A DNA stretch of 64,000 nucleotides, taken from a bacterium (GTDB taxonomy: Bacteria; Actinomycetota; Thermoleophilia; Solirubrobacterales; Solirubrobacteraceae). Below the pieces are notes generated by a model that saw only the letters and a program-made list of their open reading frames with translations, did no database searches and had not been told where the DNA came from. Every line of letters starts with the position of its first letter. Within the stretch, counting starts at the first letter, position 1. This document shows, piece by piece, positions 1 to 64,000 of the stretch. The position numbers and the translations under genes were made by a program. The stretch spans positions 36,274 through 100,273 of the forward strand of contig JAJPKQ010000007.1 of the NCBI GenBank assembly GCA_021323635.1. The letters are read 5' to 3'.

Positions 1-494
1 TCGCGCTCGGGCGTCGCGCCGCCGGGAGGCTCCACTGGAACCGGCAGGATCACCGCATCCCGATCGCGCCGCCGCGCGGGCCCGCGCAGCGAGCGCTCGC
101 TCATCGGCAGCAGCAGCGGCGCGGCGGCGATGCGGCGGCGCTCCGCGGCGCGTTGCCAGATGCCGTGGCGACCCGGGCGATTCTCACACGCAAGCGTGTC
201 AAAGCGGATCGCGCCGCGCCGGGGCCACAGCAGCGCGGCGGTGATCGAGCAGTAGATCACCGCGCGCGGGCGGCGCTTTGCGATCCCCGCGGCAGCCGCC
301 GCGCGCGCGCTGCGCGCCCAGCACAGGTCCGTCGCCATGAATGTGCGCACCGCGGGGGGTGCGGGCGCGCGGATCATCTCCGCGTCGGCGCCCACGCGCT
401 GCAGCGCGCGCAGCAGCTCCTCGTCTGCGGTCCGCCAGCCCGCTGTGGAGGCCAGCGAGACGAGCAGCACGTCGGGGGCGCTCACGCCGCGCAT
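1..494 (-). CDS. Glycosyltransferase-like protein (3' end outside window)
   Basis: An open minus-strand frame starts at ATG 494 and runs off the left edge with no stop, so only about 164 N-terminal residues are present. Its start overlaps the stop of the upstream membrane-protein gene as ATGA, which implies translational coupling. The N-terminus has a Rossmann-like start (PDVLLVSLAS, then TADEELLRAL and a later RAVIYCSITAAL strand). Residues near FDTLACENRPGRHG resemble the acceptor domain of family 4 glycosyltransferases, and LLLPMSE fits the next strand. I infer a GT4-type glycosyltransferase. The donor-binding C-terminal domain is outside the window, so substrate and fold class remain open. 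Confidence 0.5.
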   Translation of the reverse strand, partial: MRGVSAPDVLLVSLASTAGWRTADEELLRALQRVGADAEMIRAPAPPAVRTFMATDLCWARSARAAAAAGIAKRRPRAVIYCSITAALLWPRRGAIRFDTLACENRPGRHGIWQRAAERRRIAAAPLLLPMSERSLRGPARRRDRDAVILPVPVEPPGGATPER

Positions 495-1024
495 CAGGGC
501 AGCGCGCGCCCGCGCGCATCCGGCGCCGGCGACTTGAAGCCGGGCGTTCGCTGCAGGGCGATCGGCTGCAGCGGCGAGGTGCGAAGGACGTAGAAGCAGA
601 CCCCGTCGCGCTTCTCGATCGCGGCGACCGCGGCGTGCTGCCGGCGCCAGGCCAGCGCGCCTGCGATCGCAAAGCCCGCGCCGATGCCCGGCACCTGGGG
701 CGCGACCAGCGCCAGCGCACCGGCGAGGATCGTCACCGCCAGCAGCGGCCAGAGGCGGTTGAGCAGGATCGTCCCCGGCTGCTCCGAGGGCAGCGCCGGG
801 CTCGCCTTCGCGCGCGCCAGCAGGCGCGCGATCGCGGGGCTGGCCTGCTGCCGGCGTCCGAGCCACAGCCCGAGCGCCACCGCGAGCACCCACCACCCGA
901 GCGTGGCCAGCAGAAGCGTGGAGCGACCCGTCGGAGCGGCGACCAGCACCGCCAGCACGCCGAGCGCGCTGGCGGCCGCGGCGGTGAGGACGACCGTTGC
1001 TCTGAGGAACTCTACGAAGCGCAA
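494..1024 (-). CDS. Four-helix membrane protein of unknown function
   Basis: The 176-residue protein has about four hydrophobic segments, at roughly residues 10-30, 37-56, 92-110 and 112-128, with an Arg/Gln-rich loop between the two pairs. The tail is short, polar and Pro/Arg rich. It lies 38 bases downstream of otsB, and its stop overlaps the start of the glycosyltransferase-like gene, so the three probably form one minus-strand transcript. I recognise no family. A membrane partner for a glycosyltransferase is possible but is inferred from position only. Coding is supported by the coupled overlap and the regular hydrophobic pattern. Confidence 0.6.
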   Translation of the reverse strand: MRFVEFLRATVVLTAAAASALGVLAVLVAAPTGRSTLLLATLGWWVLAVALGLWLGRRQQASPAIARLLARAKASPALPSEQPGTILLNRLWPLLAVTILAGALALVAPQVPGIGAGFAIAGALAWRRQHAAVAAIEKRDGVCFYVLRTSPLQPIALQRTPGFKSPAPDARGRALP

Positions 1025-1062
1025 CGCGGAGCCTGGTGGTGGTGCGTCGATTGCGAGCGTGC

Positions 1063-1890
1063 TCAGAGGAGCCCGGCAAGCAGCGCGCGCACCTCCTCAA
1101 CCGAAGTGATCACAAGGTCAGCATGCTCGATCAGCTCCTCAGGGGCCTCCTCGGAGGCGACCGCCACGCAACAGGCCGCTTCGAGCCGGCCCTCGCGCAC
1201 GAGCTCGCGCAGCGCGCCGAAGGCATCAAGATCGGTGCGATCGTCGCCGACATACATCGCAACCGCAATGCGCTCGCCCTCCTCGCCGCCCGGGAGCGCG
1301 CCGGCGAGCAGCTCGCGCACTCCACGCCCCTTGTCGAAGGCGACCGGCGGTCGGACCTCGAGCACCTTGCGCCCGCGATGGATGAAGAGGCCCGCCGCGC
1401 CGGCGCGCTTGGCAAGCTCCTCGACCAGGGCTACGGCGGCCGCCTCGTCGCGCGCGCCGCGCCAGTGCAGCGCCAGCACTGGCCCCTTCTCCTCGACGCG
1501 CACGCGCGCCCGGCGCAGCGCCGCCGCCGGCAGCGAGCTTGCAAACCGATCAACCTGGGAGCGGGCAGCCGCGAGCGCGGGGTCGAGGATCCGCACCTGC
1601 GTGGAGGCCGGCGCAAGCAGCTCCGCGCCGTGGTTGCCGACGTAGGCGATGCTGCCGATCCCGACCATCTGGCGCGCCTCCTGGGCGCGGCGCCCGCTCA
1701 CGCAGGCGATCAGCGCGTAGCGATGGGTCAGCTCGATCAGCAGCGAGCGCATCGCCTCGCTGACGCGCGCCTCCTCGGCGCGCTCGACGATCGGTGCGAG
1801 CGTGCCGTCGACGTCCAGGAGGATTGCCGCGGACTCCGGGCTTGACCGCAGTGGAGCGAGCGCGTGCGCGATCGAGGCGGCGGACGACAC
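1063..1890 (-). CDS. otsB: Trehalose-6-phosphate phosphatase (HAD superfamily)
   Basis: This cytosolic enzyme dephosphorylates trehalose 6-phosphate to trehalose, an osmoprotectant. HAD motif I is clear as DVDGTLAPI near residue 25, with the nucleophile Asp and acid/base Asp two residues apart. CVSGRR follows as motif II, and GDDRTDLDAF near the C-terminus is the magnesium-binding motif. GNHGAELL is typical of OtsB. The frame is open up to GTG 1956, but that start would lie 4 bases from the divergent gene. I chose GTG 1890, which places motif I at the usual distance and leaves room for divergent promoters; this choice is uncertain. No otsA lies in the window. Confidence 0.85.
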   Translation of the reverse strand: MSSAASIAHALAPLRSSPESAAILLDVDGTLAPIVERAEEARVSEAMRSLLIELTHRYALIACVSGRRAQEARQMVGIGSIAYVGNHGAELLAPASTQVRILDPALAAARSQVDRFASSLPAAALRRARVRVEEKGPVLALHWRGARDEAAAVALVEELAKRAGAAGLFIHRGRKVLEVRPPVAFDKGRGVRELLAGALPGGEEGERIAVAMYVGDDRTDLDAFGALRELVREGRLEAACCVAVASEEAPEELIEHADLVITSVEEVRALLAGLL

Positions 1891-1959
1891 GGCCACTAGT
1901 ATTGCGCGCACGTCCCCACCCGGCACGACACCTCGAGATTGCGCGCGGGCGCGCACGCC

Positions 1960-2322
1960 ATGGCTGAGCGCCGGACGCTGAAGCTGGCCCTGATCGGCAG
2001 CGCGGCGGGACTCTTCTCAGGCATCTTCGGGGTGGGCGGCGGCTCGGTGATCGTTCCGGCGCTGGTGCTCTCCCTCGGCTACAACCAGCGCGAGGCCGCC
2101 GGCACCTCGCTGCTGGCGATCACGATGATCGCCGCCTTTGCTGCCGCCCTGCAGGCGGGCTACGGCAACGTCCACGTGCTGGACGGCGTGCTGATCGGCG
2201 TCCCGGCGATCGTCGGGGTGCTGATCGGCGCGCGCGTCGCGCGCGTGGTTCCCCACCGCACGCTCGCGCTGGTCTTCTCCGCCGTCCTGCTTGCTGCCTC
2301 CGTGGAGCTGATCCTGGAATGA
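1960..2322 (+). CDS. TauE/SafE (TSUP) transporter, N-terminal half as a separate protein
   Basis: The 120-residue protein has about four membrane segments. It carries the TSUP repeat signature GIFGVGGGSVIVPAL near residue 20, followed by EAAGTSLLAI. TSUP proteins (sulfite, sulfoacetate or other organic anion exporters) normally have about 250 residues formed by two such repeats. Here a stop ends the protein after the first repeat, and the next gene begins with an ATGA overlap and encodes the second. The start is ATG 1960; an in-frame TTG at 1939 is less likely. The two products probably assemble as a heteromer. The substrate cannot be told from sequence. Confidence 0.85.
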   Translation: MAERRTLKLALIGSAAGLFSGIFGVGGGSVIVPALVLSLGYNQREAAGTSLLAITMIAAFAAALQAGYGNVHVLDGVLIGVPAIVGVLIGARVARVVPHRTLALVFSAVLLAASVELILE

Positions 2323-2687
2323 TCGGCGCGCTCCTGATCGGCCTTGTGGGCGGCGTGATCGCGGGGCTGCTGGGGCTGGGCGGCGGCGTCATCTTCGTGC
2401 CCGGGCTGGTGCTGCTGCTGCACCTCGGGCAGCAGCAGGCAGAGGCGACGTCGCTGCTGGCGATCGTGCCGGTCGCGCTCGTGGGCGCGATCAGCCACGC
2501 CCGCCACGGCAACGTGCGAGCGCGCGACGGCGCGATGGTCGGCGCCGTCGCGCTGGCAGGAGCGGCGCTCGGTGTGGTGCTCGCAAACGCGCTCTCCGGA
2601 GCGCTGCTGCGCGATGCCTTCGCCCTGCTCATGATCTTCGTCGCCTTCGAGCTGGCGCGCAGCGCACTGCGGCGCCCGATACCATGA
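2319..2687 (+). CDS. TauE/SafE (TSUP) transporter, C-terminal half as a separate protein
   Basis: The 122-residue membrane protein carries the second TSUP repeat, GLLGLGGGVIFVPGLVLLL, followed by EATSLLAIVP. It closely parallels the preceding gene, so each gene encodes one half of the family's internal duplication. Its ATG overlaps the previous stop (ATGA), indicating coupled translation and roughly equal amounts of both halves. I read this as a genuine split gene rather than a frameshift, because the second half has its own ATG and neat hydrophobic N-terminus. Transported anion unknown; sulfite or sulfonate export is the family precedent. Confidence 0.85.
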   Translation: MIGALLIGLVGGVIAGLLGLGGGVIFVPGLVLLLHLGQQQAEATSLLAIVPVALVGAISHARHGNVRARDGAMVGAVALAGAALGVVLANALSGALLRDAFALLMIFVAFELARSALRRPIP

Positions 2688-2694
2688 GCGGATC

Positions 2695-2970
2695 ATGTTT
2701 GGTGGCGGACTAGACAGCCCTACCCATATTCTGTTGCTGCTGCTGGTCGTCCTGCTGGTCTTCGGCGCAAGGCGGCTGCCTGAAATCGGCCGCTCGCTGG
2801 GAAGCGGCATCCGCGAGTTTCGGCACTCTGTGAGCGGCGAGGCACTGCCTCCAGCGCCGCCCGCGAGCGCCACGGCACGCGCAGATGCCGGCGCTTCGCC
2901 GGCGCCTGCGCAGGAGCCTGTGCAGAGCGCCGGGGCAAGCGCTGAGGATCTTCAGAGGCAGAGAGCCTAG
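2695..2970 (+). CDS. tatA: Sec-independent translocase subunit TatA/TatB-like
   Basis: The 91-residue protein has the TatA architecture: a short N-terminus, one membrane helix (residues about 8-22), an FGARRLPEIGRSLG hinge and amphipathic helix with the conserved FG pair, then a polar Pro/Ala-rich tail. TatA oligomers form the pore that exports folded proteins through the cytoplasmic membrane. The gene starts 7 bases after the second TSUP half and may be co-transcribed with it. No tatC lies nearby, so this copy works with components encoded elsewhere. TatA versus TatB cannot be settled firmly; the length and FGARRLPE pattern favour TatA/E. Confidence 0.85.
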   Translation: MFGGGLDSPTHILLLLLVVLLVFGARRLPEIGRSLGSGIREFRHSVSGEALPPAPPASATARADAGASPAPAQEPVQSAGASAEDLQRQRA

Positions 2971-2993
2971 GCGGCAGCAGGCGCCGCGCGATC

Positions 2994-4238
2994 GTGAGCA
3001 GCACCGGCAAGCCGGACGCGGTCAGTCCTGCGCAGATTCGTGCCCGGCTTGAGCGGGCCTGGCGTGGCGAGGTGCAGGCCCAGTACGTGTACGCACGCCT
3101 CGCCGAGCGCGAGCGCGACGGCGGACGCGCGCGGCTGCTGCGTGAGCTGGCGGCCGGCGAGGTCGCTCACCGCGAACGCCTGGAGGCACGCATGCGTGCG
3201 CTCGGCATCGAGGTGCCCCCTCGCGAGAGCGTTCGCATCCCCTGGATCCTGCGCCTGCAGTCGCGCATCGCGCCGCTGCCGCGGCTGCTGGCAGCGCGCG
3301 AGGCCGCAGAGGTCAGCGAGGTGGAGGCAGGCGGCGTCTACGGGGCGGCGACCGGAGACCCTGAGACAGACCGCCTGCTGAGCGAGATCGCAGCGGAGGA
3401 GCGAGCGCACTCGCTCAGCGTGCGCGGGCTGATCGCCGGGGAGCACGGCTCGCAGCCGGGCAATCATGCCGGAGCCGGCGAGGCGGCGCCGGCGAGCGCG
3501 GGCGAGCAGGCCGAGCGCGAGCGAGCGCGCGGGCGCCTGGAGCGGATTCTCTCGCGCGAGCGCTGGCACAGCACCGGCGGCGGCTGGATCGCAGGCGCCA
3601 TCTATGGCGCCAACGACGGCCTGGCGGCGGTCTTCGGCATCGTCGCAGGCGTCTCGGGCGCCACCAACGGCGGCAGGCTCGTCCTGACCGCCGGGCTGGC
3701 CGGGGCGATCGCCTCAGCGCTCTCGATGGCGACCGGCGCCTTCCTGGCCGAGCGCTCAGAGGTCGAGGTGGGCGTCGCGAACCTCGAGCAGGAGCGCCAG
3801 GAGATCGCCCAGCACCCCGAGGAGGAGCGCGAAGAGCTTGCGCTCTTTCTGCAGCTGAAGGGCATCGAGCGCGGCGCCGCCGAGTCGATCGCGGCCAAGC
3901 TGGCGGAGTACCCGGAGGCGATGCTGCGGGTCCTGGCGGGCGAAGAGTTCGGGAGCCTGAAGACCGACGGCCACGCGGTGCAGGCAGCGCTCGCCGGCGG
4001 GCTCTCAACGGCGGCAGGCGCGATCGTGCCGGTGGTGCCGTTCATCTTCATCACCGGCACCGCAGCGTTCATCGTCGCCGCCGCGATCTCGCTTGTTGCC
4101 CACTTTCTCGTCGGCGCGGCCAAGTCGCTGGTGACGCTGCGCTCCTGGTGGGCGGCGGGGTTGGAAATGACGCTCGCGGGCGTCCTCGTCGGCGGCGTCC
4201 TCTACGGCGTCGGCCTGCTGCTGCCCGTGCCCGGCTGA
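2994..4238 (+). CDS. Ferritin-like/VIT1 fusion, probable iron (or manganese) exporter, MbfA type
   Basis: The 414-residue protein fuses two domains. Residues about 10-145 form a rubrerythrin-like diiron helical bundle with acidic metal ligands (RGEVQAQY, AGEVAHRE, AEERAHS). After a charged Ala/Glu linker, residues about 175-410 form a VIT1/CCC1 metal transporter, opening with GGGWIAGAIYGANDGLAAVFG and containing several membrane helices plus a cytosolic Glu-rich metal-binding segment (EERQEIAQHPEEEREE). The same architecture is known in MbfA, an inner-membrane iron exporter of alphaproteobacteria. By analogy the ferritin-like domain would sense or deliver Fe(II). The start is GTG 2994, 23 bases after tatA. 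Confidence 0.85.
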   Translation: MSSTGKPDAVSPAQIRARLERAWRGEVQAQYVYARLAERERDGGRARLLRELAAGEVAHRERLEARMRALGIEVPPRESVRIPWILRLQSRIAPLPRLLAAREAAEVSEVEAGGVYGAATGDPETDRLLSEIAAEERAHSLSVRGLIAGEHGSQPGNHAGAGEAAPASAGEQAERERARGRLERILSRERWHSTGGGWIAGAIYGANDGLAAVFGIVAGVSGATNGGRLVLTAGLAGAIASALSMATGAFLAERSEVEVGVANLEQERQEIAQHPEEEREELALFLQLKGIERGAAESIAAKLAEYPEAMLRVLAGEEFGSLKTDGHAVQAALAGGLSTAAGAIVPVVPFIFITGTAAFIVAAAISLVAHFLVGAAKSLVTLRSWWAAGLEMTLAGVLVGGVLYGVGLLLPVPG

Positions 4239-4280
4239 GCGCGTCTGGGCAGGCGGGGGAACCGGAGCCGATCCGGTACC

Positions 4281-5165
4281 GTGGATCAGGTGCAACTCCT
4301 TCACTGGGACCACCGCCCCTCAAAGCTGCGCGCGCCGGCGCTGATCTGCGCCTTCAGCGGCTGGAACGACGCCGGTGAGGCCGCCTCTGCGGCGCTGCGC
4401 TTCCTGGCGACTGCGCTTGGCGCGGAGCGCTTCGCGTGGGCGGACTCAGAGGAGCTCTTCGACTATCAGGCGACCCGGCCGACGGTGCGCCTGCGCAAGA
4501 GCGGCGCCAGGAGCGTCGAGTGGCCACAGCTGGAGCTGCTGGCGGCAAAGGTGCCGCGGGCGCCGCGCGATGTGCTGCTGCTGCAGGGGCCTGAGCCGTC
4601 CCTGCGCTGGCGCTCGCTGGCCGACCAGCTCTTCGAGGTCGCCGAGGCGCTCGGCGTCCAGCTGGTGGTGAGCGTGGGGGCGCTGCTGGCCGAGGTCGCC
4701 CACACGCGGCCGGTTCCCTTGACCGCGCTTGCCTCCGATCCGGCGCTGATCGAGCGCTTCGGGCTGCGCAGCTCCAGCTATGAGGGCCCGACCGGCATCG
4801 TCGGGGTGCTGCATTCGACCTTCGCGCGCGGTGGCGTGCCCGCGGTCTCGCTGTGGGCGAGCGTGCCGCATTACGTTGCAGCCGCCCCGAACCCGAAGGC
4901 GGCGCTGGCGCTCGTGCGACGCACAGAAGCCCTGATCGGCGTGACCGTCGACGCCTCGGCGCTCGAGCGCGCTGCGGCCGACTATGAGCGCCAGGTCGGG
5001 CTGGCCGTCGCCGCCGACTCCGACGTGCAGGCGTTCGTCGAGCGCCTGGAGCAGAACGGCAGCGAGGAGGACGAGGCGCTGCTCTGGAGCGAGCTTCCCT
5101 CCGGAGAGCTGATCGCCCGCGAGTTCCAGCGCTTTCTGCGCCAACGCGGCACGGACGGCTCCTAG
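4281..5165 (+). CDS. PAC2 family protein
   Basis: The 294-residue soluble protein belongs to the PAC2 family, related to eukaryotic and archaeal proteasome-assembly chaperones. Family features are ALICAFSGWNDAGEAAS near the N-terminus, a central VVSVGALLAEVAHTRPVPL segment and SSYEGPTGIVGVLH. Actinobacterial PAC2 proteins are widespread, but their biochemical role is poorly defined. No proteasome genes occur in this window, although a fused PafB/PafC homologue lies near 28-30 kb. The start is GTG 4281, 42 bases after the iron-transporter gene. Confidence 0.8.
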   Translation: MDQVQLLHWDHRPSKLRAPALICAFSGWNDAGEAASAALRFLATALGAERFAWADSEELFDYQATRPTVRLRKSGARSVEWPQLELLAAKVPRAPRDVLLLQGPEPSLRWRSLADQLFEVAEALGVQLVVSVGALLAEVAHTRPVPLTALASDPALIERFGLRSSSYEGPTGIVGVLHSTFARGGVPAVSLWASVPHYVAAAPNPKAALALVRRTEALIGVTVDASALERAAADYERQVGLAVAADSDVQAFVERLEQNGSEEDEALLWSELPSGELIAREFQRFLRQRGTDGS

Positions 5166-5204
5166 CGCACGCGCCGCCGCGCACTGCGCCGATCGCTCAG
5201 CGGC

Positions 5205-8200
5205 TCAGCTCTCCACAGCCGGGCAGACCGCCAGGAAGTCGCAGGCCGCGCACGCGGCATAGGAGGGGCGGGGCGTGAAGCGCAGCGCGAGGATCTCCCC
5301 GGCTACCTGCTCAAGCGCCTGCGCAACGCGCGCCCTTCGCTCCTCCGCGCTGCGCTGCGGCAGGCGCACCTGAACGCCGTCGATGATGAAGCTGTAGGTG
5401 AGCGTGACCTGCTCGCAGCCCCACTCTTCCTGCGCGGCGAGGCCGTAGACCTCGAGCTGAAGCTGCTCTTCAAGCTGCTCGAGAGGACGCGCGCGGCTCG
5501 TCTTGTAGTCGATGATCTCGTAATGGCGATCGTCGATGCGATCGACGCGGTCGACCCTGCCGCGCAGCGTGTGCGGCCCGACTCTGATCGCAAAGCTGCG
5601 CTCCAGCCAGACCGGGTCCGCGGGCCGGAGGGCAAGCGAGCGCTGATAGTCAAGCAGCGCATCGCGCGCGAGCGCATAGAGCTCCGCTCCGCCGCGGCCC
5701 AGCCCGACCCTCTGCCAGGCAGCGCCAAGGCAGCTCTCGATCACCCTGGCGCCGGCGTCTCCCCGCGCCCCATCCTGATCGCCCGCAAAGCGGGCGTGGA
5801 AGCGCTCGAGCGCGCGGTGCACAGCGATCCCGAAGCGCTGCTCGGGTGTCTGGTAGCGCGGCAGATGCAAGAGCCGCGCAAACTTGAAGCGCAGCGGGCA
5901 GGAGCGAAAGCTGTCCAGATCCGAGGCGGAGAGCACGAGCCCCTGGCCGCGGCGTGGCAGCAGCGCCGCCAGCGAGCGCTCCGCGCCGGCGATCGCCGGC
6001 GCAGCGCCCGCGCCGGACTGCTCGGCGCCCGCAAGCAGCTCCGGGAGCCGCTGCGCTGCCAGCTGCGCCACGGGCGAGCCGTGAAAGAGCTCGCGCTGCT
6101 GGGGGCTTGCGCTGCGCAGCAGCCGCGCGTCGAGATCCTCGCTGTGCGCACGGGGGTCAGCCTCGGCGGGCAGCGCTCGCAGCGCTGCAAGCTTCATGTA
6201 GGCGAGCGCTGCGCTGACACCCGCTGCGATCTCCTGCTCGCTGTCCAGGCGCAGCTCACCGAGATGTGAGCCGACGGCCTCGAGCTCATCGATCAGGGCC
6301 TTGCGCGCCCCGCGCATCAGCGAGCTGGAGAGCTTGGGCCCTGCAAGGCGATCGCCGTCGATGCGCTCCCAGCTGCGGTCAAGGCGCCTCGAGAGCAGCT
6401 GCGCTGCGCCGCCGAGGGCGCCGGCGGCAGCTGTGCCGAAGGGCTCGGCGGCGACCACGAGCGCGCGCTCGCGCCCAAGCTCCAGCCAACGTTCCAGGAC
6501 CCCAAGCTCACGCTCGGAGCGCTCACGCTCGGAGCGCTCGCCGCGGCTGCGCTGCGGCTGCTCCGCGCTTGAGGGCAGCGATGCGCCGGGCGCGACGATC
6601 ACCACGTCGAGCGGATGCGCCCAGGAGTCCGCTGCTGAGAGCAGCAGCGGCACCCCCGTGCAATCCTCGGGCCAGGAGCCCTCCTCGCCCCAGGGATCCT
6701 CGGCCTCGCCGGCAACCAGCGGCAGGCCGGCGTCGGCGATCGCCAGGATGTCTCTTGCGATCGCCGCTGCATCTGCATCCGGTCGCAGCTCGGCAAGCTC
6801 CTGCCCGAGCGCCTGCAGCGCCGCGAGTGCTCCGGCCGCGCAGCGCGCAGGGCGATCCGTATCAGGCTCGCTCAGCTCGTGGAGGCCCGCGCGCCAGATC
6901 AGCGCCGGGAGCAGCGTCCAGGGCTGCGCCTCGGCCAGCTCCTGCCTGAGCGCGCTGTGGAGCTCGAGGAAGGAGTGGATGCGCTCGCGCGCCGCCGGCG
7001 AGCACTGCGGCGCCTGCGCAACCGCAGCGGCGGCGCTTGCCAGATCGAGCCGGCGTCCCTGGAGCAGCCTGCTGACGTGCGCCGCCTCCGCGGGCGGCAG
7101 CGCCGGCGGGCGCAGCAGCAGGCGCATCGCCTCGGTAGCGTGCGGGTCAAGCAGCAGGCGCAGCCAGGCCAGCAGGTCGCGGACCGGCGGCGGGGCAAAC
7201 ATCTCCGGCGCGAAGGGCGCAAAGAAGGGCAGGTGGCGCGCCCGGAGCGCCCCCGCAAGCTCGCGACCATCGCGCGCCAGCGACGGTAGGACGACAGCGA
7301 CCCGGGAGCGGCCATCGCGGCCAAGCTGCGCTTCGACCTCGGCTGCCAACCAGCGCGCCCGCGCGTGGCGATCGGCACAGAGCAGGAGCTCCACGCCTGA
7401 GCGCCCGCCGCTGCGCTCGGAGGGCTCAACGTCGGCGGGCAGCTCGCGCACAGGCACCTCAGCGTCGCCATACGCCTTCGCCAGCAGCTCTCGCAGCCGC
7501 TGCGCTGCGCGCGCGGGAAGCGCGATTGTGATCTGCGCCGGCAGCGCAGCGAGGGCCGCGATCAGCGCTGCGCCTGCGCCGCTCAGATCCGGCGTGCCCG
7601 CGACCAGCAGATGGCTGTAGCGTGCCGCAAGCGCGTCCAGCAAGCGCCCGCGGCGCTGCAGCGCCTCAGCAGCTGCCCACAGCGTCTCAGGCGCTGAGAG
7701 CGCCTCGGTGCGCCGAGCGCCCCCCGGCGCAGCCGCGCTTTCCACATCGATGCGCTCGAGCTCCTGCGCCAGCATCCGCAGCGCCCTGCGCCGCGCCGAG
7801 CCCTGGTGTCTGGCCTCGCGCTCCAGCGCCGCCTCTGCGGCGAGCGCCAGCCGCGCCTGGCGCGAGGCTGCGCGGGGCTCTGCCGCGCCCTGCGCCGCGC
7901 CGGCGCCCGCTGCTACCAGCTCAAGCGCGAGGCCGAGCGCCGAGACCACACGGGGCTTGGGGCCGCCAGCTGCGCGCAGAGCGGCGCGCAGCGCCCCCAC
8001 CGCCCCGCCGTCGACCCCCACGAGCAGGATCGACTCCGGGGCGCTGCGCTGCGCGATCAGCGCCTGGGCGCGCTGCGCAAGCAGGGCAGCGCGCTGCGCC
8101 GACCCGCCCGTCAGGATCTCGAGGCCATGCGCCGGCGCCGCGTCGCAGGCAGGTGTCCGCGACGCCGGGGCAGAATGGCGCCCCGTCGCCTCGACGGCCG

Positions 8201-8237
8201 GGCGCTCGCTGACAGCTGCGGGCCTTGGCTCCTGCAC
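5205..8237 (-). CDS. AddB/RecB-like PD-(D/E)XK nuclease with Fe-S cysteines and a degenerate helicase region
   Basis: This is a protein of about 1010 residues. The C-terminal part starts with SASDLDSFRSCPLRFKFA and holds the nuclease motifs: GIAVHRALERFH, a following acidic stretch, IIDYKTS and QLEVYGLA. It ends in CAACDFLAVC. SCPLRF plus CxxC-x5-C match the four cysteines that staple a 4Fe-4S cluster in AddB-type nucleases. The N-terminal 700 residues resemble the UvrD-like fold of AddB but lack a GxGKT Walker A loop; the expected place reads EILTGGSAQRA. No AddA-type helicase gene is adjacent. A role in double-strand-break end processing is inferred. The GTG start at 8237 is uncertain because it lies 11 bases from the divergent gene. 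Confidence 0.8.
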   Translation of the reverse strand: MQEPRPAAVSERPAVEATGRHSAPASRTPACDAAPAHGLEILTGGSAQRAALLAQRAQALIAQRSAPESILLVGVDGGAVGALRAALRAAGGPKPRVVSALGLALELVAAGAGAAQGAAEPRAASRQARLALAAEAALEREARHQGSARRRALRMLAQELERIDVESAAAPGGARRTEALSAPETLWAAAEALQRRGRLLDALAARYSHLLVAGTPDLSGAGAALIAALAALPAQITIALPARAAQRLRELLAKAYGDAEVPVRELPADVEPSERSGGRSGVELLLCADRHARARWLAAEVEAQLGRDGRSRVAVVLPSLARDGRELAGALRARHLPFFAPFAPEMFAPPPVRDLLAWLRLLLDPHATEAMRLLLRPPALPPAEAAHVSRLLQGRRLDLASAAAAVAQAPQCSPAARERIHSFLELHSALRQELAEAQPWTLLPALIWRAGLHELSEPDTDRPARCAAGALAALQALGQELAELRPDADAAAIARDILAIADAGLPLVAGEAEDPWGEEGSWPEDCTGVPLLLSAADSWAHPLDVVIVAPGASLPSSAEQPQRSRGERSERERSERELGVLERWLELGRERALVVAAEPFGTAAAGALGGAAQLLSRRLDRSWERIDGDRLAGPKLSSSLMRGARKALIDELEAVGSHLGELRLDSEQEIAAGVSAALAYMKLAALRALPAEADPRAHSEDLDARLLRSASPQQRELFHGSPVAQLAAQRLPELLAGAEQSGAGAAPAIAGAERSLAALLPRRGQGLVLSASDLDSFRSCPLRFKFARLLHLPRYQTPEQRFGIAVHRALERFHARFAGDQDGARGDAGARVIESCLGAAWQRVGLGRGGAELYALARDALLDYQRSLALRPADPVWLERSFAIRVGPHTLRGRVDRVDRIDDRHYEIIDYKTSRARPLEQLEEQLQLEVYGLAAQEEWGCEQVTLTYSFIIDGVQVRLPQRSAEERRARVAQALEQVAGEILALRFTPRPSYAACAACDFLAVCPAVES

Positions 8238-8248
8238 CCACCTAGGAT

Positions 8249-9301
8249 ATGCGGGTGGACGCGATCGACTGGGACATCGCGCAATGGATCGGTGAGCGGC
8301 TCGCCGGCACAGCGGCGCCCACGCTCGGCGCGCTCCCCGACATGCGCGAGCTCGCCAGCGGCTTTGCGCGCAGCGTGAGCGATTACTCGGGGCTCGCCCC
8401 CCCGGCGCAGCTGCCGCCGCTGGAGGCGGTCGATCGCTCAGTCTGGATAGCGGCGAACCTCGCCGCGATGCGTCCGCTCCTTGAGCCGTTTGCGGCCAGG
8501 CGGCTTGGGCGCACCCCGCGCAAAGCAGCCCCCCTTATGCGTGCGGCGCGCGGCGCCTCAGCGCTGCTCCTCGGCGCCCAGGTGGGAGCGATCCTCGGCA
8601 TGCTCTCGCAGCGAGTCCTCGGCCAATACGACGTCGCACTGCTCGACGAGAGCGCCCCGCCGCGGCTGCTGCTGGTTGCCCCGAACCTGATGCAAACCGC
8701 CCGCACGCTGAAGCTCGACCGCGAGGAGCTCACGCGCTGGGTCGCGATCCACGAGCTGACTCACGCCGTGCAGTTCACCTCAGCGAGCTGGCTGCGCGAC
8801 TACCTCGGCGGGCTGATACGCGAGCTGATCGAGCGCATGCAGGTGAGCGTCGCTCCCGCTGACGTTCTGCGTGCGATGCGCCCGGGCGGAGTCGCGACGA
8901 TGATCGAGCGGCTCGCCCGCGGTGAAGTGCTGCGCGTGACCCTCGGCGAGAGCCGCTGGTCGCTGGTCGAGCGCATGCAGTCGGCGATGTCCCTGATCGA
9001 GGGTCACGCGGAGCACGTGATGGACGCGGTCGGAGCCGACCTGCTGCCCTCGCTGCCGCGCCTGCGCAGCGCGCTCGACCAGCGCCGGCGCCAGTCGCGC
9101 CCGCTGCCCTGGCGCGTGCTAGAGCGCCTGCTCGGGCTGGAGATGAAGATGCGCCAGTACGAGGTTGGCAGGCGCTTCTGCGACGAGGTCGTCGCCGCGC
9201 GTGGCTCTAAGGCGCTTGCGCTTGCGTTCGCCGCGCCTGAGGCGCTGCCCACTGCGGCCGAGCTGGCCGAGCCCGCGCGCTGGCTTGCGCGCATCGCCTG
9301 A
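8249..9301 (+). CDS. Zinc-dependent metalloprotease, DUF2342 / F420-biosynthesis-associated family
   Basis: The 350-residue protein carries an HExxH zinc site in WVAIHELTHAVQF near residue 170. A downstream MSLIEGHAEHVMDAVG (near residue 245) supplies the acidic third-ligand region. The N-terminal DWDIAQWIGERLAG is also typical of this actinobacterial family, found near F420-related genes in some genomes. Its physiological substrate is unknown. Translation starts at ATG 8249, divergent from the large nuclease gene. No F420 genes are visible here, so the family label should not be read as a demonstrated F420 role. Confidence 0.8.
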   Translation: MRVDAIDWDIAQWIGERLAGTAAPTLGALPDMRELASGFARSVSDYSGLAPPAQLPPLEAVDRSVWIAANLAAMRPLLEPFAARRLGRTPRKAAPLMRAARGASALLLGAQVGAILGMLSQRVLGQYDVALLDESAPPRLLLVAPNLMQTARTLKLDREELTRWVAIHELTHAVQFTSASWLRDYLGGLIRELIERMQVSVAPADVLRAMRPGGVATMIERLARGEVLRVTLGESRWSLVERMQSAMSLIEGHAEHVMDAVGADLLPSLPRLRSALDQRRRQSRPLPWRVLERLLGLEMKMRQYEVGRRFCDEVVAARGSKALALAFAAPEALPTAAELAEPARWLARIA

Positions 9302-9339
9302 GCGGCGGCGAGGCGCTCATCGCAGGCTTCGGAGATTAT

Positions 9340-9353
9340 CGAACATATGTTCG
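9340..9353. promoter_or_regulatory. LexA-type SOS box, distal
   Basis: CGAACATATGTTCG is a perfect 14-base palindrome matching the Gram-positive/actinobacterial LexA operator pattern CGAAC-N4-GTTCG. It lies 38 bases after the metalloprotease stop and 227 bases before the next start codon, in one of the few AT-richer spots of the region. Confidence 0.75.
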
Positions 9354-9437
9354 TGACCCGAATGGCTCCCGCTGAGGCCTTTTATCTTCGGAGTTTGCGG
9401 CCTATCCGTCGAATCGGGCCTTGACAATTCGAGCGCC

Positions 9438-9465
9438 TTGAACAAACATCTGTTCGTGGTAGACT
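9438..9465 (+). promoter_or_regulatory. Putative SOS promoter with overlapping LexA-type box
   Basis: TTGAAC (9438-9443) and TAGACT (9460-9465), spaced by 16 bases, form a plausible sigma-70 promoter. The spacer contains CAAACATCTGTTCG (9443-9456), a LexA-type box with one deviation in the first half-site. LexA binding would block polymerase directly. A second candidate -35, TTGACA, lies at 9421-9426. The two boxes are 103 bases apart, close to ten helical turns. Confidence 0.6.
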
Positions 9466-9566
9466 GATGCACAGGAGCTGAGCTTTACGGAGCTTGTCCA
9501 CAGGCAGGATCTAAAAGGTCCAGGGCGAACAGGTAAAGCAGAGTCGACAGGAGGCTTAACGAGGCG

Positions 9567-10142
9567 ATGCCAGCCAGCACAGCAAGCGCCAGGTCAAACG
9601 TTGGGAGCGGCCGTAGTGCGCAGCGCAGCCGAGCGGTGAAAAGCAGCGCGAAGAGCACTCGCAGCGCGCAGCGCAGAGGCTCGACGCGCAGCATGGGCAC
9701 ACGTGCCCAGCACGGAGCAAGAGCACGCAGCGGCGCTCGCATCCCGGGCGAACGGGCGATGCTGATCCCGATCGGCGCCGCGCTGATCGCCAGGGAGCGC
9801 TTGGTCTCCAGCGTCAACGATGTCTTCTCCACCTACACCAGCGCAAAGGAGATCGGCAACCAGCTGCGGCGCTTCGAACGACGCGGCGCAAGCGCCCGCA
9901 CGCGCCTGGAGCGCGAGGTGCGTCGCACTCGCACGCGCCTGGAGCGCGGCGTGCGCATGCGTCGGCGGGAGCTGACAAAGCGGCGCACGCGCCTTGGCCG
10001 TGACCTCTCCGCCCAGGTCGAGCAGGCGCAGCGCCAGATCGAGCGCACGCAGAGCCGTCTCAGCGACGTGCTGAAAGATCGCGTCGGCTCTCCGAGCCAG
10101 ACGATGGAACGCATTCAGGAGCGCGTATTGAGTCGCGACTGA
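9567..10142 (+). CDS. Highly basic coiled-coil protein, predicted DNA-damage inducible
   Basis: The 191-residue protein has an Arg/Ser/Ala-rich low-complexity N-terminus (about 1-60), a short hydrophobic segment (MLIPIGAALIARERLVSSV, about 65-83), and then a long Arg-rich amphipathic coiled coil (about 95-175) with repeated RTRLER units. AGGAGG lies 12 bases before ATG 9567; an internal ATG at 9759 would give a shorter protein without the basic tail. I recognise no family, though the hydrophobic segment plus coiled coil loosely recalls HbhA- or phasin-like proteins. The upstream LexA boxes imply SOS induction. DNA or envelope association after damage is speculative. A 10-bp hairpin follows 13 bases after the stop. 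Confidence 0.65.
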   Translation: MPASTASARSNVGSGRSAQRSRAVKSSAKSTRSAQRRGSTRSMGTRAQHGARARSGARIPGERAMLIPIGAALIARERLVSSVNDVFSTYTSAKEIGNQLRRFERRGASARTRLEREVRRTRTRLERGVRMRRRELTKRRTRLGRDLSAQVEQAQRQIERTQSRLSDVLKDRVGSPSQTMERIQERVLSRD

Positions 10143-10155
10143 CGAACAGGCTTCC

Positions 10156-10182
10156 CCGTCGTCGTGCGGAGGACGACGACGG
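10156..10182 (+). terminator. Hairpin after the SOS-linked gene
   Basis: A perfect 10-bp stem (10156-10165 with 10173-10182, CCGTCGTCGT/ACGACGACGG) encloses a 7-base loop and begins 13 bases after the preceding stop. There is no U tract, as is common for GC-rich terminators. Confidence 0.55.
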
Positions 10183-10303
10183 AAGGTCTGCCGGCTAACT
10201 CCTTCAGCCGGTGGAAGCAGGACCCTCTCCTCCCTCCCTCCGGCGGGGCGGCACAGCTGCCCCGCCGGCAAGCTTCACCCACATCATCCCTCTCCCCCTC
10301 GCC
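10183..10303 (+). other. Structured intergenic stretch between two terminator-like hairpins
   Basis: No credible ORF lies here. Two further inverted repeats are visible. CCGGCT/AGCCGG falls at about 10190-10210. A 10-bp stem pairs CCGGCGGGGC (10240-10249) with GCCCCGCCGG (10259-10268). C-rich single-stranded runs separate them. With the flanking hairpins this makes four in under 200 bases, which may be terminators, a leader for mrp or a small RNA. I match it to no known riboswitch consensus. Confidence 0.35.
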
Positions 10304-10332
10304 AACGCCCCGGCGCACAGCGCCGGGGCGTT
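10304..10332 (+). terminator. Strong 13-bp stem-loop
   Basis: AACGCCCCGGCGC (10304-10316) pairs perfectly with GCGCCGGGGCGTT (10320-10332) around an ACA loop, the classical shape of an intrinsic terminator. It lies 111 bases before the mrp start and could insulate mrp from upstream transcription or terminate a short RNA from this intergenic region. Confidence 0.65.
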
Positions 10333-10443
10333 GTGCATCTGCAATCGGCGCATAGTGGCCGTAGACCTGGATCGGCGCCGCGGCGCCCCGCGCAGCGCGA
10401 CGACAGGCGCCGCCATCGCGCCGCGATCTGGCAGAATGGGTGC

Positions 10444-11616
10444 GTGCAGACACCCTCTGTCGAGACGATCACAGACGCGCTGAAGAGCGTGATCGACCCC
10501 GAGCTGCGCCGCTCGATCGTCGAGCTCGACATGGTGCGCGAGGTCAAGGTCGGAGCGGGCGGCGTGGTCGACGTGACCGTCTCGCTGACCACCGCCGGAT
10601 GCCCGATCCGCGGCCACTTTCAGCAGGCGGTGCGCTCCGCGGTCGGCGCGCTTGAAGGCGTCAGCCACGTCAATGTCTTCTTCGACGTGCTGAGCGACGA
10701 GCAGAAGGCTGCCCTCAAGCAGCGCCTGGGGATCGGCGGCACCCTGCCCGACGGCGCGCTCGCGCAGATCGCCAATGTCCTGTGCGTCGGCTCTGGCAAG
10801 GGCGGCGTGGGCAAGTCGTCGCTGACTGCCAACCTTGCGGCGGCGCTCGCCGCCGAAGGGCGCCGCGTCGGCGTGCTCGATGCCGATGTCTGGGGCTACT
10901 CGATTCCGCGGATGTACGGCCTCGGCGCCACGCGCCCGGCAGTCTCGGCGGAGCGCAAGATCATCCCCAACGAGGCTCATGGCGTGAAGGTGATGTCGAT
11001 CGGCTTCTTCCTCGAGCAGGACGCGGCGGTGGTCTGGCGCGGCCCGATGCTGCACAAGGCGCTGGCCCAGTTCCTCAAGGACGTGGACTGGGGCGAGCTT
11101 GACGACCTGCTGATCGACCTGCCGCCCGGCACGGGCGATGTCTCGATGACCCTCGCGCAGCTGGTCCCCGGCGCAAGCTTCCTGATCGTCACAACGCCGC
11201 AGCCGACCGCGCAGAAGGTGGCCAGACGGGCGGGAGAGATGGCAGGCCGCCTGCAGCTTGCGATCACGGGCGTGATCGAGAACATGTCCGGCTTCACGAC
11301 GCCCGCAGGCGAGCGCTACGCCATCTTCGGCTCAGGCGGCGGCGAGGAGCTTGCGGCGGAGCTGGATGTGCCGCTGCTGGCAAAGGTGCCCTTGACGATC
11401 GCCCTGCGCGAGCACTCCGACAGCGGCACGCCGCTGGTCGTCGAGGACCCGGACGACCCTGCCGCGCAGGCGATCCGCCACGCGGCGCGGGGGCTGATCG
11501 CGCTCGCCCCCCCGCCCGTGGGCGCCTCGCTGCCGATGGCCGCGCCGGCGGCGGGCGGGGCCTCTCCGGCGGCGGCAGCGCCCGCGCCCATCGGCGCCTC
11601 GCTGCCGATGGCCTGA
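10444..11616 (+). CDS. mrp: Mrp/ApbC-type P-loop iron-sulfur carrier ATPase
   Basis: This 390-residue cytosolic protein is predicted to bind and transfer Fe-S clusters. Residues about 1-90 form a MIP18/DUF59 domain. The deviant Walker A loop GSGKGGVGKSS lies near residue 117, with LDADVWGYS, IDLPPGTGDVS and GFFLEQDAAVVWRGPM motifs of the Mrp family. The C-terminal CxxC found in many Mrp proteins is replaced by GFTTPAGERY, as I recall for other actinobacterial members. A Pro/Ala-rich tail repeats GASLPMA twice, the second copy ending the protein. GTG 10444 is the first suitable start before the DUF59 domain. Confidence 0.88.
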   Translation: MQTPSVETITDALKSVIDPELRRSIVELDMVREVKVGAGGVVDVTVSLTTAGCPIRGHFQQAVRSAVGALEGVSHVNVFFDVLSDEQKAALKQRLGIGGTLPDGALAQIANVLCVGSGKGGVGKSSLTANLAAALAAEGRRVGVLDADVWGYSIPRMYGLGATRPAVSAERKIIPNEAHGVKVMSIGFFLEQDAAVVWRGPMLHKALAQFLKDVDWGELDDLLIDLPPGTGDVSMTLAQLVPGASFLIVTTPQPTAQKVARRAGEMAGRLQLAITGVIENMSGFTTPAGERYAIFGSGGGEELAAELDVPLLAKVPLTIALREHSDSGTPLVVEDPDDPAAQAIRHAARGLIALAPPPVGASLPMAAPAAGGASPAAAAPAPIGASLPMA

Positions 11617-11620
11617 GCGC

Positions 11621-11887
11621 TCAGCGGCTGTTGGCGAAGTATTCGGCGTTGATCTGCGCGTACTTGCGCCACTCCTCGGGGAGCTGGTCCTCGGCGAAGC
11701 ACGCGTCCACGGGGCAGGCCTCGACGCAGGCGTCGCAGTCGATGCACTCGTCCGGGTCGATGTAGAGCATCTCCGCTGTCTCGTAGCCCGACTCCTCTGG
11801 CGTGGGGTGGATGCAGTCGACCGGGCAGACCTCGACGCATGAGTTGTCCTTGGTGCCGATGCATGGCTCGGCGATCACGTAGGCCAT
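11621..11887 (-). CDS. fdxA: Seven-iron (3Fe-4S/4Fe-4S) ferredoxin
   Basis: The 88-residue electron carrier has the 7Fe pattern: an N-terminal CIGTKDNSCVEVCPVDC segment, in which the wide first spacing suits a 3Fe-4S cluster, and a second CIDCDACVEACP motif for a 4Fe-4S cluster. Between them the loop PTPEESGYETAEM is slightly longer than in typical FdxA. It converges tail-to-tail with mrp, 4 bases apart. A close paralogue lies at 49.2-49.4 kb. Redox partners are not identifiable here. Confidence 0.92.
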   Translation of the reverse strand: MAYVIAEPCIGTKDNSCVEVCPVDCIHPTPEESGYETAEMLYIDPDECIDCDACVEACPVDACFAEDQLPEEWRKYAQINAEYFANSR

Positions 11888-11977
11888 CGATTCAACCTTT
11901 CTCCTCGTTCGGTGGCTCGCTGTCTCTTGATCCGTCCGCGCTCAGGCTTGTCGCGGCCGCGCCGATTCTAGCTGCGC

Positions 11978-13423
11978 TCAGCCGGCTGCGACCGGCGGCC
12001 GTCGCTGCGCCCATGCGCATGCGCCTTCCAGCTGGGCGCCGAGCGCCAGCAGCGTGCCCTCGTCCGCAGGGCGGCCGACGAGCTGGACCGCCAGCGGCAG
12101 GCCGTCGGAGCCTTCGAACAACGGCAGCGCGATCGCCGGGTGACCGGAGGCGTTGAAGAGCGCGGTAAAGGGCGTGAAGTGGCCTGAGCGCGTGAAGGTC
12201 TCAAGCGGCTCGGGGGCGTAGGTGTCGAGGGCGCCGATCGGCAGCGGGCGCTGCGCCAGCGCGGGGGTCAGGAGCGCGTCGTAGCCGGCGAGCAGCTCGG
12301 CGACCGGGCGCAGCGCGGAGAGCAGCTCGGTCTCGATCGCAAGCCCCTCGATCGCCGAGCGCCCCTTGGCAAGCTCGTAGATCGCGTAGCTCATCGGCTC
12401 CATGTCCGCTGCGGCAGGCTCGCGCCCGGCGATGCGACCGGAGTAGGCGATCGCAAGCGCGATGTTGATCGCAAAGAGCGTCCCGAAGAGCGTGCCGAGG
12501 CGCTGATCCGGCCAGGGGGGCGTGACCTCCTCGACGCTGTGGCCAAGATCGCCCAGCAGCGCAGCGGCGCGCTCAGCGGCCGCCGCGCACTGCGCATCGA
12601 CCGGCGCCTCCGCGATCGGCGAGCGCGTCGTGAAGCCGATCCGCAATGCCCGCGGCGACTTTGCTGCAAGCTCGGCGAAGGGTGCAGATGGCGCGGGCGC
12701 CCAGTAGGCGTCGCCTTTCTCCGGGCCGCAGAGCACGTCGAGCAGCGCGGCGGAGTCGGCGATCGTGCGGGTGAGCATGCCGTCGATCACCAGCAGCGAG
12801 TGGGCAAGCTCCGGCGCGAGCGAGACGCGACCGCGCTGGGGCTTGAGCCCCACCAGGCCGCAGCAGGCGGCGGGGATGCGGATCGAGCCGCCGCCGTCAT
12901 TGCCGTGGGCGACCGGCAGCATCCCTGCTGCGACGGCTGCCGCAGAGCCGCCTGAGGAGCCGCCCGGCGTGCGCTGCAGATCCCAGGGGTTGCGGGTGGG
13001 GCCGAAGATGTGCGCCTCGCAGACGGGCAGGATCGCGTACTCGGGGACGGTGGTGGTGCCGATCACGATGAAGCCCGCAGCGCGCAGCCGCCGCGTGAGC
13101 GCGCAGTCGTAAGGGGCGCGATGGCGCTCGAGCAGCGGCGCGCCGTGGGTCAGGCGCAGCCCGGCGACGGCGCGGTTGTTCTTCACCGCCGTCGGCACCC
13201 CTGCAAAGGGGCGCTCATCTCCCGGCGCAACCGCATCGGCGGCAGCGAGCGCGCGCTCGGCGTCGATCTCGACGAAGGCGTTCAGCTGCCCGTTGACCTC
13301 CTCGATCCGAGCCAGCGAGAGCTCGACAAGCTCACGTGCTGAGAGCTCGCCGGCGCGCACCTTCGCCGCCAGCTCAAGCGCCGGGCAGAGCAGCAGATCC
13401 TTGTCGGCGCTCGAATGAGCCAC
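11978..13423 (-). CDS. Amidase signature family hydrolase
   Basis: This protein of about 481 residues hydrolyses carboxamides through the Ser-Ser-Lys triad. The Lys lies in GVPTAVKNN, and the cis-Ser and nucleophile Ser lie in the glycine-rich TPGGSSGGSAAAVAAG and NDGGGSIRIPA signatures. The length suits stand-alone amidases rather than GatA, and no gatB or gatC is nearby. The frame is open to 13522, but I chose GTG 13423 (VAHSSADKDLL), which leaves a promoter-sized gap to the divergent citrate synthase gene. Substrate is unknown; nitrile/amide catabolism or 6-aminohexanoate-like amides are family possibilities. Confidence 0.85.
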   Translation of the reverse strand: MAHSSADKDLLLCPALELAAKVRAGELSARELVELSLARIEEVNGQLNAFVEIDAERALAAADAVAPGDERPFAGVPTAVKNNRAVAGLRLTHGAPLLERHRAPYDCALTRRLRAAGFIVIGTTTVPEYAILPVCEAHIFGPTRNPWDLQRTPGGSSGGSAAAVAAGMLPVAHGNDGGGSIRIPAACCGLVGLKPQRGRVSLAPELAHSLLVIDGMLTRTIADSAALLDVLCGPEKGDAYWAPAPSAPFAELAAKSPRALRIGFTTRSPIAEAPVDAQCAAAAERAAALLGDLGHSVEEVTPPWPDQRLGTLFGTLFAINIALAIAYSGRIAGREPAAADMEPMSYAIYELAKGRSAIEGLAIETELLSALRPVAELLAGYDALLTPALAQRPLPIGALDTYAPEPLETFTRSGHFTPFTALFNASGHPAIALPLFEGSDGLPLAVQLVGRPADEGTLLALGAQLEGACAWAQRRPPVAAG

Positions 13424-13628
13424 GACCCGCCACCCTACCGGCCTGAGGGCCGCTGTGGCGCCGCCAGGTCGAGGCAGCGAGCTCGCACGGACGAAGCATG
13501 CCGCCCGCCGCGGTGCAAACATATCGCGGTGGGCTCAGAAGGCCCGCATCAGGCGCTGCCGCCGCAACCCGACGGTGCGCGAGCAATGTCAAGGCCGGCC
13601 AGAAAGCCGGCCAGAAAGCGAGCAGGTG

Positions 13629-14762
13629 ATGAGTCAGGTTCAAAGCACGGGCTCCGTGGCGAGCGCCAACGGCGACCCCAGCAAGGAAGTCAAGTCCGGC
13701 CTCGAGGGCGTGGTTGCCTTTGCCACGCAGATCGCCGAGCCAAACCGCGAGGGCGGGTCGCTGCGCTACCGCGGCGTCGACATCGAGGAGCTGGTCGGCA
13801 GTGTCCGCTATGAGCAGGTATGGGGGCTGCTTGTCGACGGTCATCTGGACCCCGGTCTGCCCCCGGCCGAGCCCCATCCGCTGCTGGTGCGCTCGGGTGA
13901 CCCGCGCGTCGACGTCCAGGCGGCGCTGGCGATGCTCGCGCCCGAGTGGGGCTTTCGTCCGCTGATGGACGTCTCCGATGAGGAGGTGCGCGACAACCTC
14001 GCCCGCGCCTCGGTGATGGCGCTCTCCTTCGTCGCCCAGTCCGCGCGCGGGGCGGGCCAGACGCCGGTTCCCCAAAGCGAGATCGACAAGGCGCACTCGA
14101 TTCCCGAGCGCTTTCTGATCCGCTGGCGGGGCGAGGCCAACCCCGACCACGTCAAGGCGATCGACGCCTACTGGATCTCGGCCGCAGAGCACGGCATGAA
14201 CGCCTCGACCTTCACCGCGCGCGTGGTCGCCTCGACCGGCGCGGATGCCGCGGCAGCGCTCTCGGCGGCGGTCGGAGCGCTCTCCGGGCCGCTGCACGGC
14301 GGCGCCCCCTCGCGCGTGCTGAAGATGCTCGACGAAGTCGAAGCCTCCGGTGATGCGGAGGGCTGGGTACGCGCGGCGCTCGACCGCGGCGAGCGCCTGA
14401 TGGGCTTCGGCCACCGCATCTACCGCGCCGAAGACCCGCGCGCGAAGGTGCTGCGGCGCACCTGCCGGGAGCTTGGCTCGCCGCGCTTCGAGGTCGCCGA
14501 GGCGCTCGAGCGCGCGGCGCTCGCAGAGCTGCACGCGCGCAAGCCCGATCGTGTGCTGGCGACAAACGTCGAGTTCTGGTCAGCGGTGGTCCTTGACCTC
14601 GCCGAGGTGCCGCCGGAGCTCTTCACGCCGATGTTTACCTGCGCGCGCGTGGCGGGCTGGTCGGCGCACATCCTCGAGCAGAAGCGCGAAGGGCGCCTGA
14701 TCCGTCCCACGGCGCTCTATGTGGGCGAGGGACCGAGACCGCTTTCGGCTCTGCTCGCGTAA
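13629..14762 (+). CDS. citA: Citrate synthase, citA (type 2) like
   Basis: The 377-residue enzyme condenses oxaloacetate with acetyl-CoA to enter the TCA cycle. Catalytic His residues lie in AEHGMNASTF and MGFGHRIYR, and the substrate loop GPLHGGAPSR is intact. The usual third catalytic residue, Asp in VDFYSG, is Glu here (NVEFWSAVV), a variation I recall in mycobacterial CitA-type enzymes. ATG 13629 is preceded by GAGCAGG; the open frame upstream to 13455 reads as low-complexity spill-over. It lies divergent from the amidase and is followed by a hairpin. Confidence 0.88.
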   Translation: MSQVQSTGSVASANGDPSKEVKSGLEGVVAFATQIAEPNREGGSLRYRGVDIEELVGSVRYEQVWGLLVDGHLDPGLPPAEPHPLLVRSGDPRVDVQAALAMLAPEWGFRPLMDVSDEEVRDNLARASVMALSFVAQSARGAGQTPVPQSEIDKAHSIPERFLIRWRGEANPDHVKAIDAYWISAAEHGMNASTFTARVVASTGADAAAALSAAVGALSGPLHGGAPSRVLKMLDEVEASGDAEGWVRAALDRGERLMGFGHRIYRAEDPRAKVLRRTCRELGSPRFEVAEALERAALAELHARKPDRVLATNVEFWSAVVLDLAEVPPELFTPMFTCARVAGWSAHILEQKREGRLIRPTALYVGEGPRPLSALLA

Positions 14763-14767
14763 AGGCC

Positions 14768-14822
14768 GCCGGAGCCCGCTGCCACCCCTGCTGCAAGGCG
14801 TGGGTGGCGGTGGCTCTCCGGC
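14768..14822 (+). terminator. Hairpin after the citrate synthase gene
   Basis: A 7-bp outer stem (GCCGGAG 14768-14774 with CTCCGGC 14816-14822) encloses an internal loop and a second 7-bp stem (GCCACCC 14781-14787 with GGGTGGC 14802-14808). It starts 6 bases after the stop codon and has no U tract. Confidence 0.5.
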
Positions 14823-14975
14823 ATGCCACCGCCACCGCATCCACCATGCCTCCAGCCGCGGGTCTCGTAAAGATCCGTCCCAACGGTGGAGAGCGTCTGC
14901 CGGGAGCGCGAAGGCCCGGAGCGTTGCCGGGCCCTCGTCGCTGCATCGGCCGACCCTGATCAGATCGGCAGCATC

Positions 14976-15000
14976 GGCGCCCGCGATGAGCGCGGGCGCC
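14976..15000 (-). terminator. Terminator of groESL
   Basis: A perfect 10-bp stem, GGCGCCCGCG/CGCGGGCGCC, with a 5-base loop lies 20 bases downstream of the groEL stop on the minus strand. Such GC-only stems end transcripts in this kind of genome even without a U tract. Confidence 0.6.
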
Positions 15001-15020
15001 GAACTTCATCATCTGGACGA

Positions 15021-16652
15021 CTACATCATCCCGCTCATGTCGGGCATGCCGCCACCACCGCCACCGGCGGCTTCCTTCTCGGGGATCTCCGCAACGATCG
15101 CCTCGGTGGTGAGGATGTTCTTGGCGATCGAGGCCGCGTTCTGAAGCGCCGAGCGCGTGACCATGGCCGGGTCGATGATGCCCGCCGCAACCAGATCGAC
15201 GACTTCGTTGGTCGCGGCGTTCAGGCCCTGGCCGTTCTTTGCCTTGCGGACATCAGCAACGACAACCGAGCCCTCGAGGCCCGCGTTCTCGGCGATCTGG
15301 CGCAGCGGCTCCTCGAGCGCGCGCAGCACGATCCGAGCGCCGGTGAGCTCGTCCTCTTCAAGCCCGCCGTTGAGGGAGACGGCCTCGGCCGCACGCAGCA
15401 GCGCCACGCCGCCGCCCGGGACGATGCCCTCCTCAAGCGCGGCACGCGTCGCCTGCAGGGCGTCCTCGACGCGGTGCTTCTTCTCCTTCATCTCGGTCTC
15501 GGTCGCGGCGCCGACCTTCACGACCGCAACGCCGCCGGAGAGCTTCGCCAGCCGTTCCTGGAGCTTTTCGCGGTCGAAGTCCGAGTCGGTGTTCTCGATT
15601 TCGGCCTTGATCTGGTTGATCCGCCCCTTGATCGCCTCCGCGTCGCCGGCGCCATCGACGATCGTCGTGGTGTCCTTGGCGATGACCACCCGGCGGGCGC
15701 GACCGAGCTGGGAGAGCTGGGTGTTCTCCAGCTTCAGCCCCATCTCCTCGGTGATCACCTCGCCCTTGGTCAGGATCGCGATGTCCTCGAGCATCCGCTT
15801 GCGACGGTCGCCGAAGCCGGGCGCCTTGACCGCGACGCCGGTGAAGGTGCCGCGGAGCTTGTTGACGACCAGCGTCGCAAGCGACTCGCCCTCGACGTCC
15901 TCAGCGATGATCAGCAGCGGCTTGCCGGACTGGATCACCTGCTCGAGCACCGGCAGCAGGTCGCGCACCGCGCCGATCTTCTGATTGGCGATCAGGATGT
16001 AGGGGTCCTCGAGCACCGCCTCCATCCGATCCTGGTCGGTGACCATGTAGGGGGAGATGTAGCCCTTGTCGAACTGCATCCCCTCGGTGAACTCGAGGTC
16101 CATGCCAAAGGTCTGGCCCTCCTCGACGTTCACGACGCCGTCCTTGCCGACCTTCTCGATCGCGTCGGCGATCACGTCGCCGATCGTCTCATCGCCGGCG
16201 GAGATCGTCGCCACGCGGGCGATCTGCTCCTTGCCGGAGACCTCCTTGGACTGCGAGGCGATGTTGTCGACGACCTGCTCCACGGCCTTCTCGATGCCGC
16301 GCTTGACAGCGAGCGGGTTGGCGCCGGCGGCGACGTTCTTCAGGCCCTGGCGGACGATCGCCTGAGCGAGGACGGTCGCAGTGGTCGTCCCGTCTCCTGC
16401 GACGTCGTTGGTCGCCGTCGCAACCTCGCGGACAAGCTGCGCGCCCTGGTTCTCGAAGACGTCCTCGACCTCGATCTCGCGCGCGATCGTGACACCGTCG
16501 TTTGTGATCGTGGGCGCGCCGAACTTCTTGTCGAGAACCACGTAGCGGCCCTTCGGGCCGAGGGTCACCTTGACCGCGTTCGCTACTGCGTCGACACCCG
16601 CCTCGAGCGCCTTGCGGGCATCCGCGTCGTACTTGATCTGCTTGTGTGCCAT
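15021..16652 (-). CDS. groEL: 60-kDa chaperonin GroEL
   Basis: The 543-residue subunit forms the double-ring folding chamber that works with GroES and ATP. Near-invariant sequences include [34 protein letters not shown] in the ATP site, and [11 protein letters not shown]. The C-terminus is a Gly/Met tail ([13 protein letters not shown]), the flexible GGM repeat typical of the housekeeping GroEL rather than the His-rich GroEL1 of some actinobacteria. It lies 15 bases downstream of groES in one transcript controlled by a CIRCE element. Confidence 0.98.
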
Positions 16653-16667
16653 TTCCTCTGCTTCTCC

Positions 16668-16958
16668 TTAGGACTCCACGCGAGCCAGAACGTCGGACTC
16701 GCGCAGGACGAGCAGCTCCTCGCCCTCAACCTTGATCTCCGTCCCGCCGTACTTGCTGTAGAGGACCTCTTCGCCCTCCTTGACATCGAGCGGGATCCGC
16801 TTGCCGTCGTCGCCGACCTTGCCCTCGCCGACGGCGAGGACCTTGCCCTTCTGCGGCTTTTCCTTGGCCGTGTCGGGGAGGACGATGCCGCTCGCGGTCG
16901 TCTCCTCCTCCTCCACCGCCCTGACGATCAGACGGTCGCCCAGAGGCTTGAGCTTCAT
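16668..16958 (-). CDS. groES: 10-kDa co-chaperonin GroES
   Basis: The 96-residue subunit forms the lid of the GroEL chamber. [20 protein letters not shown], with the mobile loop [16 protein letters not shown], and the C-terminal [16 protein letters not shown] define it. ATG 16958 is preferred because GGAGGTC (complement of 16967-16973) lies 8 bases upstream; an in-frame TTG at 16964 would be too close to the Shine-Dalgarno. First gene of the groESL operon. Confidence 0.97.
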
Positions 16959-17015
16959 CTTCAACGGACCTCCAAATAGAACCTGTGTTGAACTAATGTG
17001 TGCTTTGCATCATGG

Positions 17016-17042
17016 TTGGCACTCTCCCCTCGAGAGTGCCAG
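17016..17042 (-). promoter_or_regulatory. CIRCE operator of groESL (HrcA site)
   Basis: TTGGCACTC-N9-GAGTGCCAG is a near-perfect match to the CIRCE consensus TTAGCACTC-N9-GAGTGCTAA, with matched changes at position 3 of each arm that keep the symmetry. It lies 58 bases upstream of groES. HrcA binding here represses groESL until heat shock; hrcA itself is not in the window. TATACC on the minus strand just upstream (about 17054-17059) may be the -10 element. Confidence 0.9.
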
Positions 17043-17184
17043 ATCTGGCAGAGGTATAGCAGAGATTCAGGCAAGCAGGCACCCTGCCCACGAGATGCTC
17101 ACAAGCCTGCCGGCTGGAGCCGGGGGTAGGCGGTCGCGGCCTCGCTCTGCGGGCCACCGGCGCGCGCCGGGCTGCGCGGCGGCG

Positions 17185-17583
17185 CTAGTTCTGCGCCCCG
17201 CCGAAGCCCTTCATCGCCTGGGTCATGTGCGGCGGGTTGTCGACGACCTGCGAGAAGCGCACAACGGTGACCGTGTCCTCCATCGAGACCTTGCGGCCGT
17301 AGATCTGCTCGAGGAAGGCGATCAGCTCCTCGTGACGGCGAAACTCGGGGTTGTCGTGCTTGATGTCACGCGGCGAGAGGTCGGCGAGGCGCATGACCTC
17401 GACCTGGTCGATCACCGCCTCGAAGATCCGTTCGCGTGGCGAGTACTGATAGCCGATCGTCACCAGAACAAGCTGGTTCTTGCGGTACTTATGCGACTTG
17501 TCTCCAAGCCTGATGGTGGCCGTCTTGCGCCCGCGCTTGAGCTCGTCCGCGAAGATCGTCGAGTAGAAGTTGAGAACTTGCAT
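17185..17583 (-). CDS. ASCH domain protein
   Basis: The 132-residue protein has an ASCH (PUA-like, RNA-binding) fold: FADELKRGRKTATIRLGDK carries the family's G-K-T/R-x-T-I-R pattern near residue 17, followed by NQLVLVTIGY and a C-terminal TVVRFSQV strand. ASCH proteins are proposed to bind RNA in translation regulation or act as small nucleoside amidohydrolases. The gene starts at ATG 17583, 56 bases downstream of the Crp/Fnr-like gene on the same strand. Function beyond the domain is unknown. Confidence 0.75.
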   Translation of the reverse strand: MQVLNFYSTIFADELKRGRKTATIRLGDKSHKYRKNQLVLVTIGYQYSPRERIFEAVIDQVEVMRLADLSPRDIKHDNPEFRRHEELIAFLEQIYGRKVSMEDTVTVVRFSQVVDNPPHMTQAMKGFGGAQN

Positions 17584-17639
17584 GCAACCAGGCAGGCTAT
17601 CGGTCTTCGCCCCTTTTGCGAAGCCCGCCGCGGCGCCGC

Positions 17640-18386
17640 TCAGAAGATGTAGGCCCGCAGCGCGGCGGGATCGTGAACCACCAGGCGCCCGCGTCCCTGG
17701 GAGATGACCCCGGCGCGCTCCAGCACCGCCAGGAAGCGGCTGGCGGACTCGCGCGATGAGCCGGCGAGCTTGGCGAGGTCGGCCTGCGTCGCCATCACCA
17801 GCACATCGCGGGCTCCCTGCGTCCCCGCAGCGCCGCCGTGCTGCTCGGAGCGCTCTGCAAGCGTGCGCTCGACCAGCTGGTGGAGAACCGCGGCAACGCG
17901 GCTCTGCACGGTCTGGAAGGACTGCCGAGCCAGGCGCTCATTGGTCTCGCGCAGCCTGCGGCCGAGCGCGATCACCAGACGCGCTGAGATCTCCGGATGC
18001 TGGCGCATCAGCTGGCGCATGTCGCGGCCGAGCACGCCGATCACCTGGAGGTCCTCGGTCGCCTCGACCGTCGCCGAGCGCCGCTCCTCCTCGAACATCG
18101 CAAGCTCTCCGAAGATCTCGCCAGGGCCGAAGGTTGCAAGCGTGATTGCACGTCCGCCGGCGTGCTCGCGCACGGCGCGGCAGTGGCCGGATCGAACTAT
18201 GTAGCAGGTGTCACTGGCGTCGCCCTCGCGAAAGACGATCTCGCCGGCGGAGAAGCGACGCGGAACGGCGACCTGGGCGATGCGCTCGAGATCCTCGGGC
18301 GCAAGCTCCGCGAAGACCGGGACGTGCGCAAGCAGCCTGACGGTCTCCTCGAAGGTCGGGCTGGCGCTCGAGCGTGCTGGCACCAT
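17640..18386 (-). CDS. Crp/Fnr family transcription regulator
   Basis: The 248-residue protein has an N-terminal cyclic-nucleotide-binding beta roll (residues about 15-130, with FREGDASDTCYIVRSG and FGPGEIFGELAMFEEERRSATV, the phosphate-binding cassette region). A long dimerisation helix follows, then a C-terminal winged helix-turn-helix in which ATQADLAKLAGSSRESASR is the recognition element. GELAMFEEERRSAT retains the Glu and Arg that contact cAMP in true Crp proteins, so cAMP or a related effector is possible. No FNR-type N-terminal Cys cluster is visible. ATG 18386; targets unknown. Confidence 0.88.
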   Translation of the reverse strand: MVPARSSASPTFEETVRLLAHVPVFAELAPEDLERIAQVAVPRRFSAGEIVFREGDASDTCYIVRSGHCRAVREHAGGRAITLATFGPGEIFGELAMFEEERRSATVEATEDLQVIGVLGRDMRQLMRQHPEISARLVIALGRRLRETNERLARQSFQTVQSRVAAVLHQLVERTLAERSEQHGGAAGTQGARDVLVMATQADLAKLAGSSRESASRFLAVLERAGVISQGRGRLVVHDPAALRAYIF

Positions 18387-18463
18387 CCCTGAGTGAATAG
18401 CAGACGCTATGCAGTCTCCGGCGGCAGCCTCCTTGAGCTGGGCCCCAGCCGCTGCCAGTCGGC

Positions 18464-19243
18464 TCAGGCGTACTGCGCGACGGAGTCAAACAGGCGCGGG
18501 TCGTTGGTGATGATGCCGTCGACCCCGAGCACGCTCAGCGAGCCGATGATCGCCGGGTCATCGACGGTCCATGCATAGAGCTCCCCGCCGGCGGCCGCGA
18601 CGGCGGCAGCGAGCGCGGGGCTGATCAGCCGCCAGTGGGCCATCAGCGCATCGACGTGGCCGGCTTCGATCACCGCGCGCGCCCGCGCGGGCAGGATCCG
18701 CCGTCCCAGCCACAGCGCGAGCAGGGCAGGAGCAGCGGTGAGCGCGCTGGCGGTGTAGTCGCGCCTGGCGCGCGGCACCGACCAGCCCAGGCGCACCTGG
18801 GGAGCGCGCTTGCGGATCGAGATGAGCTCTTTGAGGTAGGTGCAGCTGAGCAGCGATCGCTCCGCAAGCCCGCTGCGCTCCAGGTCGTCGACAACCCGCA
18901 GGCCGTAACCCGGGAGCTTGAGATCGACGTCGAAGGCAAGCTCGCGGTAGGGGTCGCCCGCGAGGTGTGAAAGCGCGGTGGCCAGCGGCAGCGGCTCGCG
19001 GCTGTAGAGGTCGCTGTAGTCGTGGGCTATGAAGAGCTCGCCGCTGCCGTCCGTCCGCTCGGGCAGCACGTCGAGCTCGATCATCTCCACCCCTGCCAGC
19101 AGCGCAGCCTGAAAGCTTGCAAGGGTGTTGCCGGGGGCGATGTGCGCAGCGCCCTTGTGACCCACGCGCAGCGGCTGGGGGCGGGCGCTGGCGCTCGGCT
19201 CCCCGCCGCTTGCGCGCTCCCTGTGCTCTGACTGCCTGGCCAT
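18464..19243 (-). CDS. Glycerophosphodiester phosphodiesterase-like protein
   Basis: The 259-residue protein shows the GDPD TIM-barrel pattern: VGHKGAAHIAPGNTLASF near residue 30, then EMIELDVLPE, FIAHDYSDLY, FDVDLK and the C-terminal LYAWTVDDPAIIGSL and GVDGIITNDPRL. These enzymes release glycerol 3-phosphate from deacylated phospholipids. Two active-site positions differ from the usual HRG...PENT: Lys replaces Arg, and Gly replaces the metal-binding Glu in APGNT, so activity may be altered. ATG 19243 is 10 bases after the upstream UDG stop; the open frame to 19312 overlaps that gene and is rejected. Confidence 0.75.
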   Translation of the reverse strand: MARQSEHRERASGGEPSASARPQPLRVGHKGAAHIAPGNTLASFQAALLAGVEMIELDVLPERTDGSGELFIAHDYSDLYSREPLPLATALSHLAGDPYRELAFDVDLKLPGYGLRVVDDLERSGLAERSLLSCTYLKELISIRKRAPQVRLGWSVPRARRDYTASALTAAPALLALWLGRRILPARARAVIEAGHVDALMAHWRLISPALAAAVAAAGGELYAWTVDDPAIIGSLSVLGVDGIITNDPRLFDSVAQYA

Positions 19244-19253
19244 CACAGCGAGG

Positions 19254-20006
19254 CTAGCGGGGCTCCTGCTCACCGGCGCCGGCAAGCGCACGCGCGCGCT
19301 CCAGCACCGCATCGATCATCGCCTCGGTGAGGCGGCCGGTGAAGGTGTTCTGCTGGCTGGGATGAAAGCAGCCCAGCAGCCGGTGGCGCCCAAGCGCGAC
19401 CTCGGCGCCGTGGGCAAAGCGCGGTCGCGGGCGCACAGCGCGCGCCTCCTGCTCGAGCAGCCGCAGCGCGGCAGCCCACGCGAAGGCGCCGAGGCAGACG
19501 ATCACGCGTAGCCCGCCGAGGATCTCAAGCTCTGCGCGCACATAGGGCAGGCAGGCGTCGCGCTCGGAGGTGGAGGGACGGTTGGCGGGTGGCGCGCAGC
19601 GCACCGCCGCGGTGATGTAGACGTCGCGTAGGCGCAGCGAGTCGGCGCGATGGCGCGAGCTCGGCGCGCTTGCCAGCCCGGCGCGGTGCAGGGCGGCAAA
19701 GAGGAAGTCGCCGGAGCGGTCGCCCGTGAACATGCGCCCGGTGCGGTTTGCGCCGTGGGCGGCGGGTGCCAGGCCGAGCAGCATGATGCGCGCCTGCGGA
19801 TCGCCGAAGCCCGGCAGCGGGCGGCCCCAGTACTCCTGATCGCGGAAGGCCGCGCGGCGCTCGCGCGCAACCTGCTCGCGCCAGGCCACCAGCCGCTCGC
19901 AGCGCCGGCAGCCGATCACCCGCTCGCCCAGCTGTGCGAGCGCGAGCGCTCTCCCGCTGCTGCAGGCGCCGTCGGGGGCGCCGCTCGAATACGCTTGCGC
20001 AGACAT
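19254..20006 (-). CDS. Uracil-DNA glycosylase, family 5 (UdgB-like, Fe-S)
   Basis: This 250-residue base-excision repair enzyme removes uracil and related deaminated bases. Motif A reads GLAPAAHGANRTGRMFTGD, typical of family 5, where the canonical motif-A Asp is absent. Motif B is HPSQQNTFTGRL. Cysteines in IGCRRCE, VRCAPPAN and DACLPY fit the 4Fe-4S ligand set. The ATG at 20004-20006 shares the palindrome CATG with the start of the divergent lipoprotein gene. The gene is followed closely by the GDPD-like gene. Confidence 0.88.
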   Translation of the reverse strand: MSAQAYSSGAPDGACSSGRALALAQLGERVIGCRRCERLVAWREQVARERRAAFRDQEYWGRPLPGFGDPQARIMLLGLAPAAHGANRTGRMFTGDRSGDFLFAALHRAGLASAPSSRHRADSLRLRDVYITAAVRCAPPANRPSTSERDACLPYVRAELEILGGLRVIVCLGAFAWAAALRLLEQEARAVRPRPRFAHGAEVALGRHRLLGCFHPSQQNTFTGRLTEAMIDAVLERARALAGAGEQEPR

Positions 20007-20436
20007 GCAGCTCACATCCAAGCAGCCGCTGTGCCTGGCCTGTGCGATCGCCTCGGCAGCAGCCCTTGCGGGCTGCGGGGGCACCGTCTCGACGGGCTCC
20101 TACAGCGGCGAAAGCCACGCGGTGGCGGAACGCATCTCAGCGTTCCAGCGCGATGCAACCGAAGCAAGCCAGAAGAAGGTCTGCAATGAAGACCTCTCGG
20201 CCAAGCTGCGCGAGCAGATCGCAAAGTCCGGCAAGGGCTGCGAAGAAGCGCTCAAGGAACAGCTCAAGGCGGTGGAGGACATCACGCTTGAAGTCAAGTC
20301 GATCTCGGTACAGGGCAAGAGCGCAAGCGCGCAGGTGAGCAGCACCTACTCGGGCAAGCCCTGCGCCTCGACCCTGCTGCTCGCCAAGGAAGGCAGCGCC
20401 TGGCGGATCTCGGGGCAGCGCAGCAGCTGCAGGTAG
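20005..20436 (+). CDS. Small secreted lipoprotein, NTF2-like shape
   Basis: The 143-residue protein has a lipoprotein signal peptide ending in the lipobox LAGC (Cys about 24), followed by a Gly/Ser linker. The mature part is an alpha segment followed by beta strands (ITLEVKSISVQ, KSASAQVSSTYS, TLLLAKEGSAWRISG), resembling the NTF2-like cone of DUF4878-type lipoproteins. Four further cysteines could form two disulfides. The start overlaps that of the divergent UDG gene. Function unknown; envelope location is predicted from the lipobox. Confidence 0.75.
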   Translation: MQLTSKQPLCLACAIASAAALAGCGGTVSTGSYSGESHAVAERISAFQRDATEASQKKVCNEDLSAKLREQIAKSGKGCEEALKEQLKAVEDITLEVKSISVQGKSASAQVSSTYSGKPCASTLLLAKEGSAWRISGQRSSCR

Positions 20437-20472
20437 ACTCACCCGCCCCTGCCAGGCCCCGGCGCGCCACTC

Positions 20473-21486
20473 CTAGCTGCCGGTGAGCGCGCGCCCATAG
20501 TGGCGCTCGTAGTAGGCGCGGTAATCCCCGGAGCGGATCGGCTCCCACCAGGCGCGATTGCGCCGATACCACTCCACCGTCCGCGCAAGCCCCTCTGCAA
20601 GCCCGACCGCCGGCGACCAGCCGAGCGCTTCCACCCGCTCCGAGGAGAGCGAGTAGCGGCGGTCGTGGCCAGGGCGGTCGCGGATGTGCTCGATCTGGGT
20701 CTCCGCAGCGCCCGTGAGCGCGACGATCTGCCTGACGATATCGATGTTGGCGCACTCGTCGGGGCCGCCGACGTTGTAGACCTCGCCCGCGGCGCCTGCT
20801 TCGAGCACGCGGCCGATCGCAGCGGCAAAGTCGGTCACAAAGAGCCAGTTGCGCACCTGCAGGCCATCGCCGTAGATCGGCAGGTGCTCGCCTTCCAGCG
20901 CATTCAGCACCATCAGCGGGATCAGCTTCTCGGGATACTGATAGGGGCCGTAGTTGTTCGACCCACGGCAGATGCATGCCTGAAGCCCATGGGTGCGGTG
21001 GTAGCTCTGCACGAGCAGGTCGGCGCCGGCCTTGCTTGCCGAGTAGGGCGAGGAGGGAAGCAGCGGCGAGGTCTCGTTGAAGGAGCCCTGCTCGATCGAG
21101 CCGTAGACCTCGTCGGTCGAGATCTGGATCAACCGCAGCGAGTGGCGACGAGCGGCCTCGAGCAGGGTGAAGGTGCCGAGCACGTTCGTGCGCACAAAGG
21201 CATCGGGCGCTTCGATCGAGCGGTCGACGTGGGTCTCGGCGGCAAAGTTGACGATCGCCTCGACGCCGGGCAGCGCGCCGAGGGCGCGCTCGACGTCCTG
21301 CTCGCTCTCGATCGCGCCCTGAAGGAAGGTGAAGCCGGGCTCCTGCTCGATGTCGGCCAAGCTCTCGCGCCGCCCGGCGTAGGTGAGCTTGTCGAGCACC
21401 AGGATCTGATCTTCGTGCTCGCGCACGCGGACGCGCACGAAGTTCGAGCCGATGAAGCCCGCCCCGCCGCAGACGATGATCCTCAT
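20473..21486 (-). CDS. rmlB: dTDP-glucose 4,6-dehydratase
   Basis: The 337-residue extended SDR enzyme makes dTDP-4-keto-6-deoxyglucose, step two of dTDP-L-rhamnose synthesis. The NAD-binding GGAGFIGSNF lies at the N-terminus, STDEVYGSIEQG carries the catalytic Thr-Asp-Glu, and YSASKAGADLLV carries the YxxxK pair. The ATG overlaps the rmlD stop (ATGA), so the two are co-translated. Confidence 0.95.
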   Translation of the reverse strand: MRIIVCGGAGFIGSNFVRVRVREHEDQILVLDKLTYAGRRESLADIEQEPGFTFLQGAIESEQDVERALGALPGVEAIVNFAAETHVDRSIEAPDAFVRTNVLGTFTLLEAARRHSLRLIQISTDEVYGSIEQGSFNETSPLLPSSPYSASKAGADLLVQSYHRTHGLQACICRGSNNYGPYQYPEKLIPLMVLNALEGEHLPIYGDGLQVRNWLFVTDFAAAIGRVLEAGAAGEVYNVGGPDECANIDIVRQIVALTGAAETQIEHIRDRPGHDRRYSLSSERVEALGWSPAVGLAEGLARTVEWYRRNRAWWEPIRSGDYRAYYERHYGRALTGS

Positions 21487-22403
21487 GCGCGCATGATTCC
21501 AGCTCGCGCCGCAAGATAGCCTTCAAGCCCCTGCTGCCAGGGCGGGAGCGCGATCACATCCGACCGCTCGCTCGCCAGGGCGGAGTAGGCCGGGCGGGGC
21601 GCGGCGCGGCCGCTCTCGGCGCTGCCGATTGCCTGGACGCGGCAGTCCAGCTCCGCCTGGCGGAAGATCTCACGCGCAAAGCCACACCAGGAGACCTCGC
21701 CGCCCCCTGCAAGGTGAACGATCCCGCGCACGGAGCGCTCGAGCAACCCGATCAGGGCGGGCGCCAGATGGCCGGTCCAGGTCGGTGTCCCGACCTGGTC
21801 ATCGACGACTGAGACCGCTCCGCGCTCCCCTGCCAGCCGCAGCATCGTCGCGACGAAGTTGCGGCCACCCAGCCCAAAGAGCCAGGAGCTGCGCACGATC
21901 GTGTGCTGACCGCCGGCCGCTGCCACCGCCTCCTCGCCGGCGCGCTTGCTCATCCCGTATGCGCCGCAGGGCGCGGGGGGATCTGACTCGCGATAGGGGT
22001 CTCCGGGCGCGTGGGCGCCCGCTGCGCCGGGGCGCACCCCACCGAAGACATAGTCGCTTGAGATGTGCAGCAGCGGTATCGAGCGCGCAGCCGCTGCTTG
22101 CGCAAGCAGCCCAGGGCCCTCGGCATTGACGGCAAAGGCCTCCTCGCGGCGCTGCTCGGCACCGTCCACGTCCGTGAACGCCGCGCAGTTGACGATCGCC
22201 GGGGAGGGATCCTCAGACGCCGCGCCGCTTGCTTCTGCCGGCTCGCCATCCGCCAAGCGCTCGAGCGCCGCGGTCACTTGGCGCTCGTCGCAGATGTCAA
22301 GCTGTGCGTGGGGCAGCGCAAGCACGCGGTGCCCGGCGCGGTCGGCGGCGCGGATCAGGTCGGCGGCAAGCATGCCACCGGCGCCTGTGATCAGAATGCG
22401 CAT
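21483..22403 (-). CDS. rmlD: dTDP-4-dehydrorhamnose reductase
   Basis: The 306-residue SDR-family enzyme performs the last step of dTDP-L-rhamnose synthesis. Visible are the N-terminal GAGGMLAADLI nucleotide loop, NCAAFTDVDGAE, HISSDYVFGG and YGMSKRAGEEAV (YxxxK). It precedes rmlB with a stop/start overlap. rmlA lies about 4 kb upstream on the same strand beyond the WxL operon; no rmlC (3,5-epimerase) was seen. Confidence 0.92.
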   Translation of the reverse strand: MRILITGAGGMLAADLIRAADRAGHRVLALPHAQLDICDERQVTAALERLADGEPAEASGAASEDPSPAIVNCAAFTDVDGAEQRREEAFAVNAEGPGLLAQAAAARSIPLLHISSDYVFGGVRPGAAGAHAPGDPYRESDPPAPCGAYGMSKRAGEEAVAAAGGQHTIVRSSWLFGLGGRNFVATMLRLAGERGAVSVVDDQVGTPTWTGHLAPALIGLLERSVRGIVHLAGGGEVSWCGFAREIFRQAELDCRVQAIGSAESGRAAPRPAYSALASERSDVIALPPWQQGLEGYLAARAGIMRA

Positions 22404-22465
22404 GGCTGGAAGCTAGTCGATCTCCCCCGAGCGGCGCCCAGGTGGCGCGCAGCCGCGAAGCTGCC

Positions 22466-24805
22466 CTACGGCCCGCTTGCAAGCGTCAGCGTCCAGGTGG
22501 AGCTGTAGCTGCCCTTGTGGGCATCGGCGGGCACGGCCAGCTTGAGGTAGCTGACCACGCGCGCCGGGCCGACGCCGCTGCCGGGCTGCGCGTCGAAGAT
22601 CTTCACCGGCGCCGGCGCCGGTTCACCGGCGGGGAGGGTGAGCGGGGTGGAGACCGCATTGACCGGCGGGGCGCAGCCGCCTTCCCCGAGGGCAGATTCG
22701 TTGCGCGTGATCGTGAGCGCGCCGGAGGGAAGCGTGGCGCCGGCAACATCCTTGAACGGGGTCGAGGTCGCTTCGATCGACCAGCCGGGCAGCGTAGGCG
22801 ATTCATCGTCGACCGTCAGCAGGAGCGCGCTTTCTGCAACCTCGTTCTTGCCGTTCAGGCGCAGCGCGGGCAGCGCAAGGGTGGGCGGCCCGGCAATCGT
22901 CGCTTCGCCGCTTGCGCAGGAGCTCTCGAAGGAGATGATCTCGCCGCCTTCGCCGACCGCAAAGCCGCGCAGCGCATTCGCGAAGGAGACTCCATGTAGG
23001 GTCTTTGGCGCCGGGTCATAGATCGTGCCGCCGTACTTCGCGGAGACTTCGTTGTAGGGGGTGCTCTCGATCGTGCCGCCTTCGCCGACGCCGAAGCAGA
23101 TACCTGCGGCCGGGCAGCTGCCCGCGTACCAGGTCTCCGTTCGTCGCAGTTCCAGTTCGCTCCAGCTTTCACCGCCGTTTGTCGTCTTGTAGGCGTAGCC
23201 TTCAGCGCCGCCGATCCAGCATTCGGAGGCGCTTGCGCAGTCCGCCGCGTAGAAGGTCATCGTGCGCGGCGAGGTGCGTGCGCTCCAGCCTTCGCCGCCG
23301 TTGGCGCTCGTGTAGATGGCGCCGCCGGCGCCGGCGGCAAGGCAGAAGCTGCCGCTGCAGCTGACCGAGTAGAGCGTTTCTGATCCCAGCGGCCCGCGGC
23401 TGCTCCACGCTTCGCCGCCGTCGGCGCTGGTGTAGACGCCTCCGCCTTCGCCCACCGCCACGCAGGCGCCGGCGCTCGTGCAGGAGACCGCCTCCAGCGT
23501 GCCGCCGCCAAGGGGCGAGCGCGCCGTCCATGCTTCGCCGCCGTCGGCGCTCGTAAGCACGGTTCCGGCGGCGCCGACTGCCACGCAGTCGAGCGCCGAG
23601 GCGCACGAGACGCCGTCGAGCGCCTCCGTCGTCGGGGTGCTGTGCAGGGCCCATTCCGAGCCGTTGCTCGTGGTGATGACGGTGCCGGCGGCGCCGACAG
23701 CAACGCAGGCAACGATGCCCCCGCAGGAGACCGCAGCGAGGTTGGCGGTGGTGGGTGAGGGCGGCTGCACCCAACCCATGCCGCCGCCATCGGAGTTGCG
23801 CAGGATCTCGGCGACCGCGCCGACCGTCACGCAGACCAGCCGCGTGGGGCAGGAGATGCCGTAGAGATTGTCGGTCGTGTCCGCTGAGCCGTGCAGCCAG
23901 GTTGTGCCGCCGTTCTCGCTGTAGAGCATCGTTGCCAGTTCCTGGCCCTTGTCTCCGACGGCGATGCAGCGGATCGTGCTGGTGCAGGCGATCGCATTGA
24001 GTTCGTAGGAGACGGTGGAGGCGCTCGCGCTCCAGGAGGCGCCGCCGGAGCTGCTCTTGAGGATCACCCCGCCGGCGCCGACCGCATAGCAGATCGACCC
24101 GCTTGGGCAGTCGACGCCGTTGAGCTGCGCGGTGCTCCCTGTTTCGCGCGCCATCCAGCCTTCGCCGAAGTTGTCGCTGGTGAGGCTCACCCCGCCGGCG
24201 CCGACCGCCACGCAGATGCCGGTGGGCAGGCAGGAGAGCGCGCGCAGTTCCTGCGCAGTGGACACGCTCACGACGCTGAAGCTTTCACCGCCATTCACAG
24301 AGCGCAGCACCGTTCCGGCGGCGCCCACCGCGACGCAGTCGCTGGTGGTCGGGCAGGAGACCGCGGCGAGGCTGCTCGTGGTCGGAGAGCTGACCGCGCT
24401 CCAAGCTTCGCCGCCGTCGGTCGAGCGCAGGATCGCTCCACCGGCGCCGACCGCCAGGCAGAGGGTCGTGCTCGCACAGGAGACCGAGCGCAGTTCGGCT
24501 GAGCTGGGCGAGGTGCGCTTGCTCCATTCCGGTTCGCCGCTGCTTGCGGTCTGCTCGATCGTGCCTTCGGCCCCGACCGCCACACACCACGCGCTTGTCG
24601 GGCACGAGACGGAATTGATCGTCGCGGTGATGCTGCCGCCCACTGTCTGCGGCTCCCACTCGCAGCCGCTCACCGCAAGCGCGCACACCAGGATTAGGAG
24701 CGCGGCTGGCGCTCGCGCTGCGCCGATGCCCGCGCGGATGCGCCTCAGGCCGCTCGCCTGCGCTCCCCGCGCGTGTGCGCGCTCACGGTCAGAGGCGCTG
24801 GCCAT
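22466..24805 (-). CDS. Surface lipoprotein: about 14 Ycf48/BNR-like propeller repeats plus a C-terminal WxL domain
   Basis: This is a 779-residue protein. A signal peptide ends in a lipobox (LAVSGC). It is followed by about 14 tandem repeats of about 42 residues, with consensus VSCxSxxxCVAVGAGGxI-x-TSADGGExW. Nearly every repeat carries one Cys pair 6-7 residues apart, likely a disulfide per blade; 14 repeats would suit two seven-bladed propellers. The last 160 residues carry a WxL-type domain (LPGWSIEATSTPF, then GSYSSTWTLTLASGP), which in Firmicutes binds peptidoglycan non-covalently. ATG 24805 overlaps the stop of the DUF916-type gene by 17 bases. Ligand unknown. The longer frame upstream of 24805 is out-of-frame read of the neighbour. 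Confidence 0.8.
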   Translation of the reverse strand: MASASDRERAHARGAQASGLRRIRAGIGAARAPAALLILVCALAVSGCEWEPQTVGGSITATINSVSCPTSAWCVAVGAEGTIEQTASSGEPEWSKRTSPSSAELRSVSCASTTLCLAVGAGGAILRSTDGGEAWSAVSSPTTSSLAAVSCPTTSDCVAVGAAGTVLRSVNGGESFSVVSVSTAQELRALSCLPTGICVAVGAGGVSLTSDNFGEGWMARETGSTAQLNGVDCPSGSICYAVGAGGVILKSSSGGASWSASASTVSYELNAIACTSTIRCIAVGDKGQELATMLYSENGGTTWLHGSADTTDNLYGISCPTRLVCVTVGAVAEILRNSDGGGMGWVQPPSPTTANLAAVSCGGIVACVAVGAAGTVITTSNGSEWALHSTPTTEALDGVSCASALDCVAVGAAGTVLTSADGGEAWTARSPLGGGTLEAVSCTSAGACVAVGEGGGVYTSADGGEAWSSRGPLGSETLYSVSCSGSFCLAAGAGGAIYTSANGGEGWSARTSPRTMTFYAADCASASECWIGGAEGYAYKTTNGGESWSELELRRTETWYAGSCPAAGICFGVGEGGTIESTPYNEVSAKYGGTIYDPAPKTLHGVSFANALRGFAVGEGGEIISFESSCASGEATIAGPPTLALPALRLNGKNEVAESALLLTVDDESPTLPGWSIEATSTPFKDVAGATLPSGALTITRNESALGEGGCAPPVNAVSTPLTLPAGEPAPAPVKIFDAQPGSGVGPARVVSYLKLAVPADAHKGSYSSTWTLTLASGP

Positions 24806-25880
24806 GGCCGTAGGCGACCGGCTCGGAGCGCCTGCGCTCGCGACGGCGCACAAACAACAACAGCAGCAGCGAGACCAGCGCGGCGGCGGCGCAGGCGCCT
24901 GCCAGGAGCGCCCAGGGGAGTGGGGTCCGACGGCGCGCTGTGGGAGCAGCGGAGCTGCTGCCGGCCAGCGGCTGACCCAAGCTCGCAGCGGCGCTGATCG
25001 TGACAGCCTGCCCGCAGTCGCTGGCCTGGGCGGCGATGGTGTAGGCGCCGGGCGCAAGCGGTTGAGGCCAGGGCAGCGGGTAGGGGATCGTATCTCCGGG
25101 CAGGATCGCTTCAAGGCGGCGGGAGACTGTCCGCGTCGCCCCCTGCGCGCCATGCAGGGTGACCGTAAGCGCGGGCTTGCAGAGCAGGCGGCCGCCATTG
25201 CGCAGCGCGACGATCACCGCCGCTCGCTGCGTGCCGCCAAGCGGGCCGAGCGAGGCGCCCTCGACCTGGATCTGCGCAGCTGCGGGCCCCGGCACGATCA
25301 CCTCGACGCCGATCACGATGCGCAGGATCTGGGTGATCGAGAAGCGCCCTCCCGAGCGGCTGGGGGTGGCATTCTGAAAGGCGATGCCGGCAAGGTGATC
25401 GCCCGGCTGGGTGCCGCGCGGCACGCGCACCGTGAAGGCGAGGCGGCGCGCGCCCCCGGGCGCCAGGGTCACTCTGGCAAGCGCTGGCGTCACCCAGCGA
25501 CCGGGGCCGTGCATCGCGCTGCCGCGGCTTGAGTAGACGGCCCCCGACGTCACGCCGGTCAGCCCTTCGACGGGGTAGACGAGGATGCTGACGGTGTGCG
25601 ATGAGGAGTTGCGCAGAAGCGCTTCCTCGTGAGCTGTGCCGCCGGCAGCGATGTGCGGACGAAAGTATGAGCGCGTGATCGGTTCGCCGGCGCTGAAGGT
25701 CGCCGGGACGGCGGAGATCCCGCCAAGCTGCGGCGCGCCTTCGCCTGCGAGCGCGCTCGGCGCCGCAGCGGCTGCGAGCGCCAGGATGATGCCGCACCGG
25801 CTCGCCAGAGCGCGGCCTCGCGCCAGCGGGCGCGCTGGCGCAGAGCCGATCATGCCAGCGGGTGGCCGGAGCCCGCTCAT
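24789..25880 (-). CDS. WxL-interacting protein (DUF916-type) with C-terminal membrane anchor
   Basis: This 363-residue protein has an N-terminal signal peptide (hydrophobic core about residues 28-44). An immunoglobulin-like region follows (YFRPHIAAGGTAHEEALLRNSS, shortened here to its start YFRPHIAAGG), with VTLAPGGARRLAFTVRVP and DHLAGIAFQN, which match the DUF916 peptidoglycan-binding domain of WxL-interacting proteins. A second beta domain (about 190-290) precedes a membrane helix and an Arg-rich cytoplasmic tail (FVRRRERRR). In enterococci such proteins bind WxL partners at the cell wall. It lies between two WxL-domain genes, 7 bases after the small one, in one operon. Confidence 0.78.
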   Translation of the reverse strand: MSGLRPPAGMIGSAPARPLARGRALASRCGIILALAAAAAPSALAGEGAPQLGGISAVPATFSAGEPITRSYFRPHIAAGGTAHEEALLRNSSSHTVSILVYPVEGLTGVTSGAVYSSRGSAMHGPGRWVTPALARVTLAPGGARRLAFTVRVPRGTQPGDHLAGIAFQNATPSRSGGRFSITQILRIVIGVEVIVPGPAAAQIQVEGASLGPLGGTQRAAVIVALRNGGRLLCKPALTVTLHGAQGATRTVSRRLEAILPGDTIPYPLPWPQPLAPGAYTIAAQASDCGQAVTISAAASLGQPLAGSSSAAPTARRRTPLPWALLAGACAAAALVSLLLLLFVRRRERRRSEPVAYGHGQRL

Positions 25881-25887
25881 CGCCCGC

Positions 25888-26487
25888 CTATGGGCCGCTC
25901 ACAAGCGAGAATTCCCAGGTAGCGGTGTAGGTGCCCTTGTATGCGTTCCCGGGCACCGTCAGCGACCAGGTTGGTGTGACCGTCTGATTGCCCATGCCGC
26001 TGTTTTCGGCGGCGTCGTACATCTTTGTAGCGGTGGGCATCGTTTCCCCGGCCGGCAGCGTGTAGGGGTAGCTGATCGCGTTTGACGCAAGCGTGCACGT
26101 GGCTCCTGCGTCGCATGCGTCGCTCGGCGCCGAGCCGATCGTCGTCGCCGTGCTCAGCAGGGCATGGGTGCCGTTCTTGAAGACGGTCGATGTCGCGGTG
26201 ATGTTCCACCCCGCCCCGGTGCCGCGGGCGTCGCTGACGTCGAAAGGCTGGCCCTTGGTGATGACGATGTTCTTGCCCGTGATCCTGGTGGCCGGAAAGG
26301 CCACAGCAGCGGGCGTCGATTCGATGAATTCAAAGCCGCCTTCGGTGAGTTCCTCGCTTGCCGCGACGCTCACGCCCGTGGCGCTAGCCTGGCCGGCGAC
26401 GCTGAGCATGCCGGCCGCTGCTGCAACCAGCGCCAGCGCAATCTGCCAGCGCGCCTGAAAAAGAGATCGCAAACCATCCATGGTCAT
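25888..26487 (-). CDS. Small WxL-domain surface protein
   Basis: The 199-residue secreted protein has a signal peptide ending near VAGQASA and then a single WxL-type domain: FDVSDARGTGAGWNITATS carries the first W-x-I motif, and KGTYTATWEFSLVSGP the C-terminal one. These are the two conserved aromatic motifs that bind peptidoglycan. It closely parallels the C-terminus of the propeller protein two genes downstream, including the terminal VSGP/ASGP. First gene of the three-gene WxL operon; ATG 26487 follows a GAGGTC Shine-Dalgarno-like sequence (a second ATG lies at 26481). Confidence 0.8.
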   Translation of the reverse strand: MTMDGLRSLFQARWQIALALVAAAAGMLSVAGQASATGVSVAASEELTEGGFEFIESTPAAVAFPATRITGKNIVITKGQPFDVSDARGTGAGWNITATSTVFKNGTHALLSTATTIGSAPSDACDAGATCTLASNAISYPYTLPAGETMPTATKMYDAAENSGMGNQTVTPTWSLTVPGNAYKGTYTATWEFSLVSGP

Positions 26488-26674
26488 TGCCTGACCTCGC
26501 TTTCCTCATTCCTTGCGCACTCGGGCGCAGGGCCGGCGGCAGGGCGCTGCGAGCCGTCCGGTCGATTGCGCTCGCGGGTCGCAGCGGCCCCTCAGTGGCA
26601 AGAGACAACCGCCGGGGCAACCCGTGCGCGGTTTGTGGCTATAGATCACTCATCGGTCGCTCGGGCCGACAGCT

Positions 26675-26693
26675 TGAGCCCTTTTTGGGCTTG
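26675..26693 (-). terminator. Weak hairpin downstream of rmlA
   Basis: TGAGCCC and GGGCTTG flank a TTTTT loop, giving 5 strong pairs plus wobble pairs, about 50 bases after the rmlA stop on the minus strand. It may end the rmlA transcript before the WxL operon; the rest of 26488-26741 holds no ORF I would support. Confidence 0.3.
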
Positions 26694-26741
26694 CTGCACG
26701 CGAGCTTGCAGCGCGAGCGTCGTGGATTCTCAGCGCCGCTG

Positions 26742-27830
26742 CTATGGGATCGCGACTTCGGAGTTGTCGCCGACCATGAAGCGGTAGGCGCGCGGCGCAC
26801 CGCGATCGCGGCCGATGCGCACGTTGCGACCAAGCAGCGAGGACTCGATCCGCCCGTCGATGTCGCTGATCGAGCAGCCCGCCAGCAGGATCGAGTGCTC
26901 GACCTCCGCGCGCTCAAGCGTGCAGCCATCGCCGATCGCCGTATAGGGGCCGATGTAGCAGTCTGAGATCTGGGCGCCCGCGCCGATGATCGCCGGCCCG
27001 CGCACGCGCGTGCGCAGCAGGCGCGCTCCCGCTGCGACCTGCACGCGCCCCTCCACCGTCGTCTCGACCAGCTCGCCCTCCAGCGATGCCCCGATCGCAT
27101 CGAGGATCAGGCGGTTGGCCTCGAGCATGTCTTCGAGCCGGCCGGTGTCCTTCCACCAGCCCTCGACGATGTGCGGCTCGACGCGGCCGCCGCCGTCGAT
27201 GATCGACTGGATCGCATCGGTGATCTCAAGCTCGCCGCGCGCTGACGGCGAGATCGAGCGCGCGGCTGCATGGATGCGTGCCGTGAACATGTACACGCCC
27301 ACGAGCGCGAGGTCGCTCGGCGGCTGCTTGGGCTTCTCGATCAGCCGCACAACGCGCATCGCGCCCCCTGGCGCGCTCGCAAGCTCGGCGACGCCGTAGC
27401 TCTCCGGGTCATCTACAGGGGTGAGCAGGATGAGGGCATCCGGCGCGCTTGCCCTGAAGGCGGCGACGAGATCCTGGATCCCGCCCTGCAGGAGGTTGTC
27501 GCCAAGGTACATCACAAATGAGCTCTCCCCGAGAAAGGGCTCGGCGGTGAGCACCGCGTGGGCCAGGCCGAGCGGCGCCTGTTGGGGGATGTAGGTGATC
27601 TGCGCGCCGAAGCGCTCGCCCGATCCCGCCGCAGCTTCGATCTCCGCCGCTGTCTGCGGGGCGACGATCACGCCGATCTGCGTGATCCCGGCCGCCACGA
27701 GCGCCTCGATGCCGTAGAAGAGAACGGGCTTGTTTGCCACCGGCACCAGCTGCTTTGCGGAGGTGTGGGTGATCGGCCGCAGACGCGTGCCTTCCCCGCC
27801 GGCAAGGATCAGCCCCTTGAGCTCGCTCAT
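26742..27830 (-). CDS. rmlA: Glucose-1-phosphate thymidylyltransferase, long form
   Basis: The 362-residue nucleotidyltransferase makes dTDP-glucose from dTTP and glucose 1-phosphate, the first step of dTDP-rhamnose synthesis. The signature LILAGGEGTRLRP is followed by TSAKQLVPVANKPV, VMYLGDNLL and EITDAIQ. It is about 70 residues longer than RmlA of E. coli, because of a C-terminal left-handed beta-helix part (repeated short hydrophobic units, residues about 245-340) like the StrD-type actinobacterial enzymes. It is separated from rmlD/rmlB by the WxL operon. Confidence 0.92.
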   Translation of the reverse strand: MSELKGLILAGGEGTRLRPITHTSAKQLVPVANKPVLFYGIEALVAAGITQIGVIVAPQTAAEIEAAAGSGERFGAQITYIPQQAPLGLAHAVLTAEPFLGESSFVMYLGDNLLQGGIQDLVAAFRASAPDALILLTPVDDPESYGVAELASAPGGAMRVVRLIEKPKQPPSDLALVGVYMFTARIHAAARSISPSARGELEITDAIQSIIDGGGRVEPHIVEGWWKDTGRLEDMLEANRLILDAIGASLEGELVETTVEGRVQVAAGARLLRTRVRGPAIIGAGAQISDCYIGPYTAIGDGCTLERAEVEHSILLAGCSISDIDGRIESSLLGRNVRIGRDRGAPRAYRFMVGDNSEVAIP

Positions 27831-27906
27831 CGCCAGGCAAGCCTACAGACGACAATGCCCGCGCCGGCGCCAGCCGCAGGCGCTCCCCTGCCAGGTGGCT
27901 GGCGTC

Positions 27907-30090
27907 TCAGGCCGCGACCGGGACCGCGCGCAGCAGCTCGATCGCTCTCAGCACCGCATCGCGGGCGGAGGCTGGCTCGAGCACCACGGCATCGCCCGCT
28001 TCGCGCAGCAGCGCGCCGACCAGCCACTCCAGCGAGGCGTAGCGCACGCCCACCACCACCGCGCCGTCGGCGTGCTCCTCGTGGACGGTGTAGCGCTCGC
28101 GCGCCCAGCGTGCACGCTCGGGCGCGACCCACAGGCGCGCTTCGCGCGCGGCGCTCACCTCCCCGGTCCGCAGCCAGCTTGCCTCCTCAGGCCCAAGATC
28201 TAGCTCAGCGCGCTCGGCAAAGCGCTTGCCGGTCGCGCGCGCGCGCTTGATGCGGTCTAAGCGGAAGTGACGCAGCGCCGAGCGCCCGGTGTCAAACGCC
28301 GCCAGGTACCATCCCTCACGGCCGTTGGCAAGGGCATAGGGCTCCACGATGCGCGTGGAGAGCTCGTCCTCATCGGGCTTGTAGTACTCGAGCTCCAGCT
28401 GCTTGCGGCGCGCGATCGCGCCGGAGAGCAGCTCCGCAAGCTGCTCGTCGTCGGCGGTCGGGCGCGAGATCACAAGGCCCTGAGACTGCGGGTCAGACCC
28501 GAGCGCCGCGACGATCTTCTCGCGTGCGCTCGCGAGCGCGCCTTCGCCGATGTGGGCGCCGATCAGGTCGATCGCCGCGATCAGCGCCTTGGCCTCGACC
28601 GGTAGCAGGCGGGCGGGACGGTCGAAGTTGTCGGCGTAGGGCTCGGGGTCGACCTCCACCTCGCCGCGCTGCTCGTCGACCTCCGCGTAGAGGACGTAGG
28701 AGCCGCCACCGAAGTTGATCACGTTCAAGACCGAGATGTCCTCACGCAGCTCCTCGCCGGTCAGCTTGAGCTCGGCGCAGAGCTGCTCAAGCGCAAGGCG
28801 CTGCCCTCTGCGGCCGGCTTCGATCAGGATGCCCGCAAGGGTGACGAGGCGAGCGAAGCGCTCGGGCTTGATCGTGGTCTCAGACTCGTTGATCGCCCGC
28901 GGGCGCCTGCTCTCGCGCGGTGGCGCTTCGGACGCTTGCGCCCCCGCGGCCGACGCCTTGCCTGTGGTCATCCTGCGGACCCTCGCGCCCCTCGGCACCC
29001 CGCCGCGATGGCGGCGCTCGAGCAGATCCAGCCGCCGCTCGCTCTCGGCCACGAGCTCCGGCGGTCCGAGCAGCCTGGCATGGCCGCGCAGCCCCAGCAG
29101 CCATGAGAGAATCGCCCGCGAGCTTGCGTACGGCGTCCTGAAGATGCGCGCTTCGGTCTCGGGCGTCGTGCGTGCGCGACGCCTGCCCGCGCCCGCTGCG
29201 CGCTTTGCCTCGCCCCCATCCCCCTCCTGCGCGCCGGACGCCGGCTCCACCTCGCCGAAGCGACCGAAGTGGCGCTCCACATACCAGGCGATGCGCCCTG
29301 AGAGCTCTATCTCAGCCACCCCCTCGATCTCGCCGAACTGCCACTCGGCGCGGTTCGCGTACTCGCGCGGGTCGAAGTCTGAAGGGCGCCGGAAGTCGTG
29401 CTCGGACTTCGTCGCGTATGCGACCTTGCCGCGAATCCGCGAGAGGCGAAAGACGCGCACGGCGGAGCGCTCGTGGGAGAAGCCGAGCAGGTAGTACTCG
29501 CCGCTGCGGAAAAGCAGATAATACGGATCGACACGGCGCGCAGCTACCTCGTCGCGCTCCATCGTGAAGTACTCGAAGGTGATCGTCTTGGAGCGAAAGA
29601 TCGCCGCCTCGATCTTCGCCAGCCTGGCGGCAAGCTCCGGCCCTCCCGCGGAGGCGGTGATGCCGAGGGTGATCGTCTCCGGCAGCTCGCCCGCCAACGG
29701 GCTTGGCCGACCCCAGGTGATCTGCTGAAGGGCGAGGCGCAGCGGCTCGGCGTAGGCGAACTCGCCGTCTAAGAGCTTCAGCGCGGTGTGAAGCGCGGCG
29801 AGCTCACGATCGCTGAAGGCGATCGGCTCCAGATGAAAGCTCTCCGAGCGCAGCGCGTAGGTCTCCTGTTCGGCGGCTCCGTCGAGCGGGCGGCGAATGG
29901 TGAGCGCGATGCCAAGCGCATCGAGCTCCGTGCGGTCGGCGTAGAAGCGGCGCGCGAAGGCATCCTCGTTCATCGCCGCGTACCCCTCGACGTCGCGTCT
30001 GATCTCCTGGGCGGTGACCGGGCGGCGGGCGGCCATCAGGTAGGAGATCAGCGAAAGCTGCCGGATCAGCTTCTCGGTGTCCTTTGCCAT
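27907..30090 (-). CDS. pafBC: Fused PafB-PafC WYL-domain transcription regulator
   Basis: The 727-residue protein contains two complete WYL regulators in one chain. The first (about 1-330) opens with EKLIRQLSLISYLMAARRPVTAQEI, shortened here to its core LISYLMAARRP, a winged helix, and has a WYL region with YYLLGFSHERSAVRVFRLSRI. After an Arg/Gly-rich linker the second (about 400-727) repeats a helix-turn-helix (LALEQLCAELKLTGEEL) and WYL domain (EGWYLAAFDTGRSALRHFRLDRI). In mycobacteria separate PafB and PafC form a heterodimer activating LexA-independent DNA-repair genes; fused forms exist in actinobacteria. The ATG at 30090 is preferred over the longer frame to 30153. Confidence 0.88.
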   Translation of the reverse strand: MAKDTEKLIRQLSLISYLMAARRPVTAQEIRRDVEGYAAMNEDAFARRFYADRTELDALGIALTIRRPLDGAAEQETYALRSESFHLEPIAFSDRELAALHTALKLLDGEFAYAEPLRLALQQITWGRPSPLAGELPETITLGITASAGGPELAARLAKIEAAIFRSKTITFEYFTMERDEVAARRVDPYYLLFRSGEYYLLGFSHERSAVRVFRLSRIRGKVAYATKSEHDFRRPSDFDPREYANRAEWQFGEIEGVAEIELSGRIAWYVERHFGRFGEVEPASGAQEGDGGEAKRAAGAGRRRARTTPETEARIFRTPYASSRAILSWLLGLRGHARLLGPPELVAESERRLDLLERRHRGGVPRGARVRRMTTGKASAAGAQASEAPPRESRRPRAINESETTIKPERFARLVTLAGILIEAGRRGQRLALEQLCAELKLTGEELREDISVLNVINFGGGSYVLYAEVDEQRGEVEVDPEPYADNFDRPARLLPVEAKALIAAIDLIGAHIGEGALASAREKIVAALGSDPQSQGLVISRPTADDEQLAELLSGAIARRKQLELEYYKPDEDELSTRIVEPYALANGREGWYLAAFDTGRSALRHFRLDRIKRARATGKRFAERAELDLGPEEASWLRTGEVSAAREARLWVAPERARWARERYTVHEEHADGAVVVGVRYASLEWLVGALLREAGDAVVLEPASARDAVLRAIELLRAVPVAA

Positions 30091-30200
30091 CGCCAGTGAA
30101 ACGATAGAGCGCAGCGGCGGCCCCGACTGCGGCGCAGTCGCAGGCGCTCGCAAAATGCGGATCTTTGCTCGCGCCCTCCGGGTCGATCCCGCCGGCGGGG

Positions 30201-31157
30201 TCAGGCGGCGAGCCCGAAGTAGGCGGCGGTGCCGAGCGCGCGGTCAAACTGCGACCAGGCATGCCCTGGCGCAAGCTCGCGCGCCAGGCGCTCGAAGCTG
30301 CCGAGCCTTCCAGCCAGGTTGTCGATCATGTGCACGAGCGTTGCCTCGCGCGTGGCGGGCAGCACCGGGCTGCCGTGCTCGAGGCTGCCGTGGTGGGAGA
30401 GGATGATGTGCAGGAGCGCGCGGGCGCGATCGGCGGGGAAGCCGTCGACTCTGGCCAGCAGGACGCCGACGCGGCGATAGCCGAGCGCGATCTCGCCGAG
30501 CAGACGCCCCTCGTCGGTCATCTCGATCGATCCGGCGGCGAGCGCGTAGGCGTCAAGCTTGCCGATGTCGTGCAGCAGCGCGCCCGCGAGCGCCAGATCG
30601 CGGTCGCACCCAGGCAGGGTGGGCGCGATCGCGGCAACCGCGCGTGCGACGGTCAGTGTGTGCTCGAGCAGCCCGTGGCGGTAGGCCTCATGGAGGCGCT
30701 TGGCTGCGGGTGCCTCGCGGAAGCGCTGCCAGAGCTCTCCTTGCGGATCGAAGGCAAGCGCGAGCAACGCGCGCAGGTGCTCGTCGCGGAGGGATGCCAG
30801 CAGCTCACGCAGCTCCCGCTCGAGCTCCGCCACGGATCGTCCGGGGGCTCCACCGAGCTCCTCCTCGCTGTAGGAGCCGGGCGCAGCGGGTGAGATCTCG
30901 CTGAGCCGGATCTCGGGGCCGTAGTCGGGGTGCACTGCGTACTGTCCACGCACGCGCACGGGACGCCCGGAGCTGAGCAGCTCCTCGATCGCCTCGACTT
31001 CCTCCCAGACCATCGCCCGCACGGCGCCACTGCGATCGCCGAGCAGCACCCGCAGGAAGGGCCGGCCGTTGCGCGCGGTAGAGCGCTCCACACGCTTGAC
31101 GGCAAGCACTTGATCGACCTCGCTGCCGGGCTTCAGATCGCTGAGAGGCACCGTCAC
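30201..31157 (-). CDS. YhaM-like 3'-5' exoribonuclease (OB-fold plus HD domain)
   Basis: The 318-residue protein has an N-terminal OB fold (GRPFLRVLLGDRSGAVRAMVWE) and a C-terminal HD phosphohydrolase domain. The metal ligands are H in YRHGLLEHTLTVA, HD in LLHDIGKLDAYAL, H in ILSHHGSLEHGSPV and D in MIDNLAG. This is the YhaM/Cbf1 architecture, which degrades RNA or single-stranded DNA from the 3' end. GTG 31157 was chosen because it places the OB fold at the N-terminus and leaves about 50 bases to the divergent SDR gene; the frame is open to 31238. Confidence 0.82.
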   Translation of the reverse strand: MTVPLSDLKPGSEVDQVLAVKRVERSTARNGRPFLRVLLGDRSGAVRAMVWEEVEAIEELLSSGRPVRVRGQYAVHPDYGPEIRLSEISPAAPGSYSEEELGGAPGRSVAELERELRELLASLRDEHLRALLALAFDPQGELWQRFREAPAAKRLHEAYRHGLLEHTLTVARAVAAIAPTLPGCDRDLALAGALLHDIGKLDAYALAAGSIEMTDEGRLLGEIALGYRRVGVLLARVDGFPADRARALLHIILSHHGSLEHGSPVLPATREATLVHMIDNLAGRLGSFERLARELAPGHAWSQFDRALGTAAYFGLAA

Positions 31158-31209
31158 AAGGTATTGCCGCCCCCGGACGCAAGCGCACCGGAGGGGTAGG
31201 ATCGAGGCG

Positions 31210-31899
31210 ATGCTGAGCGTCGTGATCGCGGGCGGCACGGGCGGGCTCGGAGGAGCGGTGACCGCGCGCCTGCTCGCGGAGGGCTACCGCTGCGTGGTCC
31301 CCTACCGCGACGAGGGCGCAGCGCAGGCGCTGCGCGCGCAGCTGGGCGACGACGGGCAGCGACTGATCCTGCTGCGCGCGGACCTGAGCGACCCCCCGCA
31401 GGCGGCGGAGGCCGTCGCTCAGGCCGATGATGCGACCGCCCCGCTGCATGCAGCGATCAACCTGATCGGGGGCTTCGCCGCGCCCGGGCGCGTCCATGAG
31501 GCGCCAATCGAGAGCTTCGAGGCGCAGCTGCGGCTGAACCTGCGTCCGACCTACCTGCTCTGCTCAGCAGCGCTCGCGCGCATGCGCAAGCGCCGCGAGG
31601 GCGTGATCGTGTGCGTCTCCTCACGCGCCGCCAGGCGCCCCTTTGCGGGCGCGGCGGGCTACATCACCGCAAAGGCCGCTCTGCTTGCGTTCGTCGAGGC
31701 GCTGGTCAGCGAGTACGAGCGTGAGGGCATCCGCGTCAACGCGCTGCTGCCGGGCGTCATCGACACGCCCGCCAATCGCGCCGCCGATCCGCACGCCGAC
31801 CGCAGCGGCTGGAGCACGCCTGAGCAGATCGCCGCCGTGATCGCCTTCCTCTGCTCCGATCAGGCAAGCTGCGTCAGCGGTGCGCAGCTGCCGGTCTGA
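31210..31899 (+). CDS. Short-chain dehydrogenase/reductase
   Basis: The 229-residue NAD(P)-dependent oxidoreductase has GGTGGLGGAV at the N-terminus as the dinucleotide loop, SSRAARRPFAGAAGYITAKAAL with the catalytic Ser, Tyr and Lys (YxxxK, near residue 156), and PGVIDTPANR after the active site. The last residues, CVSGAQLPV, match the usual SDR C-terminus. It starts at ATG 31210, divergent from the YhaM-like gene, and is followed 20 bases later by thiE. Substrate unknown. Confidence 0.85.
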   Translation: MLSVVIAGGTGGLGGAVTARLLAEGYRCVVPYRDEGAAQALRAQLGDDGQRLILLRADLSDPPQAAEAVAQADDATAPLHAAINLIGGFAAPGRVHEAPIESFEAQLRLNLRPTYLLCSAALARMRKRREGVIVCVSSRAARRPFAGAAGYITAKAALLAFVEALVSEYEREGIRVNALLPGVIDTPANRAADPHADRSGWSTPEQIAAVIAFLCSDQASCVSGAQLPV

Positions 31900-31919
31900 C
31901 GGTGTGCGAAACTGACCGC

Positions 31920-32624
31920 ATGAGCCCGAGTGCGTCAGCGAAGCGCAGGCGGGAGCGCCTGAGCAGCGCACGCCTCTACCTGGTGACGGATGCGCGCAGC
32001 GACAGCGGCGACCTGGCGGAGCTGCTGACCGCCGCTCTTGAGGGTGGCGTGGACATCGTCCAGCTGCGCGAGAAGCAGCTGCGTGGAGGCGAGCTGCTGC
32101 GCGCCGCAGAGTGCGCTCGGGCGCTCTGCGCTCGCCATGAGGCCCTCTTCATCATCGATGACCTGCCGGCGCTGGCGCTGGCGATCGATGCGGATGGGGT
32201 GCATCTGGGCCAGGAGGACATGGGCGTGGCGGAGGCACGCGCCCTGCTCGGCCCCGAGCCGCTGATCGGGCTCTCGACCCACTCCGCCGAGCAGATCGAG
32301 GCCGCCGGCAGGCTGCCGGTCGACTACATCGGCGTCGGCCCGGTCTTCGCAACGCCGACCAAGCCCGGTCGCGCGGCGGTCGGCACGGCGCTGGTCGCCC
32401 ACGCAGCCGCGCACGCCGGCATGCCCTTCTTTGCGATCGGCGGCATCGCGCCGGCCACGATCGCCCCCGTTCTCGCTGCGGGCGCAACCCGGGTCGCTGT
32501 GGTGCGCGCGATCACCGATCAGGCCGACCACTCTGGCGCCGCGCAGGCGCTGAGAAGAGCGCTTGACGGCGGGCCCGCCGGCTCGTCCGCGGCGCTCGCG
32601 GAGGCAGTCCTTGGAGCGAGCTAG
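31920..32624 (+). CDS. thiE: Thiamine-phosphate synthase
   Basis: The 234-residue TIM-barrel enzyme joins the pyrimidine diphosphate and thiazole phosphate units of thiamine. Diagnostic sequences are [47 protein letters not shown] and [10 protein letters not shown] 31920 is preferred to the upstream in-frame GTG at 31902. No TPP riboswitch (THI-box) is recognisable in the 20 bases before it. The product supplies the cofactor used by the downstream pyruvate dehydrogenase and by transketolase. Confidence 0.93.
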
Positions 32625-33093
32625 CGTCCCGCCAAGAGCGGCCTCGCGGCGGCGCAGCGCTGAGGAGATTCGCGCGCAGCTCACCCCGCTTGGCGCCGGC
32701 GAGCGCCCGCTGGCGTTGACTCTCGCAACCGTCCTGGCGGGCGCGCTGGGCGTCGCGGTGGCGGTCGGGACGGCGACGATCCACGGGCTTCACCGCTACG
32801 GCGGCTCGCTGCCCGGAGGGATCTTCCTTGCCGCCTTCCTGCTGGCGATCGCAGGCGGCATGGCCGCGCGTCGCTATTGGGCCGTTGTCGCGTTCGAGGC
32901 GCTGCTTGTCTTCCAGCTGCTGGTGGCGACAATATCGCTGGTGCTCTCCAACACGCTCGCTGCGGCTGCATACTCGACTCTTGCGATGATCGTCGGCGGC
33001 ACGCTGTTCTGGAAGCTCGTGCGCGTGATGGCGCGGCTGCAGGCCCCAGCGATGATCGACAGCGGCGGCGACGAGGGGTCCGGAGCACTCTGA
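32611..33093 (+). CDS. Four-helix membrane protein of unknown function
   Basis: The 160-residue protein has a basic N-terminus (RRRSAEEIRAQL) and four hydrophobic segments at about residues 37-55, 68-86, 88-112 and 116-138, plus a short acidic Gly-rich tail. The start is uncertain: TTG 32611, overlapping the thiE stop, is used here; a GTG is not available in a better position and the frame is open back to 32563. The gap to lpd is 47 bases. No family recognised. Confidence 0.6.
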   Translation: MERASVPPRAASRRRSAEEIRAQLTPLGAGERPLALTLATVLAGALGVAVAVGTATIHGLHRYGGSLPGGIFLAAFLLAIAGGMAARRYWAVVAFEALLVFQLLVATISLVLSNTLAAAAYSTLAMIVGGTLFWKLVRVMARLQAPAMIDSGGDEGSGAL

Positions 33094-33140
33094 GCGCCCA
33101 ACCTCAGGCACCGGCGAGGCTGCGATAGGGTGCCTGGTGA

Positions 33141-34517
33141 ATGAGCGAGCAGAGCTTCGACTGCGTGGTGATCGGCGCGGGCCCGGGCGGCTATGTCGCA
33201 GCGATCCGCGCCGCTCAGCTGGGCATGCGCACGGCTCTGATCGAGCGCGACAAGGTCGGCGGGCGCTGCCTCAACTACGCGTGCATTCCCGCGAAGGCTG
33301 TGCTGCGCTCTGCGGACATCCTGAGCGAGGTGCGCTCGGCTGCGGAGTACGGCGTGAGGGTGGAGTCGGCGGCGGTCGACTACGCGGCCGTGCAGGCGCG
33401 CCGCGAGCGCGTCGTCGGCACCCTCACCTCCGGCGTGGCCGGGCTGATGCGCAAGAACGGAATCGAGGTGATCAGCGGCGAGGCGTCGCTGGTCGCGGGT
33501 GCGCCCGGCCGCGTGCGCGTGGGCGAGAGCGAGCTGGCCGCGCGATCGATCATCCTTGCAACCGGCTCGGTCGGGCTGCCGATCCCAGGCGTGCATTTCG
33601 GCGGCAGGGTGATCGGCACCGAGCAGGCGTGGGCGCTGCCGGAGCGCCCGGGCCGCTTGGCCGTGGTCGGCGCAGGGGCCTCCGGGGCGGAGATCGCCTC
33701 CGCCTTTGCGCGCCTGGGCAGCGAGGTGCTGCTGTTCGAGATGCTCGATCGCGTGCTGCCGACGGAGGACGAGGACATCTCCCGCCTGGCGGAGCGTGCC
33801 TTCAGGGCGCAGGGGATCGCGGTCCACACGGCGACCGCGGTCGAAGGCGTCATCAGCGAGGAGAGCGGCGTGAGCTTCACCCATGGCGGCAGCGCTGAGC
33901 GCGTCGACTATCTCGTGATCGCCGCCGGACGCGCCCCGGACATCGGCGCGCTGGGGGTGGCGGAGGCGGGCGTGGCGCTCGATGAGCGCCGGCAGATCCG
34001 CGTCGATCAAGCGCTGCGCACATCGCTGCCGGGCGTCTATGCGATCGGCGATCTGGTGCCCGGGCCGGCGCTTGCCCACAAGGCCTCCGAGGAGGGGGTG
34101 ATCGCGGTTGAGGCGGCAGCCGGCCGCAGCACGCACGCGATCGCACATGCGGACATCCCGCGCGCCACCTTCTGCTCGCCGAACGTCGCCTCCTTCGGGC
34201 TCACCGAGGCCCAGGCGCGCGCGGCCGGGCACGACGTCGTCGTCGGCAAGGTCCCCTACGGCGCGGTCGGCGCCGGCACCGTCTATGGCGACCGCAGCGG
34301 CCTGGTGAAGGTGGTGGGCGAGCGCCGCTACGGCGAGCTGCTCGGCGGTCACATCATCGGCACACGCGCCACGGAGCTGATTCAGGAGCTCGTGAACCTG
34401 CGTGCGCTGGAGGGTGGCTATCCGGAGCTTGCCCGCATCATCCATGGTCACCCGACGCTCTCGGAGGCGATCATGGAAGCAGGGCGCGCCGCCGAGGGCT
34501 GGCTGATCCACGGCTGA
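33141..34517 (+). CDS. lpd: Dihydrolipoamide dehydrogenase (E3)
   Basis: The 458-residue flavoprotein reoxidises the lipoyl arms of 2-oxo acid dehydrogenases with NAD. FAD binding is shown by VVIGAGPGGYVAAI, and the redox disulfide lies in GGRCLNYACIPAKAVL (two Cys five apart; Ala replaces the usual Gly before the second). The NAD motif is VVGAGASGAEIA, and the second FAD motif is GVYAIGDLVPG. The C-terminal interface has the catalytic HPTLSE His-Glu dyad. It lies 2.9 kb upstream of the pdh E1/E2 genes, which lack their own E3, and is separated from them by the GNAT insert. Confidence 0.94.
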   Translation: MSEQSFDCVVIGAGPGGYVAAIRAAQLGMRTALIERDKVGGRCLNYACIPAKAVLRSADILSEVRSAAEYGVRVESAAVDYAAVQARRERVVGTLTSGVAGLMRKNGIEVISGEASLVAGAPGRVRVGESELAARSIILATGSVGLPIPGVHFGGRVIGTEQAWALPERPGRLAVVGAGASGAEIASAFARLGSEVLLFEMLDRVLPTEDEDISRLAERAFRAQGIAVHTATAVEGVISEESGVSFTHGGSAERVDYLVIAAGRAPDIGALGVAEAGVALDERRQIRVDQALRTSLPGVYAIGDLVPGPALAHKASEEGVIAVEAAAGRSTHAIAHADIPRATFCSPNVASFGLTEAQARAAGHDVVVGKVPYGAVGAGTVYGDRSGLVKVVGERRYGELLGGHIIGTRATELIQELVNLRALEGGYPELARIIHGHPTLSEAIMEAGRAAEGWLIHG

Positions 34518-34836
34518 GCCCACTCCGGCGGCCGCGCAACCCTTCCTCGTCCTGCCTCCATGGCACGAAGCTGGTCGGCTATGGCTCGGCTACGACGTCG
34601 CCGTGCGCGGGGGTTGAGATCTGCAACGAGTCTCGGCTCCAACGTGAATAGGTCCCTGACGGACGCAGGGGGCAGAAGCGAGCGCCGTGCCAAACGGCCT
34701 CTTGGATTTGGCGTGGGATTCCTATGTGACTTCGCCCTGGGCCCTACTCGGTATTAATAGTGGTACCGCTGGGGACTCAAGTGAGAGGCAATTCATTCGC
34801 CCCTTCTCTGCTGGCGGTCGCGTTAGTATCGGGCTC
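34518..34836 (+). other. Intergenic junction of a lower-GC insert
   Basis: No ORF here has convincing coding character. Composition shifts within this stretch from the GC-rich background to visibly AT-richer sequence (for example GGTATTAATAGTGG near 34749), marking the left edge of the island. TAGTAT at 34824-34829 could be a -10 element only 7 bases before ATG 34837, which would give a leaderless transcript; no good -35 is seen. No tRNA, obvious direct repeat or integrase was found. Confidence 0.4.
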
Positions 34837-35589
34837 ATGCAGAGCAAGTGCGCTGCAACACCTGAAGAGACCCTGATGGACCTGTTGAACCGGTCCCGCC
34901 GGCTCAGCGTGCCCATCCGACGCTGCTTCCTCCAGCTCGAAGGGTCGCCCAAGCGACCCGGGCCGCTGGCTGCGTTTGTGCGCGGTCGGCGAGCCGTGGC
35001 GCTCGACCTCTGGCTGTTGCTGCACGCGGGCGCTGCCGCAGAGCCTTGGGACGTGAGGCAGCCTGCAATGAGCTGGGGGCGCATGCTCGCCATGCCCGAG
35101 ACCGCGGCGACAGAGGCGACGATATCGCGTAATTGGAGCTGGCTTGAAAAACAAGGACTTGTGCGCACCGAACGCGATCGGCGCATTCGCAAGGTGTACC
35201 TTCTCATGGAGGATGGATCGGGGAGGCCCTACGCTCGCTCCAGCGGAGAGGGTCGAGGATTCTTCAAGCTGCCCTATGAGTACTTCACGCAGGGTTGGCA
35301 TCGCAAGCTGACTCTTGCTGCCAAGGTCGCTCTCCTGGTCTCCCTGGCACAAGCTCCAACCTTCACACTCCCCAAGGAGCACGCCTCCCGGTGGTACGGG
35401 ATCTCTGCGGACACATTGCAGCGCGGTATCGATGAGCTGCAAAGCGAAGACCTGCTCAAGGCCTGGATGCGCTCAAAGAAGGCGCCGCGAGCGCGCTTCG
35501 GTTTCACGATGGAGAGGCACTACAGACTTAAGGCGCCGTTCGCCCGCACCACGAGCGAGCTGAGCGATTTGGCCGAGGTGCCGTGGTGA
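34837..35589 (+). CDS. Winged-helix protein coupled to a GNAT gene, possible antitoxin or regulator
   Basis: The 250-residue protein carries two helix-turn-helix-like regions. One is ATEATISRNWSWLEKQGLV with a basic wing (about 90-125). The other is LAAKVALLVSLAQ...HASRWYGISADTLQRGIDEL (about 165-205), whose spacing resembles plasmid-replication initiators or winged-helix regulators. It ends in a TGATG overlap with the GNAT gene, so the two are translated together. Codon use is less GC-biased than in the flanking metabolic genes, suggesting acquisition. ATG 34837 is chosen; the open frame extends to 34687. No family is assigned. Confidence 0.65.
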   Translation: MQSKCAATPEETLMDLLNRSRRLSVPIRRCFLQLEGSPKRPGPLAAFVRGRRAVALDLWLLLHAGAAAEPWDVRQPAMSWGRMLAMPETAATEATISRNWSWLEKQGLVRTERDRRIRKVYLLMEDGSGRPYARSSGEGRGFFKLPYEYFTQGWHRKLTLAAKVALLVSLAQAPTFTLPKEHASRWYGISADTLQRGIDELQSEDLLKAWMRSKKAPRARFGFTMERHYRLKAPFARTTSELSDLAEVPW

Positions 35590-36266
35590 TGGTGCCCACG
35601 ATCGAGGCGCTCGGCAGGGCTGAGGCACTCTCGACGGCTTTGCGCGACCCCGCGCCCTCATGGATCACCCTCCCGCCCGCCAGCGCGGAAATCCCCGATA
35701 CGTTGCGCACGGCGCTTGGATCGTTCGACGCAGGAACGCGGCCAGCTGGGCAGGCAGCATCGGCGTGGCTCAGGGATCAGGCGCTGCGCGCGCACCCCAT
35801 CTCCCGCACTCGCCTGCTCGTCGCTGAGGGAAAAATCATGGGCTACTACTCGCTGGCATCCGCACAGGTGGAGCTGCGTCAGAGCCATCGTCGGCAATTC
35901 GCCGCCGGCGACGGAGTCCCGATGGTTCCAGCTGCGCTTGTCACATGGATCGCAAAGGATTGCAGGGCGGATGTCGAGGGCAAGCATCTGCTGATGCATG
36001 CTGTCGCGACCGCAAGGCGCGTCGACGCGTTGCAGGCAACGTCGGTCCTAGTGGTTGATCCGTATGACGATGATACGGCTCAGATGTGGCGCGATCGCTT
36101 CGGATTCAGACCATCGGCAGGGCAGGCCGGTCCGCGTCGACTGTGGCTGCCTCTCTCTGTCGAGAGCTTGCCTAGCGATTCCGGCCGCGACGATCGAGAT
36201 CGGCGAGGTATTCGTCGGCCTCGGCGAGGAAGATCTGCACCCGCGAATCTTTCTGGGCCGCAGTGA
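35589..36266 (+). CDS. GNAT-fold acetyltransferase, possible TacT-like toxin
   Basis: The 225-residue protein has a GNAT core: TRLLVAEGKIMGYYSLAS (strand-turn-strand near 80-95), VPMVPAALVTWIAKDCR, then GKHLLMHAVATARR, VLVVDPYDDDTAQMWRDRFGF (shortened to VLVVDPYDDD) and a closing LWLPLS strand. The layout of MGYYSLA..., P-ALVTWIAKD... and the DAAxxxYxxxGF-like end matches the tRNA-acetylating GNAT toxins of the TacT/AtaT type, although no standard RHH antitoxin is present. The last 35 residues after the core are polar and arginine rich and overlap the opposite-strand small gene. Start ATG 35589 overlaps the preceding stop. Confidence 0.7.
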   Translation: MVPTIEALGRAEALSTALRDPAPSWITLPPASAEIPDTLRTALGSFDAGTRPAGQAASAWLRDQALRAHPISRTRLLVAEGKIMGYYSLASAQVELRQSHRRQFAAGDGVPMVPAALVTWIAKDCRADVEGKHLLMHAVATARRVDALQATSVLVVDPYDDDTAQMWRDRFGFRPSAGQAGPRRLWLPLSVESLPSDSGRDDRDRRGIRRPRRGRSAPANLSGPQ

Positions 36267-36354
36267 GCTCTGCCTCCTCAACGCTCGCGACCACGGTCGT
36301 CTGATGCTCAGGCTGCCACGTGAGCTGGGTGTCCTCGCGAAGTGTCGCTGCCAT
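36172..36354 (-). CDS. Small acidic protein overlapping the GNAT gene's 3' end
   Basis: The 60-residue ORF starts at ATG 36354 with AGGAA 8 bases upstream. The sequence is a plausible soluble protein: a Thr/Gln-rich strand-like N-terminus (REDTQLTWQPEHQTTVVAS) followed by an acidic helix (SRVQIFLAEADEYLADLD) and a basic end. It overlaps the GNAT coding sequence by 95 bases in convergent orientation. The GNAT tail in the overlap looks like non-functional read-through, so the small gene may be the conserved one there. Possible antitoxin or regulator; family not recognised. Confidence 0.45.
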   Translation of the reverse strand: MAATLREDTQLTWQPEHQTTVVASVEEAELTAAQKDSRVQIFLAEADEYLADLDRRGRNR

Positions 36355-36497
36355 CGAGATTCCTATCGGCAAACCGCGCCCACAGGATTAGAACTGGATA
36401 GACCAAACCTTAGCGGCTATTCGCCGGGCTCACGCCACACTACGGGCTGCCGCCCGCGCGCTGGCGACCAGCGCGGCGCGCTGGCTAGGCTCTAGAC

Positions 36498-37118
36498 GTG
36501 GACGCACCCCCAGCCGCGAGAGCAGTGCAGCAGGGAGCGGGGATCTTCTACTTCGACCTCGCAAGCCCGCTCTGCTACCTAGCCGCGGAGCTGATCTCGG
36601 TCGCCCTGCCGCAGCTGCGTGACTGGCGGGCGGTGTCGGAGCGCCGCCTTCATGACGGCCGGCACACATGGCCACGCCGACAGGTCGAGCGCGACGGCCA
36701 CCGGCTGGGGCTGCTGCCGCTGCGCTGGCCGCCAGAGCCCGCAGGCGAGCTGCGCGAGGCGCTGCTTGCCGCAACCTATGCGCGTGAGGTCGGACGCGGG
36801 ATCGCTTTCGCGCGCGCAGCCTTTCGTCAGGCCTTCGCGGGCGGCCAGGACCTGAGCGACGCAGATCGGCTGCTGATTGCAGGCGCAGCCTGCGAGCTGC
36901 ACCCCACAGCGCTGCTCAAGGCCAGCTCCTCGCGGCGCACGGAGGCGCTGCTCGAGGCAAGCACGCGGGCGGCGATCGCAGCCGGTGTGCGCAGCCTGCC
37001 GGCGGTGCTCGCCGGCGGAGAGCGCCACTGCGGCTGGCAGGAGGTAAGCGCTCTTTGCACGAAGCTCCGTGATGATGGCGCCCAAACGCAACCCGCGCTC
37101 GCTGGAGGGTCGCTGTGA
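36498..37118 (+). CDS. DsbA/HCCA-isomerase-like thioredoxin-fold protein without CxxC
   Basis: The 206-residue protein begins with FYFDLASPLCYLAAELI, the active-site strand-helix of the DsbA/2-hydroxychromene-2-carboxylate isomerase family. The redox CxxC is replaced by S-P-L-C, as in HCCA isomerases and related kappa-class glutathione transferases. A helical insert follows (AATYAREVGRGIAFARAAFRQ) and a final GVRSLPAVLAGG contains the cis-Pro. No signal peptide is visible, so it is cytosolic. It starts at GTG 36498 and overlaps the next gene (GTGA). Substrate unknown; co-transcription with pdhA is likely. Confidence 0.65.
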   Translation: MDAPPAARAVQQGAGIFYFDLASPLCYLAAELISVALPQLRDWRAVSERRLHDGRHTWPRRQVERDGHRLGLLPLRWPPEPAGELREALLAATYAREVGRGIAFARAAFRQAFAGGQDLSDADRLLIAGAACELHPTALLKASSSRRTEALLEASTRAAIAAGVRSLPAVLAGGERHCGWQEVSALCTKLRDDGAQTQPALAGGSL

Positions 37119-37426
37119 AGGCAAAGCGACTCTACCGGCTGATCCACCACCGCGGCGGCCTCTTGCCGGCGGCGCTCGCGGACCCTGCTCGCGTCGACCA
37201 TGTCGAGCTGATCGAGAGCGCGAGCGGCCAGGCGGTGCTCTGCTGGGACCTCTCCCCGCTGGGCGCAAGGCGCCTGCTGCGCGCGCTGCGCTCGGACCTC
37301 GCAGCGCTCGAGGAGGAGCAGTTTCGAGCGCGCTGGCTGGAGGGCGAGCACGAGCAGGACTGGGGCGAGGAGCAGGGCGCGCGCGAGGACTGCACCGAGC
37401 CGGGGGATCTCGATGAGTGGAGCTGA
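37115..37426 (+). CDS. Small acidic protein upstream of pdhA
   Basis: The 103-residue protein has a basic N-terminus (KAKRLYRLIHHRGG), a beta-like middle (VDHVELIESASGQAVLCWDLS) and a long helical, strongly acidic C-terminus (WLEGEHEQDWGEEQGARED). It starts at GTG 37115 overlapping the previous stop and overlaps pdhA by 14 bases, so it is embedded in the pyruvate dehydrogenase operon. No family recognised; coding is supported by tight overlaps on both sides. Confidence 0.65.
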   Translation: MKAKRLYRLIHHRGGLLPAALADPARVDHVELIESASGQAVLCWDLSPLGARRLLRALRSDLAALEEEQFRARWLEGEHEQDWGEEQGAREDCTEPGDLDEWS

Positions 37427-38597
37427 GGCGGTCGATCTGCCTCCAGCGGAGGCGCTCCGCGAGTGGCTGGCGACGATGCTCCTGATCCGCCGCTTCGAGG
37501 AGCGCGCGGGTGAGATGTACGCGCGCGCGAAGATCGGCGGCTTCCTGCACCTGGCGATCGGCGAGGAGGCGGCAATCGTCGGCTCGGCGCGCGCGCTGCG
37601 TCCGACGGACTACCTGGTCTCGACCTATCGCTCCCACGGACACGCGCTCGTGCGCGGCACCCCGCCTGAGGCGGTCATGGCGGAGCTGTTCGGCAAGGCC
37701 GACGGCTGCTCGAAAGGAAGAGGCGGCTCGATGCACATGTTCGACGGCAAGCGGCGCTTCATGGGCGGCTACGGCATCGTCGGCGGGAACCTCCCGATCG
37801 CGGGCGGGCTGGCGCTGTCCAGCGCCTACACGAGCAAGGACGAGGTGACGCTCTGCACGCTCGGCGACGGCGCCTGCAACCAGGGCACGTTCGGGGAGAC
37901 GATGAACCTCTGCGCGCTCTGGCGGCTGCCGATCGTCTTCCTGGTCACGAACAACCTCTTCGGCATGGGGACCGCGCTTGAGCGCCACTCCGCCGTCACG
38001 GAGCTGCGCGCCCGCGGCGAGGGCTTCGGGGTCCCGGGCGTCCGCTGCGACGGCATGGATGTGATCGACACCTACCAAAAGGTCTGCGCGGCGATCGCGC
38101 GCGCCCGCAGCGAACGGCGCCCGATGCTGGTCGAGGCGATCACGTATCGCTTCCGCGGGCACTCGATGGCAGACCCCGAGCGCTACCGCACGCGCGAGCA
38201 GGTGCAGGAGTGGCGCGCTCGCGACCCGATCGAGACCTTCCCCGCAAGACTGATCGCCGAGGGCAAGCTCGATCAAGGCGCTCTCGCCGAGCTTCAGTCG
38301 CGCGCCCGGCAGGCTGTCGATCAGGCGGTCGACTTCGCCGAGCGCTCGCCCTTCCCCGCGCCGGACGCCCTCTATGACGACATATACGTGCTTGGCGACC
38401 AGGTACGGGGCTCCTACTCGCTGCGTACCACAGAGCCGCACGAGGGCGGGCCGAGCGAGCGCAGCGAGCTTGCCGGCGACGGCGAGATCGCGCGGCAGAT
38501 CACGGCCGCGCTTGCAACCGGGCAGGAAGCGCGCGCCAGCGCGCTCGAGCTCCCGGAGGCGCCGGTGGGCGGCGCGGAGCAGGAGGCGGGCTCCTGA
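37413..38597 (+). CDS. pdhA: Pyruvate (2-oxo acid) dehydrogenase E1 alpha subunit
   Basis: The 394-residue subunit binds thiamine diphosphate: the TPP motif runs from LGDGACNQGTFGETMN to LVTNN (near residues 150-180). The phosphorylation-loop region YRFRGHSMADPERYR and the early MLLIRRFEERAGEMY are typical. The 60-residue C-terminal extension, rich in Glu and Ala, is unusual in length. It forms E1 with the next gene and hands the acetyl group to E2. Substrate choice between pyruvate and acetoin cannot be excluded, but lpd and lipA/lipB nearby favour a PDH-type complex. Confidence 0.92.
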   Translation: MSGAEAVDLPPAEALREWLATMLLIRRFEERAGEMYARAKIGGFLHLAIGEEAAIVGSARALRPTDYLVSTYRSHGHALVRGTPPEAVMAELFGKADGCSKGRGGSMHMFDGKRRFMGGYGIVGGNLPIAGGLALSSAYTSKDEVTLCTLGDGACNQGTFGETMNLCALWRLPIVFLVTNNLFGMGTALERHSAVTELRARGEGFGVPGVRCDGMDVIDTYQKVCAAIARARSERRPMLVEAITYRFRGHSMADPERYRTREQVQEWRARDPIETFPARLIAEGKLDQGALAELQSRARQAVDQAVDFAERSPFPAPDALYDDIYVLGDQVRGSYSLRTTEPHEGGPSERSELAGDGEIARQITAALATGQEARASALELPEAPVGGAEQEAGS

Positions 38598-39602
<1,005 letters not shown>

Positions 39603-39605
39603 GCG

Positions 39606-40916
39606 ATGAGCGCCGAGATCGTCATGCCACGACTCTCCGACACGATGGAGGAGGGCACGATCCTGCGCTGGCTGAAGCGCAGCGGGGAGCAGATCGCGCG
39701 TGGCGAGGAGATCGTCGAGATCGAGACCGACAAGGCCTCGATGCCATACGCGGCCGATCTGGAGGGAACACTCGAGATCATCGCGCGCGAGGGGGAGACG
39801 CTGCCGGTGGGGGCGCCGATCGCGCGCGTTGCCTCCGGCGCGACGAGGGACGACCGCGAGCAGTCTGTGGAGGGGACCGCAACCGAGCCGCTCACAGCAG
39901 CCGGCAAGTCGGCCCCAGCCGCGCAACCCCTCTCAGCGGCACAACCGCCCGCCGTGGAGCGTCGCGCCGCGCCCGCGCGCGGCGATCGGATCAAGGCCTC
40001 GCCGCTTGCACGACGCCTGGCGGCGGAGCGCGGCATGGACCTTGCCGCGCTCACGGGCAGCGGACCGTCTGGCCGCATCGTGAAGGCTGACGTCGAGGCT
40101 GCCGGCGGCAGCGCTGAGGTGCGGGCTGCTGCTGATGAGGCGCCAGCTGAGCAGGCAGCCCCTAAGGCGCCGACCGGGCCACCCTCGCCGGCCGAGGTCA
40201 CGGGCGCCAAGGGCGCAAGCCGCGTGCGCCAGCTCAGCCGCACCCAGCAGCTGATCGCGCGGCGGATGGCCGAGTCGCGCGCCACGATCCCCGCGTTCAG
40301 CCTGCAGGCGCAGATCGACATGGAGGCCTGCGTCGCGCTGCGCGCGCAGATCAAGGAGCACGCGCGCGGAGAGGTGGTCCCGACCTACAACGACATGCTC
40401 GTCAAGGCCGCGGCGATCGCCCTGCGCGAGCATCCGCGCGTGAACGCGACCTACCGCGACGGGGCGCTTGAGATCCATGAGCGGGTGAATGTCGGCATCG
40501 CGGTGGCGAGCGGGTCCGAGGATGAGCTCTCAAGCTCCCTTGTCGTGCCCACGATCTTCGATGCCGACAGGCTCTCGCTGGGAGAGATCGCGCGCAGCGC
40601 GCGCGAGGCGGCCGCGCGGGTGCGCGCGGGCAGCATCACACCGCCTGAGCTCTCTGGCGCGACGTTCACGATCTCGAACCTGGGGATGTATGGGGTGAGC
40701 GCCTTTGAAGCGATCATCAACCCGCCTCAGGTGGCGATCCTGGCCGCCGGGGCGGTGCAGCGCGCAGCGGTCGTGCGCGGGGATGAGATCCAGACGCACG
40801 CGCTGCTCACAGCCACTCTCGCCTGCGACCACCGCGCGCTCTATGGAGCCGACGCCGCGATCTTCCTGGCCCGCATCCGCGAGCTGCTCGAAGCGCCGGA
40901 TGCGCTTGCGCTCTGA
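39606..40916 (+). CDS. pdhC: Dihydrolipoamide acetyltransferase (E2)
   Basis: The 436-residue protein has one N-terminal lipoyl domain with EIETDKASMPY, where the Lys near residue 43 is lipoylated. A Pro/Ala linker and a peripheral subunit-binding domain (KASPLARRLAAERGMDLAAL) follow at about 125-160, then the catalytic trimer domain from about 205. The active site expected as HxxxDG reads DHRALYGADAA, with His kept and Asp replaced by Tyr. It is the last gene of the pdh operon; a 6-bp GC hairpin (40957-40972) follows. Lipoylation would be done by LipB/LipA encoded 2 kb downstream. Confidence 0.92.
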   Translation: MSAEIVMPRLSDTMEEGTILRWLKRSGEQIARGEEIVEIETDKASMPYAADLEGTLEIIAREGETLPVGAPIARVASGATRDDREQSVEGTATEPLTAAGKSAPAAQPLSAAQPPAVERRAAPARGDRIKASPLARRLAAERGMDLAALTGSGPSGRIVKADVEAAGGSAEVRAAADEAPAEQAAPKAPTGPPSPAEVTGAKGASRVRQLSRTQQLIARRMAESRATIPAFSLQAQIDMEACVALRAQIKEHARGEVVPTYNDMLVKAAAIALREHPRVNATYRDGALEIHERVNVGIAVASGSEDELSSSLVVPTIFDADRLSLGEIARSAREAAARVRAGSITPPELSGATFTISNLGMYGVSAFEAIINPPQVAILAAGAVQRAAVVRGDEIQTHALLTATLACDHRALYGADAAIFLARIRELLEAPDALAL

Positions 40917-40956
40917 ATAAAACAAGACCCGGCGGGATAGTGGCGCCCGGCTCACC

Positions 40957-40972
40957 CCCGCGTGCGCGCGGG
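40957..40972 (+). terminator. Hairpin after the pdh operon
   Basis: CCCGCG and CGCGGG form a 6-bp stem around a TGCG loop, 40 bases after the pdhC stop and before the convergent DUF3037 gene. There is no U tract, so termination is only suggested. Confidence 0.35.
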
Positions 40973-41055
40973 ACGGCCACTTGCCGCCATTCGCGCTGGA
41001 TGCGGTCTTCACCCACGAGACGCGCGCTACCGCTTTGCAATCAGATGCGCGATGG

Positions 41056-41916
41056 TCACCGCCTCGGCTGAAGCGCTGCGATCGCTCGCTCACCGATCAC
41101 TTCAGCACCGCCCAGGCCGACCTCTTCGACGCCGTTCTCGCGAAATGCCGCCTTGGCCTCGTTGTATGCAGGCGAGGGCTGGCCGGGCTTCGGCTCCACG
41201 GCGATCGCGTAGATGTCGAGATCTCTCGGCACTTCGACTCCGTCGCCGTCCGCTGCCAATTTGCCGCCTTTGTTGCGAATCTCGTGGACCAGCCACGACC
41301 ATGCCTTGACCTGCTCGGCCAAATCGCTCTGGTTGGGCAGCTGGAACGACCAGCACTGAACGAGCTGAACAGCGCGTCCATTGTGGACGGCGAAGTCAAA
41401 TATGCCCTCGAAGGGGCCGCACTGGACGCTCGTGCGCTCTCGTACTGCGTTGGCGGGCACCGCGTGAGACCTGTAGGCATTGCGCACCGCCGCCTGTGCC
41501 CGATTCTTGCGCTCGAAGTCGTAGCTTCGGCGTTCCGCGTCAAGCACAAGCTGGTCGAAGATCAGGTCAAGGGCGTCTTCGGCGCTGTCAGCGGCCACCG
41601 GAGCCGGCGCCGAGAGCTGGACTATGTTCTGCATCTCGGCGGCGCGGGCACGCAGCATGCACACCGAGACTGCCTCTGGACCGCCCGTCCCGGGCAGCTG
41701 TTCGAGGGCCGCTATGTGGTCCTCAAGCTCGGCCGCGCACGCCATCGCCGCCGGCAGCGCGGCGCGATCGTCGATCGCCTTTGCGCGCGAGAGGCTTGAG
41801 ACAAGCCGGAGCTTCCAGTCGCGCGCCTGGTCACTGCCCGCGATCGCGCCAATGTTGACGAACTCGCCTCGCGCCGGGTCCGGCACGAAGCGGATAACCG
41901 AGAACTGGAAGTCCAC
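41056..41916 (-). CDS. DUF3037 protein, partner of the HipA-like kinase
   Basis: The 286-residue protein starts with DFQFSVIRFVPDPARGEFVNIGAI, shortened here to VPDPARGEFVNIG, the hallmark N-terminal strand of DUF3037. The middle is helical, and RRSYDFERKNRAQAAV is basic. The C-terminal half has FDFAVHNGRAVQLVQCWSFQ and ALxVEPKPGQP-like IAVEPKPGQPSPAYNEA. DUF3037 genes commonly sit directly after a HipA-like kinase gene, as here (11-base gap). Molecular function is unknown; it could bind the kinase as an antitoxin or be its substrate. The codon use is less extreme than in the flanking pdh and lip genes, suggesting acquisition. Confidence 0.78.
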   Translation of the reverse strand: MDFQFSVIRFVPDPARGEFVNIGAIAGSDQARDWKLRLVSSLSRAKAIDDRAALPAAMACAAELEDHIAALEQLPGTGGPEAVSVCMLRARAAEMQNIVQLSAPAPVAADSAEDALDLIFDQLVLDAERRSYDFERKNRAQAAVRNAYRSHAVPANAVRERTSVQCGPFEGIFDFAVHNGRAVQLVQCWSFQLPNQSDLAEQVKAWSWLVHEIRNKGGKLAADGDGVEVPRDLDIYAIAVEPKPGQPSPAYNEAKAAFRENGVEEVGLGGAEVIGERAIAALQPRR

Positions 41917-41927
41917 TTGGGAGGATG

Positions 41928-42674
41928 TTAGGAGACAAGTGCGCGGAGGCGCGTGGCGACCGGCAGGCGCCGGAGATCCGCGAATGTCGCAACAGCCTCA
42001 AGCTCGTCGTTATCCACCGGCCAAGCTGCGGGCAGCTTCGAGAGCACTTCTTCAATCTGGTCGCGGGTGACGCTTTCGAGAGCTCTCGCGCAGCGCTCGA
42101 GCTCCATTGGATCAAGTCGATCGGGTGGCACCGACAACCCGTACGGCTGGTCTCGGCCGGCCTCAAGCGTTGAGATGCTCCATTGCGGACCGGTCAGATA
42201 GAAGCCGTGGTCGTGGCTGAAATAGGCGTCGCTTTCGCCGACCGCGCGCAGCCACTGGAGGTCAGCGCCCGCCAGCCAGTCGCACAGCGCATAGATTCCA
42301 CAGTGGCGACGACGGTTGTCATCTTCGCTGCGATGATCCAACAAGCGGGTCTCCAGGGCCGGATCAACCGCTGCGGAGCCGTGTGCCCAGCCGGCCTCGA
42401 GCACGCGCCCCGAGCCACGGCGGAATTCCCAGCCGGCGATCGCATCGAGGCAGACGAGCTCCACGCGGCAGACTGGCGCGCCGATTAGAGCACCCAAGCG
42501 ACCAACGATCTGCTCCGTTATCGCGATGCGAGCACACTGGAAATTGTTGAGGCTTTTACACCAATATCGCTGCTGATCATCTGCAGCTACAAGAAAGCTC
42601 CCAGACTGGCCGGCAGTGCTCGCACGCAGCGGCAACACGGCCGAGACGCCGGGCGGTCTTATCTCTCTGGCGAT
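41928..42674 (-). CDS. HipA-like kinase-fold protein
   Basis: The 248-residue protein matches the short HipA-like family usually paired with DUF3037. The N-terminus has a glycine-poor ATP-lid strand pair ending in RYWCKSLNNFQ, where the Lys would bind ATP. ARIAITEQIVGRLGALIGAPVCRVEL is the helical part (shortened to IVGRLGALIG). A catalytic-loop-like DWLAGADLQWL follows, then YFSHDHGFYL in place of the metal-binding DNG/DHG. Asn in the usual WLxNxD is replaced by Ala, so kinase activity is unsure. GTG 42674 was chosen since homologues begin just before this RPPG segment; the frame is open to 42737. Confidence 0.7.
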   Translation of the reverse strand: MAREIRPPGVSAVLPLRASTAGQSGSFLVAADDQQRYWCKSLNNFQCARIAITEQIVGRLGALIGAPVCRVELVCLDAIAGWEFRRGSGRVLEAGWAHGSAAVDPALETRLLDHRSEDDNRRRHCGIYALCDWLAGADLQWLRAVGESDAYFSHDHGFYLTGPQWSISTLEAGRDQPYGLSVPPDRLDPMELERCARALESVTRDQIEEVLSKLPAAWPVDNDELEAVATFADLRRLPVATRLRALVS

Positions 42675-42889
42675 CGGCACGAGGGGCGATGGTAGTGATA
42701 TCCGCGGCGGCCGATAGTGGCAAGTTTGCACGCACACTCATGGGGCTGACCGGAGTCGTCTGGGCTGCGCCATGCCTGTCGAGCCTCCACTTTTCTCCGC
42801 GGCCGAGCCCGTCCCAGATTGGCGCTGGGCGACGGTCGATGCGCCGTCGCCGCGTCGATCCCCACCCCTGCGGCTAGTCTTGGCTGTGA

Positions 42890-43588
42890 GTGATCGCGAC
42901 CGCTGACAAGCGCTCCTACGCCACGCTGCTGCGCTGCGATCTCCCGATCACCCCCTACGCTGACGCGCTCGCCCTCCAGCGCATGCTGCAGCGCGCCAGG
43001 CGCGCCGGCCTGATCGCAGACACGCTGCTCTTCCTCGAGCATCCGCCCACCTACACCCGCGGGCGGCGCTCGCGGCCTGAGGAGCTGCCCGCCGGCGCCG
43101 CGCACTACCGCTCGCTTGGGATCGAGGTCTGCGAGACCGACCGCGGTGGGCGCGTGACCTACCACGGTCCCGGTCAGCTCATCGGCTACGTGATCGCGCG
43201 CGTCGAGGACGTGGTCGCGCACGTGCGGATGCTCGAGCGTGCGCTGATCGAGGCGCTCTATGAGATCGGCGTGCAGGGGCGATCGCGCGTTGCGGAGGGG
43301 CCGGACTTCACCGGCGTCTGGGTGCAGGAGCGCAAGATCGCCTCGATCGGCGTGCATGTCGCCGGCGGCGTGACCACGCACGGCTTCGCCCTCAACGTCG
43401 ACAACGACCTTGCGCCCTTCAGCTGGGTCGTCCCCTGCGGCCTGCCGGGCGTACAGATGACCTCAGTCGCGGCCGAGCTTCAGCTTGGCGCCGACGCCGG
43501 CGATCTCGGCGCGCGACTTCGCGGCGCCATCCACCGCACGCTCTCCGGCGCGCTGCAGGAGCGTGCGCTGCGTGGGAGCGCGGCATGA
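42890..43588 (+). CDS. lipB: Octanoyl-[carrier protein]:protein octanoyltransferase
   Basis: The 232-residue enzyme moves octanoate from acyl carrier protein onto lipoyl domains. LFLEHPPTYTRGRRS, TDRGGRVTYHGPGQLIGY and RKIASIGVHV (catalytic Lys) are typical, as is the catalytic Cys in VPCGLPGVQMTSV. The GTG start at 42890 is divergent from the HipA-like gene. The stop overlaps the lipA start (ATGA), so octanoyl transfer and sulfur insertion are co-expressed. Confidence 0.94.
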   Translation: MIATADKRSYATLLRCDLPITPYADALALQRMLQRARRAGLIADTLLFLEHPPTYTRGRRSRPEELPAGAAHYRSLGIEVCETDRGGRVTYHGPGQLIGYVIARVEDVVAHVRMLERALIEALYEIGVQGRSRVAEGPDFTGVWVQERKIASIGVHVAGGVTTHGFALNVDNDLAPFSWVVPCGLPGVQMTSVAAELQLGADAGDLGARLRGAIHRTLSGALQERALRGSAA

Positions 43589-44544
43589 GCCAGGCTGCGG
43601 GCGCCCCGACACGCTCGCGCGCGCGGCCGGGCGGGCGCGATCCGGCCGCGCTGCTCGGCCCAAGCGTGCGCCCGCTGCGCGAGCGCAAGCCGCCCTGGTT
43701 CAGGGTGCCCGCAGCGGGCGGCCAGGAATACCGCCGCCTGCACAGGCTGATCGCCGGCGAGAGCCTGCACACGGTCTGCCAGGAGGCGGCGTGCCCGAAC
43801 ATCGGCGAGTGCTGGGAGCGCGGCACCGCGACCTTCATGATCCTCGGCGACACCTGCACCCGTCGCTGCGGCTTCTGCAACGTCAAGACCGGCAAGCCGA
43901 CCTGGAAGGACCCGCTCGAGCCGGTGCGCGTCGCGCGCGCCGTCGCGCAGATGGGGCTGCGCCACGCCGTGATCACATCGGTGGACCGCGACGACCTCCC
44001 CGACAAGGGCGCGGGCGCGTTCGCTGCGGTGATCGAGCAGCTCCGCAGGCAGGCGCCGGCGTGTCAGGTGGAGGTGCTGACGCCGGACTTCCAGGGCCAG
44101 GAGATGCCGCTCGCAAAGGTGATCGCGGCGCGCCCGGACGTCTTCAACCACAATGTCGAGGTCGTCCCGCGGCTCTACCCGCTCGCCCGCCGCGGCTCGC
44201 GCTTTGAGCGCTCCTGTCGGGTGCTCGCGCTCGCGAAGGAGCTTGGCGGCAGCGAGGTGGTGACCAAGTCCGGGCTGATGGTGGGCCTCGGCGAGAGCCA
44301 TGAGGAGGTCGTGGACGCGCTTGCGCTGCTGCGTCAGGCGCACGTCGAGGTGCTCACGATCGGCCAGTATCTGCGACCCTCAGAGCGCCACCTGCCGGTC
44401 GTTCGCTACTGGCATCCGGACGAGTTTGCGGCGCTGCAGCGCGACGCCTACGCGCTGGGCTTCAGACACGTCGCGGCCGGGCCGCTCGTGCGCTCCTCCT
44501 ACTACGCCGAGACGCACCTTCGGGAGCGCCCGCGCCAGCTGTAG
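43585..44544 (+). CDS. lipA: Lipoyl synthase
   Basis: The 319-residue radical SAM enzyme inserts two sulfurs into the octanoyl chains. The radical SAM cluster is CTRRCGFC, and the auxiliary, sacrificial cluster uses the cysteines of CQEAACPNIGEC. RSSYYAE near the C-terminus supplies the conserved Ser ligand. GDTCTRRCGFCNVKTGKP is diagnostic. The 44-residue N-terminal extension is low-complexity. It completes the lipoate module for the pdhC product. Confidence 0.96.
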   Translation: MSQAAGAPTRSRARPGGRDPAALLGPSVRPLRERKPPWFRVPAAGGQEYRRLHRLIAGESLHTVCQEAACPNIGECWERGTATFMILGDTCTRRCGFCNVKTGKPTWKDPLEPVRVARAVAQMGLRHAVITSVDRDDLPDKGAGAFAAVIEQLRRQAPACQVEVLTPDFQGQEMPLAKVIAARPDVFNHNVEVVPRLYPLARRGSRFERSCRVLALAKELGGSEVVTKSGLMVGLGESHEEVVDALALLRQAHVEVLTIGQYLRPSERHLPVVRYWHPDEFAALQRDAYALGFRHVAAGPLVRSSYYAETHLRERPRQL

Positions 44545-44554
44545 CCTCTGCAGG

Positions 44555-45376
44555 ATCTTCCCGCTCAAGGACAACATCCGCCGTGAGCGCTTCCCGCTCA
44601 TCACGCTGGCGCTGGTCCTCGCGAACGTGGTCGTCTACCTGCTTGCGATCGAGCATGGCGGCTCCATCCTCAGCGGCCCGTCGCTGGCCGTGACAGCCCG
44701 CTACAGCGCGATCCCCTACGCCCTCACCCATCCGGCGAGCCACTGCGCGCTGCTGACCGCAGAAGGGCTCGCGGGGCTCGAATCGGTGATCGCCTGCTCC
44801 ACCCATGCCGGAGCGCTCGCCAGGCAGCTGCCCGCGCCGGTGCTCTCAGAAACCCGCGCGCTGCCCACCTGGGAGACGATCTTCACCTCGATGTTCCTGC
44901 ACGCAAGCCTCCTGCACATCGGGGGCAACATGCTCTTTCTGGCGATCTTCGGGCCGGCGGTGGAGGACAGGCTGGGCGCACCCCGCTTCCTCGCCTTCTA
45001 CCTGATCGGCGGCGTCATCGCGCTGGCGGCGCAGGTTGGCGCCGGGACATCCTCGACCGCGCCGGTGCTCGGCGCCTCCGGGGCGATCGCCGCTGTGCTC
45101 GGCGCCTACTTCCTGCTCTTTCCCCGCGCGCGGGTGCTGACGCTCGTCTTCATCTTCTTCTTCTTCACGATCATCGAGCTGCCCGCCGCGCTGCTGCTCG
45201 CGCTCTGGCTGGCGCTGCAGGTGCTCGAAGCGGAGGTCAGCGGGACGGGCAGCGGCGGCGGCGTTGCCAACTTCGCCCACATCGGCGGCTTTCTCTTCGG
45301 TCTGGCGCTGATTCGCGCCTTCCTCCCCGCCCGCAGCCGTCTGCGCCCGCCAAGCCCGGCCTTGCCCCGCCCATGA
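44555..45376 (+). CDS. Rhomboid-family intramembrane serine protease, probable ATC start
   Basis: The 273-residue protein has six or seven membrane segments and the rhomboid catalytic residues: the Ser in GASGAIAAVLGAY and the His in NFAHIGGFLFG, with HASLLHIGGNMLFL also conserved. Homologues start MFPLKDN; here the same position reads IFPLKDN with ATC at 44555-44557, and no ATG, GTG or TTG lies in frame between the lipA stop and this point. An ATC initiation, or an error, is implied. The frame is open back to 44300 only as lipA antisense-frame read. It overlaps the next gene by ATGA. Substrate unknown. Confidence 0.75.
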   Translation: MFPLKDNIRRERFPLITLALVLANVVVYLLAIEHGGSILSGPSLAVTARYSAIPYALTHPASHCALLTAEGLAGLESVIACSTHAGALARQLPAPVLSETRALPTWETIFTSMFLHASLLHIGGNMLFLAIFGPAVEDRLGAPRFLAFYLIGGVIALAAQVGAGTSSTAPVLGASGAIAAVLGAYFLLFPRARVLTLVFIFFFFTIIELPAALLLALWLALQVLEAEVSGTGSGGGVANFAHIGGFLFGLALIRAFLPARSRLRPPSPALPRP

Positions 45377-45564
45377 GAGCGCTGATCCTTGCCTTGACGT
45401 GGCTTTTTGTGACGGCGCTTGCGGTGCTGATCGTCCTGGCGGTGCTCTCTGAAGGGATCACGATCGGTAGTCTGGTGCTGGTCGTGCCCTCGATCTTCGT
45501 GCTGATCGTCCTTGGCGTTGGAATCGGCGGGGCGCTGGGGAGGCGCCCGCCCGATGGGCGCTGA
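45373..45564 (+). CDS. Small two-helix membrane protein
   Basis: The 63-residue protein consists almost entirely of two membrane segments (about 3-24 and 30-50) separated by a short loop SEGITIG, and ends in a basic tail (GRRPPDGR). It overlaps the rhomboid stop and the D,D-carboxypeptidase start (which begins inside its last codons), so it is part of a coupled gene string. No family recognised. Confidence 0.65.
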   Translation: MRALILALTWLFVTALAVLIVLAVLSEGITIGSLVLVVPSIFVLIVLGVGIGGALGRRPPDGR

Positions 45565-46738
45565 GCGCTCGCCCTTCCTCGCGCCTGAGGGGCCCGCCCG
45601 CCGCCGGAGGCTGGCGCGCCGCGCGCGCAAACGGGCGCCATCAGCGACGCTCGCAGCGAGCGGATCGGCAGTCTGGAGCCTGCGCATCGACCACCGCCGC
45701 AGCGCGCAGGCGCGCTGGCGCCTGCGCCTGCCCACCGCAGCGCTGCTTGCGTTGATCGTGCCGGTCGCGATCCTCGCCGCGCTGCTGCTCGAGGGCAGCG
45801 CAAGCGGATCGGGTCGGCCCGGCGGAGCGCTCCTTGCGATCAGAGGCTCGATCAACCTCGCCAAGCCGGCGGCGCTCTCGCCCGCTGGCCTGCAGCTTGG
45901 AACGCCCGCGCTGAAGCTTGCCGGGGTCGGCGATCAGCGAGCCGACGCTGTGCGCCAGCGCTTTGCGGAGCCGCCGCGCGCGGGCCTGCTCTTCAACCTG
46001 CGCACCGGAGCGGTCCTCTGGCAGGAACACCCCTACCTGCGCGCGCCGATCGCAAGCCTGACGAAGATGATGACCGCTCTGCTGACTGTCGAGGACAGCT
46101 CGCCTGCCACGCGCGTGCTGATCACCCGCCAGGCGGTCGAAATGCCCGGCTCGCGGGTCGGCGTGCTGCCGCTCGGCAAGTGGGTCGACGTCGAACCGCT
46201 CCTCTATGGCCTGCTGCTGCCCTCCGGCAATGACGCCGCGGTGGCGCTTGCCCAGCACGTCGGCGGCAGCCTCTCCGGCTTCGTGACGCTGATGAACGCC
46301 GAAGCGGCGCGCCTGGGCCTGGGCTGCACGCGCTACTCCAACCCCTCCGGCTACTACGACCAGGGCAACTTCTCCTGCGCAGCAGACCTTGCGGTCCTTG
46401 CCTACGACGACCTCGCCCAGCCCCGGCTCGCCCGCATCATGGCCAGCGCAAGCGCGATCCTGCCCTTCCCGATCAAGGGCGGAAAGCTCTACCTCTACAA
46501 CAACAACCCGCTGTTGATGTACGGGTATCAAGGAGCGGACGGCGTCAAGACCGGCTACACCGAAGCCGCCGGCACCTGCCTGGTCGGCAGCGCCGAAAGG
46601 GATGGCGTGCGGCTGGGCGTGGTGCTGCTGCACTCCCCCGCGCCGGGAACCCAGGCCCAGCGCCTGCTCGACGACGGCTTCGAGCAGGTCTACCACCAGC
46701 GCCACAGGCGCGAAGCGATCATCCCGGGCGGAGCCTGA
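45554..46738 (+). CDS. dacA: D-alanyl-D-alanine carboxypeptidase (PBP5/DacA-type)
   Basis: The 394-residue peptidoglycan enzyme trims the terminal D-Ala of stem peptides. An Arg-rich cytoplasmic N-terminus precedes one membrane anchor (about 60-80). The serine penicillin-binding motifs are complete: SLTK near residue 167, SGN near 223 and KTG near 331. The polypeptide lacks an obvious C-terminal amphipathic anchor. ATG 45554 lies within the 3' end of the preceding small gene. It acts outside the membrane on newly made wall. Confidence 0.88.
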   Translation: MGAERSPFLAPEGPARRRRLARRARKRAPSATLAASGSAVWSLRIDHRRSAQARWRLRLPTAALLALIVPVAILAALLLEGSASGSGRPGGALLAIRGSINLAKPAALSPAGLQLGTPALKLAGVGDQRADAVRQRFAEPPRAGLLFNLRTGAVLWQEHPYLRAPIASLTKMMTALLTVEDSSPATRVLITRQAVEMPGSRVGVLPLGKWVDVEPLLYGLLLPSGNDAAVALAQHVGGSLSGFVTLMNAEAARLGLGCTRYSNPSGYYDQGNFSCAADLAVLAYDDLAQPRLARIMASASAILPFPIKGGKLYLYNNNPLLMYGYQGADGVKTGYTEAAGTCLVGSAERDGVRLGVVLLHSPAPGTQAQRLLDDGFEQVYHQRHRREAIIPGGA

Positions 46739-46789
46739 GCGCGAGGCGCTCCGCGCGCGGCGGCGCCCTGCGCTAGCTTTAGCCCTGCT

Positions 46790-48004
46790 GTGGATCTGAA
46801 CGACACGCCAGAGCAGGCGGCCTACCGGGCGCGGGCGCGCGCCTGGCTGCAGGAGAACAGGGCGCAGGCGCCGGTACTGAGCGGCCCGGGCGCGCTCACC
46901 GAGGAGGCCGAGATCATCGCCGCCCGGCGCAAGTGGCAGGGCCGGCTGGCCGAAGGCGGCCTTGCGGGCGTGACCTGGCCTGAGGATTACGGCGGCCAGG
47001 GCCTTGGCCCGGTCGAGCAGGTGATAGCCGGCCAGGAGATCTCGCGCGCGGGCGTCCCGGGCATCCTCGATGCGATCGGCGTGGGCATGCTCGGCCCGAC
47101 GATCATCGCGCACGGCAGCGAGGAGCAGAAGGCCCGCTACCTGGGGCCGATGCTGCACGGCGAGGAGGTCTGGTGCCAGCTCTTCTCGGAGCCTGCAGCG
47201 GGCTCGGACCTCGCCGCGATCCAGACCCGCGCGCGCCGCGCGGAGGATGGCTCTTGGGTGCTCTCAGGTCAGAAGGTGTGGACGACAAACGCGCAGTTTG
47301 CCTCCTTTGGGCTGCTGCTTGCGCGCACCGATCCGGACGTGCCCAAGCACAACGGGCTGACGATGTTCGTCGTGCCGATGGATGCGCCCGGGGTGACCGT
47401 GCGCGGGCTGCGGCAGATCTCCGGCGAGGCGGAGTTCAACGAGGTCTTCTTCGACGAGGTGCATCTGCCTGCGGACGCGGACGTCGGCGGCGTGGGCAAT
47501 GGCTGGCGCACGGCGCTGACCACGCTGATGTTCGAGCGCGTCACGATCGGCCTGGGCGGCGAGGGCTTGGGCTATGACCCGCTGCGCTTTGCGCGCGCGC
47601 TGCTTGCCGCCGGTGCGCAGCGCGACCCGCTCGTGCGCAAGCGCCTGGGCGAGATCGCCGCGGAGCTCACGGCCGTGCGCTTCACCGGCTACCGCGTCCT
47701 GACCGCGCTCCAGCAGGGGCAGATCCCCGGCCCCGAGGCGGGCCTCGCAAAGGTGACCACGGTCAACTCGGCGATCGCCGCCGGCGACCTGATTGCGGAG
47801 GTGCTCGGCCCAGACGCCCTTGCCTCAGAGAGCGAGTGGGCCTACATGATCTCCTTTCTGCCAGGGCTGAAGTCCGCCGGCGGCACCGAGGAGATCCTGC
47901 GCAACACGATCGGCGAGCGTGTGCTCGGCCTGCCCGCCGAACCGCGCCTGGACAAGGGGGTCCCCTTCTCGGAGCTGCGCGCGAAGGAGACCGCAGCGCA
48001 ATGA
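46790..48004 (+). CDS. Acyl-CoA dehydrogenase, first subunit of a pair
   Basis: The 404-residue flavoprotein oxidises acyl-CoA to the trans-2-enoyl-CoA. WPEDYGGQGLGPVEQ, WCQLFSEPAAGSDLAAI, KVWTTNAQFA and GTEEILRNTIGERVLGLP are ACAD hallmarks. The next gene encodes a second, smaller ACAD with a stop/start overlap. Such pairs act as alpha2beta2 heterotetramers in actinobacteria, often for steroid side chains or unusual acids. The FAD-binding Arg is retained in this subunit. GTG 46790 starts the pair; substrate unknown. Confidence 0.88.
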   Translation: MDLNDTPEQAAYRARARAWLQENRAQAPVLSGPGALTEEAEIIAARRKWQGRLAEGGLAGVTWPEDYGGQGLGPVEQVIAGQEISRAGVPGILDAIGVGMLGPTIIAHGSEEQKARYLGPMLHGEEVWCQLFSEPAAGSDLAAIQTRARRAEDGSWVLSGQKVWTTNAQFASFGLLLARTDPDVPKHNGLTMFVVPMDAPGVTVRGLRQISGEAEFNEVFFDEVHLPADADVGGVGNGWRTALTTLMFERVTIGLGGEGLGYDPLRFARALLAAGAQRDPLVRKRLGEIAAELTAVRFTGYRVLTALQQGQIPGPEAGLAKVTTVNSAIAAGDLIAEVLGPDALASESEWAYMISFLPGLKSAGGTEEILRNTIGERVLGLPAEPRLDKGVPFSELRAKETAAQ

Positions 48005-49140
48005 ACCTGGCGCTCTCCGACGAGCAGGTAATGCTGCGCGAGGCCGCGCGCGAGGCGCTCTCGCGCGTCAAGACGCTTGAGGCCGCGCGCGCGGCGCTCG
48101 ACGGCAAGCAGAGCCTGCCCGACCTCTGGCCGACGGCCTGCGAGGCGGGCTGGCCGGGGCTGCTGATCGACGAGCAGCATGGCGGGGCCGGGCTTGACGC
48201 CTTCGACGCGATGCTTGTGGCTGAGGAGTGCGGACGCGTGCTTGCGGGGGTGCCGCTGCTCGGGCATCTTGCCGCCACAGCGATCCTGAGCGCCGCCGCC
48301 AACGCGACGTCGTTCCTGCCCGCGAACGCGAGCGGCGAGCGGCGAGCGGCCTACCTGCCCGCCCGTCCGCCCGCCGACAACGATGGCGCCTGGAGCACGG
48401 AGCGCCGCTCTGGGCTTGGGCGCGAGCCTGTGCCTGCAGTCGGCCCGACCGACGGCGACGGGCACGCGGCGGTCGAGGGTGCCTGCGCCTTCGTTCCGGA
48501 CGCGCCGGGCGCAGCGGTGCTCGTGGGAGCGGGCGAGCGCGACGGTGAGATCGTCGCCTTTGCGGCTTCAAGCGAGCAGCCGGGGGTCCAGATCGAGCCG
48601 GTCACGCGCTACGACGCCACCCGCTCGCTCGCACATGTGACCTTCGCGGGGGCGCAAGCGGTGATACTCGATTGCCCGATCGACGCGCTCGCCTCAGCCT
48701 GGCATCTGGCGCAGGCGCTGCTTGCCGCCGAGTCGATCGGAGCGGTTGCAAGCGCGCTTGAGGTGACCGTTCAATACGCCAAGGATCGCTATACCTTCGG
48801 GCGGGCGATCGGCTCCTACCAGGCTGTCAAGCACCAGCTGACAGAGGTCCTGCGGCGCATGGAGAATGGGCGCTCGCTGCTCTACTACGCAGGCTTCGCC
48901 TATCGCGGCGCGCCCGCCGAGTTCCCGCTCGCGGCAGCGGCGGCGCGCTGTGTCGCGGGCGGCGCGCTCGACTATGCAGCGCGGGCGATGATCTCGATCC
49001 ACGGCGGCATCGGCGCGACCTGGGAGCACGATGCGCCGCTCTACTTCCGCCGCGCCCAGCTCTCGCGGCTGCTCTTGGGCGGCACCGAGCAGGCCACCGG
49101 CCGCGTGGCCGGCGAGGTCTTCGCGCTTGCGGCCCGCTGA
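48001..49140 (+). CDS. Acyl-CoA dehydrogenase, second subunit of a pair
   Basis: The 379-residue ACAD-fold protein starts at ATG 48001 overlapping the first subunit's stop (ATGA). It keeps LIDEQHGGAGLDAFD, QYAKDRYTFGRAIGSYQAVKHQL (shortened to FGRAIGSYQAVKHQ) and HGGIGATWEHDAPLYFRRA, but its N-terminal half is less conserved, with low-complexity loops (about 105-150). In heteromeric ACADs one subunit often carries the catalytic base and the other helps bind FAD. The same arrangement fits here; which subunit is catalytic is not certain. Confidence 0.85.
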   Translation: MNLALSDEQVMLREAAREALSRVKTLEAARAALDGKQSLPDLWPTACEAGWPGLLIDEQHGGAGLDAFDAMLVAEECGRVLAGVPLLGHLAATAILSAAANATSFLPANASGERRAAYLPARPPADNDGAWSTERRSGLGREPVPAVGPTDGDGHAAVEGACAFVPDAPGAAVLVGAGERDGEIVAFAASSEQPGVQIEPVTRYDATRSLAHVTFAGAQAVILDCPIDALASAWHLAQALLAAESIGAVASALEVTVQYAKDRYTFGRAIGSYQAVKHQLTEVLRRMENGRSLLYYAGFAYRGAPAEFPLAAAAARCVAGGALDYAARAMISIHGGIGATWEHDAPLYFRRAQLSRLLLGGTEQATGRVAGEVFALAAR

Positions 49141-49150
49141 GCGCCCCGGC

Positions 49151-49420
49151 TCACGGCACCCTGCTGCGGTAGTAGGCGGCGTTCTTCTCGATGTATGAGT
49201 GCCACTCGGGCGGAACGGCGTCCTCGGCGGTGATCGCGTCCACAGGGCAGGCCTCCACGCACGCGTCGCAGTCGATGCACTCCTCGGGGTCGATGTAGAG
49301 CTGCTCCTGCTCCTCCCAGTCTGGATCGGTGGGCGTCGGGTGGATGCAGTCCACCGGGCAGACCTCGGTGCAGCTTGCGTCCTTGACGCCGATGCAGGGC
49401 TCGTTTATCACGTATGTCAT
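49151..49420 (-). CDS. fdxA: Seven-iron ferredoxin, second copy
   Basis: The 89-residue paralogue of the 11.6-kb ferredoxin has CIGVKDASCTEVCPVDC for the first cluster region and CIDCDACVEACPVDA for the second. It differs mostly in the loop between clusters (PTPTDPDWEEQEQ) and the C-terminal helix. It is tail-to-tail with the ACAD pair (10 bases) and might carry electrons in this neighbourhood, though ACADs normally use ETF. The start is ATG 49420. Confidence 0.92.
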   Translation of the reverse strand: MTYVINEPCIGVKDASCTEVCPVDCIHPTPTDPDWEEQEQLYIDPEECIDCDACVEACPVDAITAEDAVPPEWHSYIEKNAAYYRSRVP

Positions 49421-49559
49421 CGTGCCTCCTGGTGAAGCTCGGGGTTTGAGCTGCAGCGATCGCCTCTCTGCGGGATTTTACCAACTCTGCGTTAGTAAAA
49501 GATCGCAGCCTCCCGAGCTTCGCCGCCGATCGGCGCAGCGCGCACAGCGCTGGCGGCGG

Positions 49560-49790
49560 CTACTCCTGCTCGGAGAGCATCAGGAAGATCTCGCGAATCA
49601 GGAAGATCGCGACGCCGTAGGCGACCGCAAGCGAGATCGCAAGCGCCCAGTCGCCGAGCACCGCGGAGGCCCACACCAGACCCGCGGCAAGCACCACACC
49701 GGCGCCCATCGCAAAGAAGAAGGTCAGCAGCCCGGGCGCGGGGTGCTTGGCATGCTCACGATCGGCGTTGTCTGCGGCGCTATCGCTCAT
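49560..49790 (-). CDS. Small two-helix membrane protein
   Basis: The 76-residue protein has a polar N-terminus (SDSAADNADREHAKHP) and two membrane segments (about 22-40 and 47-66), then an acidic end (SEQE). ATG 49790 is used; a longer frame to 49850 is unlikely. It lies downstream of tal on the same strand. Family unknown. Confidence 0.6.
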   Translation of the reverse strand: MSDSAADNADREHAKHPAPGLLTFFFAMGAGVVLAAGLVWASAVLGDWALAISLAVAYGVAIFLIREIFLMLSEQE

Positions 49791-49861
49791 GGCCACCCTG
49801 CACAATAGTACGTTCGGGGCGTCGCGCGCGGGCAGCGCCCGGTGCCACACGGAGCCGACCG

Positions 49862-50980
49862 CTACGCCGCGGAGAGCGCCGTGGCCTTTTCCTCAAGCGT
49901 CTTCAGCAGCTTGGCGAAGGAGTCGGCGAACTTCGCCACCCCCTCGCGCTCGAGCGTCGCGGTGACGTCGTCGTAGTCGACGCCGACCGCAGCAAGCTCT
50001 TCAAAGAGCGCGCGCGCCTCCTCCAGGCCAGACTCCAGGCGCAGCTGCGGCTCGCCGTGATCCTGATAGGCGAGCAGCGTCTCCTCAGGCATCGTGTTGA
50101 CGGTCTCCGGCCCGATCAGCTCCTCGACGTAGAGGATGTCGGAGTAGGCCGGGCTCTTGGTCGAGGTCGAGGCCCAGAGCACGCGCTGCGGCGTTGCTCC
50201 CTTGCCGGCGAGGTACTCCCAGCGCTCGCCGGCGAAGACCTCCTTGAAGTGCTGGTAGGCAAGCTTCGCGTTGGCGATTGCGAGACGCCCCTTGAGCTCG
50301 TCATGGCCGCCGACCTCATCCAGGCGCCGGTCGGTCTCGGTGTCGATGCGCGAGACGAAGAAGGAGGCGACCGAGTGGACGCGCGCCGGGTCGCCGCCGG
50401 CCGCGACCAGGCGCTCGAGGCCGCGGATGTAGGACTCGGCAACCTCCGCGTAGCGCTGCAGCGAGAAGATCAGCGTGACGTTGATCGACCTGCCCTTGGC
50501 GATCACATCCTCGATCGCCGCCAGCCCCGGCTTGGTCGCCGGGATCTTGACGAGCAGGTTCTCGCGATCGATCTGCTCGTGCAGCGTCAGCGCAGCGCGG
50601 TAGGTCGCAAGCGTCTCGTAGGCGAGACCGGGGTCGACCTCGATCGAGACATAGCCGTCGCGCCCGCTGCTGCGCTGATGCACCGGCCGCAGGATGTCGC
50701 AGGCATCGGCGACATCCTCGCGGGCCATGCTCCAGAAGATCTCCTCCGTGCCGGCGCCCGCGCGCGCAAGCGCGCTCAGTGCCTCGTCGTAGCTCTCGCC
50801 CGCGGCCATCGCGTGCTCGAAGATCGTCGGGTTCGATGTCACCCCGACGACCGCGTCCTGCTCGATCAGCTGCGCCAGATGGCCGCTCCTGACGATCTCG
50901 CGCGAGAGGTAGTCGATCCACACCGACTGTCCCAGCGCGGAGAGGCGCTGGAGGGGGCTGTGCCTGCCGTCTGCGCTCAC
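49862..50980 (-). CDS. tal: Transaldolase
   Basis: The 372-residue pentose-phosphate enzyme moves dihydroxyacetone units between sugar phosphates. The N-terminal VGVTSNPTIFEHAM is diagnostic, and the Schiff-base Lys lies in LLVKIPATKPGLAAIE. INVTLIFSLQRY and SVASFFVSRIDTETD are also conserved. The length and the pattern match the Tal-PEP/mycobacterial subfamily. GTG 50980 starts 9 bases after the tkt stop, so tkt and tal form an operon. Confidence 0.95.
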   Translation of the reverse strand: MSADGRHSPLQRLSALGQSVWIDYLSREIVRSGHLAQLIEQDAVVGVTSNPTIFEHAMAAGESYDEALSALARAGAGTEEIFWSMAREDVADACDILRPVHQRSSGRDGYVSIEVDPGLAYETLATYRAALTLHEQIDRENLLVKIPATKPGLAAIEDVIAKGRSINVTLIFSLQRYAEVAESYIRGLERLVAAGGDPARVHSVASFFVSRIDTETDRRLDEVGGHDELKGRLAIANAKLAYQHFKEVFAGERWEYLAGKGATPQRVLWASTSTKSPAYSDILYVEELIGPETVNTMPEETLLAYQDHGEPQLRLESGLEEARALFEELAAVGVDYDDVTATLEREGVAKFADSFAKLLKTLEEKATALSAA

Positions 50981-50989
50981 AGAGCGATC

Positions 50990-55640
<4,651 letters not shown>

Positions 55641-55643
55641 GCG

Positions 55644-58187
55644 ATGGCCTCGACAGACATCATCTCCGGCGGCAACATCGAGCCGCGCGCGCTCGAGGAG
55701 GAGATGCGCACCGCGTACCTCGACTACGCGATGTCAGTGATCGTCGGCCGCGCGCTGCCTGACGTGCGTGACGGCTTAAAGCCCGTGCATCGTCGCGTCC
55801 TGCACGCCATGAACGAGCTCAACCTGGGCCCGACGCGGGCGCGCTCGAAGTCGGCGCTGATCGTCGGCGAGGTGATGGGCAAGTACCACCCACACGGCGA
55901 TGCGGCGATCTACGACACGCTCGTGCGGATGGCCCAGGACTTCTCGATGCGCGCGCCGCTCGTAGACGGGCAGGGCAACTTCGGCTCGGTGGACGATGAC
56001 CCGCCGGCGGCGATGCGCTACACCGAGGCGCGCCTGGCGCGGATTGCGATGGAGATGCTGCGGGACATCGACATGGACACGGTCGACTTCGTCCCCAACT
56101 ACGACAGCACCCGCACCGAACCGGTCGTGCTGCCCGCGCGCTTCCCCAACCTGCTCGTCAACGGCTCCTCGGGGATCGCGGTGGGGATGGCGACGAACAT
56201 CCCGCCGCACAACCTGAGCGAGGTGGTCGCGGCGACGATCGCCTACATCGACAACCCGTCCGTCTCGGTGGCCGATCTGATGCGCCATGTCAGGGGCCCG
56301 GACTTCCCCACGGGCGGGATCATCCTCGGCCATGACGGCATCAGAGACGCATACGAGACCGGGCGTGGCCGCGTGCGCGTGCAGGCGCGGGCACACGTGG
56401 AGCCGCTGCGCCAGGGCAAGGAGGCGATCATCGTGACCGAGCTGCCGTTCATGGTCAAAAAGGGCGGCGACGGCGGGCTGATCCAGAAGATCGCCGAGCT
56501 GGTCAAGGACGGTCGCATCGCTGAGATCTCGGATCTGCGCGATGAGTCCGACAAGCGCGGTATGCGCCTGGTGATCGAGCTCAAGCGCGACGTGATCCCG
56601 AAGGTCGTGCTGAACAAGCTCTACAAGCACACCCCGATGCAGAGCACCTTCGGCGTCAACATGGTGGCGCTCGTCGATGGCGTGCCGCGGACGCTGAACC
56701 TGCGCGAGGCGATCCAGTACTACGTCGCCCATCAGCGCGAGGTGGTGATCCGCCGCGCCAAGCACGAGCTTGCGGAGAAGGAGGCCCGCGCCCACGTGCT
56801 CGAGGGGCTGCTGATCGCGCTTGCGAACTTAGACGACGTGATCGAGCTGATCCGCTCCTCCGCCGACCGCGAGAGCGCCCGCAACGGCCTCGTCGAGCGC
56901 TTCGAGCTCTCCGAGACGCAGGCCTCAGCGATCCTCGACCTGCGCCTCTCGCAGCTGACCGCGCTGGAGGCCGAGGAGATCCGCTCGGAGCACCAAGACG
57001 TGCGCGAGCGCATCGGCGAGCTGCGCTCGATTCTGGGCGACGAACGCCGTGTGCTGGGCGTGATCAAGGAGGAGCTCTCGGAGATCGCCGAGCGCTTCGC
57101 GCAGGAGCGCCGCACGGAGATAACCCACGCCGAGGGCGAGATCGACATCGAGGACCTGATCGCCGATCAGCAGATGGTGATCGCGATCACGCACTCCGGC
57201 TACATCAAGTCGCTGCCGCTTGCCACCTACCGCCAGCAGCGCCGCGGCGGGCGCGGGATCAGCGGCATGGACCTCAAGGAGGGCGACTTCATCGAGCACC
57301 TGTTCATCTGCTCGACCCATGACTACCTGCTCTTCTTCACCAATCGCGGCAAGGTCTACCGCTCGAAGGTCTACGAGCTGCCGGAGGCCTCGCGCACGGC
57401 AAAGGGGCGCGCGCTTGTCAACGTGCTGCCGCTGCGCGAGGGCGAGCGCGTGCAGTCGGTGCTCTCCACGCGCGACTACAGCGAGGGACGCTACCTCGTC
57501 TTTGCCACCCGCAAGGGGGTTGTCAAGAAGACCGAGTTCGGCGCCTACAACACCCCGATCAACGCCGATGGGATCATCGCGATCAAGATCCGCCCCGACG
57601 ACGAGCTTGTCGCGGTGCGGCGGACATCAGGCGATGACGACATCCTGATGGTCTCGCGCTCGGGACAGGCCGCGCGCTTCCACGAGTCCGAGGCTCGCCC
57701 GATGGGCCGCGACACCAGCGGCGTGCGCGGGATGAACGTCTCACGGGGCGAGAACTGCGTGATCGCGATGGACGTGGCGCGCGACGAGCAGGAGCTTTTG
57801 GTGGTGACCGAGAACGGCTACGGCAAGCGCACTCCGGTCTCCGAGTACCCGCGCAAGGGTCGCGGGGCGATGGGCGTCAAGACGATCACCCTGACCGAGT
57901 CCAAGGGCGCCCTGGCAGGCGCGCTGGTGGTGCGCGAGCACGAGGAGCTGGTGTTCGTCTCGGCGGGCGGCATGGTGCAGCGCACCTCGGTGCGCGGGAT
58001 CAACCGCTACGGGCGCGCCTCGCAGGGCGTGCGCGTCATGAACCTGAAGGGCGATGACGTCGTCTCGGCGATCGCCCTGGTGGTGGACGAGGGCGATGAG
58101 GAGGAGCAGGTCGCCTCTGCCCAGGCGCCGCAGGCGCCGGGCGCCGACGGCGCCTCCGCCGCCGATGCGCCAGAGCAGCCCTCGTAG
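55644..58187 (+). CDS. gyrA: DNA gyrase subunit A
   Basis: This 847-residue subunit cleaves and rejoins DNA. The catalytic Tyr lies in [11 protein letters not shown] near residue 125, after the QRDR region ([19 protein letters not shown], shortened to [13 protein letters not shown]). The C-terminal beta-pinwheel includes the GyrA box QRRGGRG near residue 532, which distinguishes it from ParC. It starts 3 bases after gyrB. No dnaA, dnaN or recF is upstream, so the gyrBA operon is separate from the origin-proximal cluster here. Confidence 0.97.
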
Positions 58188-58210
58188 CAGCGAGGAGGCG
58201 CCGCGGCCGA

Positions 58211-59158
58211 TCAGTCCGGGTGCGCGCCCCCTTCGAGCGCTTCAGCGCTCTCCTTGAAGGCTTCGATCAGGCTGAGCGCCGCGGCAGGCAGCACGCCGGG
58301 CGGGTGCAGCACGCAGAAGCACCGCTTCAGCGACAGCCCCTCGACGGGGACGATCTCCAGTCGATCGGCGACCGAGAAGGCGAGGCGCGAGAGCAGCGTC
58401 GGCAGGCAGAGCTCGTGTGCCTCCTCCTTGGCGGCCTGCGTCGAGCCGACCTCGAGCGCCGCCTGCACCGCGGGGAGCCCCTGGCGCTCGAGCGCCTCCT
58501 CCACGACCTGCCGCGTGTGGGCGGCAGGGTCGCGCTGCACGATCGGCGTCGAGAGCAGCTCCTGAGTGCTGATCGCGCGCCTGCGCGCCCAGGGATGGCC
58601 GAGCGGCACGGCGACCACGATCTCATCCTCCAGCAGCGGGATGCTCTCCAGCTCGCCGGAGAGCTCGTCGATCATGCATGCCGCGACGCCGACGTCGGAG
58701 AGCCCTTCGCGCAGCATCCGCTTGACGATCCGCGAGTTGGCCGAGAGCACCTCGACCGGCGCGGTGGTGCGGTGGTGCATGAGAACGAGCGCGCGCGGCA
58801 TCAGGTACTCGGCCGCGGTGTGGCTGATCGCAAGTCGCACGGCCTGGCGCTGGCCGTGGATGTCGGCGATCACATCCTGCAGCTCCTCGACATCGGCCGC
58901 GACGCGCCTGGCGTGGGCGTAGAGGCGCTCGCCGGCGGCGGTCAGGGTGACGCCGCGGGCGGATCGCTCAAAGAGCGGCGTGCCGACGAGGTCCTCAAGC
59001 GCGTGCAGGCGCTTGGAGGCACCCGGCTGGGTGATGTGAAGCCGCCTGGCAGCGCGCCCCACCGAGCCCAGCTCGGCGGCTGTGCAGAAGAGCTTGAGCT
59101 CCTCCAGCTGGGGGCTCCTGGTTGGCCGCCAAGCCCGCTTCTGATCCCGATCACTCAT
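58211..59158 (-). CDS. LysR-type transcription regulator
   Basis: The 315-residue protein has the N-terminal LysR winged helix (ELKLFCTAAELGSVGRAARRLHITQPGASKRLHALEDLVG, shortened to ARRLHITQPGASKRLH, about 20-75). A periplasmic-binding-like effector domain follows. ATG 59158 is only about 125 bases from the divergent cupredoxin gene; an imperfect inverted repeat, TAGC...GCTA at 59164-59190, could be its operator. Copper or respiration-linked control of the cupredoxin operon is an inference from divergence alone; the effector is unknown. Confidence 0.85.
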   Translation of the reverse strand: MSDRDQKRAWRPTRSPQLEELKLFCTAAELGSVGRAARRLHITQPGASKRLHALEDLVGTPLFERSARGVTLTAAGERLYAHARRVAADVEELQDVIADIHGQRQAVRLAISHTAAEYLMPRALVLMHHRTTAPVEVLSANSRIVKRMLREGLSDVGVAACMIDELSGELESIPLLEDEIVVAVPLGHPWARRRAISTQELLSTPIVQRDPAAHTRQVVEEALERQGLPAVQAALEVGSTQAAKEEAHELCLPTLLSRLAFSVADRLEIVPVEGLSLKRCFCVLHPPGVLPAAALSLIEAFKESAEALEGGAHPD

Positions 59159-59283
59159 AACGCTAGCTTATCTGGTAGCCCTAACTAGCTATGGCTTTTG
59201 AAGCCCTGAACGCCTCATCCGCACCCAGAGATGGCAAGGTGATTCTGCATCTATCAGCATCGGGCTACGAAAGGTGGTTTCAA

Positions 59284-59901
59284 ATGTCAGCCATAAGATC
59301 AGACCAACAGCGTTTTGACGCCGAAGTCGCTCGCAAGGGCAAGACCCTCCTGCAGACCATGGCGGGTCTTGGCATCTTTGCAGCATTGCTGATGTCGATC
59401 ATCGCGGTCACCAACCGCTCAGAAACACGCACCGAAGTGCTGCGCGCGGCGGCGGCACCGGCAGCTGCCGGCGGCGCTGGCAGCGGTGCCGCCGGCGCGG
59501 CGGCGGGAAGCTCCGCCGGCTCGCCGGCCCCTGGCGGCTCGAGCGGTGGCGGCGCGGCGGCAGCCAAGGCGAGCGTCAGCGAAACGGTCAGTCTGAAGGT
59601 GATCGCCGAAGGCAAGAAGGGGCCGGAAGGCAAGCTCCACGACGACTTCACCGTGACCGAATTCCACGTGATCGTCGGCAAGCCGGTGACGCTGAAGATC
59701 GACAACACCGACGAAGTGCCGCACTCGATCACCGCGCCGGAAGCCGGCGTCAACATCATCGTCGAGCCGGGAACCCACGAATACAAGCTGGTCGTGGACA
59801 AGCCGGGCAAGTTCGAATGGCACTGCATCTTCCCGTGTGATCCATGGTCGATGGAACACGTCGGGTACATGCGCGGGTTCATCACGGCCACGCCGGCCTA
59901 G
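59284..59901 (+). CDS. Membrane-anchored cupredoxin with a CuA-like Cys/His/Met set
   Basis: This 205-residue protein has one N-terminal membrane anchor (about 25-42), a Gly/Ala/Ser linker and a cupredoxin beta barrel (about 100-205). Copper ligands are suggested by His146 in VPHSI and by HCIFPCDPWSMEHVGYM near residue 180, where C181, C185, H192 and M196 resemble the CxxxC-H-M spacing of CuA centres, though the intervening DPWSMEH differs. ATG 59284 follows AGGTGG, 8 bases away; the open frame upstream to 59191 is less likely. Electron transfer or copper handling is inferred. Confidence 0.72.
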   Translation: MSAIRSDQQRFDAEVARKGKTLLQTMAGLGIFAALLMSIIAVTNRSETRTEVLRAAAAPAAAGGAGSGAAGAAAGSSAGSPAPGGSSGGGAAAAKASVSETVSLKVIAEGKKGPEGKLHDDFTVTEFHVIVGKPVTLKIDNTDEVPHSITAPEAGVNIIVEPGTHEYKLVVDKPGKFEWHCIFPCDPWSMEHVGYMRGFITATPA

Positions 59902-59943
59902 AAAAAAGACCTCTCCAACACCCCGTGCCCGATAACCGCAAGG

Positions 59944-59986
59944 GCGCCGCGCGGCAGGCAGACACCGTAGCACCGCCGCGCGGCGC
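59944..59986 (+). terminator. 12-bp inverted repeat after the cupredoxin gene
   Basis: GCGCCGCGCGGC (59944-59955) is the reverse complement of GCCGCGCGGCGC (59975-59986) around a 19-base loop, 43 bases after the cupredoxin stop and 48 bases before the next gene. It may end or attenuate the upstream transcript. Confidence 0.5.
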
Positions 59987-60033
59987 ACCCTGCGGGCCTC
60001 ACGGGAGCGGGCGAAGACCGCAAGGAGCTCACG

Positions 60034-61236
60034 ATGATGGGAGCAACGCGCAGGATCGATCGCGAGAGCCACGCCGCCCCAGAGCGCGCCAGGCGGCTGC
60101 TGCAGCTGGCGCTAGGCGCCCTCTGGATCCTCGACGGGGCGCTCCAGCTGCAGCCATACATGCTCTCCCGTGCCTTCGCTGACCACATCCTCGAGCCCGC
60201 CGCAGCTGAAAGCCCCGGCTGGGTCTCAGGCCCGGTTCTCTACTTCGCGCACCTCGTCGGGGCCCACCCGGTCCTCTTTGACGTCCCCTTCGGCGCCATC
60301 CAGCTTGCGATCGGCGCGGGGCTGCTGCTGCGTCGCACCGTGCGAGCAGCGCTGATCGCAACGATCCTCTGGGCGCTGGTGGTCTGGCTCCTGGGCGAGG
60401 GGCTGGGCGGCGTGTTGAGCCCCGCCGCAAGTCCCTTCACCGGGGCGCCCGGAGCGGCGGTCCTCTACGCGCTGCTGGCGCTGCTCGCCTGGCCGCTCAA
60501 GCGCCAGCCGACGGGAGCGGGAGCGAGGCGCTCGGGCGGGCCCGGTGCCTGGCTGCCCACGCGCTCAGCCGCCACCACCGGCCTGCTCGGCGACTGGGCC
60601 GGCGCAGCTTGGCTTGCGCTCTGGGGATCGGCCAGCTGGCTTGCGCTGCAGGGCGGCTTCGGGTCGCTCGGCATCGCGCAGAGCGGCGTCTTTGAAAGCG
60701 CTCGCGAAGCGGCGCGAGCGCCGGCGCTTGCGCACTGGGCCGGGGCAGTCGCCTATGCGCAGGCGCGCGGAACGGGCGAGCCGCGCTTCGTGGCGGCGAT
60801 CGCGCGCTTCTGGGCGAGTACCAGCGCAACCGACGCCTCGGCGATCGCGCTTGCCTTCGCGGTCGTCTTCGCGCTGGCGGCGATCGCGATCTTCCTGCCC
60901 GCGGGCGCAGCACGCGTGCTGCTCGCCCTCTCGATCGCAGCCGCTGCGGCGATCTGGGTGCTGGGCGAGAGCTTCGGCCAGATCCTCTCCGGCCAGGGCA
61001 CCGATCCCAACACCGGGCCGTTGCTGATCCTGATCGCGCTTGCCTTCTGGCCGCTGCGCTCGCTGCGTGAGGCCGAGGCCAGCGCGGAGCCGGGCGCCGT
61101 GCGGGCCGCTGTGGGTGCTCTGCCCCGCCTTTGCCGCCGTCCGTTCGCTGCGCTACCCTGCGAGTACCAGAGAAAGGAGGTGGTCCAGACCTTGGTAGAT
61201 AGTCATTGCGGGACCCTGGAGGTGTCCGGCCGCTAG
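60034..61236 (+). CDS. Multi-pass membrane protein following the cupredoxin
   Basis: The 400-residue protein has about ten hydrophobic segments, opening with RLLQLALGALWILDGALQLQPYM (shortened to LALGALWILDGALQLQP). The two halves have similar layouts, each with a tight GExLGxxL/GESFGQIL-like motif, suggesting an internal duplication. Pairing with a copper-binding protein suggests a metal or redox function, but no ligand pattern is obvious. The frame runs through an unusually long Shine-Dalgarno sequence and mini-ORF before its TAG, so the last 14-20 residues may not belong to the membrane protein's fold. ATG 60034 follows AAGGAG. Confidence 0.65.
   Translation: MMGATRRIDRESHAAPERARRLLQLALGALWILDGALQLQPYMLSRAFADHILEPAAAESPGWVSGPVLYFAHLVGAHPVLFDVPFGAIQLAIGAGLLLRRTVRAALIATILWALVVWLLGEGLGGVLSPAASPFTGAPGAAVLYALLALLAWPLKRQPTGAGARRSGGPGAWLPTRSAATTGLLGDWAGAAWLALWGSASWLALQGGFGSLGIAQSGVFESAREAARAPALAHWAGAVAYAQARGTGEPRFVAAIARFWASTSATDASAIALAFAVVFALAAIAIFLPAGAARVLLALSIAAAAAIWVLGESFGQILSGQGTDPNTGPLLILIALAFWPLRSLREAEASAEPGAVRAAVGALPRLCRRPFAALPCEYQRKEVVQTLVDSHCGTLEVSGR
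61171..61186 (+). promoter_or_regulatory. Extended Shine-Dalgarno sequence, near-complete complement of the 16S 3' end
   Basis: AGAAAGGAGGTGGTCC matches 15 of the 16 bases complementary to the conserved bacterial 16S rRNA end (GGATCACCTCCTTTCT); the remaining position is a G that can wobble-pair. It is followed 5 bases later by TTG 61192. Such length is well beyond a normal ribosome binding site. Confidence 0.7.
61192..61236 (+). CDS. Candidate 14-residue leader-type mini-ORF
   Basis: TTG GTA GAT ... TAG encodes 14 residues (LVDSHCGTLEVSGR, first residue Met if initiated). It is in the same frame as the end of the membrane-protein gene, so it can be read either as its tail or, started from the very strong ribosome site 5 bases upstream, as an independent peptide. 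The peptide carries one Cys. I have the impression that similar short ORFs behind this motif recur in actinobacteria, but cannot verify it here. Confidence 0.4.
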   Translation: MVDSHCGTLEVSGR

Positions 61237-61354
61237 CAGCGGCAGGCTGGAGCGCGTAGCGGAATCCAACCGCGACACCCCAAGGCGGCCGCCGGGCCCA
61301 GTCCCTCCGGTAGCAGCAGGGTCGCCTCGGCAAGTCCAGCTGCATTTTCAGGCA

Positions 61355-61383
61355 AGACGCCCCCCGGTTGCCGGGGGGCGTCT
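61355..61383 (+). terminator. Strong stem-loop terminator
   Basis: AGACGCCCCCCGG pairs perfectly with CCGGGGGGCGTCT around a TTG loop (13 bp), 118 bases after the mini-ORF stop and 45 bases before the convergent collagen-like gene's stop. The stretch 61237-61354 holds no ORF; it is GC rich with several short complementary runs and may be the body of a structured RNA. Confidence 0.7.
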
Positions 61384-61428
61384 CTGCAAGGTGCGACAGC
61401 TTCGCGCGCGGCCAACGACGCTCGTGCG

Positions 61429-62274
61429 TCAGGGTGCGCAGATCGCGTAGGCTTCGACGGCCAGCGTACTTCCGGTTTCCCCGCCTTTGATGACCACCGC
61501 CTTTGCCACCCACTTGTTGCTGCTGGGGTAGGATTCGACGATGCCGGGGGTCGGCCCGGAGGTCCCGGTGACCAAGGGCTTGGCGCCCCCACCGATCAGC
61601 GTCTTTCCTGAACCGCATTCGGCTTCCGCCGCGGGCGTGAGTTCATCTGCGGTTGCGCCGCTGATCGTGCCCGAGCTGGCGTGTTCGACCGTCACTTCCG
61701 CGGGCCCGGTCGCCCCGGTCGAGCCGGTCGAGCCGGTCACCCCGGTGGTGCCCGTAGCCCCCGTCGGCCCTGTGGCCCCTGTTGAACCTGTCGGACCCGT
61801 TGGCCCCGTTGCACCGGTCGCGCCGGTGGAGCCGGCGCCGGTCGCCCCGGTCGCCCCGGTCGCCCCGGTCGCCCCGGCGGCGCCTGTGGCACCAGTTACT
61901 CCGCTGGCCCCGGCGGCGCCGGTCGCCCCGGTGGGCCCCGTCGAGCCTGCCGGGCCGGTAGCGCCGGCTCCGCCCGCCGATCCGGCGGCGCCGTTTGCGC
62001 CAGCCGGTCCGGTCGCCCCCGTGACGCCTGCGGGGCCGCGCTTGCCAGGTGGCCCGACGGTGTTCCAGGTGACGGCAAGTTCGCCGCTGGAGCAGCGCTC
62101 ACCCGGACGGCGGATGCGCAGCGCGCCGTATGTCCGGTACTTGCCCGAGCGGGTGTTGTAGCAGGCGAGGATCGTTCGCCCCGAGGCGGCGGGAGCGAGG
62201 ATCAGCGTTGAGGCAGTGACGGTCAGCGTCATCGCCAGGGCCAAACCCGCCTGCACGCGAGCTCTCATTATCAC
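61429..62274 (-). CDS. Secreted collagen-like Gly-X-Y repeat protein
   Basis: The 281-residue protein has a signal peptide (about 8-32), a short Cys-containing globular head (about 35-72) and then roughly 45 uninterrupted Gly-X-Y triplets, mostly [12 protein letters not shown] ([16 protein letters not shown] type). A non-repetitive C-terminal domain follows (residues about 205-281, with [11 protein letters not shown] and two Cys). Thr/Pro-rich triplets without hydroxyproline are usual for bacterial collagens. GGAG 10 bases before GTG 62274 decides that start; ATG 62268 is an alternative. Likely surface or exopolymer role; the ligand of the tail is unknown. Confidence 0.85.
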
Positions 62275-62453
62275 AGTGGTGCTTCTCCTTTCGCGATATC
62301 GATCGTCACGCACATCGCGAGGCTCACCGCTGACCGCACGGGCCACTGCGAGGAGCCTGCCGCAAACATGCCGTGCTGCTTGCCGGTGAGATTCGTGCGC
62401 GCGAGCACGATTCCTGCCGGGGCCTAAGACCTCGGCACGCGCGTCGGCGGCGC

Positions 62454-62960
62454 TCAGGCGGCCAGCGGCAGATACGGTCGCCAGGCGCGCGGGATCGAGG
62501 GCGCGGCGACGTGGATGAAGATCTCCGGGTGCGGTCTCCGCGGCGCCCGCAGCAGCGCCATCCCCGCCTGCGCGGGTGAGCGGTCGCCCTTGCGGCGGTT
62601 GCAGGGGCCGCAGGAGGCGACGATGTTCTCCCAGCTTGACTCCCCGCCCTTGGAGCGCGGGATCACGTGATCGACGGTCAGATTGGAGCGCGAGCCGCAG
62701 TACTGGCAGCTCCAGCCGTCGCGCGCGAAGACGGCGCGCCGCGTGATCTTGCGCCGGTGCGCCTCGCGGGGCACGCGGATGTAGGCGAGCAGGCGGATCA
62801 CCGCCGGTCGCGCGATCGTCAGGTGCTCGGCGTGAAGCTCCCTCCTGCCGCGCTCGACGACCTCGGCCTTTTCCTTGATCAGGAGCACCACCGCACGACG
62901 TGTCGAGCAGACGTTGATCGGCTCATACGTTGCATTCAGCACCAGCACCCGCCCGAACAT
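62454..62960 (-). CDS. HNH endonuclease family protein
   Basis: The 168-residue protein starts [30 protein letters not shown] (shortened to [17 protein letters not shown]), the N-terminus of a widespread actinobacterial/cyanobacterial HNH family. The HNH finger is [23 protein letters not shown] with the second zinc pair in CGPCNRRKG; His-Asn-His catalytic positions are kept. ATG 62960 with GAGGAG upstream fits family starts; the frame is open to 63116. Physiological substrate unknown, not a recognised restriction or homing context. Confidence 0.85.
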
Positions 62961-63156
62961 GACCCGCTCCTCAGGCTGCTGCTGGGCCGCGGCGCCTGCC
63001 GACCGCAGAGCGCCCTCTGCCCCCGCCGCAGTCGGCGGAGCATTGGCCGGTCCGTGCCGCGGGCGCTCGAGTTGCGACACGGACCCCGCTGGCGCTGGTA
63101 CGGGGGCGTCTTCCATGCTCTTGACCGGGAGTGTAGCGGGCGCCCACCGCCGGGCC

Positions 63157-64000
63157 TCAGGCCGCCGGATAGGTGCCCAGCACGCGAACCTCCTGGCAGT
63201 GGCGGCCGAGCGCCGCCAGCGCCTCCTGCACGTGCGCCTCGGCCGTCGATCCCTCCAGGTCGACGAAGAACATGTAGTGGCCCAGGCGCTCGCGGCGCGG
63301 CCGCGACTCGATCTTGGTCAGGTTGATGCGCCGCTCGGCGAGCTCCTGCAGGCACGCCACCAGCCAGCCCGGGCGCTGGGCGCCCTGGCCCCAGAAGACC
63401 AGCGAGGTCTTCCACGGCCGCTCCGGGCCGGGCGGCTCGCGCAGCGGCAGGCCCGTGAGGTCGGCCTCCCCGCGCGCCAGCCAGGTGAAGCGCGTCTGGT
63501 TGTCGGCGCGATCCTCGATGTTGGCGCGAATCACGCGCGCCCCGTAGATCTCAGCCGCAAGCGCGGTGCCGATCGCAGCGATCCGCTCGCCGGGGGACTG
63601 CGCTACGATCCGGACCGCCTCGGCGGTCGAGGTGCAGTGGCGGATGCGCGCAGCCGGCAGCTCGCTGCGCAGGAAGCGCAGGCACTGGCCTGCGGGCTGC
63701 GGGTGCGTGAGGATCGTCTGGTAGTCGCCCAGCGGCAGCTCCTCGCGGGCGATCAGGCAGTGGTGGACGGCAAACACCAGCTCGCCGACGATCCGCACCG
63801 ACTGCGCCTCCGTCGCGAGTGTGTCAAGCGTCACCGTGATCGGCCCCTCGATCGAGTTCTCGATCGGCACCAGGGCGTAGGGCAGAGCGCCGGCGTCAAC
63901 CTCCATCACGGCGTCGTAGACCGTCTCGCAGGCAACCGGCGCCACGCGCTCTGCGATCAGCGCCGAGAGCAGCGCCTGCTCGCTGAATGTCCCGCGCGGG
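63157..64000 (-). CDS. pheA: Prephenate dehydratase (5' end outside window)
   Basis: The minus-strand frame is open to the right edge, so the first residues are missing. Just inside the edge is [14 protein letters not shown], the family's N-terminal GPxGTFSE signature. [29 protein letters not shown] and [10 protein letters not shown] (catalytic TRF) follow. A C-terminal ACT domain contains [22 protein letters not shown], shortened to [13 protein letters not shown], which binds phenylalanine for feedback control. It converts prephenate to phenylpyruvate. It is a monofunctional dehydratase, with no chorismate mutase domain in the visible part. Confidence 0.93.

What the first reader, a model, noticed from the sequence alone, without database searches (positions are those of the whole stretch)
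22466..26487. WxL surface operon with a propeller-repeat lipoprotein in an actinobacterium
Three coupled genes encode a small WxL protein, a DUF916-type WxL-interacting protein with a membrane anchor, and a lipoprotein with about 14 Cys-paired propeller repeats ending in its own WxL domain. WxL systems are known from Firmicutes such as enterococci and lactobacilli. A Ycf48/BNR-like array fused to a WxL domain is, to my knowledge, not a described partner. Two seven-bladed propellers displayed on the wall would make a large ligand-binding platform. The repeat count and Cys pairing are read from sequence; the complex and ligand are inference.
Basis: partly seen in the sequence, partly recalled or inferred. 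Interest (0 to 1): 0.8.

Follow-up and report, generated by a model that had tools for sequence, protein, structure and literature searches.

The report
Double-propeller WxL surface complex
An actinobacterium, probably of the order Solirubrobacterales, carries a three-gene version of the WxL cell-surface system known mainly from lactic acid bacteria and enterococci; its large protein has 14 propeller blades that are predicted to fold as two seven-bladed propellers and would likely bind ligands at the cell wall.

Summary

It is not a lone oddity. WxLIP-like genes occur in 24 of 199 class genomes; 13 of 14 loci fetched from these have WxL genes beside them. BNR-propeller WxL proteins recur in Solirubrobacterales with 7 or 14 blades. 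YVTN propellers occur on WxL too. I found no paper on a propeller-WxL protein, but NCBI already names one "WxL domain-containing".

Particular here: the lipobox (only clear one among 27 large WxL rows), a doubling without trace of the whole-propeller duplication seen in two relatives, and near-equal WxL motif spacing in small and large proteins. Positive charge after the WxLIP helix in most relatives argues for anchoring in the cell's own membrane, against the published host-membrane proposal. Ligand and complex remain inference.

The parts
25888..26487 (-). small WxL protein (CscB-like), 199 aa, signal peptide plus one WxL domain (Pfam match residues 83-199)
   Evidence: PF13731 E 1.8e-7, 31.8 bits, over cut-off 25; 16 of 16 members of alignment A3, this one included, match PF13731 at E 0.01 or better
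26380..26487 (-). predicted signal peptide of the small WxL protein, probable cut after ASA (residue 36)
   Evidence: read from the sequence; no signal-peptide program was run
24789..25880 (-). WxLIP (CscA-like, DUF916 type), 363 aa
25347..25727 (-). WxLIP domain 1 (DUF916 / PGBD, Ig-like), about residues 52-178
24972..25340 (-). WxLIP domain 2 (Ig-like, at the place of DUF3324/HBD), about residues 181-303
   Evidence: fold match only; no Pfam hit to DUF3324
24828..24914 (-). WxLIP C-terminal transmembrane helix, residues 323-351, running into the basic stretch VRRRERRR
   Evidence: helix in the model, hydropathy 2.6
24789..24805 (-). 17-nt overlap of the WxLIP gene end with the start of the large WxL gene (likely translational coupling)
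   Evidence: sequence
22466..24805 (-). large WxL protein (CscC-like), 779 aa: lipobox, two propellers, WxL domain
   Evidence: PF14870 E 8e-19; model pLDDT 75.8
24662..24673 (-). lipobox VSGC, Cys48
   Evidence: Lgt and Lsp genes present in the same genome
23780..24658 (-). N-terminal propeller, about residues 50-342, blades 1-7, all Cys-paired
22919..23779 (-). C-terminal propeller, about residues 343-629, blades 8-14, the last without Cys
   Evidence: repeat listing; this half aligns with the single propeller of relatives; strands in the model, block pLDDT mostly above 85. No fold-match row was tied to this half alone
22469..22918 (-). C-terminal WxL domain of the large protein, residues 630-779
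   Evidence: 41% identity to the small WxL, E 2e-24; Pfam WxL 12.3 bits, below cut-off

Best explanation
Three tightly coupled genes encode a WxL surface system (small WxL protein, WxLIP and large WxL protein) whose large member carries 14 propeller blades that are predicted to fold as two seven-bladed propellers, and which likely displays them at the cell wall as a platform that binds glycans or proteins outside the cell. Shown by sequence and comparison: the three families, their gene order, the lipobox, 13 Cys-paired blades plus one Cys-less blade, and the C-terminal WxL. Predicted: both propellers, and two Ig-like domains plus a membrane helix in WxLIP. Inferred: WxLIP sits in the bacterium's own membrane with its basic tail inside; its DUF916 domain holds the WxL domains against the wall, as the solved E. 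faecium WxLIP-WxL complex suggests; the large protein would be held at both ends, by a lipid at its N-terminus and by WxL at its C-terminus, so the propellers would lie between membrane and wall surface; the blade hairpins would be closed by disulfides. The ligand is unknown; a polysaccharide is my first guess, because WxL proteins of Lactobacillus brevis and enterococci bind cellulose and xylan (PMC9026416) and most known Asp-box propeller proteins are glycosidases (PMC2716378).
For: Families. The cluster rule of one WxLIP and two WxL genes side by side (PMC10599100) is met. A WxL-hit ORF lies in 12 of 17 named WxLIP loci and in 13 of 14 class loci fetched (one locus is in both sets). Two propellers: the model and blade counts, with 19 of 23 propeller-WxL rows having 6 Cys-paired blades and 3 having 13; the odd row, L112, has 6 once C-x6-C is allowed. 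Own-membrane anchoring: of 121 WxLIP proteins 114 have a C-terminal hydrophobic stretch of hydropathy 1.6 or more; of these, 106 have net charge +3 or more after it and 111 are more positive after than before it. Lipid attachment: lipobox, Lgt and Lsp in the genome. WxL-WxLIP contact: PDB 9i25 is titled WxLIP bound to long WxL, and a review says two E. [quoted passage not shown]
Against: No binding or complex was tested. The C-terminal WxL of the large protein is below the Pfam cut-off and its fold was not matched to a solved WxL. A clear lipobox is absent from the other 26 large WxL rows (one ambiguous), so lipid anchoring cannot be general. Within the genus the window-type cluster was found in this genome only, so it is dispensable. 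BNR propellers also occur widely without WxL: of the 118 further relatives of the N-terminal propeller taken from the listed part, only 5 have WxL, so the propeller's function need not depend on WxL. The large-protein model has pTM 0.51, so the placing of the propellers relative to each other is not reliable.
Confidence: 0.62

Rival explanations
1. The double propeller is a glycan-degrading enzyme. GH74 xyloglucanases are double propellers too (their architecture is recalled), and the WxL part would only anchor the enzyme.
For: GH74 enzymes are among the top Foldseek hits of the whole model (2cn3, 5fkq, 5jwz); NCBIfam F510_1955 glycosylhydrolase hits at E 8.5e-21.
Against: Whole-length GH74 superpositions are poor (rmsd 16.6 to 18.8, TM about 0.3). 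The F510_1955 score of 74.3 bits is far below its cut-off of 175. Blades follow each other every 40-45 residues, with little room for catalytic loops. Catalytic residues were not tested.
Confidence: 0.13
2. The protein works like Ycf48: a membrane-near factor that helps fold or assemble other envelope proteins, with the lipid keeping it at the membrane.
For: PF14870 is the best Pfam hit (68.4 bits, cut-off 27); single-propeller match to Ycf48 bound to D1 peptide, TM 0.77 by target length; lipobox; BNR propellers without WxL are common.
Against: The Ycf48 equivalog model scores 69.3 against a cut-off of 326. Here the array sits on a WxL domain in a WxL cluster, and the WxL-bearing relatives have no clear lipobox.
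Confidence: 0.12
3. The complex binds the cell's own rhamnose-containing wall polymer rather than an outside ligand, as it lies between genes for dTDP-rhamnose synthesis.
For: An RmlA-like nucleotidyltransferase gene (26742-27830) lies upstream and rmlD and rmlB (22403-20473) downstream on the same strand.
Against: The promoter and terminator scan gave nothing of use.
Confidence: 0.1

Closest known systems
Csc / WxL clusters of Lactobacillales and Listeria (CscA-CscB-CscC; PMC1534035, PMC9772566, PMC10599100)
   Same: Small WxL, DUF916-type protein with C-terminal membrane helix, large WxL with a variable N-terminal part, side by side.
   Different: No LPxTG partner found nearby. WxL motif spacing is 94 in the small and 93 in the large protein, against about 106 and 68 reported for Firmicutes. 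The large protein carries propellers and a lipobox.
EfmWxLIP1, PDB 9i25 and 9i1y
   Different: 13% identity; the NQIDK part of the motif is replaced.
Ycf48 / PF14870 propellers
   Same: Seven-bladed propeller fold, TM 0.77 by target length; PF14870 over cut-off.
   Different: Two in a row, Cys-paired blades, fused to WxL; far below the Ycf48 equivalog cut-off.
Propeller-WxL proteins of other Solirubrobacterales and metagenomes (P0121-P0130, L016, L017, L022, L029, L030, L120)
   Same: Propeller followed by WxL, Cys-less last blade before WxL; in the loci, small WxL and WxLIP genes beside it.
   Different: Mostly one propeller; no clear lipobox; in L029 and L120 the doubling shows as a whole-propeller duplication, here it does not.

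Membership tests
[quoted passage not shown]
   definition read in PMC10599100
Csc / WxL gene cluster | WxL domain by Pfam PF13731 | tested here: met
   small protein 31.8 bits, cut-off 25; the large protein's C-terminus alone is below cut-off (12.3) but homologous to the small one, E 2e-24
Csc / WxL gene cluster | Two Trp-x-Leu motifs | tested here: inconclusive
   Both Trp are present, but third residues differ: WNI and WEF in the small, WSI and WTL in the large protein
Firmicutes WxL1 / WxL2 subtypes | Motif spacing about 106 (small) and 68 (large) | tested here: not met
   94 and 93 here; 93-103 in 13 small; 90-97 in 25 of 26 large, the 26th value (P0121, 151) being a slip of my pattern
WxLIP | DUF916 domain plus second Ig-like domain plus C-terminal membrane helix | tested here: met
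   window protein alone is below the PF06030 cut-off, DUF3324 itself not hit by Pfam
WxLIP | Binds WxL | not testable with these tools
   no complex prediction offered; 9i25 shows it for E. faecium by its title only
Csc cluster | LPxTG partner CscD (often, not always, present) | tested here: not met
   no LPxTG-like C-terminus with hydrophobic stretch in ORFs of 80 aa or more of loci L001-L032, which include the window's cluster; one sortase elsewhere in the genome
Ycf48 equivalog | NCBIfam PRK13684 cut-off 326 bits | tested here: not met
   69.3 bits
F510_1955 glycosylhydrolase equivalog | NCBIfam NF045728 cut-off 175 bits | tested here: not met
   74.3 bits
PF14870 Asp-box propeller family | Pfam cut-off and Asp-boxes in the blades | tested here: met
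   68.4 bits, cut-off 27; Asp-box-like motif in 8 of 14 blades by my pattern, which lets position 9 vary; consensus from PMC2716378 (passages); Pfam BNR itself 14.1 bits, below its cut-off
GH74 xyloglucanase | Catalytic acidic residues in the cleft between the propellers (recalled) | not tested
   fold similarity only
Bacterial lipoprotein | Lipobox plus Lgt and Lsp in the genome | tested here: met
   lipidation itself not testable

The most novel reading that the evidence does not exclude
WxL complexes are anchored in the cell's own membrane through WxLIP, and in this lineage the large WxL protein is anchored at both ends: a lipid at the N-terminus and WxL/WxLIP at the C-terminus hold two propellers as a bridge or sensor between membrane and wall. 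If so, the proposal that the WxLIP helix inserts into host membranes fails for these bacteria and may fail in general, and whole propellers are interchangeable binding heads of environmental WxL systems.
Probability: 0.33. Interest if true: 0.65.

Novelty: new variant of a known kind. Interest (0 to 1): 0.5.

Why it matters
WxL systems have been studied mostly in gut and food bacteria, as adhesion and virulence factors. A well-supported set in Solirubrobacterales and related actinobacteria, with interchangeable heads (BNR propeller single or double, YVTN propeller, parts without a Pfam hit), widens the system to other bacteria. It also offers a test of where the WxLIP helix sits: charge after the helix fits the bacterium's own membrane, against the published host-membrane idea. 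The 8 large WxL proteins of relatives scanned all score below the Pfam WxL cut-off or not at all, so the system is probably under-counted.

Tried and rejected
Conserved rml neighbourhood as a functional link: rejected as general. The window's rml genes find no like neighbour in the other loci compared (L001-L032; L063-L076, L107-L126, L134-L137), except an RmlA-like gene near L017/L107 and a weak RmlB hit in L137.

The window's doubling as a simple whole-propeller duplication: not supported. Blades seven apart are no more alike than others (p 0.24 with 13 paired blades; 0.29 with 14), while L029 and L120 give 0.00015 and 0.0002. A shared old doubling is not excluded: the window's N half scores 438 and 444 against the N halves of L029 and L120 and 381 and 353 against their C halves; the window's C half scores 332 and 283 against their C halves and 280 and 314 against their N halves. 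The Cys-less last blade biases this.

Horizontal transfer by composition: GC of the operon is like its surroundings; no plasmid match.

PDB sequence matches of the WxL domains: none. The fold matches listed for the large model are propellers, so the WxL part is untested by fold. Papers: the only hit for WxL domain plus beta-propeller (PMC9801417, passages read) is a proteomics list; none of the 12 papers listed (of 270 holding two of the terms) holds 'WxL domain'; one search listed 30 of 95. PMC4449606 (passages) puts DUF916/WxL genes in lactobacilli; the passages name no bifidobacteria.

Rows left out of the blade count: P0131-P0133 and L026, L027 (longer blades, about 50 residues; P0131 has 7 Cys pairs before its WxL), and P0166 and P0199, which looked incomplete. 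Among the 23 rows, P0122 and L017 look like the same protein; L111 is cut by its contig end and lies on a contig of the same length as L019.

Full report
What is there. On the minus strand, 26487 to 22466, three genes follow each other: a small WxL protein (25888-26487), a WxLIP (24789-25880) 7 nt further on, and a large WxL protein whose ATG at 24805 overlaps the WxLIP gene by 17 nt. An RmlA-like nucleotidyltransferase gene lies upstream and rmlD and rmlB downstream on the same strand. The genome search with the small WxL found only the two WxL copies of this operon, and the PF14870 search found only this protein.

How widespread. One search gave 17 named loci; a WxL-hit ORF lies in 12 of them, and 8 of 17 carry a WxL protein with blades matched by my model, two of these weakly (L026, L027). 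L025 and L063 instead carry YVTN-type repeats, with a PKD domain by Pfam in L025. One search found WxLIP in 24 of 199 class genomes, own included (at most ten candidates a genome were scored); of 14 stretches fetched from 14 of the other 23 genomes, 13 have a WxL-hit ORF and none has the BNR blades. In the order, 14 of 232 genomes, own included, hold a WxL like the large protein's; of 20 stretches fetched from 9 of the other 13, 9 stretches in 6 genomes carry BNR-propeller WxL. In the genus, 5 of 24 genomes, own included, have a WxLIP, but the other four are only 30-32% identical, with WxL genes beside them and no blades. In the phylum, 11 of 296 genomes, own included, matched Pfam WxL at E 0.001, 5 over its cut-off. 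BNR propellers are also common without WxL: of the 118 further relatives of the N-terminal propeller listed first (P0134-P0251), 5 have WxL and 14 a lipobox-like start.

Which organism. G411, in the same family, is identical over the 10,000 bases compared to L023, a metagenome assembly titled Solirubrobacterales. So the host is probably a member of that order (Thermoleophilia).

Two doublings. In L029 and L120 the two propellers are 57% and 59% identical to each other, and blades seven apart are far more alike than others (p 0.00015 and 0.0002). In the window the halves are 44% identical over 225 residues and blades seven apart are not special (p 0.24); neighbouring blades are more alike (p 0.00075). 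The WxLIP tree places the window with P0002, P0004 and P0005 (support 100/98) and L029 with L022 (94/93). I take the window's doubling as probably separate; a shared old one is not excluded.

What is particular. The lipobox: among 27 large WxL rows, the window's included, only the window has a clear one; one other (L030, 7892) has a pattern match at a probable signal-peptidase-I site. Lgt and Lsp are in the genome. WxL motif spacing is 94 and 93 residues in small and large protein, and similar in relatives, unlike about 106 and 68 in Firmicutes (PMC9772566, first of four parts read). No LPxTG partner was found in loci L001-L032.

Where WxLIP sits. PMC10599100 (abstract, Results to section 2.4, and Discussion read) proposes that the helix enters host membranes. 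In 121 WxLIP proteins (the window's and the 120 listed), 114 have a C-terminal hydrophobic stretch of hydropathy 1.6 or more; 106 of these have net charge +3 or more after it, and 111 are more positive after than before. Of the seven others one was too short for the scan and six just missed the threshold. This is the pattern of a protein held in its own membrane with the tail inside. It is an inference from sequence.

Function. Siezen and co-workers (PMC1534035, passages) proposed sugar acquisition for Csc complexes. WxL proteins of Lactobacillus brevis and enterococci bind cellulose and xylan (PMC9026416, passages). A review reports WxL binding to peptidoglycan and, in vitro, of E. faecium WxL proteins to their transmembrane partner (PMC5817068, passages). 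I take a ligand-binding, probably glycan-binding, platform as most likely, with enzyme, Ycf48-like helper and own-wall binder as rivals. None was tested.

In print. I found no paper on a WxL protein with a propeller (listings, only part of which were shown). DUF916 genes of Actinomycetota are mentioned as neighbours of Ang-2 genes (PMC12537917, passages).

Verdict. A real, well-supported actinobacterial version of a known surface system, with a recurrent but, as far as I found, undescribed propeller head that is doubled and probably lipidated here: a new variant of a known kind.

Noticed in passing
L025 8525-10669 and L063 2370-4484: Large WxL proteins with YVTN-type propeller repeats and a PKD or PKD-like part: a second, unrelated propeller type fused to WxL (Pfam on L025; L063 by eye).
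   Followed up: partly
L072 615-5690: A 1692-residue open frame with a C-terminal WxL beside a WxLIP in another genome of the class.
   Followed up: no
L120 1-10987: One contig with two WxLIP genes, several WxL frames and a 14-blade large WxL; its genome has 11 WxL matches.
   Followed up: partly
P0002, P0004 (proteins): Close WxLIP relatives, 69% and 65% identical, on contigs of 10-13 kb; none of the 13 hits is as close in its WxL part (best 49%), so their large partner may be longer, different or absent.
   Followed up: no
L130-L137: Four genomes of the window's genus hold a divergent WxL-WxLIP-WxL cluster without propellers.
   Followed up: partly
L031, L032: Two Microbacterium loci with a distant DUF916-like gene and no WxL hit; PMC12537917 places DUF916 genes beside Ang-2 metal-binding genes of Actinomycetota, with Microbacterium maritypicum as its example.
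   Followed up: no
window 20005-20436 (+): Small open frame with a lipobox-like start and a weak Rv0361 C-terminal match below cut-off; its first 80 bases overlap a minus-strand uracil-DNA glycosylase frame.
   Followed up: no
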